Assembly: GCA_900095095.1 (NCBI GenBank)
Contig: FMBT01000305.1
Span: 186,001-250,000, forward strand
DNA: 64,000 bases
Source of the DNA: Fragilariopsis cylindrus CCMP1102
Taxonomy: Eukaryota; Bacillariophyta; Bacillariophyceae; Bacillariales; Bacillariaceae
Direction of reading: 5' to 3'
Every line of letters begins with the position of its first letter. Within the stretch, counting starts at the first letter, position 1. Positions 1-64,000 of this stretch are shown piece by piece. A program made the position numbers and the translations under genes. The notes below the pieces were generated by a model. That model was given only the letters and a program-made list of their open reading frames with translations, had not been told where the DNA came from and made no database searches.

Positions 1-2900
1 GTTTGAATGATTGGTCCAACTAAGGGAAAGAATTGGCTGATCTTCTCAGTAATTTTTCCAGCGTCGATATTACGACCATCTGTCTGAGCCTTGACAATAT
101 CCGTGATGAGTTCTGTATTGTATTTCTTAATGAGTGCAACTGAATCCTTATCAGACAAAGTTAAAATCCTTTGTCGACGAGCGTAAATGACTTCTCGCTG
201 CTTGTTCAGTACATCGTCGAATTTGAAAATTTCTCCACGGATCTCCTGATATTTTACCTCTACAGCTTGCTGAACCTTGTCCAAAGCCTCTGAGACTTGT
301 GGAGCTTCCACTGGCATATCGTCACTTACACGGAATGTTTTTAGAATGTTCTGCAACCCATCACCACCAAAGACAACAAACATATCGTCTTCAAACGATA
401 GAAAGAACCTCGATGTACCAGAATCGCCCTGTCGACCGGCTCGACCTCTTAACTGATTGTCAATCCGACTACTTTCATGACGATTGGTTCCCATCACGTA
501 AAGTCCACCTGCCTGCTGCACTATTTCTCGGTCGGCATCGGTTATCTCTGAATAGGCCTCCTTGATAGCCTCTGCTATATTTCGTAACTTTACAATATAT
601 TCCATATCGTCTTCCGACTCAGTGGTGTCTATCGCGATTGTTAATATCTCATTTAGTCGAATACCAGTCAACTCACTCTGAAAGGCCTTTTTGACAGCTA
701 TCGCCGCATCTTTCAACATAAATTGAATATCGTCATTTAATTCACAGGGAAAATATCCCTCTGAAGGTGACGGCGGTAAACTCTCAACTTCTTCGTCTGA
801 AAGGACACTGTTATCTAAAAGAGACGACCGTAGTTTAATTCGTGCCATAGTTTTGGGACAACCTCCCAAAAGAATATCAGTTCCTCTTCCTGCAATGTTT
901 GTTGCTACCGTAACGGCAGCAGATCGTCCTGCCTGGGCAATAATCTCCGACTCACGTGGAGCATTCTTTGGCGATGCATTTAGGAGCTCTGCGTGGATAC
1001 CAGCGTCTGCAAGTTTGGCAACAATGGACTCACTCTGAGCGACAGAAGTTGTTCCAACAAGACATGGTCTGCCTCCCTCCTGACCCCCTCCAACGTTTTT
1101 GATCTCCTTAACGAGAGCCGCATCAGCAGCAGCACGCGTCTTAAATGCTACATCTGCATAGTCACGACGAGCGATAGGAAGGGCTGTGGGAATCGGGGTA
1201 ACCTTTAGTTCATACGTCAGTTCTAATTCCTCAGCATCCGACATAGCGGTTCCCGTCATCCCCGAAAGACGGGTGAACTGACGGAATAGTGACTAACAGA
1301 TCAAAAAGGAATCGAAAAAAGATGGTCAGCAACAATATGAATTTTGTAAAATAAATAAATGTGATAGTGTACTATCAAAGAAGGCATATAGAATAAAAAA
1401 TAAGATACGAACCTGATAAGTGACTTTGGCAATAACCTGAGACTGTTCGCTCACTTCAATTCCTTCTTTTGTTTCAATACTTTGATGTAATCCATCTGAC
1501 CAACGTCGACCATCCAATACTCGCCCAGTGAACGTATCAATGATACCAACTCCAATCTCTTTTCCAGATTCATCAACTTGCATAGAATAGTCTTTATCTT
1601 TCGTAAAAAGTTCTTTCGCATTAACAGCTTTTGTAACGAAAGGTACCCATGCTTCTCCATCTGCTTGAACTTCGAATAAACTATCAATACCCAAGGCTCG
1701 TTCCGAGTCTCTGTAACCAACTTCCGTCAATACACAATTCTTATTTTTTAAATCGATCGTATAATGGATGTCTGGTTTTAATGCTTCTACCAACTTGAAT
1801 GCAGTTAGATACTTATTTGCGGGAGACGGAACTTGTTTACTAATAATAAGTGGAGTACGTGCCTCATCAATTAAAACTGAATCAGCCTCATCGACGACAC
1901 AGAACCCATCAAATTCACCTTCTCCACCTTCAGGTAGGACAGTTTGTTCTGGTGTTAATGCTAAATGATCTCGTAGGTAATCGAATCCAAGTTCCGAATT
2001 TGTTACATACACTATATCACTTTCATATGCGATACGACGTTCCTGTTCTGTCATTTCTGATTGGATTAACCCTACAGTCAATCCAAGAAATCGATGAACT
2101 TGACCCATAATTTCCATATCACGTTTTGCAAGATAGTCATTTACTGTAACAACAAATGACGTTTGACCTGTCAATGCATTTAGGTACACAGGTAGCGTTG
2201 ATACTAAAGTTTTTCCTTCTCCTGTAGCCATTTCAGCAAGTCGACCTTCGTGTAAAACTATTCCACCCAATATTTGTACGTCGTAATGACGAAGTTCTAA
2301 CACACGCCTTTGATATTTTTTTTTTTAAGGATCAAAGGACAAACATATGAGAATTTTTTTTGCTGTTGTTGTGAAAGTCAACCTCACAATGGAATGCTCT
2401 GGAATGTCATCCAACGTGAGTGAAAGAAACAAAGATGAAGACAGAACAAATTCTTTTTTTTTAACTTACCATGCTGCCTCACGAACGACGGCGAAAGCTT
2501 CTTCTAAAAGTGGTCCATTTATGTCTTCACCATTTTTTAGACGTTGTTGGAATGATTGTGTTTTAGCTTGAAGTTCATCATCTTCTAATTCTTCTATGAC
2601 TTCCTCTAAGCCATTAATTCGTTCGACACGTTGCTGTAAATCAGCAAGATATTTTTCATTTTTATCATTTCTTGTTTTTATATCTGTTTTGGAAACAAAA
2701 TTTTCGACAATTCCCATAGACAATGCAGTTGTTGTTGTTGTTCCGGTTCCGTCGGGCGATACTTGTACGACCCGACGTTGTCCAATAGATTTTATAAATG
2801 CAGCCGTCGTCGTCTGCTGTTGTGGCAAGAAGGAATCACACTCATGATAGCATAAGAAAAAAAGCACACCCAAAAGCAATCCTGAGAGAGTTTGCGGCAT
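1..2900 (-). CDS. secA: Nuclear-encoded plastid preprotein translocase ATPase SecA (3' end beyond window)
   Basis: SecA is the motor that pushes precursors through a SecY channel. Three exons are visible: 2470-2900, 1413-2307 and 1-1292, with GT-AG introns at 2308-2469 and 1293-1412. Residues 1-25 form a signal peptide ending at ECDS/F, a diatom-type plastid bipartite signal. The mature part has Walker A TGEGKT (residues 172-177), DEAD (273-276), the MTGTA segment at the start of exon 3, NIAGRGTDI and the arginine-finger region [16 protein letters not shown]. About 870 residues are present and the scaffold/C-terminal part runs off the window. All splice junctions keep frame. Red-lineage plastid genomes usually carry secA themselves, so this may be a second SecA; that is inference. 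Confidence 0.93.
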
Positions 2901-3504
2901 CTTTTTCGTTAACGTAGTCGTACCTAGTACGCAAACACAATAAGGTAGGAGATTTTATGTTTGGTGGATTATGTTCTTAGTGGATATGCATGAAGCAAAC
3001 TTGTATGTTATGGTTGTCAATGATGATGATGGTGATACTACTAGGTGACAGCAAAAATAAATCTGAAATTGATCAAAGACAACGTAGAATAAGGGGTAAT
3101 TAGTACGTAGGTCGGGTGTTTCGTGAGTCACGATGGAGTGACATCATTACAGTACACTTATTTTTCCGGCTAAGTAGAAACAATCATAACGTTGTTAGTT
3201 TCCCGTTTCTCCTTTCCCCTCAAAAAAATTACACAACAAAGAATACAGATAATTGTATCCCCCACTATCCCCACCATCATCATCATTGCCATCTTTATTT
3301 TCTCCAAGGCTGCAACCACCGGCTGGTTTTCTTAGAAAAATAGTGGGAAGATACCACCAAGACATAAATCTCGGATCCTCCTCGTTATGGTGCCATACTT
3401 TTTTTCAGCTCAACCTCACATTCATACTTTCTTCCACACTGCGATACTAGTAGATATAGCAGCAAAAAAAGGCAACAAGGATCAAAGAACATGACATTTG
3501 GAAT
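2901..3504. other. Intergenic, upstream of SecA
   Basis: This stretch is AT-rich. It holds the SecA promoter and leader. Short open frames on the plus strand near 3116-3450 have low-complexity His/Ser-rich translations and no family resemblance; I regard them as chance. Confidence 0.5.
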
Positions 3505-4290
3505 CTACGACGTTGCGTTGGAGGCAGTGGTAACTCCACCCACAAGCCAAAGCTACTTGCATCTCTTTTTGGGTTAGATGTCACCTTTGTGGATGTTAGC
3601 CTCAGCTAGCCAGCTTCCCAATGAGTGCAGGAATAACAACTTGCCAGTGTTCTTGACCCTCAAATCATCAGGACAAGTTCCTGTTCTTATGGACTCAACC
3701 AAAGAAAAAGTCAATACAACGCCTTGGAACTGATTTTTGTGAATGAAGCATGTCTTCTAGTCTAGGGACACAAGGGCACAGTCAGCTTATTCCCGATAGC
3801 AATGTTGTTGGTAGCTTGATTTCCCTTGCTGTAACTATTGTGGCAGAAACCGATCCTTTGCTCCAATACTGGTTTCCAGTGGGAGATGCTCTTGCTCTTG
3901 CATGCATTGCAACATGGATGTCCTCTGGAATCAAGAAGGTCAACATCAGTCTATTGTTTGTACGTTTTGCAATTGTGTTTGCATGGAAGATTCCCGTTGC
4001 CTAGGAAACAGCTATTGCAAATAGCAAGTCCTGTCTTGCCATTTTGGATGCCAGGTTGATAGAAGGGGCAGGTTTTGGGGAGCAGGGGTTGGCCAGTTCC
4101 AAGAAGCCTATGATTGCAGATATTGCCATCTTTCCCTATATGTTGCCATGACCGAGTCAAGTAGCAACGACGCTGTATCCTTGGAGCCATATGATCATAT
4201 ATGCCCAGGTACCCACTTGGATCTTGAGAGTCCAGGCTCTTCCTGGATATGTGCATCAAGAAGGCAGTTTTGAGTAGATTCACTTCATAC
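3505..4290 (+). pseudogene. Decayed glutathione S-transferase-like gene
   Basis: Fragments in different frames line up in order with a GST. They are an N-terminal thioredoxin-fold piece (LLASLFGLDVTFVDV, about 3545-3590), the cis-Pro-like segment SSGQVPVLMDS (about 3665-3700), a helical middle (PLLQYWFPVGD, about 3855), and a C-terminal part with SCLAILDARLIEG, KKPMIADIAIFPY (about 4100-4135) and LEPYDHIYA...VQALPGYV (about 4175-4250). In-frame nonsense codons interrupt otherwise continuous homology, for example TAG in IPVA*ETA near 4001 and TGA after FPYMLP near 4148. Frame changes are also present. Because nonsense substitutions occur, this is genuine decay rather than only missing bases. 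No intact parent copy lies in the window. Confidence 0.72.
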
Positions 4291-4651
4291 AGTAAGTGCC
4301 TATCAACGATGACAATAATGCCTGCTTCTGGATAACACTAAGCTAACTGGTTGAGTGATGTGTTGTTAACTAACAGAACAACAGTACTCTAGCATCAGAA
4401 GCTCAGAAGATCAAAACTATTTTACTGAGTTGAAAGACGTATTGCTGTATCAGCTAGTTTCTCTACAAAGTTTCAATTGTACTTCAAATAATGATAATAG
4501 ATGTAATTGTAAGAGCTGGCTAAATATATTAATGTATAATAGATAGATATAAAAATAAAACACAGAATGAAATATTCATTTCATTCGTTAACCCATTACT
4601 AGTACAATTTTAGAGAAAACATAAGCCGAAACTCTAGTATTATTTGCTTGC
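4291..4651. other. Intergenic
   Basis: AT-rich sequence between the GST pseudogene and the 3' end of RPS13. I see no gene in it. Confidence 0.5.
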
Positions 4652-5107
4652 TTATGAAACCATTGTACTGGCGGTAGCAGATTCGTATCGCCAATTTGCC
4701 GGAAGCTTTCTGGTGGTTCTGTAGTATCGAGCGAGTCTGTGGATTCTAGATTCGATCAAAATAAGACGAAATTTGGAATCTTTATCCTTACGGTTCAAAG
4801 TTAAATGCTTTCGGACTTGGACAGCCTTCTTAATAAGCATATAAAGATCTTCAGGGATTTCAGGTGCAAGTCCATTTGCCTTCAAGAGACGAACAATTTT
4901 TTGTCCAGTGACCATTTTAACTTGTGCGATACCATTGGAATCACGGAGAATGACACCAATTTGAGATGGTGTTAATCCCTTCTTTGCGAGTTTACAGATG
5001 TGTTCTTCAACATCGGCGGCAGTGATTTTCAACCACGATGGAGGAGTACGTTTGTAAGGTAAGGCACTCTTAGAGATACCCTTTCCTGGTGCATGCATAC
5101 GACCCAT
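4652..5107 (-). CDS. RPS13: 40S ribosomal protein S13 (uS15)
   Basis: The 151-residue product has the standard eukaryotic length and the expected sequence throughout: N-terminal [18 protein letters not shown], the [16 protein letters not shown] segment, and the C-terminal [19 protein letters not shown]. It is a core protein of the small cytosolic ribosomal subunit. The ATG at 5105-5107 gives the family N-terminus. Just upstream on the minus strand is a pyrimidine tract ending in CTCTCAG, eight bases before the ATG. It looks like a 3' splice site, so a 5'UTR intron is likely. The gene is divergent from RPS4. Confidence 0.97.
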
Positions 5108-5688
5108 ATTGCTGAGAGCGAAAAAAAAGAAAAAGTTATGTGAGCATTTATGACGGGACGTTTTTCATTGATTTTGCCATGATCAATTTTCGGTATGGCA
5201 AAGTAAAAAAGACGTGCAGAAGGCAGCAGCTCATTTCAACAACAACATAGTCAGTTGTGAAAGAGTACCATCGCGACTCACATTTAGTTTGTTTTGATTA
5301 TTGGTGGAGTATGAAAATGGTGCTGAAGATTGCAACAAATCAATTTTAATGATTGATAACGTCGGGGTGTGGAAAATTAAAGGCAAAGCACACACTCAAA
5401 GACAAAAATAATTGAGGGTATTTTTGCATCGCGTGGTTGTGCGTTGAAATAACGCGCAAAAGTAAAATTGTCGCTTACCGATTTACTGAAAAGGGTTAAA
5501 ATGGATAACGGACGAGAACAGATCTCCTGTAGAACATGTACTATAAGCTACGTGTTTTTGACTTTCACTCCATCGCTCACGCGCTTAATATTTTTTCCGC
5601 TCGAACAAAACTACTACAAGTATAACAACGACAACTACCACCTAGTTACTTATTAGTCTTCAGCCAAGAAAAACAAAAGAAATTTAAA
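5108..5688. promoter_or_regulatory. Shared 5' region of divergent RPS13 and RPS4
   Basis: The two ribosomal protein genes start about 580 bases apart on opposite strands, so this interval must contain both promoters and leaders. It contains an 8-base inverted repeat (TTTGCCAT at 5173-5180, ATGGCAAA at 5195-5202). It also has a GC-rich AACGCGC motif near 5452 and the probable RPS13 leader splice site next to 5107. An open frame at 5468-5656 has no family similarity and is treated as leader sequence. Confidence 0.6.
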
Positions 5689-6700
5689 ATGTAAGTATAC
5701 CATGGGAACAATAATATAGTAGTAGTTCGTAGTATCAGCTAGCTAGTTAATGCATTAGATGACTCTAGTCGGCCATCCCTGCTTTCGGTTGGATCAATCG
5801 ATCGGATCGAAAACACTTGAGCGCTGGGTTTATCTATTACATCATGTAATTATCACTTCGATCATTTAGTCTCACCTTTTTACCCATCGTATTACTTTAA
5901 TCCTTGATATAAACAGGGCTCGCGGACCAAAGAAACATTTGAAGCGTCTCCATGCGCCAAGACATTGGAATATCGGTAAAATGGGAGGTGTTTGGGCACC
6001 TCGCCCATCCACTGGACCACATAAACTTCGTGAATGTTTACCAATTACTATTATCTTACGTGAACGTCTCAAGTACGCCTTAACAGGAAAAGAATGTCAA
6101 CAAATCTGTATGGAACGTTGTGTAATGGTAGATGGTAAGGTTCGTACCGACCAAAATTATCCAGCTGGATTTATGGATGTTGTTGAGATGCCAAAGTCGA
6201 ATGATCGATTCCGTCTTTTATACGATACCAAGGGACGATACACATTGTGCCGATTGGACCGTGAGGAAGCTCAATACAAACTTTGCAGAATTAACAAGGT
6301 TTTCACTGGCGCCAACAAAGTTCCATGCGCTGTTACACACGATGGACGTACTCTTCGGTACCCTGATCCTGATATTAAGGTCAATGATACCGTTAAGTTA
6401 AACATCGCTTCCGGAAAGGCAACTGATATCTTCAAATTTGGATTAGGTGCATTGATTATGATCACAAAGGGTCACAATTGTGGACGTATCGGTTCTCTTA
6501 TGCATGTTGAAAAGCATGACGGTTCATTTAATATTATTACCGTACAGGATTCCAAGGGAAACACTTTCGCAACACGACAAGGTAATGTTTTCGTTATCGG
6601 AAATGGACAAAAACCAGAAGTTTCTCTTCCTAAGGGACGTGGTATTAAGAAGACCATCCTTCAAGAACGTGATGAAGCCGTAACAGCTGGACGTATCTAA
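5689..6700 (+). CDS. RPS4: 40S ribosomal protein S4 (eS4), start codon split by an intron
   Basis: Exon 2 (5917-6700) encodes eS4 from its second residue on. [18 protein letters not shown] opens it, followed by the RNA-binding S4 region and the KOW-like segment KGHNCGRIG. The product is 261 residues, as in other eukaryotes. Exon 2 has no ATG of its own at the family start. The sequence AAAAT/GTAAGT at 5690/5691 and AACAG/GGCTCGC at 5916/5917 joins AT to G, making ATG-GCT-CGC (M-A-R), exactly the family N-terminus. The intron is 5691-5916 (226 bases). The gene shares its 5' region with RPS13. Confidence 0.95.
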
Positions 6701-6742
6701 ACTCTTCATTACACAATTAAAAAAAACTAGTACAATATAAAT

Positions 6743-7075
6743 ATATACTTTTAAAAACATTCCCGTAGCGTATTGACTAGTATAGCATTTGGACAACCAA
6801 AAACAAAGTGTACTGCAGCACAGTGAGTCCTACCGTAGCTACGATTAGATCTTGTGGCTAGATAATAAAGAAACACTGTAAAGTTCGTATGAAGTGTGTA
6901 TTTTGTACCAGTAGAATATATGCCTTTAAAAACATTCCAGTATCGAATTGTCTAGCTAGTGTAGCTTTTCACCAAAAAACAAAGTATCATAGTGAGTTGT
7001 ACCATACTACAGCAATTACGATCTAACTAGATAAAAGGAACAAATTCTTTGTTTGGATGAAGTGTAGATTTTGTT
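6743..7075. repeat. Diverged tandem duplication downstream of RPS4 (two copies of about 160 bp)
   Basis: Copy 1 (about 6743-6905) and copy 2 (about 6917-7075) share, in the same order, TTTAAAAACATTCC, an ACTAG/CTAG block, ACAAAGT, AGTGAG, an ACGAT block, a CTAGATAA block and TGAAGTGT...ATTTTGT. They have many small differences. The copies are directly repeated. No protein is encoded. Confidence 0.75.
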
Positions 7076-7397
7076 TATAACCGTATATAGGTATACAACA
7101 ACAGTTTCATTTTTCTACCGGACGATACTACAGGAGAAAGGAATACATACATCAGATACTGTTGTAAGGTATTCAATCTGGAATCGATGATGGCAAACAC
7201 TGAAAAAAAATTCAGGGGCGATTGACATGGGGTTATTCTATGCAAGAAAAACACCGCAAACTATTGAATTGGTATTGGTATTGTGCACAATTAATTCTAG
7301 ACATTACATCAACAAACAACCAGGTAACATATGTTGTACCGTGCATACGATATATCATTATCATCTTTTTATTTTAGATATGAAAGCGATGTCTTTA
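7076..7397. other. Intergenic
   Basis: AT-rich sequence between the RPS4 3' repeats and the 3' end of the next minus-strand gene. I see no feature here. Confidence 0.5.
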
Positions 7398-8327
7398 TTA
7401 TAGCCAAACACTATTTACTGTGTCAGATGGAATTGGCATGAATTGATCAAATTGTATCATATCATCAACACCGGCACCTCGTATTGTCTCAACATCATCA
7501 CCAGTAACAATTCCACCTGATAGTCCTATATAGATAAAGAATATTAACATAGATAAAGTAATACCAACCTGTATAATAAATGAAGTCTTTCCTGATGCTG
7601 CGCTAACTAAATTGAATTCATTCCTCATCATTTGTTCTCGTACACCGTTGCTATTGTTATTGTTATTGTTATTGTTGTTCGTATTCGTATTACCACTATT
7701 CGTCGTCGAAGAAGAGGAAGACCAACTCCCACCACTTCCTCCGAAATAATTATTAGTATTTCTACCACTAACAATGTTGTTGGTTTTACCTGTAAATTTC
7801 TGCTTGGATTTGTTGTTCGATTTTGATGTTATATTACTTTTTTCATCGCCACTGTCGTCGAATAATGACGATGGTGACAAAAATGACGACAAAGGGTCAC
7901 TGAATGTTGTATCTTTTTCTTCATTCATTGCTGCTGCTGCTGCTTCTTCTTCTTTCAATTTCTTCCCCACATAATCAAATTCTTTTTCTCGTCTATCTAT
8001 TTCTTTATAGAATTCTCCAACAAGATCGTCACCAGAAGAAGAAGAGGCATCATCGTTGTTATAGTTTTTGCTGCTAATATCACCAATTCCATCATCGTAG
8101 AATTCAAATTCTTCACCCTCCGGCTGTTTGGTACGTATACTTGTACTTGAGGTACGGAATATTAACGCGTTGGTAGTACGACGATAACGGAAGAATGATG
8201 TATATTGTGCTATTGTTGTTGTTCTAAAAGCAGATGATTTCTGATCCTGTTGTAAAGGAAAACTAGCCACCTGTTGGAACAAAACCATCATGATGTTGAT
8301 GATCTTCAGCAAAGTATTGTATCCCAT
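7398..8327 (-). CDS. Probable plastid-targeted single-pass membrane protein, unknown function
   Basis: The 309-residue open frame starts at a good ATG (8325-8327). The first 22 residues are hydrophobic and end in VASF, typical of a diatom plastid presequence. The middle (about 60-235) is low complexity: an acidic segment, KKLKEEEAAAAA, serine runs and a run of nine Asn near residue 220. One clear transmembrane segment follows (SFIIQVGITLSMLIFFIYIG, about 250-270), then a short tail. I do not recognise a family. The codon structure is continuous and the domain order is sensible, so I consider it a real gene. It is divergent from URC1 with a 436-base gap. Confidence 0.7.
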   Translation of the reverse strand: MGYNTLLKIINIMMVLFQQVASFPLQQDQKSSAFRTTTIAQYTSFFRYRRTTNALIFRTSSTSIRTKQPEGEEFEFYDDGIGDISSKNYNNDDASSSSGDDLVGEFYKEIDRREKEFDYVGKKLKEEEAAAAAMNEEKDTTFSDPLSSFLSPSSLFDDSGDEKSNITSKSNNKSKQKFTGKTNNIVSGRNTNNYFGGSGGSWSSSSSTTNSGNTNTNNNNNNNNNSNGVREQMMRNEFNLVSAASGKTSFIIQVGITLSMLIFFIYIGLSGGIVTGDDVETIRGAGVDDMIQFDQFMPIPSDTVNSVWL

Positions 8328-8763
8328 CTTTGAATCTTTCTTCCTTTTTCCTTTTTCCTCGTTACTAATTAATGATGATTACGATTGCTACGATTATTCA
8401 ATTTTCTTTTGTGATTTCTTCTTCATTCTTCTTCATAGTTTAATTCTTCGGCGTTTTCTATTTCGTGACTCATTCCCTCGTGATATCTATAACTGGACCG
8501 GTCCTGAAACAGTCCTTAATTATCGCTTTAGATCGTTCTTGATTTCAATCGTGATGTGACATCACGCGTTCTTTATTTGTGATTGATGGTTCGATTATTT
8601 CGAGATTCGATTCTTTAGGAGAAGTTCTGTTATCTTTTTAAGATTTTTGATAATGACAGCAGAATCTTTGGACTATTGGCATTGCCATAAAAGTCTTTTC
8701 ACTCTTCAACCTACAACAAAACTATAATAATAATCAACAGTACAATTGCCAATCAATAATAAC
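8328..8763. promoter_or_regulatory. Divergent promoter region with a 17-bp palindrome
   Basis: This 436-base interval separates the start codons of the plastid-type membrane protein and URC1. It contains the odd palindrome CGTGATGT-G-ACATCACG at 8550-8566, whose half sites resemble a bZIP/CRE-type element. Confidence 0.45.
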
Positions 8764-11049
8764 ATGATACCTACAATTGATCATTCTTCTTCTGCTCTCG
8801 TCGATGAGAATGAGAAGAATGAAGTAATGGAAAATCTTGAACCGTTAGCAGCAAAACCTTCCAGTCCACGCCCAAAGAAGAAGTCTCGGACCGAAAAAGG
8901 TATGTGATGTTACACGACGTCAAGCAGTCGCCTATTTTCCCTCTCATAAGTCAGAATTCTTGGTTCTATGTACTATTTAGTATTCAGTAATAAAAACCCT
9001 TTTTGTCTCTCTCATATCTCATCCTCTGATCTTCTGAAAACTTCGTTCCGTTCGCTCATTTTCAAAAACAAATATTAATAAATAATAAATAGAAAAAGCT
9101 GAAATTATCCCGGAACCAGAATTTACGACAGTTGATCATATCCCATTAACGACACATACGGATTCATTTGGTTCAGACCCGATACCTGTTTCATGGTCCC
9201 ATCCTGATCCATTAATAAGAGGTCCTGTTATTTGTACTGTCCGTCATTCGGCACAACGGAATGCAATTGGAGCTCACCAAGGCAGTTACTGTATCTACAC
9301 AGGCTTAGCAGTTGCCGCAGGTATGTGTGTTGTTATATACTATATGCATATGTACATGTGTATATATTTCATTTATTGTTCTCTCGTTTTTTATTTCCTT
9401 CTCACTCTTTATATTCTTTACCTTACTTTAATTTTGTATTTTTCGACAGGAAAATTGGATCCAGATTATGTACCAGATTTGAGATTAACATCTCCTGTCT
9501 TTAAAATTGGACCTTATCCGTCTTGGTCGGATCCGAAAAAAATTTCAGGTACGGTATATTGATGGTCAATACTATATAATAATGTAACTCAAAAATAAAA
9601 TGACTGATTTTTCTTACGGTGGTTTTTCTCTCTCTCATAATTTCTCTTTTTTTTCTAAATTCAGCTCTCGATCCTTTTGGACATCTTACAACCACGGCCT
9701 ATAAAGATTATCTAGATAAGGGTTGGTAAGTAAGAATATAAAAATAATATATACGTGAAGCACTAAAATATCTAAATACGATTTGTTTTGTTTTGTTAAC
9801 TGCAAAAAAGATGCAACTTCTTATCTATTGTTACTATTGTCGTTGTCGTTATCGTATTTTTTGGGGGGGCATATTAGGGATATTCGTCCCACTATAGCTG
9901 TTACGAAGGCTCATATCGACTTACCAGAATGTAGAGAGGCTGTTGCAACAGGACGACTCAAAGCTGATGGTAAAATTTTGTTGCCATCCGGGCAAAGTAT
10001 CTGCTCTAAAGCTGCAATTGAACCAGTTTGGTATTTACCAGAAATCGCTCGCCGATTTCAAACAACCGAATCGAACTTACGTCGTTCTATTTTTCGTATG
10101 ACGAATGGAATGTATCCTGAATTAATCACACGTCCTGATATTAAAATATTCCTTCCTCCCATCGGTGGTCTTACTATTTATATCTGGGGTGACCCCGAAA
10201 CGATTCCAGATGAAGATATTGAACTAACATGCCGTGTTCACGACGAATGTAATGGAAGTGATGTCTTTGGAAGGTACGTAATTCAGAAGGAAAAAAAGAA
10301 ACAGAAAGACAATTACGATCATCAATGAAAGCTAAAAATCAACATTTCCTTCCTAACAAATTCGCAAACCCTATCTATCTATATACGTACCATTTTAATC
10401 CATTTATATAGTGACATATGCACATGCCGTCCGTATTTAACTCATGCAATTGAAGAATGTATTCGTACGGCACAAAATGGTGGATGTGGTATCGTCATTT
10501 ATTTTAGAAAGGAGGGCAGATCGTTAGGAGAGGTAACGAAGTATTTGGTCTATAATACACGTAAGCGACAGGAAGGAGGTGATTCAGCTGAAACATACTT
10601 TAATTGTACAGAGCAGGTATGTTATATATATAGACTAAAATTTGAGGTGTTCGCCCTGTTGAATGAATTGGATTCATTCCTATCCAAATTCGATTTTCTA
10701 AAACGTTTAATTTCTTTTTGTGTTATAATAACAAATAATGTTGCAGGTTGCGGGTGTTCAAGATACTCGCTTCCAAGCTTTAATGCCGGATCCATTACAT
10801 TTCTTGGGTGTGACAAAGATCCATAACTTTATATCCATGTCAGATATGAAGTATAATGCGATTGTTAACTCCGGTATCAAGATTGTTAACAGAATCGAAA
10901 TCCCACCTGACATGGTACCTGAGGATGCGCAAGTTGAAATCACCGCTAAGGTCTTCCATGGGTACAATGCCGGTAAGGCCTATCAGGGAATTGATGCGAA
11001 TACGCTAAAAGAAACTAAAGGGCGTGATTTTGGATACAATAAAGAATAA
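8764..11049 (+). CDS. URC1: URC1-like uracil catabolism protein (GTP cyclohydrolase II homologue), 7 exons
   Basis: Exons: 8764-8899, 9093-9320, 9450-9548, 9665-9725, 9878-10273, 10412-10616 and 10747-11049. All junctions are GT-AG, keep frame, and give 475 residues. The product matches the fungal/bacterial URC1 family, which is required for the pyrimidine-ring URC route of uracil use. Visible family blocks include ICTVRHSAQRNAIGAHQGSY, DIRPTIAVTKAHIDLPE, AIEPVWYLPEIARRF and MYPELITRPDIKIFLPPIGG. The zinc-binding cysteines of GTP cyclohydrolase II are kept (HDEC..., DICTCRPY, about 315-330), as is the RKEGRSLGE segment. The N-terminal 45 residues are variable. No organelle presequence is obvious, so the protein is probably cytosolic. 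Confidence 0.9.
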
Positions 11050-11478
11050 TCAAACATGACATGATTGAACAATTATACTGGAAAAAAAGGCGATTGGAAA
11101 GCACCTAAAGCTAAGTATAATTTATTGGTTGCGATTCTTTCCCCTTGGGATATGACATGAACACAATAACAATAATGATAACAATACGAAATAAAATATT
11201 AAGATAAATAGAAGTGCTGTATAATTCACGGGCCTATTCAATACCTGAATGATTTACAAGCACAACTGATGCGATTCCAAATAACAATAAAACAACTTAA
11301 TCAAATTGTACAAATATCTATTGGCTATTTTATTCTTATTGATGGAGGTACAATCTTTATGTAAGGTAAATAGAGACTTTCCCTACGTAACACGTATTTT
11401 CGTGTACATCAATCCATCCGGAGAAGAGTATTAAAAAAAGTGGGCTTGTAATCCAATCTGCAGTCGAATCTAATGGAT
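11050..11478. other. Convergent intergenic region
   Basis: This 429-base AT-rich gap lies between the 3' ends of URC1 and the LHC gene. It must carry both terminators. I see no coding signal. Confidence 0.5.
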
Positions 11479-12319
11479 CTAAAAGTAAAATCCTCCAGTC
11501 CATTCGTTAACAATATCAAGCATAGGCTTTTGTTCAATGGCTGTGGCGAAGATAAGTGAAATAAGACCAAGCATTGCAAGACGCCCATTGATCATTTCAG
11601 CTTCTTCTGTTAATCCAGATTTGAATGCAGGTAAATATCCAAATGGTTCATTGTTACGTGCCATAGACTTTTCATACGATTCATCATCAGGATCCAACAA
11701 TAGTGAATCACCGAATGGAAGTGGGCAGATAGTTGCCATTAAAGAAATGGCAAAGAAATGTGCGTTCGCTAACAAGATAACAGCACGTCCGTTCGTGATG
11801 GTTCCCTTTCCGGTGATGGTAGCAAGCGTACCCCATTCCTTAAGGTTTAAAGGAACATCCATATCAGGGATTAATCCATGTCCCTTAGCGTATGCAGTAC
11901 AACAGATAAAGAACCATCCGAACATAGCATGACGTCCATTCCACTTTTCAGCGTGGACGGATGGACCCCATCCATATTTGGCTAATGGTTTAAATTCTTC
12001 TGCCCATTTTGCTTGTGCCGCTTCGTACATCTCAGGGTTGGCAATGTTCAACGAGCTATTGATTATTTATTCGTGCACACAGATATATATATATATATAT
12101 ATAAAATAATAGTAAAAAATAAAACACAACAAGAATAAGAATTAAAGAACGGAACAGGAAAATTCTGCGAAGGCACACCACTACACGGAAATAGAATAGA
12201 TAGAGTATGAAATGAATTCCTTACCTAGGCTTCAGTGATGTTGCTTGCTTGTTGGTGCTGAAAGCACTAACAGCACTAAGGCTGACAAAAATGGTAATAA
12301 GGGATCGGAAAGGTGCCAT
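11479..12319 (-). CDS. Light-harvesting (LHC/FCP superfamily) protein, plastid
   Basis: Exon 1 (12225-12319) gives a presequence whose signal peptide ends in SAVSAF, a textbook plastid-import motif. Exon 2 (11479-12055) gives the mature protein. The intron 12056-12224 contains an (AT)n tract. The first helix has the chlorophyll-binding LHC motif EKWNGRHAMFGW and the third helix has EEAEMINGRLAMLGLI. A middle helix (VILLANAHFFAISLMA) lies between. Total length is about 223 residues, normal for fucoxanthin-chlorophyll proteins. Helix 1 and the long loop after helix 2 are unlike the major Lhcf antenna, so the subfamily is left open. Confidence 0.9.
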
Positions 12320-13100
12320 CTTCAAACAGTTTTATTATTAATATATATGATAGAGGGTGTTGGACTGCTACCGTAACAGGTTATTCTGAAGTTGAAAGCA
12401 ATCACAACTCGCGTTAAAGAAGAACCTTTCTTCACCTTAGAGCACACGTAAGTTGAACATATCCAAATTGTGATTTCATCATTCATGCCGTGTAAAATAG
12501 TAACGATGAAAATTAATTCAGTCCCGCTTAAATTGTATCCCTTGGTAGAGGGTTAAGGTTTTCTTCATAATGATGTTGCAAAATATATTTTACTTAATGA
12601 TGCTGAATGACGCTGAATGACGCTTAACGATGCATGATGCTTAATGAGCTAATGATGCTAAAAATCAACAAGCATGCAAACCGCGCGCGAATTCAGCGAT
12701 AAGGGGGCCGGGAATATTCGTAATTTTTGATTTTGTTTTTATTCGCCGAGCGGGATGTTCCAGAATCCGACTAAAAAAATAGATGGTAAGAAATACCACC
12801 GAAGGGCGTTAAAGTTGCCGTTGTGCTGACCAGAACTTAGGAAGTATGAAATCAAGGCGCGCCCAAAACGGATGATTTTCGGATTTTGGCTAAATTCAAA
12901 CTACTGTACTTCATCGATACAAAAGTTTTTTACGTACAATTCTTCCTGATATGGGATTTTTGGCGGTGTCCGATCAGTAGAACAAAACAGACAAGACGAC
13001 GAGTTACAAGTCTACGAGTACCGGGCTATAACACAGCTTTAATTTCCCGTCCTACCAAACCGAAAGTTATAGCTGAGTGTGCAATTCGTTGACTGATGAG
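12320..13100. other. Intergenic region between divergent LHC and MCTP-like genes
   Basis: The interval holds both promoters. It has a degenerate tandem of a decamer like AATGACGCTG / AATGATGCTA at about 12588-12660 and a GC-rich patch near 12682. Open frames near 12886 lack family resemblance. Confidence 0.5.
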
Positions 13101-16100
13101 ATGGATAACGATGAAATTACGATATTGTGTGAACTGGTGGGAGCAAGAAATCTTCGTGTGAGGGACGATGACGAAATTGTGAGAGGAATCGATTCGAACA
13201 TGTTGCATCCATATTGCGTGGTAAAATGTAACGGAAGGCGAATACACAAAACAAGCCCTTCCGATGAAAAGGGATGCAATCCTATTTGGACACCTCATCG
13301 CACAAAAAGTCTCTTCTTATTAAGGACAACACCTAGAGAGATGAGTCGTTGCATCATGACTATATCATTGTATACGAAAGAAGAAAGTGCCTTATCGAAT
13401 TTACTTACAACAGTCACCAGTGTATTTCTTGGGCAAGTCCATATTGATTCAAACACTATATTGTCTCACTGTGACGAGGAACGGTTTGAATTAAATGTTG
13501 AAGATGAACTTGGGGAACAGATAAGTAATTTGGGAAAACTTGCTTTAAGATTCCGAGTAGCCACACCGTCCGATATCAAGATTTTAAATGCACTTAGTAA
13601 GAATTCACAACAACCTAAAGAGTTGATGGATACAGTTTTAGATTCAGCAATACTGTCTCCAGGTCCGAATACTGCAGGTATATTTCAAAAGACTGATGCT
13701 CGGGAAGTCGCTACGTTAATAACAGAAAAAGATGAATCAGAAATTGCACAGTCAAATTTTATCCAGTCTGTGGGGAACATGTTCACAGCTCAAACATCGA
13801 CATGCACTGAGACGGGACTTCAAACGGTACGTGTGAAACCACATCCTGATCCTGATAGAAAAATGGAAACTGAATTTCTTAGGCCACATAATATAGATTT
13901 AGAAACACGATCTCCTTCTACGAAATGGGTCGAAGCTGGATCTGGATCGTTAGGAAGACTGTTTGTAGAGATATTATCATGTAAGGATCTTCTAAATCTA
14001 GATGCGACAGGTGGTTTAGCGATGGGTGATTTTACTGATTCATTCTGTAGTTTGGTATATGGTAAGTAAACAATCTATACTTTTTGCTGTTGTGAAGACC
14101 TTGTGCGATATCTTTTACTTGTCTAACAATAGCCCCCCCCCCCCCCCACACACCAAAAAAAATCGTAGAGGATACATGTGCAATGACAGATGTAATATAT
14201 GACGAATTAAATCCAAAGTGGTTACCGTGGACGAATCGAGCCTTTTGTTTTAACGTCATACATCCAGCTTCAATTTTGTACCTTGGAGTGTTTGACTTTG
14301 ACCTTCTTGGTAATCATGATCCCATTGGGAGAGTGGCGGTGAACGTTAGTAATCTTCAACGCGAAACAATCCACACGCTCAAGTATAATCTTTTTCCGAG
14401 TTCTAACATCACTGATAGGAAGTCTGCTGGTAGTATTACTATACGAATAAGACTAGAATGGTTTAATCCCAGAGCATCGCTTCTTGCAGCTTTGAAACCT
14501 CGACCTACTATGCACGTCAATGTCTCTAAAGAAAAAAGTTTTCGGGTGATTCGGTATGTATGTTTCGGTGAATATGACAATGAAACAAAATTTGATCTGA
14601 CAGTAATGAGGTCATATATCAATGAAATCTTAGGATACAAGTCGGCTTTAAGCTATGTACACTCAGATACATTCAGATCACTTATACTTTGGAAAGGTCA
14701 GGTCGAGATTTTCTCTGTTATGATTCCATTGCACTCTATGATACTATTTATCCTTTCATCGAGACTTGTTGAAAAACCTCAATTAATTGTACCATATTCT
14801 CTTCTTGGTGTGGCCTGGATCATGTTAGCCAACTTAACGATACGAGGCCAACATCCTTCTCCATGGCAAAGTCGTCTCTCATTCCTTGCTTATGTAAATG
14901 TTCTTAGAACAGGTAAATCATCAACATCGGTGAAGTGTATAAAAGAATTTGAGGGCGCTGAAGCGGCACGAGCGTATGAACTTGCCTGGAAGAAGCGTCT
15001 CGATAAAGATAGAAAGATGGCAGAGAAAAAAGCAGAATTACTTCAGGAAATAAGCAATATTGGGGATGTTAATATTCATACTGAAGTTTCCCAGCAAAGA
15101 GTTATTCCTCTTGATCTGTTGCTTCGACTTGGACGATATCAGGGAATGATTGGACGGTTGTGCAAGAAGTTGCGTTTCGCTCGAATAATCTTAACTTGGG
15201 AGGAGAGCGTAGTTTCTTTCTGGGGTGAGTTTACAACTAGCATTATTTATAGGGGGGATTGCCACAAGCAAATAAGAACACCTTACTTTACTAACACAGT
15301 AATTTATGATCCATCTCACTTCTCTCTCTTCTCTCTCTCTCACTCACTCTGTCTATCATCAATAGTGACCGCCATATTTTTAACTACTGGACTAGTTGCG
15401 CTCATATTACCATGGGGATTCATTTTGACATGGGTTGGTCGTTGTATTGTATGGGGTTTCCTTGGACCTCATATGAAACTAGTTGATCTATTTTACGAGC
15501 AAACGAGAAGAAAGATGGTGGGCTCAGTGATCTTATGGAAAATTTCGACCTACAGAGTAACGGTGCCCGTGTAAGCAGAGAGGAGGCTCTTAAAGTCAAG
15601 GATATGAAAGAAATTGCATTTGGAAAGTATAGTGTTCAAGTCCCTTCTTTCAATCTTTGTAAGTTTTCAAACATATCAAGATCAGATCAAGAATACATAC
15701 AGCATTCTTCTCGATATATCTAATTTCAATTTTATTCTTCTGTATTGTTCTTTGAATTTCTTCATCACAGCTCGGCATTACGATCGACCTCTACCTGAAT
15801 CGTCTTCGAGAATATACCGAACAAGTCCTATTCGTTATTGTGTCAAAGGCAATCGTGGTAGAGTATCTGTGACTGATCTTGGAAAGAAAGACCCATTAAT
15901 TCCAGGCCAGCAATTGTATGGTACTATGATTCCACGTCCTGAATACGACTATAATGTTCATCGGAGTGAGATAGTTGTCGCTGAGAAAAATATGAAATTG
16001 TTTCAATCTTGTATGAAACAAATAAATGATACAGATGGGCTGTCAGAATATGAAAAGAAGCAGCTAATGAAATTAGATGCTTTCGAAGCAACGCCTATGG

Positions 16101-16573
16101 CGGTTGGATACGAGGTTGTTCCATTTGATATTGGAATCGCGCCTCTGTCAGAAGCGTCGTCGACGGACAGCGCCGACGAATTCGAAGAAGAAATATTGAC
16201 ATCCGACGTAAGGAAATTGCAGAAATCGCCGATGTCTCGCCGCTTTACCGTTAAATTGATGTCTGATACACCAGGTTACATAGATTCACGAGATGCAAAT
16301 GATTTGATTCTTGAAAGTGATGGAAATAATACTTATTGTGTCTCCGAAATTGCATGCGAAATCGAAGTCGAAGAAGAAGGCATGGAAGTAATTGGTATTG
16401 GCCGATTTCAAAGTTCTTCGTATGACAATAATAATTGCCCTTTTGATGAAAAATTGGTTGCAATCGACTCAAATGATCCACATGGTGTGGAGAATAAACT
16501 TTCGAGCGTCTTTAGTTCTAATGAAAGCATCCAAGTTATATTTTATCGTCCACCGAGGGAGAAAATGAAGTAG
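13101..16573 (+). CDS. Multiple-C2-domain and transmembrane (MCTP-like) protein
   Basis: Exons: 13101-14061, 14169-15224, 15366-15658 and 15771-16573. The first C2 domain starts near residue 10 (ITILCELVGARNLRVRDDDE) and the second near 290 (GRLFVEILSCKDLLNL, then ILYLGVFDFDLLGNHDPIG). A phosphoribosyltransferase-C-like membrane region follows, with hairpins near 530-570 and 673-695 (TAIFLTTGLVALILPWGFIL). The C-terminal 270 residues are cytosolic and acidic. Plant MCTPs of this plan sit at ER-plasma membrane contacts and bind phospholipid, often with Ca2+. Within exon 3 the frame changes near 15510-15520 in a G-rich stretch (ATGGTGGGCTC); one extra G restores LSDLMENFDLQ and the phase of the next junction. 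Intron 1 carries a C15 run (14133-14147). Start ATG 13101 is chosen; GTG 13077 is in frame. Confidence 0.8.
14133..14147. repeat. C15 homopolymer in intron 1 of the MCTP-like gene
   Basis: A run of 15 cytosines followed by a CACACACC-like tail, a few bases before the splice acceptor at 14167-14168. Its length is likely to be unreliable in the consensus. Confidence 0.85.
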
Positions 16574-16710
16574 AAAGAAGAGTAAGCTATCGAATCACAT
16601 ACATTGATCTAATATTACTAAACAACTGCTTTTCTATAATTCGATTTATGATAATTTTATTGTAGATACCGAATGAATTGAATCGAATTGAATCGAATTG
16701 AATCGATCGT

Positions 16711-17796
16711 CTATATAACCTGAGACTCGGGTTCTTGTACTTCCAATTCAACTTCTTCTTCCACTTCTGTCTCTTGATCGTCATCATATACATTATCTAA
16801 TAGAGGTCTATTATCAACTCCTGTAGTAGATGATACTATTTGATTGGTTGAAATCTTTGGATATATGCAACATAGAATAGCTTGTATTATACCAAGTAAA
16901 AGACCGATTGAATTGGGCCCATAAATTACAATATCATTTATCGCTAAACCGTAAATTCCCCAAAATCCTGCATTTAGGCAATTTAGAATCATAGTAAGAG
17001 TATGAATACTATTAGAACCTTTCTTCTTCACAACAGTTGACATTGTTTGTAATGGCGCTGCGTAAAAGAATAAAAGATTATATTAACTAGTAGTCCCACA
17101 ACCTCCTTTTCTTTACCGTTACATATTCCCAACCATCCAACACCGACTAAGATTATCATCCATAAGCTCAATACTTCAAGTAGTAAAATATCTTGAGATG
17201 TAAATACGTTGATGGTGATGGATTGTGATGACTCCTCATCTAATAACGATGATGATTGTACTTCTGCTGCTTCATAGTTATTATTATTATTATTATTATT
17301 ATCTTCGTCGTTGATGCCGCTGTCGATGTGTTGTCGTCGATCTGTGCATAATATTGCAATTTGGATGCACCCGCATTTAACCAAAGCTAACAAGTAGGCC
17401 TGGTATGTTAGAAGCTAAAACAAATGGATTTTTCGTATAGTATGCATATGCCAACCAACCAAAACAATTACCTGTCATGATTGCCCATGGTTTTGGATTA
17501 AGATCACCTAGACTTTTTCGTTTCAACGCTTTCGCAAGTGACTGAATTTGAGAGGAATAATAATAATAGTAATATGAAGAATGATCGATAACGGAATGAA
17601 ATAATTTAGAAAAGGAAAGTACGGATTGATATAATATAATATAATATAATATAATATCTGATTAGTTTAATCTTGTCATATCAAGTATCATACGCGAAAT
17701 ACTTACTTTAGCTGGAGCTGAATATAGTGCTGTTGAAATCACAATGCCTATACTTGGACATACGTATAGGGTTACAATTTTGTACCAGTCCGTCAT
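16711..17796 (-). CDS. SWEET-type sugar transporter (MtN3/saliva family)
   Basis: Exons: 17707-17796, 17117-17541 and 16711-17057. The first MtN3 repeat shows SPAL-like CPSIGIVISTALYSAPAK, then SLGDLNPKPWAIMTGNCFGW, ASNIPGLLVSF and LNAGASKLQYYAQ. The second shows EVLSLWMIILVGVGWLGIC, APLQTMSTVVKKK, LNAGFWGIYGLAINDIVIYGPNSIG and GLLLGIIQAILCCIYP. SWEETs are seven-helix uniporters for sugars across plasma or internal membranes. A non-conserved insert rich in Asn and acidic residues follows the fourth helix, partly encoded by an (AAT)n tract near 17280-17300. Two frame changes (near 17385 and 17300) each fit one missing base. The C-terminal tail is acidic. Confidence 0.85.
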
Positions 17797-18683
17797 CTTG
17801 AATCTTGATCTTGGTTGTTGTGTTCGATGCTTTATTGTGATTGATCATGCTGATTGTTTGTCGCTCTTTCGTTGTGGAATTTTGAAGATTCAAGCGAGAA
17901 TGCTAGTGTAACGTTAATAAAGAAAGAAGTAATCAACCGATAATCGAGTCGTACCTGGTAGCTATGTGTCGAAGTGGTCAAAATACATTACTGCCCTATT
18001 TCCATATCTCGTCTGAACGACAGACGGATGAATTTTTAGCGTGAGCTTTTGGTCGCGCAGAATTAAGATCTGAACTTTGTCTTCATGAACTTGTTTCTTA
18101 TTTAAAAAAAAGGAAGGAAATGAAAGAGATATTTCTTCTTCCATCGGCCTTTACCGTATTCTTCATTCGTCACTAATCTCAATGATTCTTGGAAATAATT
18201 CTGTGTACGTCCAACATGGCACTCCCATGCACCGCACCTGGACCGTAGATACAAAGAAGGAACATAAAAAAATGAAAAGAATATGACGAAACTGATCATT
18301 TGAATTTTAAGAATGCTATCATTATAACTTCTCTACTAGAAATAATAATAGGACTAATAAAAACAGACAGAAATACTAAAAATGTGGTTTGCAGTAACTG
18401 CAAAACAAACGTAAGCAACTACCTACCTATGGACTGATATTAAAAACAGCAAAGGTAAAAAAAAACGGAAGCAAAATGATGTGTACAGTAAATATATTGA
18501 AATACAATTCCTTATCTACTATGTTCAGGAAAACTAATTAGTAGTACTGTAGTGGTAATAGTAAATCTAGGCTCGTCCAATTCGTTGTACGGAGGGAGCA
18601 GTGCGGGTAAACCATACATAGATACGTCCTCGTCGCTGCTTCCCTCCCGCTCCCTTCCAAGATACTCAGATCATTTTTTCTCT
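17797..18683. other. Intergenic between SWEET promoter and RND fusion 3' end
   Basis: An AT-rich interval. Short frames at 17962-18299 on the minus strand do not resemble any family. It contains the SWEET upstream region and the 3' side of the RND fusion gene. Confidence 0.45.
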
Positions 18684-21600
18684 TCATCTTTCTTCATCGT
18701 CGTCGTCGTCACTGCTGTCCTGTACCACTTCAATGGAATATACACTTACGACATCCTCGGATAACTCTTCGCTGACATGCTTACCATCTCAATAGTATCA
18801 GAATTATCATCTTGCGGCTTCACAAGAGCTTTCTGACATGGAATCCAACAAAGTGCTTTGAGATCCCATCGATGAAGATTATATTGTTACTGTGCGGATC
18901 AATAGGAAGTGGTCCAGCAATATTCAACCATGAAAATAAGAAAAGCATTGTATATAGTAATGCCATAAAAGTGATGGAACAAATCAGAATACCTAGCTCA
19001 ATAAATACCCAAGTTCGGCAGGCAAACAAGAAAGCACATGCCCCCATTGTAGAGAGAGCACTTGCGACGATTGGATTTCCAACCGCAAAGATCGCTTCCT
19101 TGATCTTATCATTTCTATTGTTACTCTTGGAATAATGGTAGGCATGTACAACATGAAGACTGTGGTAGTTTTATACGCATTGAAAGAATTAATATAGGTG
19201 TGAGTTATCATTATTGAATTGGAGAAAATGATCCGTTCTGAAAATGCTTTATACTTACGAGTAGTTTGCACTGAGTCCTATGAAAATGGACACCCCGAGT
19301 GCCTCTACAGGGCCGAAGGGGATACGGAATACCGCAAAGAGCAATCCTCCAAGGCAAAAGAGGATTAGAACAATGGTCCCCATCACCATAAAGGATAGAG
19401 CAACGTTTTGAAGGAAGAGAAGAATTACCAACAAGCATAGTCCATTGGCAACAAACCAAGTTGTCACAGTGGAGCCGATAGTTGCTTCTACACGATAGGC
19501 ATCGAGAAAAATCTTCGATTGTGCAACTACTGGGGTATACCTGGAGGCGTCGATTCGTTGACTTTTTCTGAAAACTCACCCCACTGCTTATAGACAACCT
19601 CACTCAACAAATTAGGGTCGATTTGAAGAGCATCCACCATCATAGTGATACTTGCATAGGTAAAATCTCCTTGAAGACCAGGGCCACGAGTGCCGATTTC
19701 ATTCTCTATCAATGTAGCAAAGTCGGGATCCCTTCTTTTCAGTAATTGAAGGATCCCGTGAATAGATCTTTGGGAATAGGAAATCCAACACCGGCCTCAA
19801 TGGCAAAGTTTTGAAGCCTTTCAATCCAAGTGAGCTTATCCTGACGAATATACAATTCTGTGTCGTTTCTGGCCATCAGTACTACTTCCAGTAACCATTC
19901 TTGCATACGAGGTCCCGAGATGTCAAAGGTTGACGGGAAGGTTCTCCTTCGTTATTGCCATCAAAAGATGATCCTACTTTGGACCCTTGTTGATGGTCCA
20001 AAGATTTGAGCCATCGTCCATGGACTCAACACCCCAGATTAGGTTAACATGAATGGTTTCTCTACGCCTTAGGTCGGCATCAGAAGTTGATCCGGAAAAT
20101 GCTACAGGAACCACCAAGACATCTGCTTGGTTCGAGCCCAAGTTCGTACTTGAGATCGAGGTTGATCCTTCACCTCCGTTGGTCGTTCCGGAGCCAGTAG
20201 CAATCGATCCTCCTGCTGACGATATCGATCCGCCCGACGATCCAACACCTTCCGTCGCTCCGAAGCCGTTACTATTATTTTTATCATTATTATTATTATT
20301 ATTATCTGCGTGATTATTCCGTATAATTCTTCTAATACGTCAGTAAAATCGATAACGATTGTTGCGTTAATGATTTCGTAATCGTACTTGTCAGCATCGG
20401 TATCGTTTGTAGGAGCAGGTACAGGTGTTACCGGAGATGGAGCTAGCTCGCTGTCATCTGTGTCTGTATTTGAAGTTCCATCCACAGGTGTTGTTGACTC
20501 CTTTTCGATCGTTTTGTCAATGTCTTCATTGAAATAAAGATCAACTACCACTTCCAATCGACCAAGATTTACTTATTCGAGAACAAAACTATGCTGCCAT
20601 CATTCATGGCAAAATACACCACGCCAACAGTACCAAGAATAATTGCCTATACGAGGTAAAAAGTGAGAGGTAAAGGAATCATAAAGATGTGTGAGAGTAG
20701 TACGAGTAGAATAACTTGCACTAGGCTCACTATTTCCTACAACATACGCACAACGCAGCAAGTAGTATATGATTCCCAGTATCTAGACTACTGGATCATA
20801 AAGACATTCACTGGCTAGTTCACAACTCAAATCAAAACTAATCGATAATACAGATCACCGTACGTACCAGAATAATAGAGAAAACCAATAGATATGACGA
20901 TCTTTTGCTTATAAAAGGGATGTGCGTTTCGACAAGATAACGATCGATGAAGTTCGTCTTTCTTTCAGGGACGTTATCTGAACAGTTTGGCGGCGAGCCC
21001 TTTTCGATGTTATTCTCCTCAGAGCAGATATAATCTTTATTCTTGGTTGTCTCTTTGCAAAGCCATCCAGAGTCCTTTTTCTGGAAACGCCCAAGGTATT
21101 TTTTCACGTGAATCTCGTTCACAAGAATTGCACTTGGGAGGATTGTCATCACATGCACATAGTTGACCAACACAACCATTCTTCATTTGCATGGACACAC
21201 ACACACACACACACACCACACACACACACACACACATAAGAGAGAGAAAGAGAGAAAGAGAGAGAAATAGAGAATGGTAAGCGTAAGGTCCCATTGTAAG
21301 GATAATGTCCCATCAAAATATATAGAGGTCTTACCCCATAAAATTCCAAATTCCTGTACTGTGACTAGGACGCCAAGAGCATTACTAAAGAAACAAATTG
21401 CGGTAGTAACGCTTGATACAAGCATCATACTACCAGCCCTACGGTAGGCTGACTCCATTCGTCTGCTAAGAACATCATTCGTTTCTTGGTTGTCAGCAAC
21501 ATCATTGTCGTCATTTCTGGCATCGTCATGATGGGTATTATTCTCCTGGAACTCATTTTGCGTATGATCAAACGAGTCGACCATAAGGAAAATATCATCA

Positions 21601-24590
21601 GCTCCTATACCGAGCATTACAAAAAGGCCGGCAACCCATAATAAAGTGATATCTCCGATTAAGAAGTGGGCTGAAACCCAATAGTAGGAGACCGAGAAAG
21701 AAAGAATCATCCCCAGCATAGCGAAAAAGGCAACAAATACACTTTGGACTTTCAAAAGAATCATCAACGCAACAAAGCATAAGCTACCTATTGACCACAG
21801 AGTATCATGGAGCAAGGCATCGTTAGCTTCTAGTCCCTTCATGTACCAATTGTTCCACGTATGAACCATGGCCGATTTCTCCTGATCATTTTTCCATAAG
21901 AAGTCTCGGTAAAATGATTCTAAAAACGGATGCGCAGCACTTTGATCTACTCCATCAAATCTTTTTAAAAATACGAACGACCTTGTCACGTTGCTTTTTA
22001 GATTATTAGGTCCGAAATACTGGTCCATCTTCCACAAATCTGGTTGATTGACCAAAAAAGTACGTAGAACAGCCTCAATATCATTCACTAACACACCATT
22101 TTGGAAGAATTTTGGGACAAGTGAGTCTACAGGCAAGCACCTTCGACCGATACTATAACAGTAGTCGCGAAATCCAGGAAATTCATATATTGCCTCTTCA
22201 AATTCATTTATTGCCTTAAGTACGTCTGCTTCAAATACATTCCCTCCATTGCGATTCTGATACATTATCGAGATCCACGCTCCTTGAATTAAAAAACGAA
22301 GATCAAAGTATCAGTATCAGTGTCATGATGAGTGCCATTGAAATGTTAAAAAGAAGTGAGATGAAATAACCAGAGCATTATGATTTGAGTATGAAGTCAT
22401 AATATGAAGATTTGTTTGCATTGTATAGTTGCATCTTCTTCTGTTGTTCCTTACTTACCTCCCGAATAGTAGTTTAAATTGGAATTGAGTTCTCTCTGAT
22501 GATGAGAAGAGAGTTCATGGAGAGGTGGAGCTTCTTCTCGGTCAATTTGAATATCGAAACCCATTTCTTCCAAAGTTTTTCGACCACCAAAGACGGGAGA
22601 ATTAGAAGATCCTCTTCTGTCGCCATTGTTAAGGAGTTTACAGTTATATTCCTCTGTCTGTAATGACTCTAACTGATTCGCCTGGGCATCTTCATATCCC
22701 CTTCTTACTTTTTCAAGTTTTGTATTAATCTCAAGATACGAATCAAAATCCAGATTGATCTTCACTTGATTCCCTGACTGAGCAAATGCAATAGAGCTCA
22801 AAATTATAGGTATTAAGAGGGAGAAGAAAAGGAAAAATGCAGGATATTTCGTCAAAGCGATGAACCACAAATCAATGGGAGATTTAGGTGCATCTTTCCC
22901 ATTCTGAGTGCGATTGTGTTTCACGATGTAGTAGACTATCCAAACCATAACAATTACAACGCTGATTATGATTGATACGCTCAGAAAGGTCAACCGAAAA
23001 CTACTACCAGATGCGATGTCTTCGCCCGGATCTTGTAACGATTTCATGGATGTTGTGGTCGATGTCGATGACGACGACCAGGACATGTGTTGGGTAACAT
23101 TTGAAAAAAACCGGAAAGATCTGGATGGGCATCGCCGGTGAAGGTATATATAGGACACCAGTCCTTCTTGGTCTCTGCTTTCGTCGAATCTTCAGACGTA
23201 GTCGACGATGGTTCATAAATATAGAACCTACCGTCTAGAGCATATTTTTGATTTCTCAACCAAAGTTTTTCTTCTTCGGTGGCTTTATCTTCACCCGATG
23301 CCATCCAAGCAAATGAAGTCGAGTCTGTTGATGATCGGATCAATCCTCCATTGTTTCAACTAATCCACTCCCATAAGGCAAATCAACGGCATTCCAACGA
23401 TCTAACATAAGTTCAGGATTCGGTAGATTAGTGTCCCACATACCAGATCCTTCTGTAACAACCAGTACAGAAGACGATGATGAGGGAGAGGATGGACTAG
23501 TTGATGTACTACCTGTTATACTCGCTGATAGATTCGCTGCCAAGATTGCTGGTGCGATACTTGATACCTTCGATGAATCGGTCCTTGTACTACCACTATC
23601 ACCACATCCCCCAATTTTTCCTCCAGCAGTAGTAATTAATGCATCCAAACCATTTGGAAATTGTTTATTGATCCAATTCTTTACAGCATTAACGTTTGTT
23701 CCTCCTCGATGGTACAAGTATTTCGTCGTTTGTGTTTGCGTTGTTGTGTCGTTACTGCTATTACTCACATCACCGCCATCACTATTGCAAGTGGTAGTCT
23801 GAGGAAATTTTTGATGCCCAAGATGCCAGTCTAATGTACAATGTGGTAGTAAAATATAACTCCAGTCCTGTATGTTTGACCTATCACCTCCTAATGCTTC
23901 CCACCAACTACCATTATTATTAGCATCGTCATTGTCATCATCACTGCGGCTACGACTGCGGAGAGAAATGGGAAGATCATCCACGGTAGAATTACCAAGA
24001 ATCAAATCAGCTTCCATACCAACAAAACCGGTAGGAACACCCGTGCAAGTATTCAGTTGAGGAAAAGTCCCGCGTGCAACAACAGTATTTTGCCAATTAT
24101 TTAAATATCCATGCCATGGCGTTTGCATCGTTTGTCTTTCTCTATTTCTATACATATTAATCGAACCATCACCTTCATCTTCATCTTCAACGAATGCATC
24201 GCAACAATTGCCATTGCTTTCGCCATCGTCATCGTCATCATTATCCGCCCAACATGCAGGTCCATTTTCAAATTCGATAACAAGTTTTGATAGATGTTCA
24301 TCAGTACCTCGTCGAAAGGCAAAACTATATGGACTTCCGTCTCCACACATAGGACTTAATTGTGATTCGTCATCACCAGTATAAGTATAACTTGTACTTG
24401 TAGTAGGAAATTCTAGAAAGTATAAATTTCCAGGAGCAGATAGGCGAGACAATGGTGCTGTGTATGCATTCAAAAGTTTATTATAGTCACGTACTACTGA
24501 TGGGACTGCTTCTATGATCAAAGTCAAGCATAAGAAGCAGACAGCAACGAACCACCAGTAGTTTAACAAGGATGCATGATTAATCGCCAT
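18684..24590 (-). CDS. Pectin acetylesterase/Notum-like hydrolase fused to a Dispatched/Patched-like RND transporter
   Basis: Apparent exons: 22459-24590, 21335-22282, 20868-21180, 19259-20646 and 18684-19159, about 1,760 residues in all. An N-terminal membrane anchor (about 10-30) precedes an extracellular hydrolase-like domain: CGDGSPYSFAFRRG, VIEFENGPACW, YILLPHCTLDWHLGHQ, YHRGGTNVNAVKNWI and GGCGDSGS where the family has GCSAG. After a linker come a membrane helix (LSVSIIISVVIVMVWIVYYI), the RND first helix, a large loop, and the sterol-sensing-like block with GIGADDIFLMVDSFDHTQ and AGSMMLVSSVTTAICFFSNA. A second loop and second helix bundle follow (ALGVSIFIGLSANYS, ALSTMGACAFLF). About 11 frame changes occur; each fits one missing base (for example T7 for T8 near 23105), and I found no in-frame nonsense substitution. 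The two halves may still be separate genes. Confidence 0.68.
21194..21236. repeat. (CA)n microsatellite in an intron of the RND fusion gene
   Basis: The plus strand reads ACACAC... with one interruption (CACCACAC). It lies in the intron between the exons at 21335-22282 and 20868-21180. Confidence 0.9.
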
Positions 24591-25623
24591 CGTGCTATTA
24601 TTATTATTGTTATTCTTATCTGATTATGATTATGATTATGATTATTGTTACGATTGTTGTAGTAGTACTGTTAGTCAGAAATTTCACTCGTTCTGGCAAC
24701 TTGCGAACTTATGAACTTAAAAGGTATGTTGTTGTTGTTCTTTATTATTATATTATTGGATCTTATGCTGGGATGATGGTACAATGTATGATGACTCGGA
24801 TGTGGTGTTTATTATTTCGGCCGAGCGAAGAAAATACTTGTCATGCGCGACTGAGTGAAATGATGCTACTTATTGAGTTTTCACATCCCCAAGTAACGTT
24901 AAATAACTCAATGGCATCTTCAAATTCGGTTTGATATGGGCTTCGATACTAGTACATTCAATGTCAACACCACGCAAATAATTAACCCGATCGAAGAAAG
25001 AAAATTAATTTTATCCAATCGAATCAATCGAATATTGTACAGTGTACTACTTTGGGTGTATTGACAAAATAATCAACGCTAAATTCGACTATTCATTAAG
25101 TAACACTAACTAAAAGCTCCGAGAAAAATCTTGTATGTGCATTGGTCCATGATTTTTGATTTAAAAGTGTGTGAACGAACACTAAGGTGAGAGAGAGAGG
25201 TAGTGCATGCCTAAGTAATTTATTTAATCTACCTATTTTCTAGCCTATGCCCCGGGTCTACCAATTTCTAAGTTTTAAAGGTGTTAAGTTTTTGGTTCCA
25301 AGTTTAGGGCTGTTTCAATTCGATTGGCCCATTTTTTGGTTCTAATTTTGCTTCTAGCATCCAATCATTCAGTTGAGCTGTTTCGATTGCAATGCAAGCT
25401 CGTCACGTGCGCAAAATCCTGGTGTCATGGTGTTCTCAAATCCTGGTGTCATGGTGTTCTCAAATACCTGGTCTCATGGTCTTTGCGGGCGGTTCGTTTC
25501 GTGCTCTAGGTTTTTGATCATAGCGCTCAATACAAAAACCAACGACTCACTCTTCACAATCAATGAACTCCTTCTCCTTCGCCGCCTCTTTCTTCTCCTT
25601 CTTCTTTTTTACTACCAACAATC
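24591..25623. other. Intergenic, about 1 kb, with a 24-bp tandem repeat
   Basis: The interval is AT-rich with TTA/ATG trinucleotide tracts near 24596-24655. At 25415-25462 a 24-base unit beginning AATCCTGGTGTC occurs twice in tandem, followed by a degenerate third start (AATACCTGG). A pyrimidine-rich stretch (CTTCTTCTT...) directly precedes the next gene's ATG. Confidence 0.55.
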
Positions 25624-26622
25624 ATGTCAGGCTTTGACCTTAGCAAGGAAAGCTTCGACAGCGACTACTGTGTGGTAGCTGATGACGTCTACATGGTTTC
25701 TGAGAGACACGCACCTGGCGGCGCTACCCACATCTTTCCAGCAATTAACAACCGTGGATTTGTCTACCGCGTCAGGAATGATCAAGGACAGGAGCACTTG
25801 CTTATGAACGGCATTCCCAGCGACAAATGCATCCCCAAGGTCAAGAAAATCGAAGAAGATGTCGGGCAAAAGCTTACTCTTATTGTGGGAAGTGGCGATT
25901 TCCACCATATGGCCATGAAAGACTGGCTGGACGAGTTTCCGCAAGCCAAGATTATCATGTCGGGCATCAAGTTCCCCAAGACGCGTAATGGTGTCGAGAT
26001 TCTCGAGAATGCAGACTACAAGAAGCGCATCGAGCTGGTTACAGACTTTGACTTCCCTTCCCTCGAGCAGTACAGGGATGTCCTGCAGTTCTTTGGCTTC
26101 AACCAGTTTCTCTGTCCCCCCGACGCCCCCTTCACTGCGAAGGACTTTAAAAATACTAGCAAGGCCTCAAAGTTTACCTACTTGCGTAATGTTGCCTCCC
26201 TGAAGACGACAGAAAAGTTTCTTGCCGTTTGGACGTATCATGTTCCCACCAAGCAGCTCATCTACGAGCACAACTTTAACTTTTTTCTCACCCCGGAGCA
26301 CCATAAGCAGTTCGGGTTCCCATTCTCGCTTCTTTTGCCCAAGGAGAAGATATGTTCCTGTGCCAAGGAAAAGATCCCGACAGGTCCTCGGGAGCTCGAA
26401 GAATGCAAGGAGCATTGCCGTCAAATGTCCGTGGTTCTGGGTCTGGATGTCCGGGCTATGATGGAGTATCATTCCTTACCTGGTGCCATGGCTGGACGAT
26501 ATGACAGCAAAGAGGATTTCCGAAAGGAACTTGTCAAAGTTCTCAAGCCAAGTGGCGAGGACCAAGCTGACGGAGAGGCCATGTACAAGGCGATGAATCG
26601 TCGTTTCTGCTTTTGCTTCTAA
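25624..26622 (+). CDS. DUF4336 / metallo-beta-lactamase-like protein (tentative)
   Basis: A single uninterrupted exon of 332 residues from an ATG after a pyrimidine tract. The block LTLIVGSGDFHHMAMKDWLDEFPQAKIIMSG (about 80-110, quoted in parts: LIVGSGDFHHM, DWLDEFPQAKI) resembles DUF4336-type proteins, which look like metallo-beta-lactamase-fold proteins with reduced metal sites. The family match is from memory of the motif and is weak. The C-terminus is Cys/Phe rich (RRFCFCF), and a CSC...C...C cluster lies near 243-270. No signal peptide or membrane segment is seen. Third codon positions favour C and G (GAC, TTC, CTC, AAG), unlike the AT-rich neighbours, so the gene is either highly expressed or of different origin. 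Confidence 0.8.
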   Translation: MSGFDLSKESFDSDYCVVADDVYMVSERHAPGGATHIFPAINNRGFVYRVRNDQGQEHLLMNGIPSDKCIPKVKKIEEDVGQKLTLIVGSGDFHHMAMKDWLDEFPQAKIIMSGIKFPKTRNGVEILENADYKKRIELVTDFDFPSLEQYRDVLQFFGFNQFLCPPDAPFTAKDFKNTSKASKFTYLRNVASLKTTEKFLAVWTYHVPTKQLIYEHNFNFFLTPEHHKQFGFPFSLLLPKEKICSCAKEKIPTGPRELEECKEHCRQMSVVLGLDVRAMMEYHSLPGAMAGRYDSKEDFRKELVKVLKPSGEDQADGEAMYKAMNRRFCFCF

Positions 26623-26835
26623 TGTGAGAGCACAGCACGTCTTTTTATATTTCAATGTTTGTAGATATTTTGTGAATGTAATAAGAGTTTATTTCTATAT
26701 TGTCATTACATTAGAAGAACCTTTGTTCAGTCGAAACTTTAGACGACGAGACGTGAACATGTCATGAGGTCGTCTTTTGTTTTGTTCTGGTAGGCCGCAT
26801 AACGCACTTTCTTTCCTACTATTGGGGCCGGTAGC

Positions 26836-27539
26836 TTATTCCGACTGGGTGATCAAGACTTTGGACCGCACGAATTTGAAATACGAAACGACCTTACTCT
26901 TCTTTTGTACCAGTTCTCCTTCGGCCACAAGTTCCAACGCTTTGGTGGGATCTCCATCAAGACGATAGAGTTTGGGACGAAAGTGGACGACGGAATGATC
27001 ATCGGAGATGAGATCTACTGTCTACTTTTATACTGTACGTCAGAACGTAATCTTGCTAATTTCTAATCCCCCCTCTTTTTTTACAAAGTCCGAAATCTCC
27101 TGGACCATGAGTTTCATATGACGCAAGCCATTATAATTATGATCTGCATAGGAATGACGCACAGTTGACTGCTCCTGCTCGCTAGAGTCTTTTCAAACAA
27201 GTAGGCGTTCTTAATAGGAACCATATTGTCCGCGTCGCTATGCATAACCAAGACTCGAGACGATCGAATTCTTTGCACCAAGGACGAATCCAGACGATTT
27301 CGTTCTTCCATGTCTTCTCGTGAAATGTAAAGATTCCGAGATCCTCGTCTTCCAATTTTCAATCTACCATTGGCGTTCAACTCCTTCACCTGGTCGGGAG
27401 TAAAGCGTTTAGAAGGGTCGTATGTGCTTGGGATGAAAAAGCGCCCTGATAAATTGACAAAGGACGGTATCCTTACGATCCGTCTTTGCTGCGATGATGA
27501 TGATGGGACTCGAATTAAAACTTGATTTGCGAGAATCAT
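26836..27539 (-). pseudogene. Alpha/beta hydrolase, 5'-truncated copy
   Basis: The sequence keeps the C-terminal half of a serine-hydrolase-type alpha/beta fold. It has a cap-region piece (VNLSGRFFIPSTYDPSKRF), the acid-residue loop SRVLVMHSDADNMVPIKNAY (catalytic Asp in HSDADNMVP) and the His loop RHSYADHNYNG. An exon end at 27085 (GTAAAA donor) and an acceptor before 27021 join ISDF to TVDLISDDHSVVHFRP, and a stop follows at 26836-26838. The oxyanion and nucleophile half (GxSxG) is missing upstream, where I see only non-coding sequence. One frame change near 27165 fits one missing base. The absence of the nucleophile makes a working hydrolase unlikely, so I call it a remnant. Confidence 0.6.
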
Positions 27540-29009
27540 AGTTTTTAATCGTACTAGTCGTTATTCCAGCATTATCACATAGCCAGCCTTATTTAGTACT
27601 TATAACTGTAGTCGTAGTAGTAGTGCTGCAGTAGCAGTAGTAGTAGTAGTAGTAGTAGAAATAGTCAACTTGCGGTACTCCTCAAAAGGACTTTACCCGA
27701 ATTGGAAACAGTACTAGCTCAATACTATGCAGTACTTGAGAATGCATCCTAGCAAACAAACAAAATGAGAATGCATCCTAGCAAACAAACAAAATATGAT
27801 GGATCACACAAATGATCTTTATTATTATATTATAGTTGAAATTAATCAAGGTGTATACTACAATGTTTCTGTATTGATCTATGTTCAGTAACATGCAAAG
27901 GAGATACACTAGATAATATACAGTGCTTGCTTATGCATCCTAACTGGAAACATGCATCATACAACTACACACCTGATTGCAGCACCACTTGGTGATGATA
28001 CCTACCTATCTGCTGAGTTGGTCCACTGTCTCATCTTTCTTCATTAAATAGTATTATACCACAACACAGCTACATTGATTGGTTGGTGCAGGTACACAAT
28101 ATTAACAAAGATGAGGATGGGCATGCCTTATACTGATACTAATAATATGTTTGATCACGCACAAAAATGCTGTGAATGAAGAGGAATACAAGATATAAAA
28201 AGATACGAAAAAATATCTCTCTTATTTGGTCCAATTCTGAGATGACTGATACTGAAACTAATAGTATGTTTGAACACGCACAAAAATGATGTGAATGGTA
28301 TACAACATGACAAAGAAATACAATAATGTGTTCTCTCTTATTAGGTCCAATTCTGAGATGACTAATACTGAAACGAATAGTATGTTTGAACACACACACA
28401 AATGTTGTGGTATACAACATGACAAAGAAAGAGAAAAAAATACTGGAATGTGTCTCTCTTATTTGGTCCAATTCTGAGATGCTGTCTAGGAAACTATGTG
28501 TATGACCAATAATAAAATAGCTAGTTTCTCACAGGTAAACAAAACTGCTAAGAATGTGAGTGATTACTTGAACTCTATGTTGGATTGGAAGCAATATCCA
28601 GGACCAAAGAGGCAAGAATAACTGAATGAAGTCTCATTGTGAGTCTCACTGTGAATCTTTCCCCTGTAACTTGTTATACACTAGTAGCTAGTATATAGTA
28701 ATGTAATACTTTTCCCTCTGACAAACAATAGTTTTTTGAAAAAAGAACTAAATTATAACCAAATTGTTCGACAGTGTTCGTTCGTGAGCAGCTTTCCGTA
28801 CAACATCTCGTGTTTGTGTTTGAGTCATGAACTCAAAGAAATCTCTTGGCTGTTGTTTCGTTGCATAAGACTATGTAGTTTTGTAACGCCGGTAGCAACG
28901 AATGGTTCATTAGTCTTCACCCTAACATCATTATTATAAAATAACAACAAAGAGTTACTCTACTTACTGAGCCTTTGAACTACGATTGTAGTATAACTTT
29001 TTATTCAGA
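27540..29009. other. Gene-poor interval, 1.5 kb, with several tandem repeats
   Basis: It contains a TAG trinucleotide tract (about 27610-27660), a 29-base direct duplication (about 27737-27794, TGAGAATGCATCCTAGC...) and a three-copy minisatellite listed separately. I found no convincing coding exon. The 3' end is the promoter of the stomatin gene. Confidence 0.6.
28131..28480. repeat. Diverged minisatellite, three copies of about 115 bp
   Basis: Each copy carries, in order, ACTGATACT or ACTAATACTGAAAC, AATAGTATGTTTGAACAC, ACAAAAATG.TGTG, a variable middle, and CTCTCTTATTTGGTCCAATTCTGAGATG. Copies begin near 28131, 28245 and 28360. They differ by substitutions and small indels, so the array is not recent. 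Confidence 0.8.
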
Positions 29010-30359
29010 ATGATGATGAATCGGGCGGTGGCATTAACAACGAGGTCTTTAGTTTCTCGAAGATCCGGTTTGTTTGGAGTGATCGGAACTAATAATAATA
29101 ATGCATTCGGAAATAACACTATTACTGCTACTACTGCTACTCCTAATACTACTACGACGCGACAGCTGAGTAGTTATCAATTGGATGGTCAAGGAGGTGG
29201 AGGTGGTATGATGGGAAATTGGCCAGTAACAAAGTCCAACACAATCTTAACATAGTTCCTCAGGGTATAACTTCATTATTGAACGATTTGGGAAACTTCA
29301 TTCCATTGAGGATAGTGGTTGGTTCCTTGCTATTCCCTTTGTTGATCAGATTGCATATGTCATTGATGTTCGTGAACGTGCTATAGATATAGAACCTCAA
29401 GCGGCAATCACACGGGACAATGTTTCAGTAGAAGTTTCGGGTAACTTGTTTATCAAGTTTGAAGATCCAGAGGCGGCTGCGTACGGTGCCTTTAACCCAC
29501 TGTACAGTGTAACGCAGGTAAATTTTTTGTATATATTAATAGAAGAGGGGGGAGGGGGGTGCTTCAGGGAGTTCTTTTTGTGTGGCATTTTTCTAAAACT
29601 AACTGAATACTATACTTCGCTTTTTATAATTTGTTTGTAACAGCATGCACAATCGGCTATGCGATCAGCGATTGGTGAGATGGAACTCGATGAGATCTTA
29701 CACAATCGAGCTGGATTGAACGCTTCAATTATGGATGGTTTACAGGTGGCGGCCAAACCTTGGGGATTAGAAATTCGTCGGTACGAAATTACAGAAATAA
29801 CTCCCGATCATCAAATTCGGAAGGCCATGGATAAGCAGGCTGCTGCCGAACGTGATCGTCGGGAAAATGTTCTACGGGCGGAAGGAGATAAGCAACGAGC
29901 ACAATTAACATCAGAGGGAGTTAAAATAAGTCTTACAAATGAATCGGAGGGTAATTTGGTAAAAGTTCAGAATGAGGCACAAGCGTCCAAACAACGTATC
30001 CTATTAGAGGCACAGGGTCAAGCTGAGGCAATTCGATTGACTGCACATGCGCAGGCGGAGGCATTAGAGTTGATTGCAAATCAAATAACAAAGTTGGTGG
30101 GAGTGAGGCTGCTAAATTTGCATTAGCACGAGAATATGTCAGTATGTACGGTGAAATGGGATCCCAAAGTAATACTATTATGTTCAATGATAAACCCGCT
30201 GATGTCAATGCACTGCTTTCACAAGCAGTAGTTGCGATGCAATCAGCTGCTACACAAAGTTCCAACACTGCGACGATGAGCTCTGAGCCTACCAGTGACC
30301 AAATAGAACTTACGGCAACGACCGCAACCACAAGCAATGAACCCGCAGAACATCTATGA
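29010..30359 (+). CDS. Stomatin-like protein 2 (SPFH domain), mitochondrial
   Basis: Exons 29010-29517 and 29644-30359, joined in phase at VTQ/HAQSAMRSAIGE. The N-terminus is basic with RSLVSRRSG and RQLSSYQ, a mitochondrial presequence, followed by NWPVTKSNTIL. The SPFH/band-7 core shows DSGWFLAIPFVDQIAYVIDV, ERAIDIEPQAAITRDNV and ELDEILHNRAGLN. An Ala/Glu-rich coiled coil (about 200-290) and the SLP-2-type C-terminal segment ALAREYVSMYGEMG follow. SLP-2 scaffolds cardiolipin-rich inner-membrane domains. The frame breaks near 29250 and 29263 and again near 30100; each is repaired in reading by one base added to AA, T or GGG runs. The protein is otherwise complete (about 425 residues). Confidence 0.88.
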
Positions 30360-30613
30360 AAAAGGAGATGCAAAAGCAACCCACTTAGGCTAATATAGTG
30401 AAATTATTTTCATCAATATAATTAGTCGTATTTCTCGGGCCCAAACTCCTCCAAAAATATAAGTAATATCAATATCTAAAATAGAAAAACAAAAAGTTTT
30501 TACAAGCAGATATCATTTGTTTCTAGACTTATTATTTACTTTTTGTTTTCCTATATTGTGTGCCTGTTTTGTGTGTGTTCTATTTTTCTCATAAATTTGA
30601 ATCTTTTTTCCCT

Positions 30614-31489
30614 TTAATACCGTCGTCGTTGTTGAGCAAATGTTGCTAACGCGTTCCTACGGCGACAATCTATTTCATAATCCCAGTTAGGTTGTGCTTT
30701 TCGGTATAGTGCCATAGCAGCACGAGCATCCTCTATGGAATCATGTGGTTTCCCTCCCTCTTGAATAACAATACCTAGATGATACCATGTCAAATCACGG
30801 AGACGATATGGTCTCAATTGTCCGAAATGATCAAGTCTCATATATGGCTGATATTGTGTTGCAGAATCTCTTATGTTATACCAGGTATGATCCTGTTCAA
30901 TTTTTAATGCCCTGAGATCATTTTCTAGTCCATGTCCAACAATTATTTTATTCTTTAATACTTGTTTCACACTTTTTCGGACAAGTCCAAAGTCTACTCC
31001 ATTCTTTAAATCCTGTTCGGTTACACCAGAAACGTGTGTTCGATAATCGGTGACTCTTTCTTCTACGTGAACAAAACTATCAAACACCGAGCGTCCGTAG
31101 TAGTCTACCACTGATACTCGTGCTAGGACACTAATTTTTCCCTTTGGACCAACCCCAACCATTTCGCAATCTAATGCGACCATTTGATTAGCCATAAATG
31201 GATCATAATTGCATTTCTCTGGAGAAATTAATAATTCATTTTTTTTTGTATTATTTCGACGACGTGGTGATGATGACGGTGATGGTGATGGTGATGACGG
31301 TGTTGATGGTGACGAAAACGACGTTTGTGATGATACTGTCATAGATGTTGGTGATGACGGTGGTGAAGTTGACGATGACGAGAAGGAGTAGGAGGAGACT
31401 GCCGAAAGAGAAGGCGGATAACGTTCATAACTACTATCATGTGAAGGTAGGCAGTTAACAGATAAAGGATCGTTGGGTGTTACCTTCAT
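30614..31489 (-). CDS. REX4: REX4-type RNA exonuclease (DEDDh family)
   Basis: The C-terminal 190 residues are a DEDDh exonuclease: exo I MVALDCEMVGVGPKG, exo II IVGHGLENDLRAL, exo III HDSIEDARAAM. The nearest group is REXO4/ISG20-like, whose yeast member Rex4 acts in rRNA precursor processing in the nucleus. The N-terminal 90 residues are a Ser/Pro-rich tail ending in a basic patch (SPRRRNNTKKN). The first in-frame ATG is 31487-31489. The frame stays open upstream to about 31595 and encodes an Ala-Gln/Ser-Gln repeat, with no ATG. A further 5' exon or a non-AUG start is therefore possible. Confidence 0.88.
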   Translation of the reverse strand: MKVTPNDPLSVNCLPSHDSSYERYPPSLSAVSSYSFSSSSTSPPSSPTSMTVSSQTSFSSPSTPSSPSPSPSSSPRRRNNTKKNELLISPEKCNYDPFMANQMVALDCEMVGVGPKGKISVLARVSVVDYYGRSVFDSFVHVEERVTDYRTHVSGVTEQDLKNGVDFGLVRKSVKQVLKNKIIVGHGLENDLRALKIEQDHTWYNIRDSATQYQPYMRLDHFGQLRPYRLRDLTWYHLGIVIQEGGKPHDSIEDARAAMALYRKAQPNWDYEIDCRRRNALATFAQQRRRY

Positions 31490-31619
31490 CTTCGTTGTTG
31501 TCAATAGTCTAGCTAATTCAAAGTCTATCGTCGATACATGTAGTTGTGATTGTGATTGTGCTTGCGCTTGTGCTTGTGCTTCTTCTATCAGTCGTTATTT
31601 TCTTCTAAAGATTTTCGGA

Positions 31620-32974
31620 TGAAGATTGATGCAGCAATGGATTTGTTTTTCGAGATAAACAAAACGCAAACTTGTGAGTGAATTCATCCTGTTAGAGGAC
31701 TTTCATCATCTCGGGCAACTCACAATTTCCGCGTTACGGAACTAAACACACGGGAAGAGAAAAGATGAAGGTTTTATTGAATATGTTTGGCGTTGAGTGT
31801 AAAACAAAGTATATTTACTTTTGTCCCTGTTGGTTTTTTGTCCAATGTTGTGGCGATGTGGCGATAATTAAGCCACAGGTGCTCGATGGATAAAATAAAT
31901 AATAGCTATAAATAAATGAGAGGTTTTACTTGGTTTGCGTGAGTGAAGTGTGATACAAATAATTTGTGAGTATGCACGTACTGCCCACCGTAGTAGCTAG
32001 TGCGTAATATTATTTCATACCAGGTACAGCAATCCATGAGACCATTTTGTTTATTTTAACGCGCAAATGCGCGCTAAAACACGCAGCTTTATTGCGGGAA
32101 AATATGTGTGAAGAGATAGGATATGTTCGATCAAAATAGAGGGTGTTGGAGAGCATCAAAAACAAAGATAATGATGGGACGATACTCAATACAACTACAG
32201 TATCATTACGATTGGATCATATATATGCTATTTATATTAATAAGTACTACTGTGTGTGTTTATTAATGATGAAATACTGTAAGTGCATTCCATGCAGATC
32301 TCAGTTAACTGAGCAGCAGAAGTGCGACTCAAACTCTAAAAATCAGAGCAAATTCACGAAAAAGTTAAAAGGATCTCACAAACCAAAGCCATACAGTATT
32401 CACTGACCGTATTCGTAATGACCGAATATATAATAGGATTGCTCATAAACATGACTCGACCTGATAACCAACTCGACGAACGATCGTGCCTCATCAAGAA
32501 GACATATGATATGATCGCGATCGTGACAACCGATGCTGATACAACCGATTCCATAATCATATATATATATATGATTATAATCGTTACGGTACCATGAATC
32601 TTGGCCAAGACTCATATAAATGTCATTCACTATGAAAAGGAACGAGAATCGTCATTTCTTCATTTTTCTACCTTCATTTTTCATTCTCACAAAACATAAT
32701 TTAGAAACAACAAAAGAAACAATAACATTAGAAATACGCTACGATACGATACAATCAGTGATAAGCGAATTGAGTTGAATTGCATTGGACAATTCGAATA
32801 CACAATTCGAAGAATACCATCCAAGAAAAAAAATTGATCGGAAAACCTAGAACGGTGACGACGACGACGACAGAATTCATTCTCATTGAAGAAAATCTAC
32901 GACGACGACGACGACGAAGAGGAGGACGAGGATAACGAAAACTATCATCGTCATCACATTACAAGCATAATAAA
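31620..32974. other. Intergenic, includes a GC-rich dyad
   Basis: A long AT-rich stretch. At 32054-32079 there is an imperfect dyad, TTTTAACGCGCA/AA/TGCGCGCTAAAA (11 of 12 positions pair), of E2F-like composition. The end is a GAC-rich leader (32860-32930). No exon is recognised. Confidence 0.5.
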
Positions 32975-33749
32975 ATGGAACCCAAGTTAAGTCTTGAAGA
33001 ATCGAACGAGGTGACAACGACAAGTAATAGTACTACTGCGTCTCCCTGTACAACACCCGATCATGATGATAATGATGGACGACGACGATGACGATGACGA
33101 TGACGACGACGATGACGGACGACGACATAATTTCAGCGTGTCTTTCATCAACATCATTGTTATCGTATCCTTCTTCTCCAATAATAATTCAGGAGCAGGA
33201 TCAGAGTCAGGTTCAGAATCAGAATGAAACGACAATCGTCTTCTTCATCGTCTCCATTCAGAATAAAACGTCTTATGACGATAATTATAGTATGGACATA
33301 TCACATAATATAATGATGAAAGCAGCTTGGATGAATTAGAAGTAGGTGTACTACCAAGTCGAATTTTAGTCCAGTACCAGAACAATGGAATCAGGAGCAG
33401 GAATGGTGAGTTTATGCGTCTACCTCCATTGTTATTATTATATATAAAATATAAATCATTCATTGTCATGGATAATATCGACTCACATCATACATTCCTA
33501 TTAAATTTATAGTGGATGCTATTACCTCCATCATCATCTGTGCTGGAGGATGAAATTGCTATTGCAAATATAAAAGAAGAGATTGGACTAGGAGAGGAGA
33601 TGAGCAGCTACTACCTTTCGAATTTTGGATACGTATGCACTGAAAGACAGACGGATTCGAACATTCTACGCGCGTCCTGGTTACAATTTCACTTAGAAGA
33701 AAAAACCCCTGCGACCCACTTCTCGCGCGAGCCCTCTTACAAGCTGTAG
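32975..33749 (+). CDS. Possible hypothetical gene, low complexity
   Basis: An ATG at 32975 opens MEPKLSLEESNEVTTTSNS, then a GAC/GAT repeat (33070-33125) where frames cannot be followed. A plausible donor lies at 33407 (ATG/GTGAGT). A downstream segment (33513-33749) encodes a continuous peptide that includes LPPSSSVLEDEIAIANIKEE and ends at TAG 33747-33749. The parts are not in one frame and I recognise no family. It may be a fast-evolving gene with repeat-length errors, or chance. I give it low weight. Confidence 0.25.
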
Positions 33750-34188
33750 CTATTAGGAGCAGAAGACGCGGACTGGCATCCCTGTCAAGAATTAATTAAG
33801 AACTCACTTCGAGCGAGAATAGATGACACGACATGATACACGCATACGACGTTGTACGCACGTGAAAAAAATGAGGCCCAACAGTCTCGTCAATAAAGAT
33901 ATTAATGTCATACATTAGGACCTACGTGGTAAATGTTACGCGATAAGCATTCCAGTAAGATCTTGTTATCGTTATAGCGTAGCTTGGACAAAACAACGAA
34001 CGAAAAAAGCCAAAAAATAATTTTTCATAAAGAAAAAAGTACGATCTATCTTTTTCCTTCGTCTCTTTCCCAGAGTACAGTTACCATTGACTGTTTCTAT
34101 ATTAGTATTGCGCTACTAGTCTAGACCACTGCCTACTACAACTCGACAACATCTTTGTCTCGCTTCAGCAACCATCGGAGGACTGAAG
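33750..34188. promoter_or_regulatory. Upstream region of the acyltransferase fusion gene
   Basis: 439 bases of AT-rich sequence before the ATG at 34189. I cannot define single elements in it. Confidence 0.4.
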
Positions 34189-37100
34189 ATGGGAGACTTC
34201 TACTCACGCCGACAAAGCAATCCTTGTGAACCGGACGAGGGACCAAAATCCCTCCTACAAAGGAGAAACGAGAAACCACCCGTGAAGCTTGCGTCCACCA
34301 TCCATACTAGTGCGTCGTACCGCCCTGATATTGATGGACTTCGAGGATTTGGTGCCCTTCTTGTAATATGGTTCCAGTGAGTCAAAGTTATCATTTTCTT
34401 TTACTACATTAGATTGGACGAGTCTTGTCACGGAAACATAATCTCACTAATGATGTATCTTTTTTCGTTCTTACGTATCCACAGTTTCCGTGAAACCTGG
34501 AACAATTCGCCCTATAAAGGTGCAGACCTTACCAATAGCACATTCTTTGCAGTATCGGGATTTGTTATCACTCTCTCTGTGCTTCGAGCTCGTGCAAGGA
34601 ATCCAGATCCAATCATCAATGCATCCAATACTGGCGGATTTGCTGTAATATTCTCTGTCGTCGCCTCCAGCGGCTTGTAATGACACAGCTTTTTGTCACT
34701 TTTATTACTATGTCAATATTCCTTGCTACATTGTACCCAGGACCGCGCTTATTAGGAATTATCAGGACAGCACAGTACTCAGTCATAGGTGGGGCTAATA
34801 TTTACTTTGGCACAAGGAAAGAGAAAATTCCTACATATCGGCGACCGTCACAGATACCAGCCTAGCAAAAAACCCTCTTATGCACACATGGTATTTGGGT
34901 GTTGAAGAACAAGTATATCTTTATATCCTTGGATTTTTGCTGTAGCTCATTTATATGCAGCAAGGTCGAAACAAAGTCCGTACTATGTATTTGGTGTAGT
35001 GTTCCTGGCATCTTTCACATGCGCGGTAATGGCGGACGCAAACAACCCTTCCAGTTTTTTCTTGCTGCAATACCGCGGTTGGGAGTGATTGTGGGTGTAC
35101 TCATTTGCCATGCTTTGATGTACTCAAAATGCTTCGGAGGCATTAAACAAAGGACGGAAGCATCCTTCGAAATAATGTGCTTTATTGGCCTCAACTCTCC
35201 TTTGTCGTCTTAGAGAGTGTAGCATTGTGGCTCTTTCAATATCCAAAGTATAGCTTAATATCCACGATATTTGCACTTGCTGGTACAGCTGTCTTCTTCA
35301 TTTCAGGTCATGGGTACAATTGGAATTTGATCTACAGTCAGAGCACCAGCAGGAAAATTGATTTTCGCAGTGAGGTGCCACTGTTAAACTACTTTTACGG
35401 TCTCACATTGCATTCCTACGTTGGTCGACTTTCGTATGCAATGTATCTTTGGCACTTTCCTGTGGCAGTTTTATGTGCCGATTTCAAGGAAGAAATCCAA
35501 CAACTGATTGGGACTACTGACACCGTAGCCTTCTCTCTCCAGCTTTTGCTAATTACGATGGTCTCCATATTTACACATCATATGGTTGAAAATCCATTCC
35601 GTTGGTGGAAGCCTTCAAATCAGTACTTACCTGCTCTATGTATACTGATTTTGGCTATGGGAATGGAGATCTGGCTGTACGGCATCATGCCTCAGGTAGT
35701 AAAGGGGGCACAATTAAACATCCTTGATATAAACATGCTTGATGGTCTTCTACCAGTACCACCTATTTTTTCGACAGCAAAACTAGCTTTTTTGGTCACT
35801 GCTACTGCTGTTGCACCTGCACTAGTGATGGCGATTCGTCTCCCCAAGACGTGTCATTGTAACAAGTCAACAACAACAACTCTATCTTTGTGGTTAATAA
35901 TTCCTCTTTGCTTGTTTCTTTACGAAAACAGTTTACGAACCCAACAGCCACTTATTTCTGCGATGAGTACATCAACCACTAAAGGAAATGCTGGAAACCT
36001 GCCACTTGGAACATCAGTAGACAAGAATGAATCTACATTCTGGAATTGGGGCGGGGGCACTCATAGCTTTGCCAGCTTTGGCTGTGCTTGTCATCATGTT
36101 GGCAATGCGAGGGCCCCGCCAGGTGCATCAAGTAGTGATACGATGCTACCACTCTGTTACGACCCAGTTCATTGGAATGATGAGCATCATTTTGCCTATG
36201 GGGAGGATGACAAGCGAGACAAATGTACAATTGGATTTGGTGCTGAGCAAATTCACATGAGAAATGATGTAAGTTTGACGGCAGGCGAAATCTGGAAGCT
36301 GTGCCGTGAACCAGGACGGCTCAAGACAGAATCCACACCCACAGCCTTTGTTGTTGGTGGTTCCGCTTCTGTGCGCTTACGTGTGGCTGTGGCAAACGCT
36401 GTTGGTGGTGAATTCTCTGTGTTAGGGTATGGGATAGATTTGTTTAACGAGCCTGAACACTTCAAGTTACTTGATACCACTGATGGGATAGGGATGACGA
36501 ACAAAATTCACTTTGATAGAGACTCTGCTAGAAAAAAAACATCTGGCCAGATTAATGAGAATAAACTAAGGGAATTGGGCAAAAAACTTCAGTATGTAGA
36601 ACGTGTCGGTCAGCTTCTGGACCAACATCTTGGGAAAGGAGATCTGTTGTTTTTGACATGGATGCCACCAAGTCTAGAGATCAAGGAGAAGAAGACAAAG
36701 ATTAAAGAGCAACTGGCTGGTTTTATCCGCCTTGGTGAAGTGCTACATTCTCGAGGTGCCACACTTGTCCTGACAACGGGTCATTTATACAACATGCCGA
36801 AGGTACGTTTTAGCAATACAATTGTACTGCGATTCTTATACTTGATCCATTATATGTATATCTAAGGTTTATTTGCTTGTGTGCTGTGTTTCTTTCTAAT
36901 GCTCTAAATGATTGCTTGATCGATTGATCACAAATAAAATACCACTATTGAATATCAGGAGTCAGCAAAAGATGGCTTTGTGGAGGATAGTAAATCATTT
37001 TTAGATCGACAAAAAAGATACGAGAGACTTCTGCAAGATGCTTCAGCTCAAGCACCCGGGAAATCTATTGTTCATTGGCCACTAGGAGAACAATTTTGCG

Positions 37101-38526
37101 GAGATACTACATGCTCACGCATGATAGCGGGAACAAACGAGACAATCGGTAACATTCACCAACCCTCAGGAATGTATGATTGGTGGCACCCAAGTATTCA
37201 GGCAGAGGCATTCCTATCACCCTTCCTGTGCTCTTTCCTTGATAGCCACAAGTTGCTATCAGCGGAGGTCAAGAAACCTGAGGAATATAACCTTGAATTC
37301 CGACACGATATAAAAGAACTTGATATGACCAAAATACGAGCGGGCGCGGACCAATTTGTTTTCAAATTATTTCGCCTCCCCACTCATCTGCAACTTAGTG
37401 CTGTGACAGCATTTGTTTCTGAATATGAACCGCTGTCACATAAGAATATTGTTCACCATTCTGCTTTATATGCCTGTACAGAATTCCCAAAACAGGCTAA
37501 AGCTTTGGAAGAATCATTCTCCACTCCAAATAATCCTTCAGGTAATGGTGGTCTTAAAAAGGTCTGCGGACGTACAATATGGACACAAGGAATGGAAGGC
37601 CCTCCAATTGAATTCCCTTTGTCATCTGAAAACGAGCAGATGGCTGTTTTCGTAGGTAAGTAAATTATTTTTCATTTCATTGTTGCGTCAATCTCCTCTC
37701 CTCACGCTTTCTTTCTTTCTTTCCGATTTTGACTCATTTTTCATGTTTGAAGACACTGAGTATGTTCTCTTAGAGTTCATTATAAGGCCCCGGAAGCTGA
37801 TGAAAACGATGTTTACAATACTGGTTAGTATCGGATTATAGTGGCTTGAGTGCAACCTTTATCTCGCAAAAAGAAGCTAGCCAATTAGGCACAAATTTCA
37901 AGTATATCCAAATGACAATAGTTGGGCCACAACTTGAAGAAATGCTCACCTTGCCACCCGGTAGAGACCAAATAAAAATTACTAGTGCGTGTCCAAGGGA
38001 ATGTTTTAAAGAGGCCCTTGAGAGTGAAAACAAAACCAAGGTTGAGATCGTGGGGTATTTACCCCATGCTCACTTCGCGGCAACTGCAGCGTACGGGGAA
38101 GTCCTCCATCACAATCAAAAGAAAATTACTCCTATATCTGTCACACCTAATTTTACTGAGTACATAGAGCAAGGCGAGGAAGCGACATTTTTATCCCAGC
38201 CTGTTGAGATTACAGCAGACGACACAGTGAAGTTCACATGCGTTTATAATACTAAAAATCGGACGCATGTTACAACTCTTGGTATTAATACGCACGATGA
38301 AATGTGCATGATGATTTTGCTGATCTCACCACCAGTGCGTGATTTTGATTATTGCTGGCATAAAACTGCACAAGGACCAGAAACGGATTGCGTGGCGAAA
38401 TGTGGAGGCCATTCTTATCCGTCATTTTCATTACCTCGTGACAATACCAACTGGTCTTGGTCAGATCCTAGTGCCCAAAAAGCTCTTGGGGATGCATATC
38501 CTAGCTCCCCGGTATGCGAAGTTTAA
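34189..38526 (+). CDS. Three-part fusion: acyltransferase-3 + SGNH + copper type II monooxygenase
   Basis: Exons: 34189-34376, 34485-36802, 36959-37655 and 37753-38526, about 1,330 residues. Part 1 is an OafA/YrhL-like membrane acyltransferase: YRPDIDGLRGFGALLVIWFH, STFFAVSGFVITLS, TWYLGVEEQVYL, YVGRLSYAMYLWHFPV. Part 2 is its usual SGNH-like partner (STPTAFVVGGSASVRL ... YDWWHPSIQAEAF, Asp-x-x-His). Part 3 resembles DBH/PHM copper monooxygenases: HH pair in NIVHHSALYAC, LEFHYKAPE, HxH in GYLPHAHFA and Met in THDEMCMMILL, the six expected copper ligands. Introns join the parts directly. Roughly ten frame changes (34660-35200, 36050-36115, 37775-37830) each fit one missing base, mostly in homopolymers. 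The location is probably a secretory membrane with the enzyme parts luminal. Confidence 0.78.
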
Positions 38527-39751
38527 AAATCGTAGTCGTAAATATATATTACATATTATAATGTGCTTTTATGGTAATTTCGACAATACATGTAATGATG
38601 GATGACATGTGAAAATTTCATAAAGACATTTACATAAATAAAATAATTAAACAACGCTAAACACCAAAACTATAATATTACATGTTGCATATTACATTCA
38701 TATTATTATTATTATTATTATTATAAAAATAGACGGTATACTTTTACGTTCGTTCACTATTTTATTTCATTCTTTATCATACTCGAATACCGTGAACGTA
38801 CTTTATAATGAATATGTGATTAGGATGAGCATGATCATAGGACTACTTATAGAAGTGGTATGTATGATCAATTACAGTTTAGATATGCTTTGAAATTTTG
38901 ATTCGATTCCGACATGAAGACCCATCGACTATCTCAGCAAGTATTCGTCTACATCTACGTCAAGTAGGATTCGATATCGTTTGTTTGTTTGTTGTTCGTC
39001 TGTTGTTCGTTAGTTAGTTCGTTAGTTCGTTAGTTAGTTCGTTAGTTCGTTTGTTGTTCGGTTGCTGTTCGTTTGCTGTTCGTTTGTTAAAATACGAATA
39101 AAAGTAATTGAAAAAAGGCAAAAAACAATAATACTTTTGAATGCCGAGGCGAGAATTTAATTGTAGCAGTAAAAAATAGAAGAGCTCCCATCACCATCAT
39201 CTATTACAGATACTCTAACTTCATTTGGTTGTAGTATTCTTATAGCTCCCAAATAGTAGGAGAATTCATCATCTTAAGGTGCCTTCCTATTTTGTTCATT
39301 TTTCATTTTTCGATGTCGTTCTTTCATTTTATATTGTGAAGATGGATCCAATAGAATACTTGTACTGAACTCCTAAAAATATCTGAGATTTTTGGGGGAT
39401 TGGAAAATCTAAGTTAGTTCTGCTCAATTTTCTTTTTTGCCAAGCATGTTCTTCAATGTCGACTACTACAAAAAGTACGGTAGGACCTAAATCGAAAATG
39501 ACTTGTACTACCAGCAAAATGCCAATAATCTCGACTTATGTCGAACATTTTTAAACATGAAGTAGGGGCAGCACTTTCAACTTGGCTGTGCACTGTACAG
39601 TAATAAGTTACCAATTACGTCGTGTCGTATTCAATAAAGCGAATAATACCTGTACTTACCTGGTCTCTTTGTGGCGTTTGAATAGCGAGAATCAGTACAA
39701 CCGTAGTCAATATATACAGTAATAAAGTACAACCATACATCCTTTACAACG
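38527..39751. other. Intergenic, 1.2 kb, with a GTT/GTTA-type minisatellite
   Basis: Contains an ATT tract (about 38699-38722) and a degenerate repeat of TTCGTTAGT / TTCGTTTGTTG units at about 38972-39088. The rest is AT-rich. No exon is recognised. It is the promoter side of the kinase gene. Confidence 0.6.
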
Positions 39752-41050
39752 ATGCCATCTTCCGATGATTCTTTAAATGATACCAAGTCTTCTGGTGGTA
39801 CACGCCGTCCAGGAGTACGTCGTCATCCTTCCTATGAATTACAGAGAAGCTTTGATAGAGATACCAATGTAACGAATATGACAGGCGATACTTTGGGTAG
39901 TATGAGTGGTGATGAAGAGGACGGTGAGGATGGTGATTACGCACTTGCTCCTGACCTGGCGGAACGGCTTGTAAAGAGGACAGAAATGAGAGTAGCTCAA
40001 GTTGTTGCATCTAGCTCGTATGTACAAAAAAATTGTACACTGTATCAAATTCCAAGATTTGATAGAGATGAATTCGTGTTGGGAGATTTAATAGCATTTG
40101 GTGGATTTTCGAATGTGTATGCGATCAAAAATTTCCTTGTAGAATCGGAACTTACGGACGAAGAAGACGACGACGACGAGGAGGAATTATCATCAGAAAT
40201 CAAAACAAAGAAAAGATATGTCATTAAAAATTTGAATCCCAAACTTGCCTACAACCCAAAAAAGCTTGTCGTCGGTGCAAAGGATCTTGTTATGGAGGCA
40301 CATTTCCTATCAGCATTTGAGCATGAGAATATTATAAGATTACGAGGTTGGTGTGCAGCTGGGATTTCAGGTTTTTCACAAACTGGACGTGCCGATGGCT
40401 TCTTTTTGATTTTAGATCGTCTTAGTATAACTCTTTCAAAGCGGATCCATAAATGGAGAGACGATGAAAAGGCACGAAAAAATCTATCGAAAGGTAGACA
40501 GCAAGCCAAAAATCAATTATTGATGACAAGACTCAAAACAGCTATCGATATTGCTTCTGCTATGAATTACCTTCATAAACGGAGGATCCTATTCCGTGAT
40601 CTGAAACCAGCCAATATAGGATTTGATTCAAAAAATATACTCAAGGTATTTGATTTTGGTCTTGCAGTTGAAATCCCATACCATGAAGATCCAGACACAA
40701 CATTCAAACTTGCTGGTAATACAGGAACGTCGAGGTATATGGCGGTAGAGGTAATTAGAAAGGCACCGTATAATCTTTTAGCCGATGTTTTCTCTTTTTC
40801 AATTCTATTATGGGAGATAATGGCTTTAACTAAACCATACGAAGGAATGTTAGGACCACAAGTTAAAGAAAGTGTTTCTTTGTATGGGGAACGTCCATCA
40901 GTGCCTAGATCTTGGCCTGTGGCCATACGTAAATTATTGCGACGAGGATGGTCTGAAACCATTTCTTCTCGTCCTTCAATGGAGGGTATTCTCGAGACAT
41001 TGACAAAAGTGTACGAAGCATCATCAAAGTCAGGAGGAAAATTTTTCTAA
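39752..41050 (+). CDS. Protein kinase, TKL-like
   Basis: A single exon of 432 residues. The kinase domain starts near residue 105: glycine loop GDLIAFGGFSNVYAIKN, catalytic Lys in YVIKNLNPK, Glu in MEAHFLSAFEHENI, catalytic loop FRDLKPANIGFD, metal loop FDFGLAV, activation segment TGTSRYMAVEVI, DVFSFSILLWEIM. The His of HRD is Phe and the APE motif reads AVE; YRD/FRDLKPxNIGFD loops are common in stramenopile kinases, so the enzyme is probably active. An acidic insert (DEEDDDDEEE) lies between the glycine loop and the catalytic Lys. The N-terminal 100 residues are Ser/Thr/Asp-rich. No membrane segment is present. Confidence 0.92.
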   Translation: MPSSDDSLNDTKSSGGTRRPGVRRHPSYELQRSFDRDTNVTNMTGDTLGSMSGDEEDGEDGDYALAPDLAERLVKRTEMRVAQVVASSSYVQKNCTLYQIPRFDRDEFVLGDLIAFGGFSNVYAIKNFLVESELTDEEDDDDEEELSSEIKTKKRYVIKNLNPKLAYNPKKLVVGAKDLVMEAHFLSAFEHENIIRLRGWCAAGISGFSQTGRADGFFLILDRLSITLSKRIHKWRDDEKARKNLSKGRQQAKNQLLMTRLKTAIDIASAMNYLHKRRILFRDLKPANIGFDSKNILKVFDFGLAVEIPYHEDPDTTFKLAGNTGTSRYMAVEVIRKAPYNLLADVFSFSILLWEIMALTKPYEGMLGPQVKESVSLYGERPSVPRSWPVAIRKLLRRGWSETISSRPSMEGILETLTKVYEASSKSGGKFF

Positions 41051-41395
41051 AAGATAATCGAATCAAATTAGTCTAAGACAAATAAATATTATTTCTACAA
41101 CACGATTACAAAATGCCATTATATAACGAGATTTTATCATATAGTCTACTATAAAATGCTCTAGACATTTTCATTCTTAAAAACCCTATTTAAATGTTAT
41201 TCCTCGTTGTAAATCTATAAATATATATATATATATATATATGTATTTATACGCTAGGCTTTACTACATTGCATTATTCACACTTTTTCTATAGTCTTTT
41301 ATCAGCATTGCTTTATATTATAAAAAGAATGAATGAATACCAAGTTGAAGTATCAATCAATCATCAATCAATCAATCATTATCAGAATAATTTCA
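41051..41395. other. Convergent intergenic region
   Basis: 345 bases between the 3' ends of the kinase and the sulfotransferase, with an (AT)n tract at about 41218-41244 and AATC repeats at about 41355-41380. Confidence 0.6.
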
Positions 41396-42956
41396 TCAAA
41401 ACTTAAGAATGGGACAATTTGATGCTGCAATTTGAATTGATTTTTTCATATCATTATCATTGATATTTAAAGCTTTTTGTAATAATTCAAAATAGGCAAT
41501 ATATTCAGTTTTTAGTGCTATACATAATTTATTACGTCCTTCCAAACTTATATCACGTGTTACAGGAAGTTTTATACCAGATATATTTCGGAATGATGTT
41601 GTAGCTGTAATAGCTGTAGCTGTAATAGCTGTAGTACGTGTAATAGTAGTAGGAATGTTGCTGTTGACAATACCACCACCTACCGATTCTGATTCTGATT
41701 TCGATTCTTTTTCTTCAAATATTTTGTTTATAATTGACCAATCATTCTCTAAATATTCTTGTCGGATTACGTATATCTGTCGTTGTTGCTGATCCTTTGC
41801 TAGATTTGTTGTTGTTGATGATTTTGTTGATGTTGTTGTTGGTATTTAGTATATAAAATATTACGATAATTAAAAAATAAATGAACAAAAAATCGTATTT
41901 TTCCATGTATTGCAGCACATGCAAATTCAGTACAATTACCTATTTCCATATACGATGGTGGATATGGATAATTACAGTTTGTTTCTGTTTCTGTTGTTGT
42001 TGGTATTGTTAATAATGATGAAAAAATTTCTAGTGTTGGAAAACATTTATGATATACAATTGGACCATAATATTTTTGTTTTTTAGTTTCCTTTATATCA
42101 TAGTATTTCACATTATCTGGATGATGATACAATAATGATGATATTGTTCGATCGTATGGATCTCTTATACTAATAATGTAGGTTTGATGATTTGATGTTG
42201 GTAATCTCCAAAAATCTGGTACTATATTACAGTAAATCCAAAATGAGAAAGAAGGGGAAAAAAATGTACAGAATGACAATATGAAAGTAAGTTGGTGAGT
42301 GTTTTTGTTCTACAGTCCTCATAATATATCGATTGAACTATTTATCGTAGCTCATCGATGGCACTGTAAGCGATTGAATCGAGATCGAATAAAACGAGCT
42401 CGACGACTCGACATGAAGCAAAAACAAAAACACAAAAAACTCAAACAATCAAAACGAACGTACCGTGATAATAATATTCAACAAGTTTGGATATAATTGT
42501 TTCATTTGGTATATTAGGATGACATGGTGTATTACCAGAAGAAGAAGACGAGGAAAAAGAATTACAACCATTACGAAGTAGATTAGATATAGTGGATCCC
42601 CCAGTTTTACCAATATGAATGTATCCTATAGTATCACGGGAGGAATTTTGAGGTGCCATCGTTGGACGTTGATATTGGTTGTTTCATAATAATAATACCA
42701 TTCGTCCGATTTTGTTGTTTTGCTCCAATAACAATGCAGGCGATAAAATAACGTTATTACTCTTATAGTTGCTGCTAGTGCTACTACTGTAGTACAATAA
42801 ATGATTCAAGATAATACTACAACCAAAACAGAGAATCACAATTAACAATAAAAACTGTTGAATACGTTTTCTTCTTCCAACTACTACTTGTACTAGCGAT
42901 ACGGGTAGTAGTCGCCGTAGTTGTCTGATCATTATCATCATCATCGTCATCATCAT
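41396..42956 (-). CDS. Golgi-type sulfotransferase
   Basis: Exons about 42464-42956 and 41396-42221. An N-terminal basic segment and one membrane helix (FLLLIVILCFGCSIILNHLL) give a type II topology. The PAPS-binding 5'-phosphosulfate loop IGYIHIGKTGGSTISNLL is followed, after the intron (GT at 42463, AG before 42221), by the 3'-phosphate motif YIISIRDPYDRTISSLLYH. Later come IYVIRQEYLENDWSII and a C-terminal helical part. Such enzymes sulfate carbohydrates or proteins in the Golgi. A TGA stands in frame near 42677 between the anchor and the catalytic part, so translation may instead start at ATG 42657-42659, or the region may contain base errors. Another frame change near 41810 in a CAA repeat fits one missing base. 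Confidence 0.75.
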
Positions 42957-43439
42957 CGTGTTATTGTTGCTGATATTATGGCGGTGGCGGCGGCGGCGGT
43001 TGTGTATTTCATGATCATGATTGTCGTTGTGTTACTTCTAAGTGTACTATTATTAGTTGTTGACATAAGTGTTTCTTGTTTCAGTTTCAAATTCGAAAAC
43101 TTCGAACTGCTTTCTTTCTTTTAGAATACCGTAGGTTCTGGTTACAGGGCCAGGCAATTATGTTTCCAGTCCACAGTTAACGGCGGCACGATTGAAAAAG
43201 ATATATCATCATTATTGACACCTGCGATTGCGGCTGATAGAATTTCCCCATTCGTAGTATGTACTACGAAGTACACTAGTGAGTAGCCCATTTAGGTTTG
43301 CAGGCACAACAAAAGAAATATAAATTGTTACCGTCGCACATTCATTTCAAGATAATAAGCTAGCTACTCATAAAAAATCTCCATCGAGTCAATTGATTTT
43401 TACAGCTGGTCTTTTGCTGAAAGCAAAAAGTTACTGTAC

Positions 43440-43478
<39 letters not shown>

Positions 43479-43493
43479 CACATTTGCGAAAAT
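42957..43493. promoter_or_regulatory. Divergent promoter region with a (CA)n tract at the 3' edge
   Basis: 537 bases between divergent start codons. A (CA)n microsatellite at 43442-43477 ends about 17 bases before the ATG of the plastid-type membrane protein gene, so it lies in the leader or core promoter. GGC repeats occur at about 42982-43000. Confidence 0.6.
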
Positions 43494-44526
43494 ATGAAAT
43501 TTTCTTCCTATAGTTCTTCGTTGGTTCTTTCTGTGGCATGTATTATTTTTGGTAATGCTTTCTTTCCTACTAAGGTGCATTCCTTTGTTACAAAGGAAAA
43601 AATATCTCTTCCTCTCAACAACAAGAAGATAACGACGGACAGCAATACCGTCAATGTCAACAAGGATTTGACTATTCAACATGCTATTCCGCCATTGGGT
43701 CAGTATGCACCTGCAGCTGCTGCTCTATTTGGTAATATGATTACACCAGCTTCAATTTTAGGTGGAGCTATCATACCAATGAGTTTTGCATCTGGTCTTG
43801 ATTTTACTGGTGACGAAGGCGAATCGAAATTTGCAAAATGTAAGTTCGTCAAAAAAAAAAAAGAAACAAATATTAAATATTATAAAAAGACTTCATCACT
43901 AAAGAAAAGAATACTAATTAATTAAGTGATATATACTGATTATTGACAATCAATTTACTCACTCATTACTATACTCAATGTGTGGACTAATTAACGCTGC
44001 GGTTAATATATAATACAAAACAGTACTACGAAAAGTGTATCCATTTGCATCTGTTGCTTCTCTTGCCTCTTTTATTGTATCTATATTTTGGGCAACTGCT
44101 GTGTTGAATCAATTAACAGAAAATCCACCTGCGATGGCAGCATCGGTATGGGATTTATTACAAAGAGATTACAAACTTCAATGGGTTGCTGTGAATTCAC
44201 ATTTTGTTCTTGGTATGTTCGGATTTATGTGGTTGATGGGTACGAAGGCATACTTTATGGGTGGTAAACAGCCAGCAATTTTTGGCTTGGCCGTGAGTGC
44301 TTTGATGTTTATGTTAAGCATTATGAATAGAGCTGTAGCAAAAGGTGGTGGATCAGTCGCGAATAGATACGGATCTAGTGTTATTGGACTTTTAAGTACC
44401 TACTCTTCTCTGTTGTTTCGGCGTGCTCGGGAATGCTTTGGCCCATTGGAATTCGTTGCAGTTGGTATAGGTATCATATCGTCGATAAGCTACGCAAAAT
44501 ATGTTTGGAACCAAATTCAAAGTTAA
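43494..44526 (+). CDS. Plastid-targeted multi-pass membrane protein, unknown function
   Basis: Exons 43494-43839 and 44024-44526 (283 residues), joined in phase (FAKL/LRKV). The signal peptide SSLVLSVACIIFGNAFF is followed by a transit-like region with VHSFVTKE, so import into a complex plastid is likely. The mature protein has helices at about 80-100 (AAAALFGNMITPASILGGAI), 120-140 (SVASLASFIVSIFWATAVL), 170-190, 195-215 and a C-terminal one (EFVAVGIGIISSISYAKYVW). I do not recognise a family. Length and intron phase support a real gene. Confidence 0.78.
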
Positions 44527-44609
44527 TACTAGTAGTACGAAATAATAGAGAAAATCTCATTATATTATAGCATTTTGCACCTCGTCGTTTATTAATATTA
44601 TTTTATTAT

Positions 44610-47081
44610 TTAGGCAATGGCGTTATAAACTTCCTTCGCAATACTTTTTGCTATATCACCATGTGATGATGCTGACATTTCCACACGACTTACTATGTAT
44701 GCAGACTTTGCAGTTTCTTTCGCTTCAGGACTTGCAATGACGACTGTTCCTAATGCAATCATTGATCGGATTAATGCTTCTGTTTCATATATTTTAGATT
44801 TAAGGATTTTATCAACTTGTAATACCACCTGTGATGCGATTATTGCTGCGGATGCGTCATCTTTCTTAGAATGAACATAAAAGCTTAGGTTATAAAGAAG
44901 TGTCGCAACTGACAATCGTATGTTTTTGTTTTTGGACGTAATGAATTTTTCATTACATCTAAGGATAGGTTCCAATTGACTTGTAATGGCCTGTAATGAA
45001 CCAGGCCCACCACGAAAGGCATTGGTAAAAAGACGTAACGATAACATGGGAATAGCAACTGCCGCGGGTCCATCCAGATCGGTTGTATCTGCACACATAG
45101 ACAAAGCTTTACAGATCATCGTATTCCAATATGCAACGTTACTTGACCGTGCTCCGTCCGGATGTGCCACAGTAAGACGAGCTAGATCTAAGGCAGGGAA
45201 TCCCTCATTACGTGGAAAGATTTCGAGCATATCAGAAATCATTTTCAATTCATCTTGTTCGATCTTCGATGAATGATATCGATTAGTTGCACCCAAGGTA
45301 TTCACGAGATTCAACAATGTTGCTAGTTGCGAATCCGATAGGTGTCCATATTCCTCAATCTTTTTCTTCATCTTTTCTAACGTAGTTGCTGCTACTTTGC
45401 CGGATAATTCAAAACATTTGTAGGCTGGTACTGGTATGTGTTTGTAACCAATCATTGGCATACCCGTAGTAGCTACGGGGGTGGGTGATGCTGATGCAGC
45501 AGTAGCCCCTCCTGCTCCCCCCATACCCAGTGTTGGTGTTTGATTTCCCACTCGTTGCTCGATATAATTAGCGATATCATTTAAATGATTTTGTGGCAAC
45601 ATGTGCGCATCAATAAATCGTTGTGCTGCAACAAATTGATTCTCGCCATTGTTGTATCCAATTTGTAACTTAGCGACACCACCATCAGCCTGATCCACCT
45701 CGATTGGTAGAACATGGTCGTATTGTGCACCATCAATAGTCCCACCATCGGCTGATCCCATAACCTGTCCTACCTCAATCCATGTTTGAGATGACGCACT
45801 CCATTGCGCGGCAATAGCATTATTATTCTTATTGAAAAGTTGAACTTGTCCCTCGGAGGTTCCTCGTTTTTGTAAATTGTTCTCCCAAAGTGGTAACTTA
45901 GCAACCTCTTCTGCACTCGGTCCTGATTGTTTCTTTGTTGTGGCTTCTTGAACAGCATGATCAAAAGCTTCCTTTTCAGCTTGGGGAACCATCCGATCCG
46001 ATGCCTTCGTAAAAATACGAAGTGTTCCATCTTGACAGCATGTTGCGAAGTCCCCCTTCGGAAGACCGATTACTTTCCAAACACAAGATGGATGTAAGAT
46101 GATTTGTGGTTCTGTCACACACACATCTCGATAACCCCAAGCAACGACGTGTCCATCTTCTGCCGATGATATAATACTCGTGACGGCGGTATTATTATCA
46201 TCACTATCATTATCAGCAGCATCTTCTAATACCGGAGCAACGGAAAGTAACATTGGTGGATGTGATGATTGCTGTTGTAAAAATGTTAATGTTGATAGAG
46301 ATTCACCCGTATAACTTGATCGTAATCGGACACTACCATCATTAGAACAAGTTGCAATAATTGGTGTGTTGCCTTGTCCTCCTCCTAATGTACTGATATC
46401 CCGAATCGGTCCTTCGTGGTCATTTGCCACCGTATGTTGACATTGTACCTGACCCGTTTGGATATCAACGGTCCAGATACGAACCGTATAACCCTGAATT
46501 TGATTATTTTGAGCGATTCCTGCTGACCCGGTAGCAATCTTTATAATATTAGCAGGTTGATCCTTAGTTGGAACTAAACCTGTCACACAGGTCGAATTTT
46601 CATGACCTGGTAGAGTTGCCAACATAGCCTGTCGATGTACGTCCCAAATTTTTGCTGTACCATCCCAAGATCCCGTTACTAGATACTCATTGGTACTATC
46701 AGCAGCACCAGCTCTAACAAATGACATACTTGTTACAGGCTTTTCGTGGCCTTGGAGTGTTGCCATCAATTCATGTGAAGTAGAATCGAAGACTCGAACA
46801 AGATTATCCTTACAACCGGTCACATAACATCCAGCATCGGACGACGATGACGACGATGACGGTGATGATAATAGGGCTGATATAGCATGATTATGTTGAT
46901 ATTCAATTGGTTTCAATGATCCTGATGGAACACCAAATTCACAAAGACCACCTCCTTGATTACCAGCCACAATACGATAATCATCGTCGGCCGAATCGTC
47001 TAATGGAGGAAGTACACACGCAACACGTATTCCCTGACTATCAGAGACAAATTGTCCTGAAAGTTCCCAATCAATCTCCAT
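44610..47081 (-). CDS. PLAA: PLAA/Doa1 (UFD3), WD40-PFU-PUL ubiquitin/p97 cofactor
   Basis: A single exon of 823 residues. WD40 repeats occupy about 1-360 (VTGSWDGTAKIWDVHR, VTGCKDNLVRVFDS). The PFU ubiquitin-binding domain is about 425-520 (AAQWSASSQTWIEVGQVMG, IGYNNGENQFVAAQRFID). A linker rich in Gly/Ala (GMGGAGGATAASASP) precedes the PUL domain (about 560-823), an Armadillo-like fold that binds the C-terminal tail of p97/Cdc48. The family handles ubiquitin recycling, ER-associated degradation and membrane-protein sorting. Full length and uninterrupted. It lies head to head with the selenoprotein S-like gene, another p97 partner. Confidence 0.95.
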   Translation of the reverse strand: MEIDWELSGQFVSDSQGIRVACVLPPLDDSADDDYRIVAGNQGGGLCEFGVPSGSLKPIEYQHNHAISALLSSPSSSSSSSDAGCYVTGCKDNLVRVFDSTSHELMATLQGHEKPVTSMSFVRAGAADSTNEYLVTGSWDGTAKIWDVHRQAMLATLPGHENSTCVTGLVPTKDQPANIIKIATGSAGIAQNNQIQGYTVRIWTVDIQTGQVQCQHTVANDHEGPIRDISTLGGGQGNTPIIATCSNDGSVRLRSSYTGESLSTLTFLQQQSSHPPMLLSVAPVLEDAADNDSDDNNTAVTSIISSAEDGHVVAWGYRDVCVTEPQIILHPSCVWKVIGLPKGDFATCCQDGTLRIFTKASDRMVPQAEKEAFDHAVQEATTKKQSGPSAEEVAKLPLWENNLQKRGTSEGQVQLFNKNNNAIAAQWSASSQTWIEVGQVMGSADGGTIDGAQYDHVLPIEVDQADGGVAKLQIGYNNGENQFVAAQRFIDAHMLPQNHLNDIANYIEQRVGNQTPTLGMGGAGGATAASASPTPVATTGMPMIGYKHIPVPAYKCFELSGKVAATTLEKMKKKIEEYGHLSDSQLATLLNLVNTLGATNRYHSSKIEQDELKMISDMLEIFPRNEGFPALDLARLTVAHPDGARSSNVAYWNTMICKALSMCADTTDLDGPAAVAIPMLSLRLFTNAFRGGPGSLQAITSQLEPILRCNEKFITSKNKNIRLSVATLLYNLSFYVHSKKDDASAAIIASQVVLQVDKILKSKIYETEALIRSMIALGTVVIASPEAKETAKSAYIVSRVEMSASSHGDIAKSIAKEVYNAIA

Positions 47082-47401
47082 TATTATTAGAGAGTTTATG
47101 TATGTTCTTTTCTATTCCTAGAAAATACAGTTTGTTCTGCTGTGTATAGTTAGCTACGTTATCTATTCTTCGACGATGAAACAATGCCGTTCACTTTCAA
47201 ACAGCCAAGTGTGTATATTAAGTAATACTAAGTAGCAACGGCGGCAATGGGAATTTTTTAAAGAAGGATCTCGAAGTCAATGGAATTTATTGTTTATTCG
47301 ACTCATTCGACTCATTCGACCGATTTGAGATTCGTATAATCCTAAACCCTACACAAGGTTTTACAGAGAAAAGATAACCGGCGCGCGCGCAACCCTAACA
47401 C

Positions 47402-47431
47402 GCACTTTTCGCAAAGAGACGCGAAAAGTGC
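47402..47431. repeat. Perfect hairpin, copy 1 of a covarying pair
   Basis: Left arm GCACTTTTCGC (47402-47412), loop AAAGAGAC, right arm GCGAAAAGTGC (47421-47431): 11 perfect base pairs. It is preceded by CCCTAACAC and followed by TTA. Confidence 0.85.
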
Positions 47432-47572
47432 TTAAATAAAATAAAAACAAAAAAAGACAAAAAAAAATCCAGCACCCTTAATTTGGCGAATCGAACTACC
47501 CGAACCGGAGATTTTGAATTCGTCTTGCCCACCCTATACCTCTCCACCACCAAAATTTTCTGACCCTATCAC

Positions 47573-47602
47573 GTATTTTTCGCAAAGAGACGCGAAAAAT
47601 AC
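47573..47602. repeat. Perfect hairpin, copy 2 of a covarying pair
   Basis: Left arm GTATTTTTCGC (47573-47583), the same loop AAAGAGAC, right arm GCGAAAAATAC (47592-47602): 11 perfect pairs. Compared with copy 1, stem positions 2 and 4 change from C-G to T-A on both arms. It is preceded by CCCTATCAC. The copies are 171 bases apart. Confidence 0.85.
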
Positions 47603-47877
47603 TTATTTTCAACCGAATCGAGCACCCGAGGGCGCAAGCCGATTATCTTTTCTTTGCAATCCCCAGTATATGAGAGACATTAAACATCGTGTCATGAATT
47701 TCAAATATTGTGAGTGAATGACATCGAATAAATAATCGTTACTATTAATAATCAATAATAACAACATGATAAAAAGGTAAAGAGTCGTAAAGAGGTAACA
47801 ATAGACACTTAAAAATCAACGACAAACTAAGAAATACGAGAGTGATAAGAAGCCGAGACAAGGTGCTGTATTAAGAT

Positions 47878-48903
47878 ATGATCATGAACGCAATCAATAC
47901 CGCTATATCGTTTCTGAACCAATCGATTGATGTCAGTACTGCATATGTGAAGGTACGTAAAAACGACGACGACGACGACAACAACAACAACAACAACAAC
48001 AACGATACATTTCTCAGGCCTTTTTTCCTTTCATATCTCTCTCACTCTCTCTTTTTCTATCCCGCACATAAAACGCATCCTTCGATTCGTATTGACTATA
48101 TGAAGAATAACGCTTTTCCTATTACAATACTTTTGGCCGTTGTATACTATTTCCGTACTCGATGTAAGACATTATAGAAAGATAACAAGTTCGATCGATA
48201 GTGATTCATTCTTCCTACAAAGCGCAAAAATGCTGATGAAGTCCAAACCATTGGTTATTGCTCGGATACTAATTCTCGTATTTTTTTCCCCCAACTATTC
48301 CTTTTTATTGCAACGAAAGATCCCAAAAGTCGAGATCATGGATATGTATTATCTTCGTCGTCGTCGTCGTCGGTAAAGGGTGGATTGATGTCGTTATCGT
48401 CACAAAGCAATAAGAACGATAGCAGTAGTAGTAATAGTATCGCTGATCGCCAAGAGGAGATAAAGAAGGTCCGGCAACGTCAACAAGACTTAGCAAATGA
48501 AAGAGCTACAGAAGCTGCTAAAATACGTAAAGTAAAAGAAGCAGAAGAAAGAGAACGAAAAAAGAACATAGCTATTAAAAAGCATGATAATGGAGGAACT
48601 CGACTCGGCACAACAGGCAGTAGTAGTAGTAGTAGTAGTACATCTAATACAACAAAACCACAGACTTCAACTTCAACACCATCGTCATACAGGTATGTAC
48701 ACAACACGGAATGCACTTTTCTACTTAGTAGTGATACTGTAATTGGGTCGCGATGAATTGGTTATTGATGGAAGAATTCTTATTTCATTTCACTTACTGC
48801 ATGTGTGCAATTGCTATTCAACTTCTTTTTGTTCTTGAAAATGAATGGATCAATTAGTCCAACAAGACCTAGTCCTAATGCGTGAGGGCCGCGAGGACGT
48901 TAA
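47878..48903 (+). CDS. SELENOS: Selenoprotein S (VIMP)-like protein with in-frame UGA (Sec)
   Basis: Exons: 47878-47952, 48106-48163, 48320-48692 and 48858-48903; all junctions are GT-AG and in phase. The product is 183 residues if UGA at 48883-48885 is read as Sec. A short N-terminal part and one membrane helix (NNAFPITILLAVVYYF, about 26-41) precede a charged coiled coil (RQEEIKKVRQRQQDLANERA, about 85-135). A Ser/Thr-rich segment and a C-terminal SYRSPTRPSPNA-U-GPRGR come last, then TAA. Topology, length and a Sec six residues from the end match selenoprotein S, which ties p97 and derlins to the ER membrane. If UGA were a stop the protein would end at SPNA. A SECIS-like hairpin lies about 210 bases downstream. 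Confidence 0.7.
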
Positions 48904-49080
48904 GACACACAATTTACACTTTTCATTGAACAGTCTATGAACTTGACATATTCAGTAGGACTGCTAAATTATTTTCGTGTTCTATAATGACTGTTTCGAG
49001 ACTCAAATCAAATGTCGATGTTTGTTGGCTGATGCATCATTTTGAATATTTAATCGCACCGAGAAGAACTATGTCATGCT

Positions 49081-49160
49081 GTATAGCTGTGAATGATGTG
49101 ATGGTTTTTATGGGCTCATTTCGGGAAAGCCCGAACCCATCATTGAAAATAACACCTAGC
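49081..49160 (+). promoter_or_regulatory. Putative SECIS element
   Basis: Helix I: TAGCTGT (49084-49090) can pair with ACACCTA (49152-49158) with one mismatch. The core is ATGA (49093-49096) opposite TGAA (49144-49147), giving the tandem G.A pairs. Helix II is TGATGG with CCATCA, and the apical stem is GGGCT/AGCCC. The expected AA in the apical bulge is not visible; the internal loop is T-rich. The distance to the UGA is typical. The fit is good for the lower half and non-canonical at the top. Confidence 0.45.
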
Positions 49161-49555
49161 CACTTCTTGTATGCAGAATACTAATCCTTTTAAAGGTTAG
49201 TAAAACAATATACAACCACTACTATTATAATAATACTTCAATAGTAAACAACACCTTTTGTACCTTTTATTATACATGATTAATTTTTTTTAATTTTAGA
49301 CAACGATATCTGTTGAGGCGCTAAGCTAGTACTTCTACAACGATTCAATTTCCATTTTTTTCAACCAATAATAGTAAGCACACTGCGTGAGTAGATGTTT
49401 CGCCGCGCTTTCATCGCCTAAAATTTCCTCGCGATAACTGTAGTAGAATTTTGCGAGAAAAACGAAGGACAGAGAAGTAACTGGTGACGTGTAATACGCG
49501 ACATGTTTGTTATCAAAGAAATACGCTTTTTTATGATTTTAAATGAAGAACACGC
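49161..49555. other. Intergenic, promoter side of the bZIP gene
   Basis: About 400 bases, AT-rich, with the downstream end of the selenoprotein transcript and the bZIP promoter. No other element is recognised. Confidence 0.4.
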
Positions 49556-50047
49556 ATGCTAAATATTACTATTATTGTTTGTGTCAACCGTTCAAGAATT
49601 ACAAAAGAAGAAAGATACCCAAGCATGATGGACGGTTCTAACGATATCGACGAAGCATCTCTATTGTCGGGGAGTAAGCGGGGTGTCGATGATGTTATTG
49701 ACGAACAGAATGAATTTGAATTAGACCCAGAAAAACGTCATGAAGCACGTAAAATGAGACGTATTATGGCCAACCGAAGGTCTGCAAGGGAAAGTCGTGA
49801 ACGACGCAAGAAACTCCTTACCGAGTTACAAGATTCTGTACAGACTTTGACGTCAGATAATACTACACTTACAAAGGAAAATCTTTCCCTTCGTCGAGAA
49901 TTAGCATCTCTTATTGAACAATCGGGTGGTACTGCAGCTTTGGGTATGATCCACAATATCCAAGCATTACTTGAAAGTACCCAAAGCTTTACGAATCTTT
50001 CTGCCCAGTCGAATGATGGCGGAGACATCAGTCCCAAGAAAAAATAA
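49556..50047 (+). CDS. bZIP transcription factor
   Basis: The product has a basic region EARKMRRIMANRRSARESRE (Asn and Arg at the DNA-contact positions), directly followed by a leucine zipper (LLTELQDSVQTL...LTKENLSLRRELASL). The N-terminal part is acidic. Two ATGs are in frame: 49556, giving 163 residues, and 49625 (MMDGSNDIDEA). The second looks more like a bZIP N-terminus, because the first adds a hydrophobic, non-conserved leader. The protein is nuclear and would bind ACGT-type or CRE-type sites. Confidence 0.9.
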   Translation: MLNITIIVCVNRSRITKEERYPSMMDGSNDIDEASLLSGSKRGVDDVIDEQNEFELDPEKRHEARKMRRIMANRRSARESRERRKKLLTELQDSVQTLTSDNTTLTKENLSLRRELASLIEQSGGTAALGMIHNIQALLESTQSFTNLSAQSNDGGDISPKKK

Positions 50048-51273
50048 ATCGCATCAGAAGAAAAAACGAGAGTAATCTTTCAAGTTATGTGTTGATTAAG
50101 ACGATCGTTTTTTTAATATTTTAAATCGAAATACATTCATTCGGGGAGATATTGTATTTTATCTTTGATTTATTGATACTGATACGATGCTCTATTACCT
50201 CAAAATAAGATATCTAAAGTCAAAGTAAAGTTTAAAGAGATAACACAGAGACTTTTGTACATTTTCTGGTACTACATAGTAGGCAAGGATTTCTCTTTTG
50301 CCTCATCAAAAAATAGGGAAATAAGTTAGTTAGAACAACGCTTAATGACTCCAGAAATATCTGTATTGAATGTCATTATTTGATTAAGTTATATACAATA
50401 CTTGCGAAATTTTCCGTAGCTAGCTAGATAGCCACAGTTCCCGCCATTTCAAACTATTTCAATAGAAGGATTTGTGTGGTTGTAGTGTAACAAATAAATC
50501 TCAATCTTTTGGTCATCCACCTTTTATAACTGTCTGCGAAACAAAGTCACAATGCTTGAAATATGTAATGTTTGGCAATGTCATCTGGAAGGTCTCCTTC
50601 CTGACAGGTTTTCTTCTGACCAATTGTGGAAAGGAGTTAAATAATAGGGAAACCAGAATCAATCAAACCAGTGGAGAAATCATAATCATCATCATCATCA
50701 TCATAACATATCAACAACATAACATTATTGATAATATGTTGACATTACCTGATGTACAGTTAGAGGAATTTTTTTCACAACATATTCTTCCTGGATGCAT
50801 TAGCTTCGTCTATGATGACTCTATGATAAGGAGCTGTAGTTGGTAGCGATGGTGGGGGCTGTGTGATGGAGACATCATCCTCCCTGTTTTTGGATTGTGA
50901 ATAGTTGAGTGATATTGTTGACAAATTGCTTGGTTCAACACCCAGAGTTTCAGTTGAGAATGACTGGGTATACATAGGCATAGAAGTATTTGTATTTGTA
51001 ATCAATAAAGCAGTTGATGGTGACTAACCACCCTTACTACTGTAATAGTCAATAGTTTAAAGATTTAAAAAAGTGTATTTTAATATCTTTCATATAGTTT
51101 TTTATCCACGTATGAACGTCGTCCTGTCGTGTTGTTTGTGGAAAGTAATTTATTATTATTTCAACATTACGACGACAATAAAGGAAAAAAATGATGCATT
51201 GTCTCTTGGTGTGCCGAATGTGTTAGTTTTTCAGTTGTCAAATGATCAACTCCTTTGAAGGGACTTGTTAATC
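50048..51273. other. Intergenic, 1.2 kb, two doubtful open frames
   Basis: A plus-strand frame at 50472-50846 and a minus-strand frame at 50775-51005 have no recognisable family, and the first includes an (ATC)n tract (about 50685-50705). I do not call either a gene. The 3' end is the upstream region of the large helical protein. Confidence 0.45.
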
Positions 51274-54200
51274 ATGGCGGATGCGATTGATAATCGGAGA
51301 GAGCACGAGGAGAAGATTAAGGAGTTTGTGAAGAGCGGAAACAAAAAACGCTTGCAAGCGTTGCTAGGATGTGAATTGAAAAAATGCCGTCCCGACGACA
51401 ACAATGAGGTTGGGTCTGTCGAAATACTTCCTTCTACTAGTAAGGCAACCGCCCTGTTGGATTTGTTGCATTCCAAACTTTGTAATGGGACACAACAGAG
51501 GAAGAAGAAACAACAACAGCATAGTGAAGAGGACGAAGAACAGTGTATAATGACGGTTGACGAGATTCTTCAAGCACTGTTAATGGTTGATCCTTCATAT
51601 ATAACTCCATGGAAAGCACTTGATGAATTCGCTATAGCATTTCAAAACAACTCAGTGATTCCCATATTACACTGTGTTTCTTCAATTGAAGAATTCCTCC
51701 TGAAAGCAAAATTTCCGTTTGGTCCATCCAGTAATAACAAATCCAATCAAAAGCATGTACCACAGTGTGTTGCGGATCTGATCGTCCAATTCGTTGAGAA
51801 GATGGCGAATTATTTACTTTTCGGAGAGGAAGATGACAACAAAAATACCGACAATAATTATAAACAAGTGAATCTCGCCAACAGTTCTGAAGCTGGAGAA
51901 CCCATCTTCAATAAACTGGTAGCGGAATTGCTACGCACGTTTCTTACAGTTTGTAGAGATTGGTGTGGTGATTTATTCAACAGAATCGTCTCGATTGTTC
52001 ATCATCGTCGACCTGCTGCTTCAAGAATAAAGATTTGGCTGCAACTAGCACAACTATTATCACCACTGTTAACGAATAACCATATAGAAGAATAGCAAAG
52101 ATTCTACTAGATCAACCTTGCGGCGAAGCTCCCAACGAGATACCTCCTAGGAAGGATATCCCAGTAATAATTTCAATTGCGGTTGAAATGGCAAATCCTT
52201 TAACGTACGCCAATTCAATATTGGAAGATGAACATAATCTGACTTGCATGTAGACAAACTTGGAGAAAAATTGTATCTATATATTTCTACCAGACTTCCA
52301 TCAATCGATCCCAATGCTACCTCGCTTCCGAAAATAATCTAAGGGAGGGTATTAAAACATGGAGTGCAAGTTTATTGAAGATATGGATGCTGAAATTGCA
52401 AATTCTTCTCAGTCTATTGTCATCCCTAATATTGATGAATGTAATGATGTGATTAAATGTGGTTTTCCTGGAATCTTCTCTCCATTTGTTTTGAAGTTTT
52501 AATGAGTGTGAAGAGAAGTCATCTACTAGACTTGGACTTGTCGATACGATCATGATGGATCATACCTCGCCGCACGGATCTGACAACAGCGCAAATCGTT
52601 GTCGGACAACGAATATCAATCAATATTGCAATTCGCTCTAGGGACGAGTGATATAAATTCATACCCGACGAGAAGATCGATGAAATATGCTACAATAGTA
52701 ATAATTATGGGTCACTTTATTTTCAAGACGATAACGCTAAGAAAATCGATTGCTTGTCCACATTGGTACCGCAATTATGCAAAATCTTCTGTTGGTAGAA
52801 TGTAATACATCCCATGATTGTATAGATGAAAATCGTTCATCAGCATTACCTCGGGCTTTGCGATTGGTGAGCATGGTGGACGATATTGTTTCAAAATGCC
52901 CTGACGATCAATTGTTTCAAGCATCAGTTTTTGCAATTGTTGCAAATACAGTCGCTTATTTTGAAGTACCAACGTTTCGTTACATCTTAGAAAGCAAAAT
53001 AAAGGAGGACATTTCAAAGCCGTCAAGATTACAGAATTGTCACTACTCTATTTTGCGTCTGATCGTAACTTCAGCTATAAACATAGGCAAAAATGATGAA
53101 ATGATAAATAGGTGGATGGAAATTTTTGAAAAAGACCTTCCTTCTGCTGATGCAGCACATCTCTGCCGGATGTTTGCTCACCTCGAAATTGCTCGAACGC
53201 ATATTTTGAGCTGTTCAAAGAGGCTACTCGCACCGATATATTGTACTGGAGAACCTATGAGATGATGAAGAACGAAGAAAGTACTAAACCGCAAATACAA
53301 CAAAGAATCATTGATGGTATACTTGGTTTATTGGAGCTCGTTCGAATTGATAATTGGAAGAAGAACGAGATTGACGCTTGGGCGATTCTATCGAACGCGT
53401 TGGTATTGGACGTACCACCCTTGCCTAATGAAAGTCGCCGTTGGCTTTATCAAAAGTTGACAGAATGTGTAACTGATAATACTTTTAGTACCACCACTAT
53501 AGAGCATCTGCTTCGGGCGACTATTGTTAGGATGTCATTCCTTTTTGAGCGCGATCCCTCAACGAGTATTCTGATTATTCGAGCCCAACAAATTGAAGAT
53601 GTTGTGTCCCTCCATAGACTGATCACAGTCCTAATACGCTCTCTGGCAACTGTGGAAGAAGATAGTGAAAGTCGACATATCATTCTAGCCCAAGGACGTG
53701 AAGCATTTCTTCGATCGATTCTCTCCTATAAAAAAGGCCAGAGATCTCGGGATCATTTTTTAAGTGGTATACTAAAGCAGATGTATTCGACGAAAGGTAA
53801 AGAATCATGCAGCTTTACCCTCTGTTGGTTGCTCTTTTTGAAGTTCAACTTCTACCTTCTGGACCATATTGTAATAGAAAGTTCCCACCCTAAAAATTGT
53901 GATCATCTTGCAAATTCCTCTACGAAGGTTGACACTAATGTATCGAAGCTGGTCAAAGAAATCAAGGAAGTCGAAAATCGAGAGCTTAAGATAGGAATTT
54001 ATAAGAATTCGATTGCAAAAATTCTTATTCCATTGTGGCAACAAGATAAAATTGGGCTGTTTCCTTCAAAAAATCCAGATTTGATCAAATCAACAGGCAC
54101 ATTCAATCCGATACTGCCTTGGTTAGATCTAACACTGGAATTCCTTTTCTTGGTACCGTTACCAGTTCGCGACTCTCATGATTTCGACGATCCTCTATCA

Positions 54201-56441
54201 TGGAAAATTATGACAGCGACAGGATACTTGATTAGTCGGAAACAAATACTTTCCACCAATACAGCATGCGCTCTTAGTATCGAGACAATCAAACAAACTG
54301 CAGAATCTTTCCTTTCAATTTCATCTTTGTTGATTCGGGATGCTATTCGTCTCGACTGTGACTTGGCAGTGATTGAAGACTTGTTGAGCCCAACTGTTTG
54401 CTATTGCCAAGCCTTGTACTTGACACTTGAGGGTACCGAAGCACCAGATTGTGCCGGAATAATTGAAAGTCTTTGGAATCTTTATCAGGCAGTCGCCAGT
54501 GAATCCGCATGCGTAAAATTTATCAAATATTTGGAATCGCACATCTCAGAAGACCGTCCCGTATCCGTTCCTCAACGCGATAACGATCTTTTCTCGTTAG
54601 CTTCCGTATACAGTGAGAGCGATGTTGACGAGACTGTACAACAGCTTCGTCTATCTTGTCTCCAACCTTTCCTTAGGTGCTTGCCCTTCATGACGACTTC
54701 CGAAGAGAGTGGCTTAATTGTTTCTCGGAGTTTTGTCGGGGGTATACTTGGAGCGCTTGTAACAGATTTACGAGCTGGTCTCAACGGGAAGAGTGGTGGC
54801 CTTCACCGTGAATTATACATCACATACTGCATGTCAATTGAAGAGTGCGCGTCACTACTTTTCAACCATAATATGCTGTCTTTTGATTGCTCAATATTTC
54901 TACTTTTTAAAGAGATTGCTGAAACTTTGGCGGACATCCTCGTCACGTTTCCTCTCCGCGATGCAGTACTTTTCAGGACCACTTTTATACTCGCTGTGGC
55001 CGTATTTCCCTCCATGTGTCGCGATATGATGCGCAGGAGCTTCTGTAATTCTAGTTTACCAGTAATCAAAGTTGATACGATGCTTTCGGTCGATTTGGTC
55101 CTATTCGACGGGGTATTAGATGACTGCATTGAAATTCTAATACGATGGGCGAGACTGAGAGAGCCGTATTTGATTCCTTGGCTGGATATTGCTGGACCCG
55201 ACCATGCCGATCTTGCTAATGTCGGGACGCACGATGACAAGAAACATCCTAGCAAATCAAGCAACGTTTCTTTGGATAGTAGCCAGGCGCGTGACGATAA
55301 GATTCCAAGGTTTGTACATGTACCTTCCCCTCCAAGACAACGTAGTCACAAATCTGATTCTCGTCCTACTACAAGTAATATGCGTCGGAGAATTCGCTTC
55401 CACACAAAGGAAGTCTGGTCGTGGGCCCTTTCATGCTCACTTCTTGGGTTGGAACAAAAATGGCTTGAATCAGAAAGAACAATTCAGATATCAGATGAAT
55501 CAGTAAGTCGTATTGAAGTCGAAATTTCTTCCGCCGACTGGAGAAAGTTCTTTGGATGTAGAAAACGAGAACTTCAAAACTCTTTGGCAAATATCAACAG
55601 GTTCTTCCACACCTCTACCGGTTCTGCACGACGTGATCAGAGGGGGAATCAGGTTATACTAGACATGATGGCTATGAATCTACCGTCCGCCCCTAGGTTG
55701 AGACTTTGCTGCCTTATTGAATGCGTATCGCGTGTTTTGATTCATTCAATAAAACGCTCATGCTCATTTCTGTGTGGAGGAACGCCAACAGCCAATCAAA
55801 AACTTTCCGTTTTCGAATCAATTTGCTGCTTATCAGCATGGTTATCTCCCAAAAAAGATATTGCAGACGGAGATTTTTCTGTTGGACTATTTAAAATGCT
55901 AGCAATTGCATCAAGGAAACGTCCTCCAGGCGAATCGACCTCTCGGAAATGTGATACAGCCGAACTATTGGCAAGAGTTTCCCAGGTCTCGGAACATGTT
56001 CGCAGACTGTATCTAGCTCTTAAGGATCTTCAGAAGTCATTGCGAAGCCTTGGTACTGGCGAAGTGCGAGGCAATTGCGGTAGTGAATTAGTCAGAACTT
56101 TTTTCGGTGGCGAGGATACAAATAATGAGATACTCCGTCTAACTGTACTTAAACTGCACTCCCTACAGCAAGTGATGCCTAGAGAGTTTCAGGTGCAGTC
56201 GCTTCCTGACTTTCCATCCGACAAGACGGACGATGCTACTCCGCAAAGCCTAAGAAGAAAGCGTGCACGTTGCGGAAAGAGGAAAACTACTCCTAGGTCG
56301 AGAGTGAGAAGATTACGTACTGAGAACCGAAATAAGGTTGTAAATATATTTATGAACCTCGATCAAGACAATAATAGTACTCAACGGAAATCTACAAGAG
56401 ATGCATACACCGATCTAGAAGACTTTCTTGTAGAGGGTTGA
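51274..56441 (+). CDS. Large helical protein with basic C-terminus, unidentified
   Basis: An ATG at 51274 (MADAIDNRREHEEKIKEF) opens a frame to 52095. Coding-like peptides continue in shifted frames over 52095-52750 ([45 protein letters not shown]). A clean frame resumes at about 52780-53250 and, after one more shift, runs 53252-56441 without a break. The whole would be about 1,720 residues. It is rich in Leu/Ile-spaced amphipathic helices like HEAT/ARM scaffolds, without membrane segments. A basic, NLS-like patch (SLRRKRARCGKRKTTPRSRV, near 1,660) and an acidic end (DLEDFLVEG) suggest a nuclear scaffold. I cannot name the family. Shifts at 52.1-52.75 kb may be missing bases or unrecognised introns. 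Confidence 0.7.
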
Positions 56442-57162
56442 TACGGCACACTTTTGAAGTCGAGATACTAGGAAAATAAGTGGGGATTATGGGAATGGAA
56501 ATGGGAATGGGTTGCTATATATATGAAGTGCATAATATGTATAATTATTAGTACGTACTGAACATTTATGCGAATGGTTAAAAGTAGTCATGGCACTCTT
56601 TTCCAAGAGCCAGTGGGATGCAAAGATTGCCAAAAAGGTTCATGTAATGCTTTGAATTCCACACCACATGTATGGTTAACTACACTGTACTACACCTACT
56701 AAATGCCTATAAATACGAATGCATTCGTTTTCATACATAATATACTGTAAAATTATTATTGTAGTCTCATGCAATTGCTAGATATAATATGCATTTACTA
56801 GATCTTAGTAGATATGGATACTCTGGTCTAGGATCCAAGCTAAGTAATGGAAGACCTGTACATACAAGTGCAGTCATCAACATAGTACATATTTTATATT
56901 GGCAAAAGTGATAGTAGAATTGCTTGCTGACAACAAAATGGACACAAAGTAAGAATATTATCTCATCAACTCTGTCCCATTATCCCCCTAATCAACCCCA
57001 TTTCCTAATTCCCCCTTGAATTTTTACGCAACAGGATTCAAAATAATTTTCAATTTCATCGATCGTCATTCGCATCTATTCACTATGACACGATGGTATT
57101 GCAATTTTCAGTTTTTGGATTTTATTGGTGCACTCATTATTATCTAATCTCACAACATAACA
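56442..57162. other. Intergenic
   Basis: About 720 AT-rich bases between two plus-strand genes. I see no coding signal or repeat of note. Confidence 0.5.
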
Positions 57163-58199
57163 ATGAAGTTCCTTCTAACCTTCAGCACTCTCACTGTGCT
57201 CCTGGCGACAGCATCAGCCTTCACGGCGGCACCAGCCAGGCGTACTGTGAAATCCATATCGCCCACATCCCTCTACTCGACAGTTGAGGCATCGCCATTC
57301 ATCCAGGGACCTCGCATTATTCGCGATGATCTTCCCATCGTATATGTGTATGATCACTGTCCCTTTTGTGTACGGGTTAGATTGGCACTTGGAGTCAAGA
57401 ATGTGAAGCACAATGTTGTTTTCTTGCAGAATGATGATATTCCTACCCCTACCAAATTGATTGGAAAGAAAATCGCACCCATCTTTGTAAGTATTTACAA
57501 TTTATACGTAATTTTTCTCAACAAAACAAACACACATAATATTTCATCTTTTCTATTCTTTTCGTAACTCATGTCCACTTGCTCACCTCCTCATTTATAC
57601 TCACTTAACAGTCCATACCAGAAGACGACTTTATCATGGGAGAATCCCTTGATATTATCGCAAAAATAGACTCTGATGAACGTTTCGGAAAAACAGCTCA
57701 AATACTACCCGCAACTAGCCGAACGGATATCAAAGCATGGCAAAAATCGGTCCAGAGTCTTCTCCGTACCATCCAGCGCCCCCGTTACGTTGCCACCGGT
57801 CTACTTCCAGAATTCCAACAAATCGAGGGCCGTCACGCCTTTATCAAAAACCACCAGCTCCCTCCCTACGAAAAACCTGAGTGGAAAGGTGATGGAACAG
57901 ATGAGAATCCTGGTATGGCTATGGAAGAGAAGTTGGACCTATATGCTGCGGCTATGGCAAAGGATCCTACACTTCTCCTTGAGGATTTGAATGCTAAGCT
58001 TATTGAATTGGATGATATTATTTTTAGCGAACATTATTGTTCGGAGGGTGGAGTTTCCATGGATGATATCGATTTGTGGTCTCGTCTTCGTTCTATCACG
58101 ATTACCAAGGATGTAGTTTGGCCTGAAAAGCTTGGGAAGTACATACATAACTTTAGTGTACTCGGCGATGTTCCTACGTATAGTGATATGGCACTTTAA
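57163..58199 (+). CDS. Plastid-targeted GrxB-type glutaredoxin (glutaredoxin 2 family)
   Basis: Exons 57163-57486 and 57612-58199. The presequence (MKFLLTFSTLTVLLATASAF/TAAP) is a perfect diatom ASAFAP signal. The thioredoxin-fold domain has the YVYDHCPFCVRVRLALGVK active site (Cys-Pro-Phe-Cys) and KLIGKKIAPIF with the cis-Pro. The C-terminal helical domain of bacterial GrxB follows, ending in SMDDIDLWSRLRSITITKDV and VVWPEKLGKYI. E. coli GrxB is 215 residues; this mature part is about 280 with a short insert. GrxB proteins reduce protein disulfides with glutathione. The family is mostly bacterial, so presence in an algal plastid is notable. Confidence 0.92.
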
Positions 58200-59091
58200 A
58201 TAATAATAATTGACGGAGATTATCGACATTAACTTCGAAAGAATGTCTCGAAAAACTAGGAATCTCCTGCTGTTAGCATTAGCACTGGTTGTATCTGAAT
58301 TCTGAATACTATCAACTATATAACAATAAGGGATTAAATGAGTAGCTAGACTAGTATTAAAGTATTCCATACACGCACAAAATGTGTTGGAAATCATTTT
58401 TTAAGTCAGTGTTATTAGTGCTGCTGATATCTGAACCAACATCGACTATGGCATCAACCTAAACCACTAACAACAATGATACGGTCCTGGGAAGATTCAG
58501 ATGGAAGTCAAATGCCTTCATTCTTCATCCTTCATTTGCGCTACTAGTGCATAATATGTTGTCCGTTCGAGTTTTATAATCAACAAAATTACATTACATA
58601 ATGAAAACTTTCCTCCGTCTCCTCAAAAGTAGTCCAATTTTTGTATTATTCTTGCTTTTTTGGTATGCGAAATAGGCATCAAACTCCTCTTGGAGGAGCT
58701 ACTTGATGCGAGCTGCATGAAAAAAACCCACAACCTTCGCTTCGAGTTCTTTGCTGGTGTAATAGGTGTTGAGGAGGCGCTGCGAGACGTTTTGTTCAGC
58801 GAAGATACCACATCATATAAACGGAACCGTGGATGTCTTTGCGAGATATGGGGAAATTTGAGTGGAGCCAATCGTGCTGCTGTTATTATTGAGGAGATGG
58901 GCCAGTTCGGTTGCCCAGTTCGGTTGCGACTATATGAAGCCTAATCAACACAGAACAAAATGGCCTCGTCTAGTAGCTATATGCTATATCTGGGATTGGA
59001 GTCGCTATATTGCTAAGCATCCCTTCCAAATCATACGGTGACTCGATAGATTCTTCGAGGAGATAGTTTAACTACTTAGTTTAAAATAATT
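58200..59091. other. Intergenic, one orphan open frame
   Basis: A plus-strand frame at 58660-58944 (94 residues, with FEFFAGVIGVEEALRDVLF and CEIWGNLSGANRAAV) has a protein-like composition, but its start and any partner exon are unclear. I leave it as unresolved. The remainder is AT-rich. Confidence 0.4.
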
Positions 59092-60001
59092 CTATAATAT
59101 ATCCCCAATCTCTTTCAGTATTTCTTCTTCTCTTTCAACCATTTCTATGTAGTCTTCATCTTCTATGTGATCATATCCAACTAAATGAAGCATCCCGTGA
59201 ACCAAGAGCATTCTTAGAAGAAGGGAAGGAAGGGAAGTTTAGAGATAGGAATAAACAAAAACAACAACAAAAACAAAAACAACAACACATTACATACCTT
59301 ATTCTTTTTTCTGGATCACGAACATCGGCCATAGCACCACAAACCCCACGATCGCCATCATTCTCAACGCCACCAACATCGCTTTCGTCGTCGTCATAAT
59401 CGTTATCATCGCCCAGTGCTAATATATCTTCCTGACATCGTCGAATGACGTATGGTACACATATGACCATATCACCTAATGTGTAATAATCTGGTATATC
59501 AAATTCTGGTTCCTCTAATAGACCAGCTTTATTATCATTGGCAGTAAAATTAGGTTGATGAAATGGGAACGATAATATATCAGTTGGTGAATCAATACCA
59601 CGACTTTCTAAATTAGTTTCACGCATTTCTTCATCGTCAACTAATAATACCGTAACATCGTATGTATCATAACCTATTAATTTAGATATTTTACTGATTG
59701 TATCACTAATAGCATCCTCATTAATTCCTTTTATAGATTTTTGATCATTGTAAATGGAAACGCATCCTGGAGGATTCCCTTGAATCCCACGCTTGGTACC
59801 AAATAATCTTGTTGTTGTTGTTGTTGTTGTTGCTGCTGCTGCTGCTGCACTTTTTTCAATTACTATCCGCGTTCGCGCTGTTGTAGCTATCCTATAAAGT
59901 GATCGAAGAGGAACCCGAAACGATTTGCACATACCAGCCAATAAGAAAGTCATCACAAGAAACGGTGTTGTTATTCTCTTTCTTTCTAACCGTATCACCA
60001 T
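59092..60001 (-). CDS. ybeY: Plastid-targeted YbeY endoribonuclease
   Basis: Exons 59298-60001 and 59092-59212; the junction gives [15 protein letters not shown] in phase. The metal-binding motif [11 protein letters not shown], three histidines of the YbeY family, lies in exon 2. Exon 1 has [10 protein letters not shown] and [12 protein letters not shown], also family blocks. YbeY processes rRNA 3' ends and takes part in ribosome quality control. The ATG at 59999-60001 gives [20 protein letters not shown]...GMCKSF, a signal peptide ending in KSF, so plastid location is likely. Upstream TTG is in frame but not preferred. An acidic insert ([14 protein letters not shown]) extends the loop before the HGxLHLxGYDH motif. 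Confidence 0.9.
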
Positions 60002-60584
60002 TGTTCGAGTGAGCTTCGAGACGAGATTGTTATTGGTGGACGAATGTAGAAAGAGTAGTAAGCGCAATTTTCATTTTTTTAAATTTGGATGAATGATGCA
60101 TCAATGACACAAATTTCTGATGGATGGGCATATCATGCAGGACTTATTCAGTCACGGTTACACGTCACACATACTTCCTCTGTACACCGAATTTTGCGTA
60201 CAGAGCTAGTGAGGTTTGCACTACATTAAAGAGTGGAGAGTGAGTCGATAACTCTCAAATTCTCATTTTATTTTTTTAAATTCCTGTCAATTGGGTAGAT
60301 TTTAAGGGTTATAAACACGTTCACAGTGTAAACATTCTACACAATAATCTCGTATGCAAAATACGGTACACGGAAGAAGTAAGCAATAATTGCTCGACGT
60401 CGCTTTTTTATTTCAATCACCAATTTATTTCGAATGTAAAGAACATTGAAATTCTGTATCTTTATATTATTGTTTGCAATCGAATTTTTCATTCTAAAAC
60501 CCACGAAGGAATTTCGCTCCATCTCACATCTCTCTCATATTCCGTAGATGGTTGCGTATCTTAACAAATTCAGAATACTGCACA
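60002..60584. promoter_or_regulatory. Divergent promoter region of ybeY and DGAT2
   Basis: 583 AT-rich bases between divergent starts. I cannot define single elements. Confidence 0.45.
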
Positions 60585-61862
60585 ATGGGTCTATCGAAAG
60601 GGAGCTTGAAGATGAATGCATCCAAGAAAGAAATAGAGGAAAATATGAAAGCGGCAACGACGAAGACGAATGATGTCGTCGAGTATGTAGACTATTGTTC
60701 ACTATCCGTAGAACAAATACGAAAGATGGCAAGAGGAACAGATGAAGACCGCGAAGATGGATTTACTCCGTTGATGAAAGAGCAACAAGACGACGACGGT
60801 ACAGGTACAACGACAAGCTTTGCTGTTGATAAACATGATATATTGAAGGTACAAGAAATGAGTTTTTGGGAAGAAACAATGTGTTTATTATTTTTAGCTT
60901 TTATTGTTCCTAATGGGATATTTACAATCCCACCAACATTGTTTTTGATTGGGAAATATTTAGTGGGAGATATCAAATTAACTTTTACCGTATTTGGTAT
61001 ATTCCTTGTACCGTTGGCAATTCTACCTCAAGCATTTATTCCATCACGATTACAAAGTTTTCTTGCTATACAGGTGTGTAAATACTTCAGTTTTCGATTC
61101 GTTATCGAACAACGTCCAGAATCTCCTCCACCATCATCATTAGATAACAAGAACAGCAACAAGGATAACAATGAAAATGGCAAAAGTCAATATCGTCCGA
61201 GTATTATGGTTGCACCTCCTCATGGGGTATTCCCATATGGGAATATTCTTAGTGTACTTAGTTTCCCTGCTTTATATGGATGTACATTCCGCGGTCTTGC
61301 GTCATCGGCTGCATTACGGCCACCAATTTTCAAGCAAATTTTACGATCAATTGGTATCGTTGATGCATCCCGACATGTTGCACGGAGTACCTTGGAGAAT
61401 GGTGAAAGTATTGGTATTTCAACAGGCGGTGTTGCTGAAATTTTCTTTACGAATGACGCTGATGAATGTATTTTATTAAAGGAACGGATAGGTTTGATTA
61501 AGTTAGCTATTCGGACAGGAACAAATATAGTACCCTGTTATCTTTTTGGTAATACAAAATTACTGAATTGTTGGGCAGGAGAAGGTATACCAGGTGGACG
61601 ATATGTATTAGAAAAGATTTCACGAAAGATTGGATTTGCACTTATTCTAATTCATGGTCGATTCTTTCTCCCAATTCCATTTAGGAAACCAGTACTTGGT
61701 GTTATGTCTAAACCAATACCGACGCATCACATCCAAAATGAGGATCCAACTCCTGAACAAATTGAATGTATTCAAGCACAACTATTAGAAGAAATGGAAC
61801 GAATCTTTGATACCTACAAACATTTATATGGATGGGATGACAAGAAACTTATCATTAAATAA
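60585..61862 (+). CDS. DGAT2: Diacylglycerol O-acyltransferase type 2
   Basis: A single exon of 425 residues from ATG 60585. DGAT2 makes triacylglycerol from diacylglycerol and acyl-CoA at the ER. Visible motifs: membrane pair about 100-145 (LLFLAFIVPNGIFTIPPTLF), catalytic block VAPPHGVFPYGN (PHG in place of the more common HPHG), SIGISTGGVAEIFF, and RTGTNIVPCYLFGNTKL. C-terminal YLFGN and the HIQNEDPTPEQIE segment are normal. A charged linker (PPSSLDNKNSNKDNNENGKS) lies between the membrane pair and the catalytic block. The N-terminal 75 residues are acidic and variable. The upstream TTG at 60552 in the same frame is not favoured. Confidence 0.93.
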   Translation: MGLSKGSLKMNASKKEIEENMKAATTKTNDVVEYVDYCSLSVEQIRKMARGTDEDREDGFTPLMKEQQDDDGTGTTTSFAVDKHDILKVQEMSFWEETMCLLFLAFIVPNGIFTIPPTLFLIGKYLVGDIKLTFTVFGIFLVPLAILPQAFIPSRLQSFLAIQVCKYFSFRFVIEQRPESPPPSSLDNKNSNKDNNENGKSQYRPSIMVAPPHGVFPYGNILSVLSFPALYGCTFRGLASSAALRPPIFKQILRSIGIVDASRHVARSTLENGESIGISTGGVAEIFFTNDADECILLKERIGLIKLAIRTGTNIVPCYLFGNTKLLNCWAGEGIPGGRYVLEKISRKIGFALILIHGRFFLPIPFRKPVLGVMSKPIPTHHIQNEDPTPEQIECIQAQLLEEMERIFDTYKHLYGWDDKKLIIK

Positions 61863-61999
61863 ATAGAGTGCAGAAATAAAGCCAAAATAAACAACAAAAG
61901 GAAGACTATTTATTCATCTATCGTACTAACACAAAAGAAAAGTTAAAGATACAACGATATTTAGTACATTATTACTATTACTTTCCTCACCTAGTACTA

Positions 62000-63430
62000 T
62001 TAGTCACCACCCGTAAAGATGTCCCACAATGTAGATAGTATACTACTACCAGCCTCGGCAGCTTCTTCTGTTGGTGCTTCTGAAAAACCAGTATCAAAAA
62101 TTTCTGTACTATCATCAAATAAGTCACCACTGCCATCCTGTTGACCAAACCTTCCTTCGTTATCATTAGTGGAAAATGAATTATCTGAAAAAGTAGGTTC
62201 TGCGAAGGCATTTTCGTCAAGGCCATCATCCGTAAATGTAGTTTCTTGGAAATTATTGTTATCGTCAATATTAGTATTTGCATATGGATCATCCGCTGTT
62301 GTTGCTGAGTCTGTTGCGTCGATAGTGTCTTGTTAATTTCCAGAATCAGCAACATCGGGATTGCTCGTAACATCGCCTGGAACTCCAGCGGCACCATCAA
62401 CGGATGTCCCCTCCGCTTCCCCTCCTCCAGTATCACCTCCTCCACCCATTCCACCAATAGGCATAGGAATTATGGGTCCAAAACCACTACTACCAGCAGG
62501 AGCACGGGAGGCAATTTCAGCAATCATACGATCTGGTGGCATACCCTGCATCCAAACACGCCCGGGACCTGTTAATGTTGTTATAAATAATCCTTCACCA
62601 CCAAACATAACATTCTTCACTCCTTGCATCATTTGTACATCATATGAAATAGATGTTTCAAAGCAAGAAATACTACCAGATGATACTCGTAATACTTCAC
62701 CATCGTCTAAGTAACGTTCTACTAGTGTTCCACCAGCTTTAATTAATACATCCCCCTCTCCAATCAATCGTTGTAATATAAAACCTTGTCCACCAAAAAA
62801 TCCTGCTGTCATCCTTTTAGTGAATTCCATTTGTATATCAACTGATGGATTACTAGCAAGATATGCACCTCTTTGTGCGATCAAGTTTCCACCATAATCA
62901 TCTAAAGAAAGTCGTATAATTTTACTTGGAAAATCAGTCCCTAACGCTACAGTTCCTTCACCTCTTTTGTTATCATTATCACTATCATATGTAAAGTCTG
63001 TCAAAAATACATTTTGTCCTGTCATCATTCGTTGAAAAGCAGATGATGTACCCTGCAAAGACGTTGCCATTTCTACACCTTGTGTCATATATAACATTGA
63101 CCCGGATTCTGCACGTAATGTTTCTCCTGGTTTGAGTGTAATGGTAGCAATTTGTGACTCATCGCCTTCAATTTTACTTGATATCGAAAATTCAATTGGG
63201 ATTGATGATACACTGCTTATAGTATTATCATCATTACTATGTGCAGAGGAATCGATAGTAGCAGGTAAATGGTGTTGTTTGTTTGCGGTATCATTCTGTT
63301 TTCCTGATCCTGAGGATGGTAACGATGAAGACAACGATCTACTAGCAGTGATTTGACGCGTATGATTGTTGATACAACATCTGATAGATCGTCGCGAATG
63401 TAGCAAAAATGTAGTTTTCAAAGATAACAT
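62000..63430 (-). CDS. AIM24-like mitochondrial protein, with in-frame TAA before a conserved-looking tail
   Basis: Residues 1-40 form a basic mitochondrial presequence (MLSLKTTFLLHSRRSIRCC). The AIM24/DUF124 domain follows (about 85-310): ITLKPGETLRAESGSMLYM, GEGDVLIKAGGTLVERYLDD, VSSGSISCFETSISYDVQ and FGGEGLFITTLTGPGRVWMQ. AIM24 supports MICOS and inner-membrane organisation in yeast. TAA at 62333-62335 ends the 365-residue frame. The same frame then stays open for 110 codons to TAA at 62000-62002. That part encodes an acidic peptide ending in SSILSTLWDIFTGGD, with no frame change. Its codon composition is gene-like, so the first TAA may be read through, be a base error, or mark the true end. 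Confidence 0.85.
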
Positions 63431-64000
63431 TTTTAAATGTTTTTTGATATACGGCTAATAATCGCCGACCCCCTCCCGCTTCTGTTTGTTCTTATTCCTT
63501 TATTCTAGATATCTTGTCTCTTATTATTCGCATTCGAACATCTTGCTATCTCAACCATTTTGTTTGTCGTTTGTCGCATGTTTGTGAATTTGTTATTGTA
63601 ATTCGAACACATTTAACATTGCTGTATCTCAGCCAAGCAAGTATCTCAAGTTAACCATTTCGTTTGTTTCATAGGTATCATATGTATGTATTCAATGTAT
63701 GAGAATGATATCCAATAAAAAAACACAAGAACCCCTTGATACTACAGTAGGCAGTACGGTAGATTCCGAGATAGGATCGTAAGCAAATGTTAGAATGGAG
63801 TAGTTGTTGAATGTGAAGGTATAAGAGAAGAAATGTTAAAGTGTCGAGATGAAGAAGTTGATGACAACCCCTTATCCAAGATTAAATGCCAGTTGTCATC
63901 AAGGACTTGTGAAGTCCTTTTGACACGTAACACCTTAATATTGAATATATGCTACTATTTACAGTACTGTATTGTTCCAAGTTTTTGTTCTCACTCCTTC
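63431..64000. other. Intergenic to window end
   Basis: AT-rich sequence upstream of the AIM24-like gene. I see no coding signal or repeat of note. Confidence 0.5.

Follow-up and report, generated by a model that had tools for sequence, protein, structure and literature searches.

A diatom gene that joins an AT3 acyltransferase, an SGNH-like region and copper monooxygenase domains in one coding region

In the diatom Fragilariopsis cylindrus, an AT3-type acyltransferase domain, an SGNH-like region and two copper monooxygenase domains were found to be encoded by one gene. Judged from its sequence, this fusion is real as a gene design. We read the locus as a protein-coding gene for one large enzyme with a predicted role in the membrane, and give the whole explanation, including the mechanism proposed below, a probability of about 0.55. 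The gene lies in a window of 64,000 nucleotides (the whole stretch analysed, C384:186001-250000, from an assembly whose 818 contigs total 67,884,144 bases), and positions without a contig name are those of the window. Three of the four other window frames compared with Pfam matched a family, namely Band_7, exonuclease and protein kinase.

The coding region extended on the plus strand from the ATG at 34189 to the TAA at 38526, as the first-pass annotation had it, and consisted of four exons separated by GT-AG introns. Exon 1 (34189..34376) contained the start codon, the N-terminus and the first part of TM1 of the AT3 domain, and its splice site was shared by a paralogue elsewhere in the assembly. 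The rest of AT3, extra hydrophobic segments and the first part of the SGNH-like domain were encoded by exon 2 (34485..36802). Exon 3 (36959..37655) continued from the C-terminal part of the SGNH-like domain into the copper domain without a break, and exon 4 (37753..38526) contained the end of the copper N-domain, the copper C-domain and the stop codon. Intron 1 (34377..34484, 108 nt), intron 2 (36803..36958, 156 nt, inside the SGNH-like domain) and intron 3 (37656..37752, 97 nt, near the end of the copper N-domain) had the same places in the paralogue, where their lengths were 104, 154 and 81 nt; introns 2 and 3 had been proposed before and were borne out. There is good evidence that the splice of intron 1 is real, since the join creates the histidine of the R-X10-H motif of AT3. 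When frame breaks were read through, the predicted proteins had 1,327 residues (window copy) and 1,321 residues (paralogue).

On the read-through proteins, Acyl_transf_3 (PF01757) scored 46.4 bits in the window copy (E 3.5e-12) and 55.5 bits in the paralogue (E 6.1e-15), compared to a gathering cut-off of 31, whereas the longest unbroken window frame alone reached just 12.2 bits. The weak AT3 score on single window frames, like the below-cut-off score of Cu2_monooxygen there, was due to the frame breaks and introns. Both copies contained R-X10-H in TM1 and RXXR in the first cytoplasmic loop, motifs that excerpts of a review name from mutational work on OafA/OafB and OacA (PMC9558356). The arginine of R-X10-H was encoded at 34342 in exon 1 and its histidine codon was formed by joining exons 1 and 2, while RXXR (within 34659-34673) and the AT3 stretch HTWYLGVEEQ (34883-34912) were both in exon 2. 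When a layout of ten transmembrane helices, plus an eleventh ahead of SGNH, was looked for by simple hydropathy, 14 and 13 segments were obtained that overlapped in part; at least one lay in a soluble part, and TM1 was missed. Contigs C459, C575 and C778 also encode AT3 proteins, each in one uninterrupted frame of 564-619 aa; these contain acidic inserts and differ from the fused gene.

The region between AT3 and the copper domains is a probable, not a proven, SGNH-like domain by its sequence motifs, and the weakest of the domain assignments. In both copies the Ser, Asp and His positions and a Cys pair before DxxH were found in SGNH order, with the GDS of block I replaced by GGS. The GGS serine was located at 36362 in exon 2, and the Cys pair (from 37097) and the DxxH (DWWH, 37178-37189) were located in exon 3. 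The first-pass annotation had assigned AT3, SGNH and copper monooxygenase domains; AT3, Cu2_monooxygen and Cu2_monoox_C exceeded their Pfam cut-offs, but no Pfam SGNH family was matched at E up to 1 by the window frames or the read-through proteins. In NCBIfam the best match was the SucT model NF058601 (E 5.2e-11), confined to the AT3 part, and the SGNH part was unmatched. A PDB search with the SGNH-like region returned one match, to an unrelated protein at E 0.48.

An SGNH profile was obtained from 174 AT3 frames at 160 loci of bacteria and viruses, chosen as the best 80 of at least 417 and the best 80 of at least 374 relatives. Of these frames, 145 had a length of 580-850 aa and contained both G[DN]S and DxxH suitably far from the end, and 125 non-redundant ones were used. 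Using hhalign, a two-sequence diatom profile aligned with these 125 AT3-SGNH C-termini at E 8.5e-5 and a probability of 60%, across the Cys pair and the DxxH end. The copper region, taken as a control against the same profile, gave E 0.089, and a comparison of the diatom profile with just nine bacterial and phage sequences gave E 0.072. In hmmsearch with the SGNH profile, the window segment scored 7.9 bits, above all 2,000 shuffles (maximum 3.9), and the paralogue segment scored below 15 of 2,000 shuffles.

By its Pfam domains and ligand residues, the copper part was assigned to the copper type II ascorbate-dependent monooxygenases and is predicted to hydroxylate. On the read-through proteins, Cu2_monooxygen passed its cut-off of 30 by a narrow margin (32.3 bits and E 1.3e-7 in the window copy, 35.8 bits and E 1.1e-8 in the paralogue), and Cu2_monoox_C scored 58.7 bits (E 6.4e-16) and 64.1 bits (E 1.4e-17), respectively, against 23. 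With unmodified single window frames, E was 2.9e-17 for Cu2_monoox_C and the score of Cu2_monooxygen was 25.4 bits, below 30. The copper domain started at about 37337 in exon 3. The six residues that we take to be the copper ligands had all been reported earlier from the window, and all were present in both copies: HH at 37454-37459 in exon 3, and in exon 4 the His of VHY at 37778, HxH at 38065 and 38071 and the Met of DEMC at 38302. Among solved structures, dopamine beta-hydroxylase (4zel, E 1e-4) was the best match to the paralogue copper region; the alignment covered residues 11-294 of 308 in that region, with HH, VHY, HxH and (D/E)EMC in register. Dopamine beta-hydroxylase proper has an N-terminal DOMON domain; no Pfam DOMON match at E up to 1 was found in the read-through proteins.

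The paralogue was located on contig C273 (12270-7839, minus strand) and was 75% identical to the window copy, with the same domain order. A DNA search of the whole assembly revealed no copies beyond these two among the best candidates scored. In addition to the three shared introns the paralogue had a fourth of 129 nt inside AT3 (C273:11469-11341, minus strand), absent at 34987/34988 of the window, indicating gain or loss of an intron after duplication. Stretches around 34760 and 36060 were about 98% identical between the copies on a background near 83%, possibly as a result of gene conversion.

Between the two copies, dN/dS was 0.40 for the whole gene (interval 0.34-0.47). By part it was 0.16 for AT3, 0.53 for the linker, 0.41 for the SGNH-like region, 0.62 for the copper N-domain (interval 0.37-1.02, not clearly below neutral) and 0.51 for the copper C-domain plus tail (interval 0.33-0.76). 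Identity was 88% in AT3 and about 63% and 62% in the copper parts. Together with the domain order kept at 75% overall identity, these values indicate that selection kept the reading frame over the whole gene, least clearly in the copper N-domain. Since a second copy has the same architecture under purifying selection, chance can be excluded as its origin.

In both copies, one exon encoded the end of AT3 together with the SGNH serine, and another the DxxH together with the copper N-domain. Separate neighbouring genes were rejected on these grounds. The first-pass annotation had placed the copper domain directly after the DxxH by means of exon joins; the copper domain does follow, with about 50 residues between the DxxH and the start of the Pfam match, but both lie in the exon 36959-37655, so that this junction needs no splicing. 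The domain order claimed there is upheld by the HMM matches, the independent paralogue and constraint over the full length, although its SGNH element is weakly supported by profile comparison. Structure prediction for two single-exon window frames without an alignment gave mean pLDDT values of 41.0 and 37.6 and was not usable.

As assembled, the window gene was not an open frame. The first-pass annotation, correct in span and introns, had missed seven frame breaks relative to the paralogue, five at 34650-35144 and two at 37774-37824, one of them just before the third copper histidine. Six were clear one-base losses; at the last, near 37824, the window copy was longer by five bases, and this difference has the same effect on the frame as losing one base and could be a gain. 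The paralogue had two breaks: one base was missing at the first of these and four bases at the other.

These breaks could mean that the window copy is a recent pseudogene with true mutations, and that only the paralogue, or neither copy, works. The seven breaks in the window copy and the two in the paralogue are in agreement with this, as are the neighbouring exonuclease and kinase frames, which look unbroken and thus indicate that errors are not everywhere. However, all nine breaks (seven single-base losses, one four-base loss and one five-base length change) shifted the frame as the loss of one base would. No nonsense substitution or internal stop was found in either copy once the frame was followed, and about 2.35 kb of window exon was open (35147-36802 and 36959-37655). 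Losses of the same kind were observed in a control gene encoding AT3 only, which is present on the near-identical contigs C575 and C312 (98.2% over 1,656 alignment columns): the C312 copy lacked a single base at seven places, always within a run of at least two identical bases, and had one in-frame three-base gap, whereas the C575 copy had no such losses. Matches to HSP70 (C693 and C70) and to a silicon transporter (C600) also changed frame in the middle of a domain, as far as match coordinates alone tell. Three HSP70 and two silicon transporter matches were nearly full-length and unbroken, and two full-length silicon transporter matches on C50 each scored over 755 bits. Because the C312/C575 pair shows the same kind of losses, assembly errors are the likelier cause of the window breaks, by about three to one in our judgement, and we regard the pseudogene as an unlikely, though serious, alternative. 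The idea that the breaks cluster where the copies are most alike, through failed polishing of duplicated sequence, was not supported: mean local identity was 0.861 at the nine break sites and 0.829 at random exon places, with 9% of draws as high. Near-duplicate contigs (C312/C575, C221/C498, C268/C581 and C90/C331, the last three pairs recognized by equal or near-equal match scores alone) are probably uncollapsed haplotypes.

No sign of the fusion was detected in the 160 bacterial and viral AT3 loci described above, in the plasmid matches or in 57 genomes from the phylum of one Myxococcales genome; the window's own genome was the only eukaryote searched. With flanks of up to 5 kb included, a copper domain was not detected near AT3 at any of the 160 loci, the best of 4,667 frames giving E 0.67. 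The full paralogue protein matched 319 plasmid records; no single place in any of them covered 80% of the protein, and among the 30 plasmid matches listed the coverage stayed within query residues 13-485, the AT3 part. An AT3-SGNH query, without the copper part, matched 56 phage records. The copper C-domain was detected in 3 of 30 AT3-bearing bacterial genomes (30 of 80 loci were taken; two matches were over the cut-off) and in 28 of the 57 genomes (27 over the cut-off). Among these matches the longest open frame had 876 aa, which is not long enough for the fusion, and no AT3 frame was found within short flanks of 38 copper C-domain loci taken from both genome sets. A degenerate-pattern search with the copper region gave 57 viral and 193 bacterial pattern matches, none confirmed as a relative.

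No paper on the combination of AT3, SGNH and copper monooxygenase was found in the open PMC literature, and the domain order may already be listed for other algae in domain-architecture databases. Excerpts of the AT3 review give SGNH as the commonest AT3 fusion and mention one to alanine racemase, and they contain none to a copper monooxygenase (PMC9558356). A study of genes acquired from algae includes a peptidylglycine monooxygenase whose affiliation is given as green algae.

The diatom protein shares AT3 with R-X10-H and RXXR with the AT3-SGNH acyltransferases (OafA/OafB, OatA and the mycobacterial SucT of NF058601), and its C-terminal region likewise has the Ser, Cys pair and DxxH in SGNH order. 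Unlike them, it continues after AT3 with additional hydrophobic segments, has GGS in place of GDS and is extended by about 365 residues that hold the two copper domains. Identity to the plasmid and phage AT3 matches listed was 23.9-28.5%, and the median AT3 frame in the 160 sampled loci was 662 aa, shorter than the diatom proteins. With dopamine beta-hydroxylase and PHM, the copper region has in common both Pfam domains, the six ligands and the near whole-length alignment to 4zel, but in the diatom it is preceded by AT3 and SGNH-like parts and has no Pfam DOMON.

By analogy with these families, the protein is most probably a hydroxylase-acyltransferase that acts outside the cytosol. Enzymes of the DBH/PHM class are active in the lumen of the secretory pathway. 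In AT3-SGNH proteins the acyl group is thought to cross the membrane via AT3 and then to be transferred by the extracytoplasmic SGNH domain, according to excerpts of the review (PMC9558356). The same side of the membrane would thus suit both the SGNH-like and the copper parts; this placement is by analogy, since hydropathy gave no clean helix count. From cytosolic acyl-CoA, AT3 would take an acyl group, which is probably acetyl, across a secretory-pathway or plasma membrane, and the SGNH-like domain on the far side would pass it to an acceptor hydroxyl of a glycan or glycoprotein. On that side, the DBH/PHM-type copper domain would use ascorbate and O2 to hydroxylate a carbon, either of that acceptor or of one next to it. 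Coupling would most simply account for the fusion, with hydroxylation first and acylation of the new or an adjacent hydroxyl afterwards. We suggest tentatively, as a possible rather than a probable activity, that a substrate outside the cytosol is first hydroxylated with copper and ascorbate and afterwards O-acylated by the same polypeptide, with an acyl group brought across the membrane from cytosolic acyl-CoA; a two-step enzyme of this kind is not known to have been described.

DBH/PHM enzymes are often soluble, and the spacing of about 50 residues after the DxxH would leave room for two enzymes from one locus, through a cleaved precursor or alternative transcripts, with the AT3-SGNH part retained in the membrane and the copper enzyme set free. 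Against this, DxxH and copper N-domain share an exon in both copies, and we consider such a split quite improbable. We find it just as hard to favour a non-catalytic copper domain that binds the acceptor or senses copper in an otherwise ordinary AT3-SGNH enzyme: the copper parts do diverge faster than AT3, but all six ligands are kept in both copies. For the preferred coupled enzyme, the first substrate candidates would be cell-wall glycans or glycoproteins, by family analogy; in diatoms, unusual modifications are found on glycans of the cell wall, on silica-associated peptides and on polyamines. Excerpts of the review state that few AT3 proteins of eukaryotes have been investigated and that what they acylate is not known (PMC9558356). 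A copper hydroxylase fused to AT3 would narrow the guess to substrates both hydroxylated and acylated outside the cytosol, and the fused gene offers a deletion target in a diatom.

A second unusual copper monooxygenase architecture was found in this diatom. At two loci (C91:974500-981500 and C303:155500-161500), copper type II monooxygenase domains occurred together with Temptin_C (E 5e-24 and 1e-24, respectively). Like the fused gene they encode both copper N- and C-domains (the N-domain below the cut-off on single frames), but they have Temptin_C in front and no AT3 in the frames scanned. One of the two also encoded a weak ShK domain.
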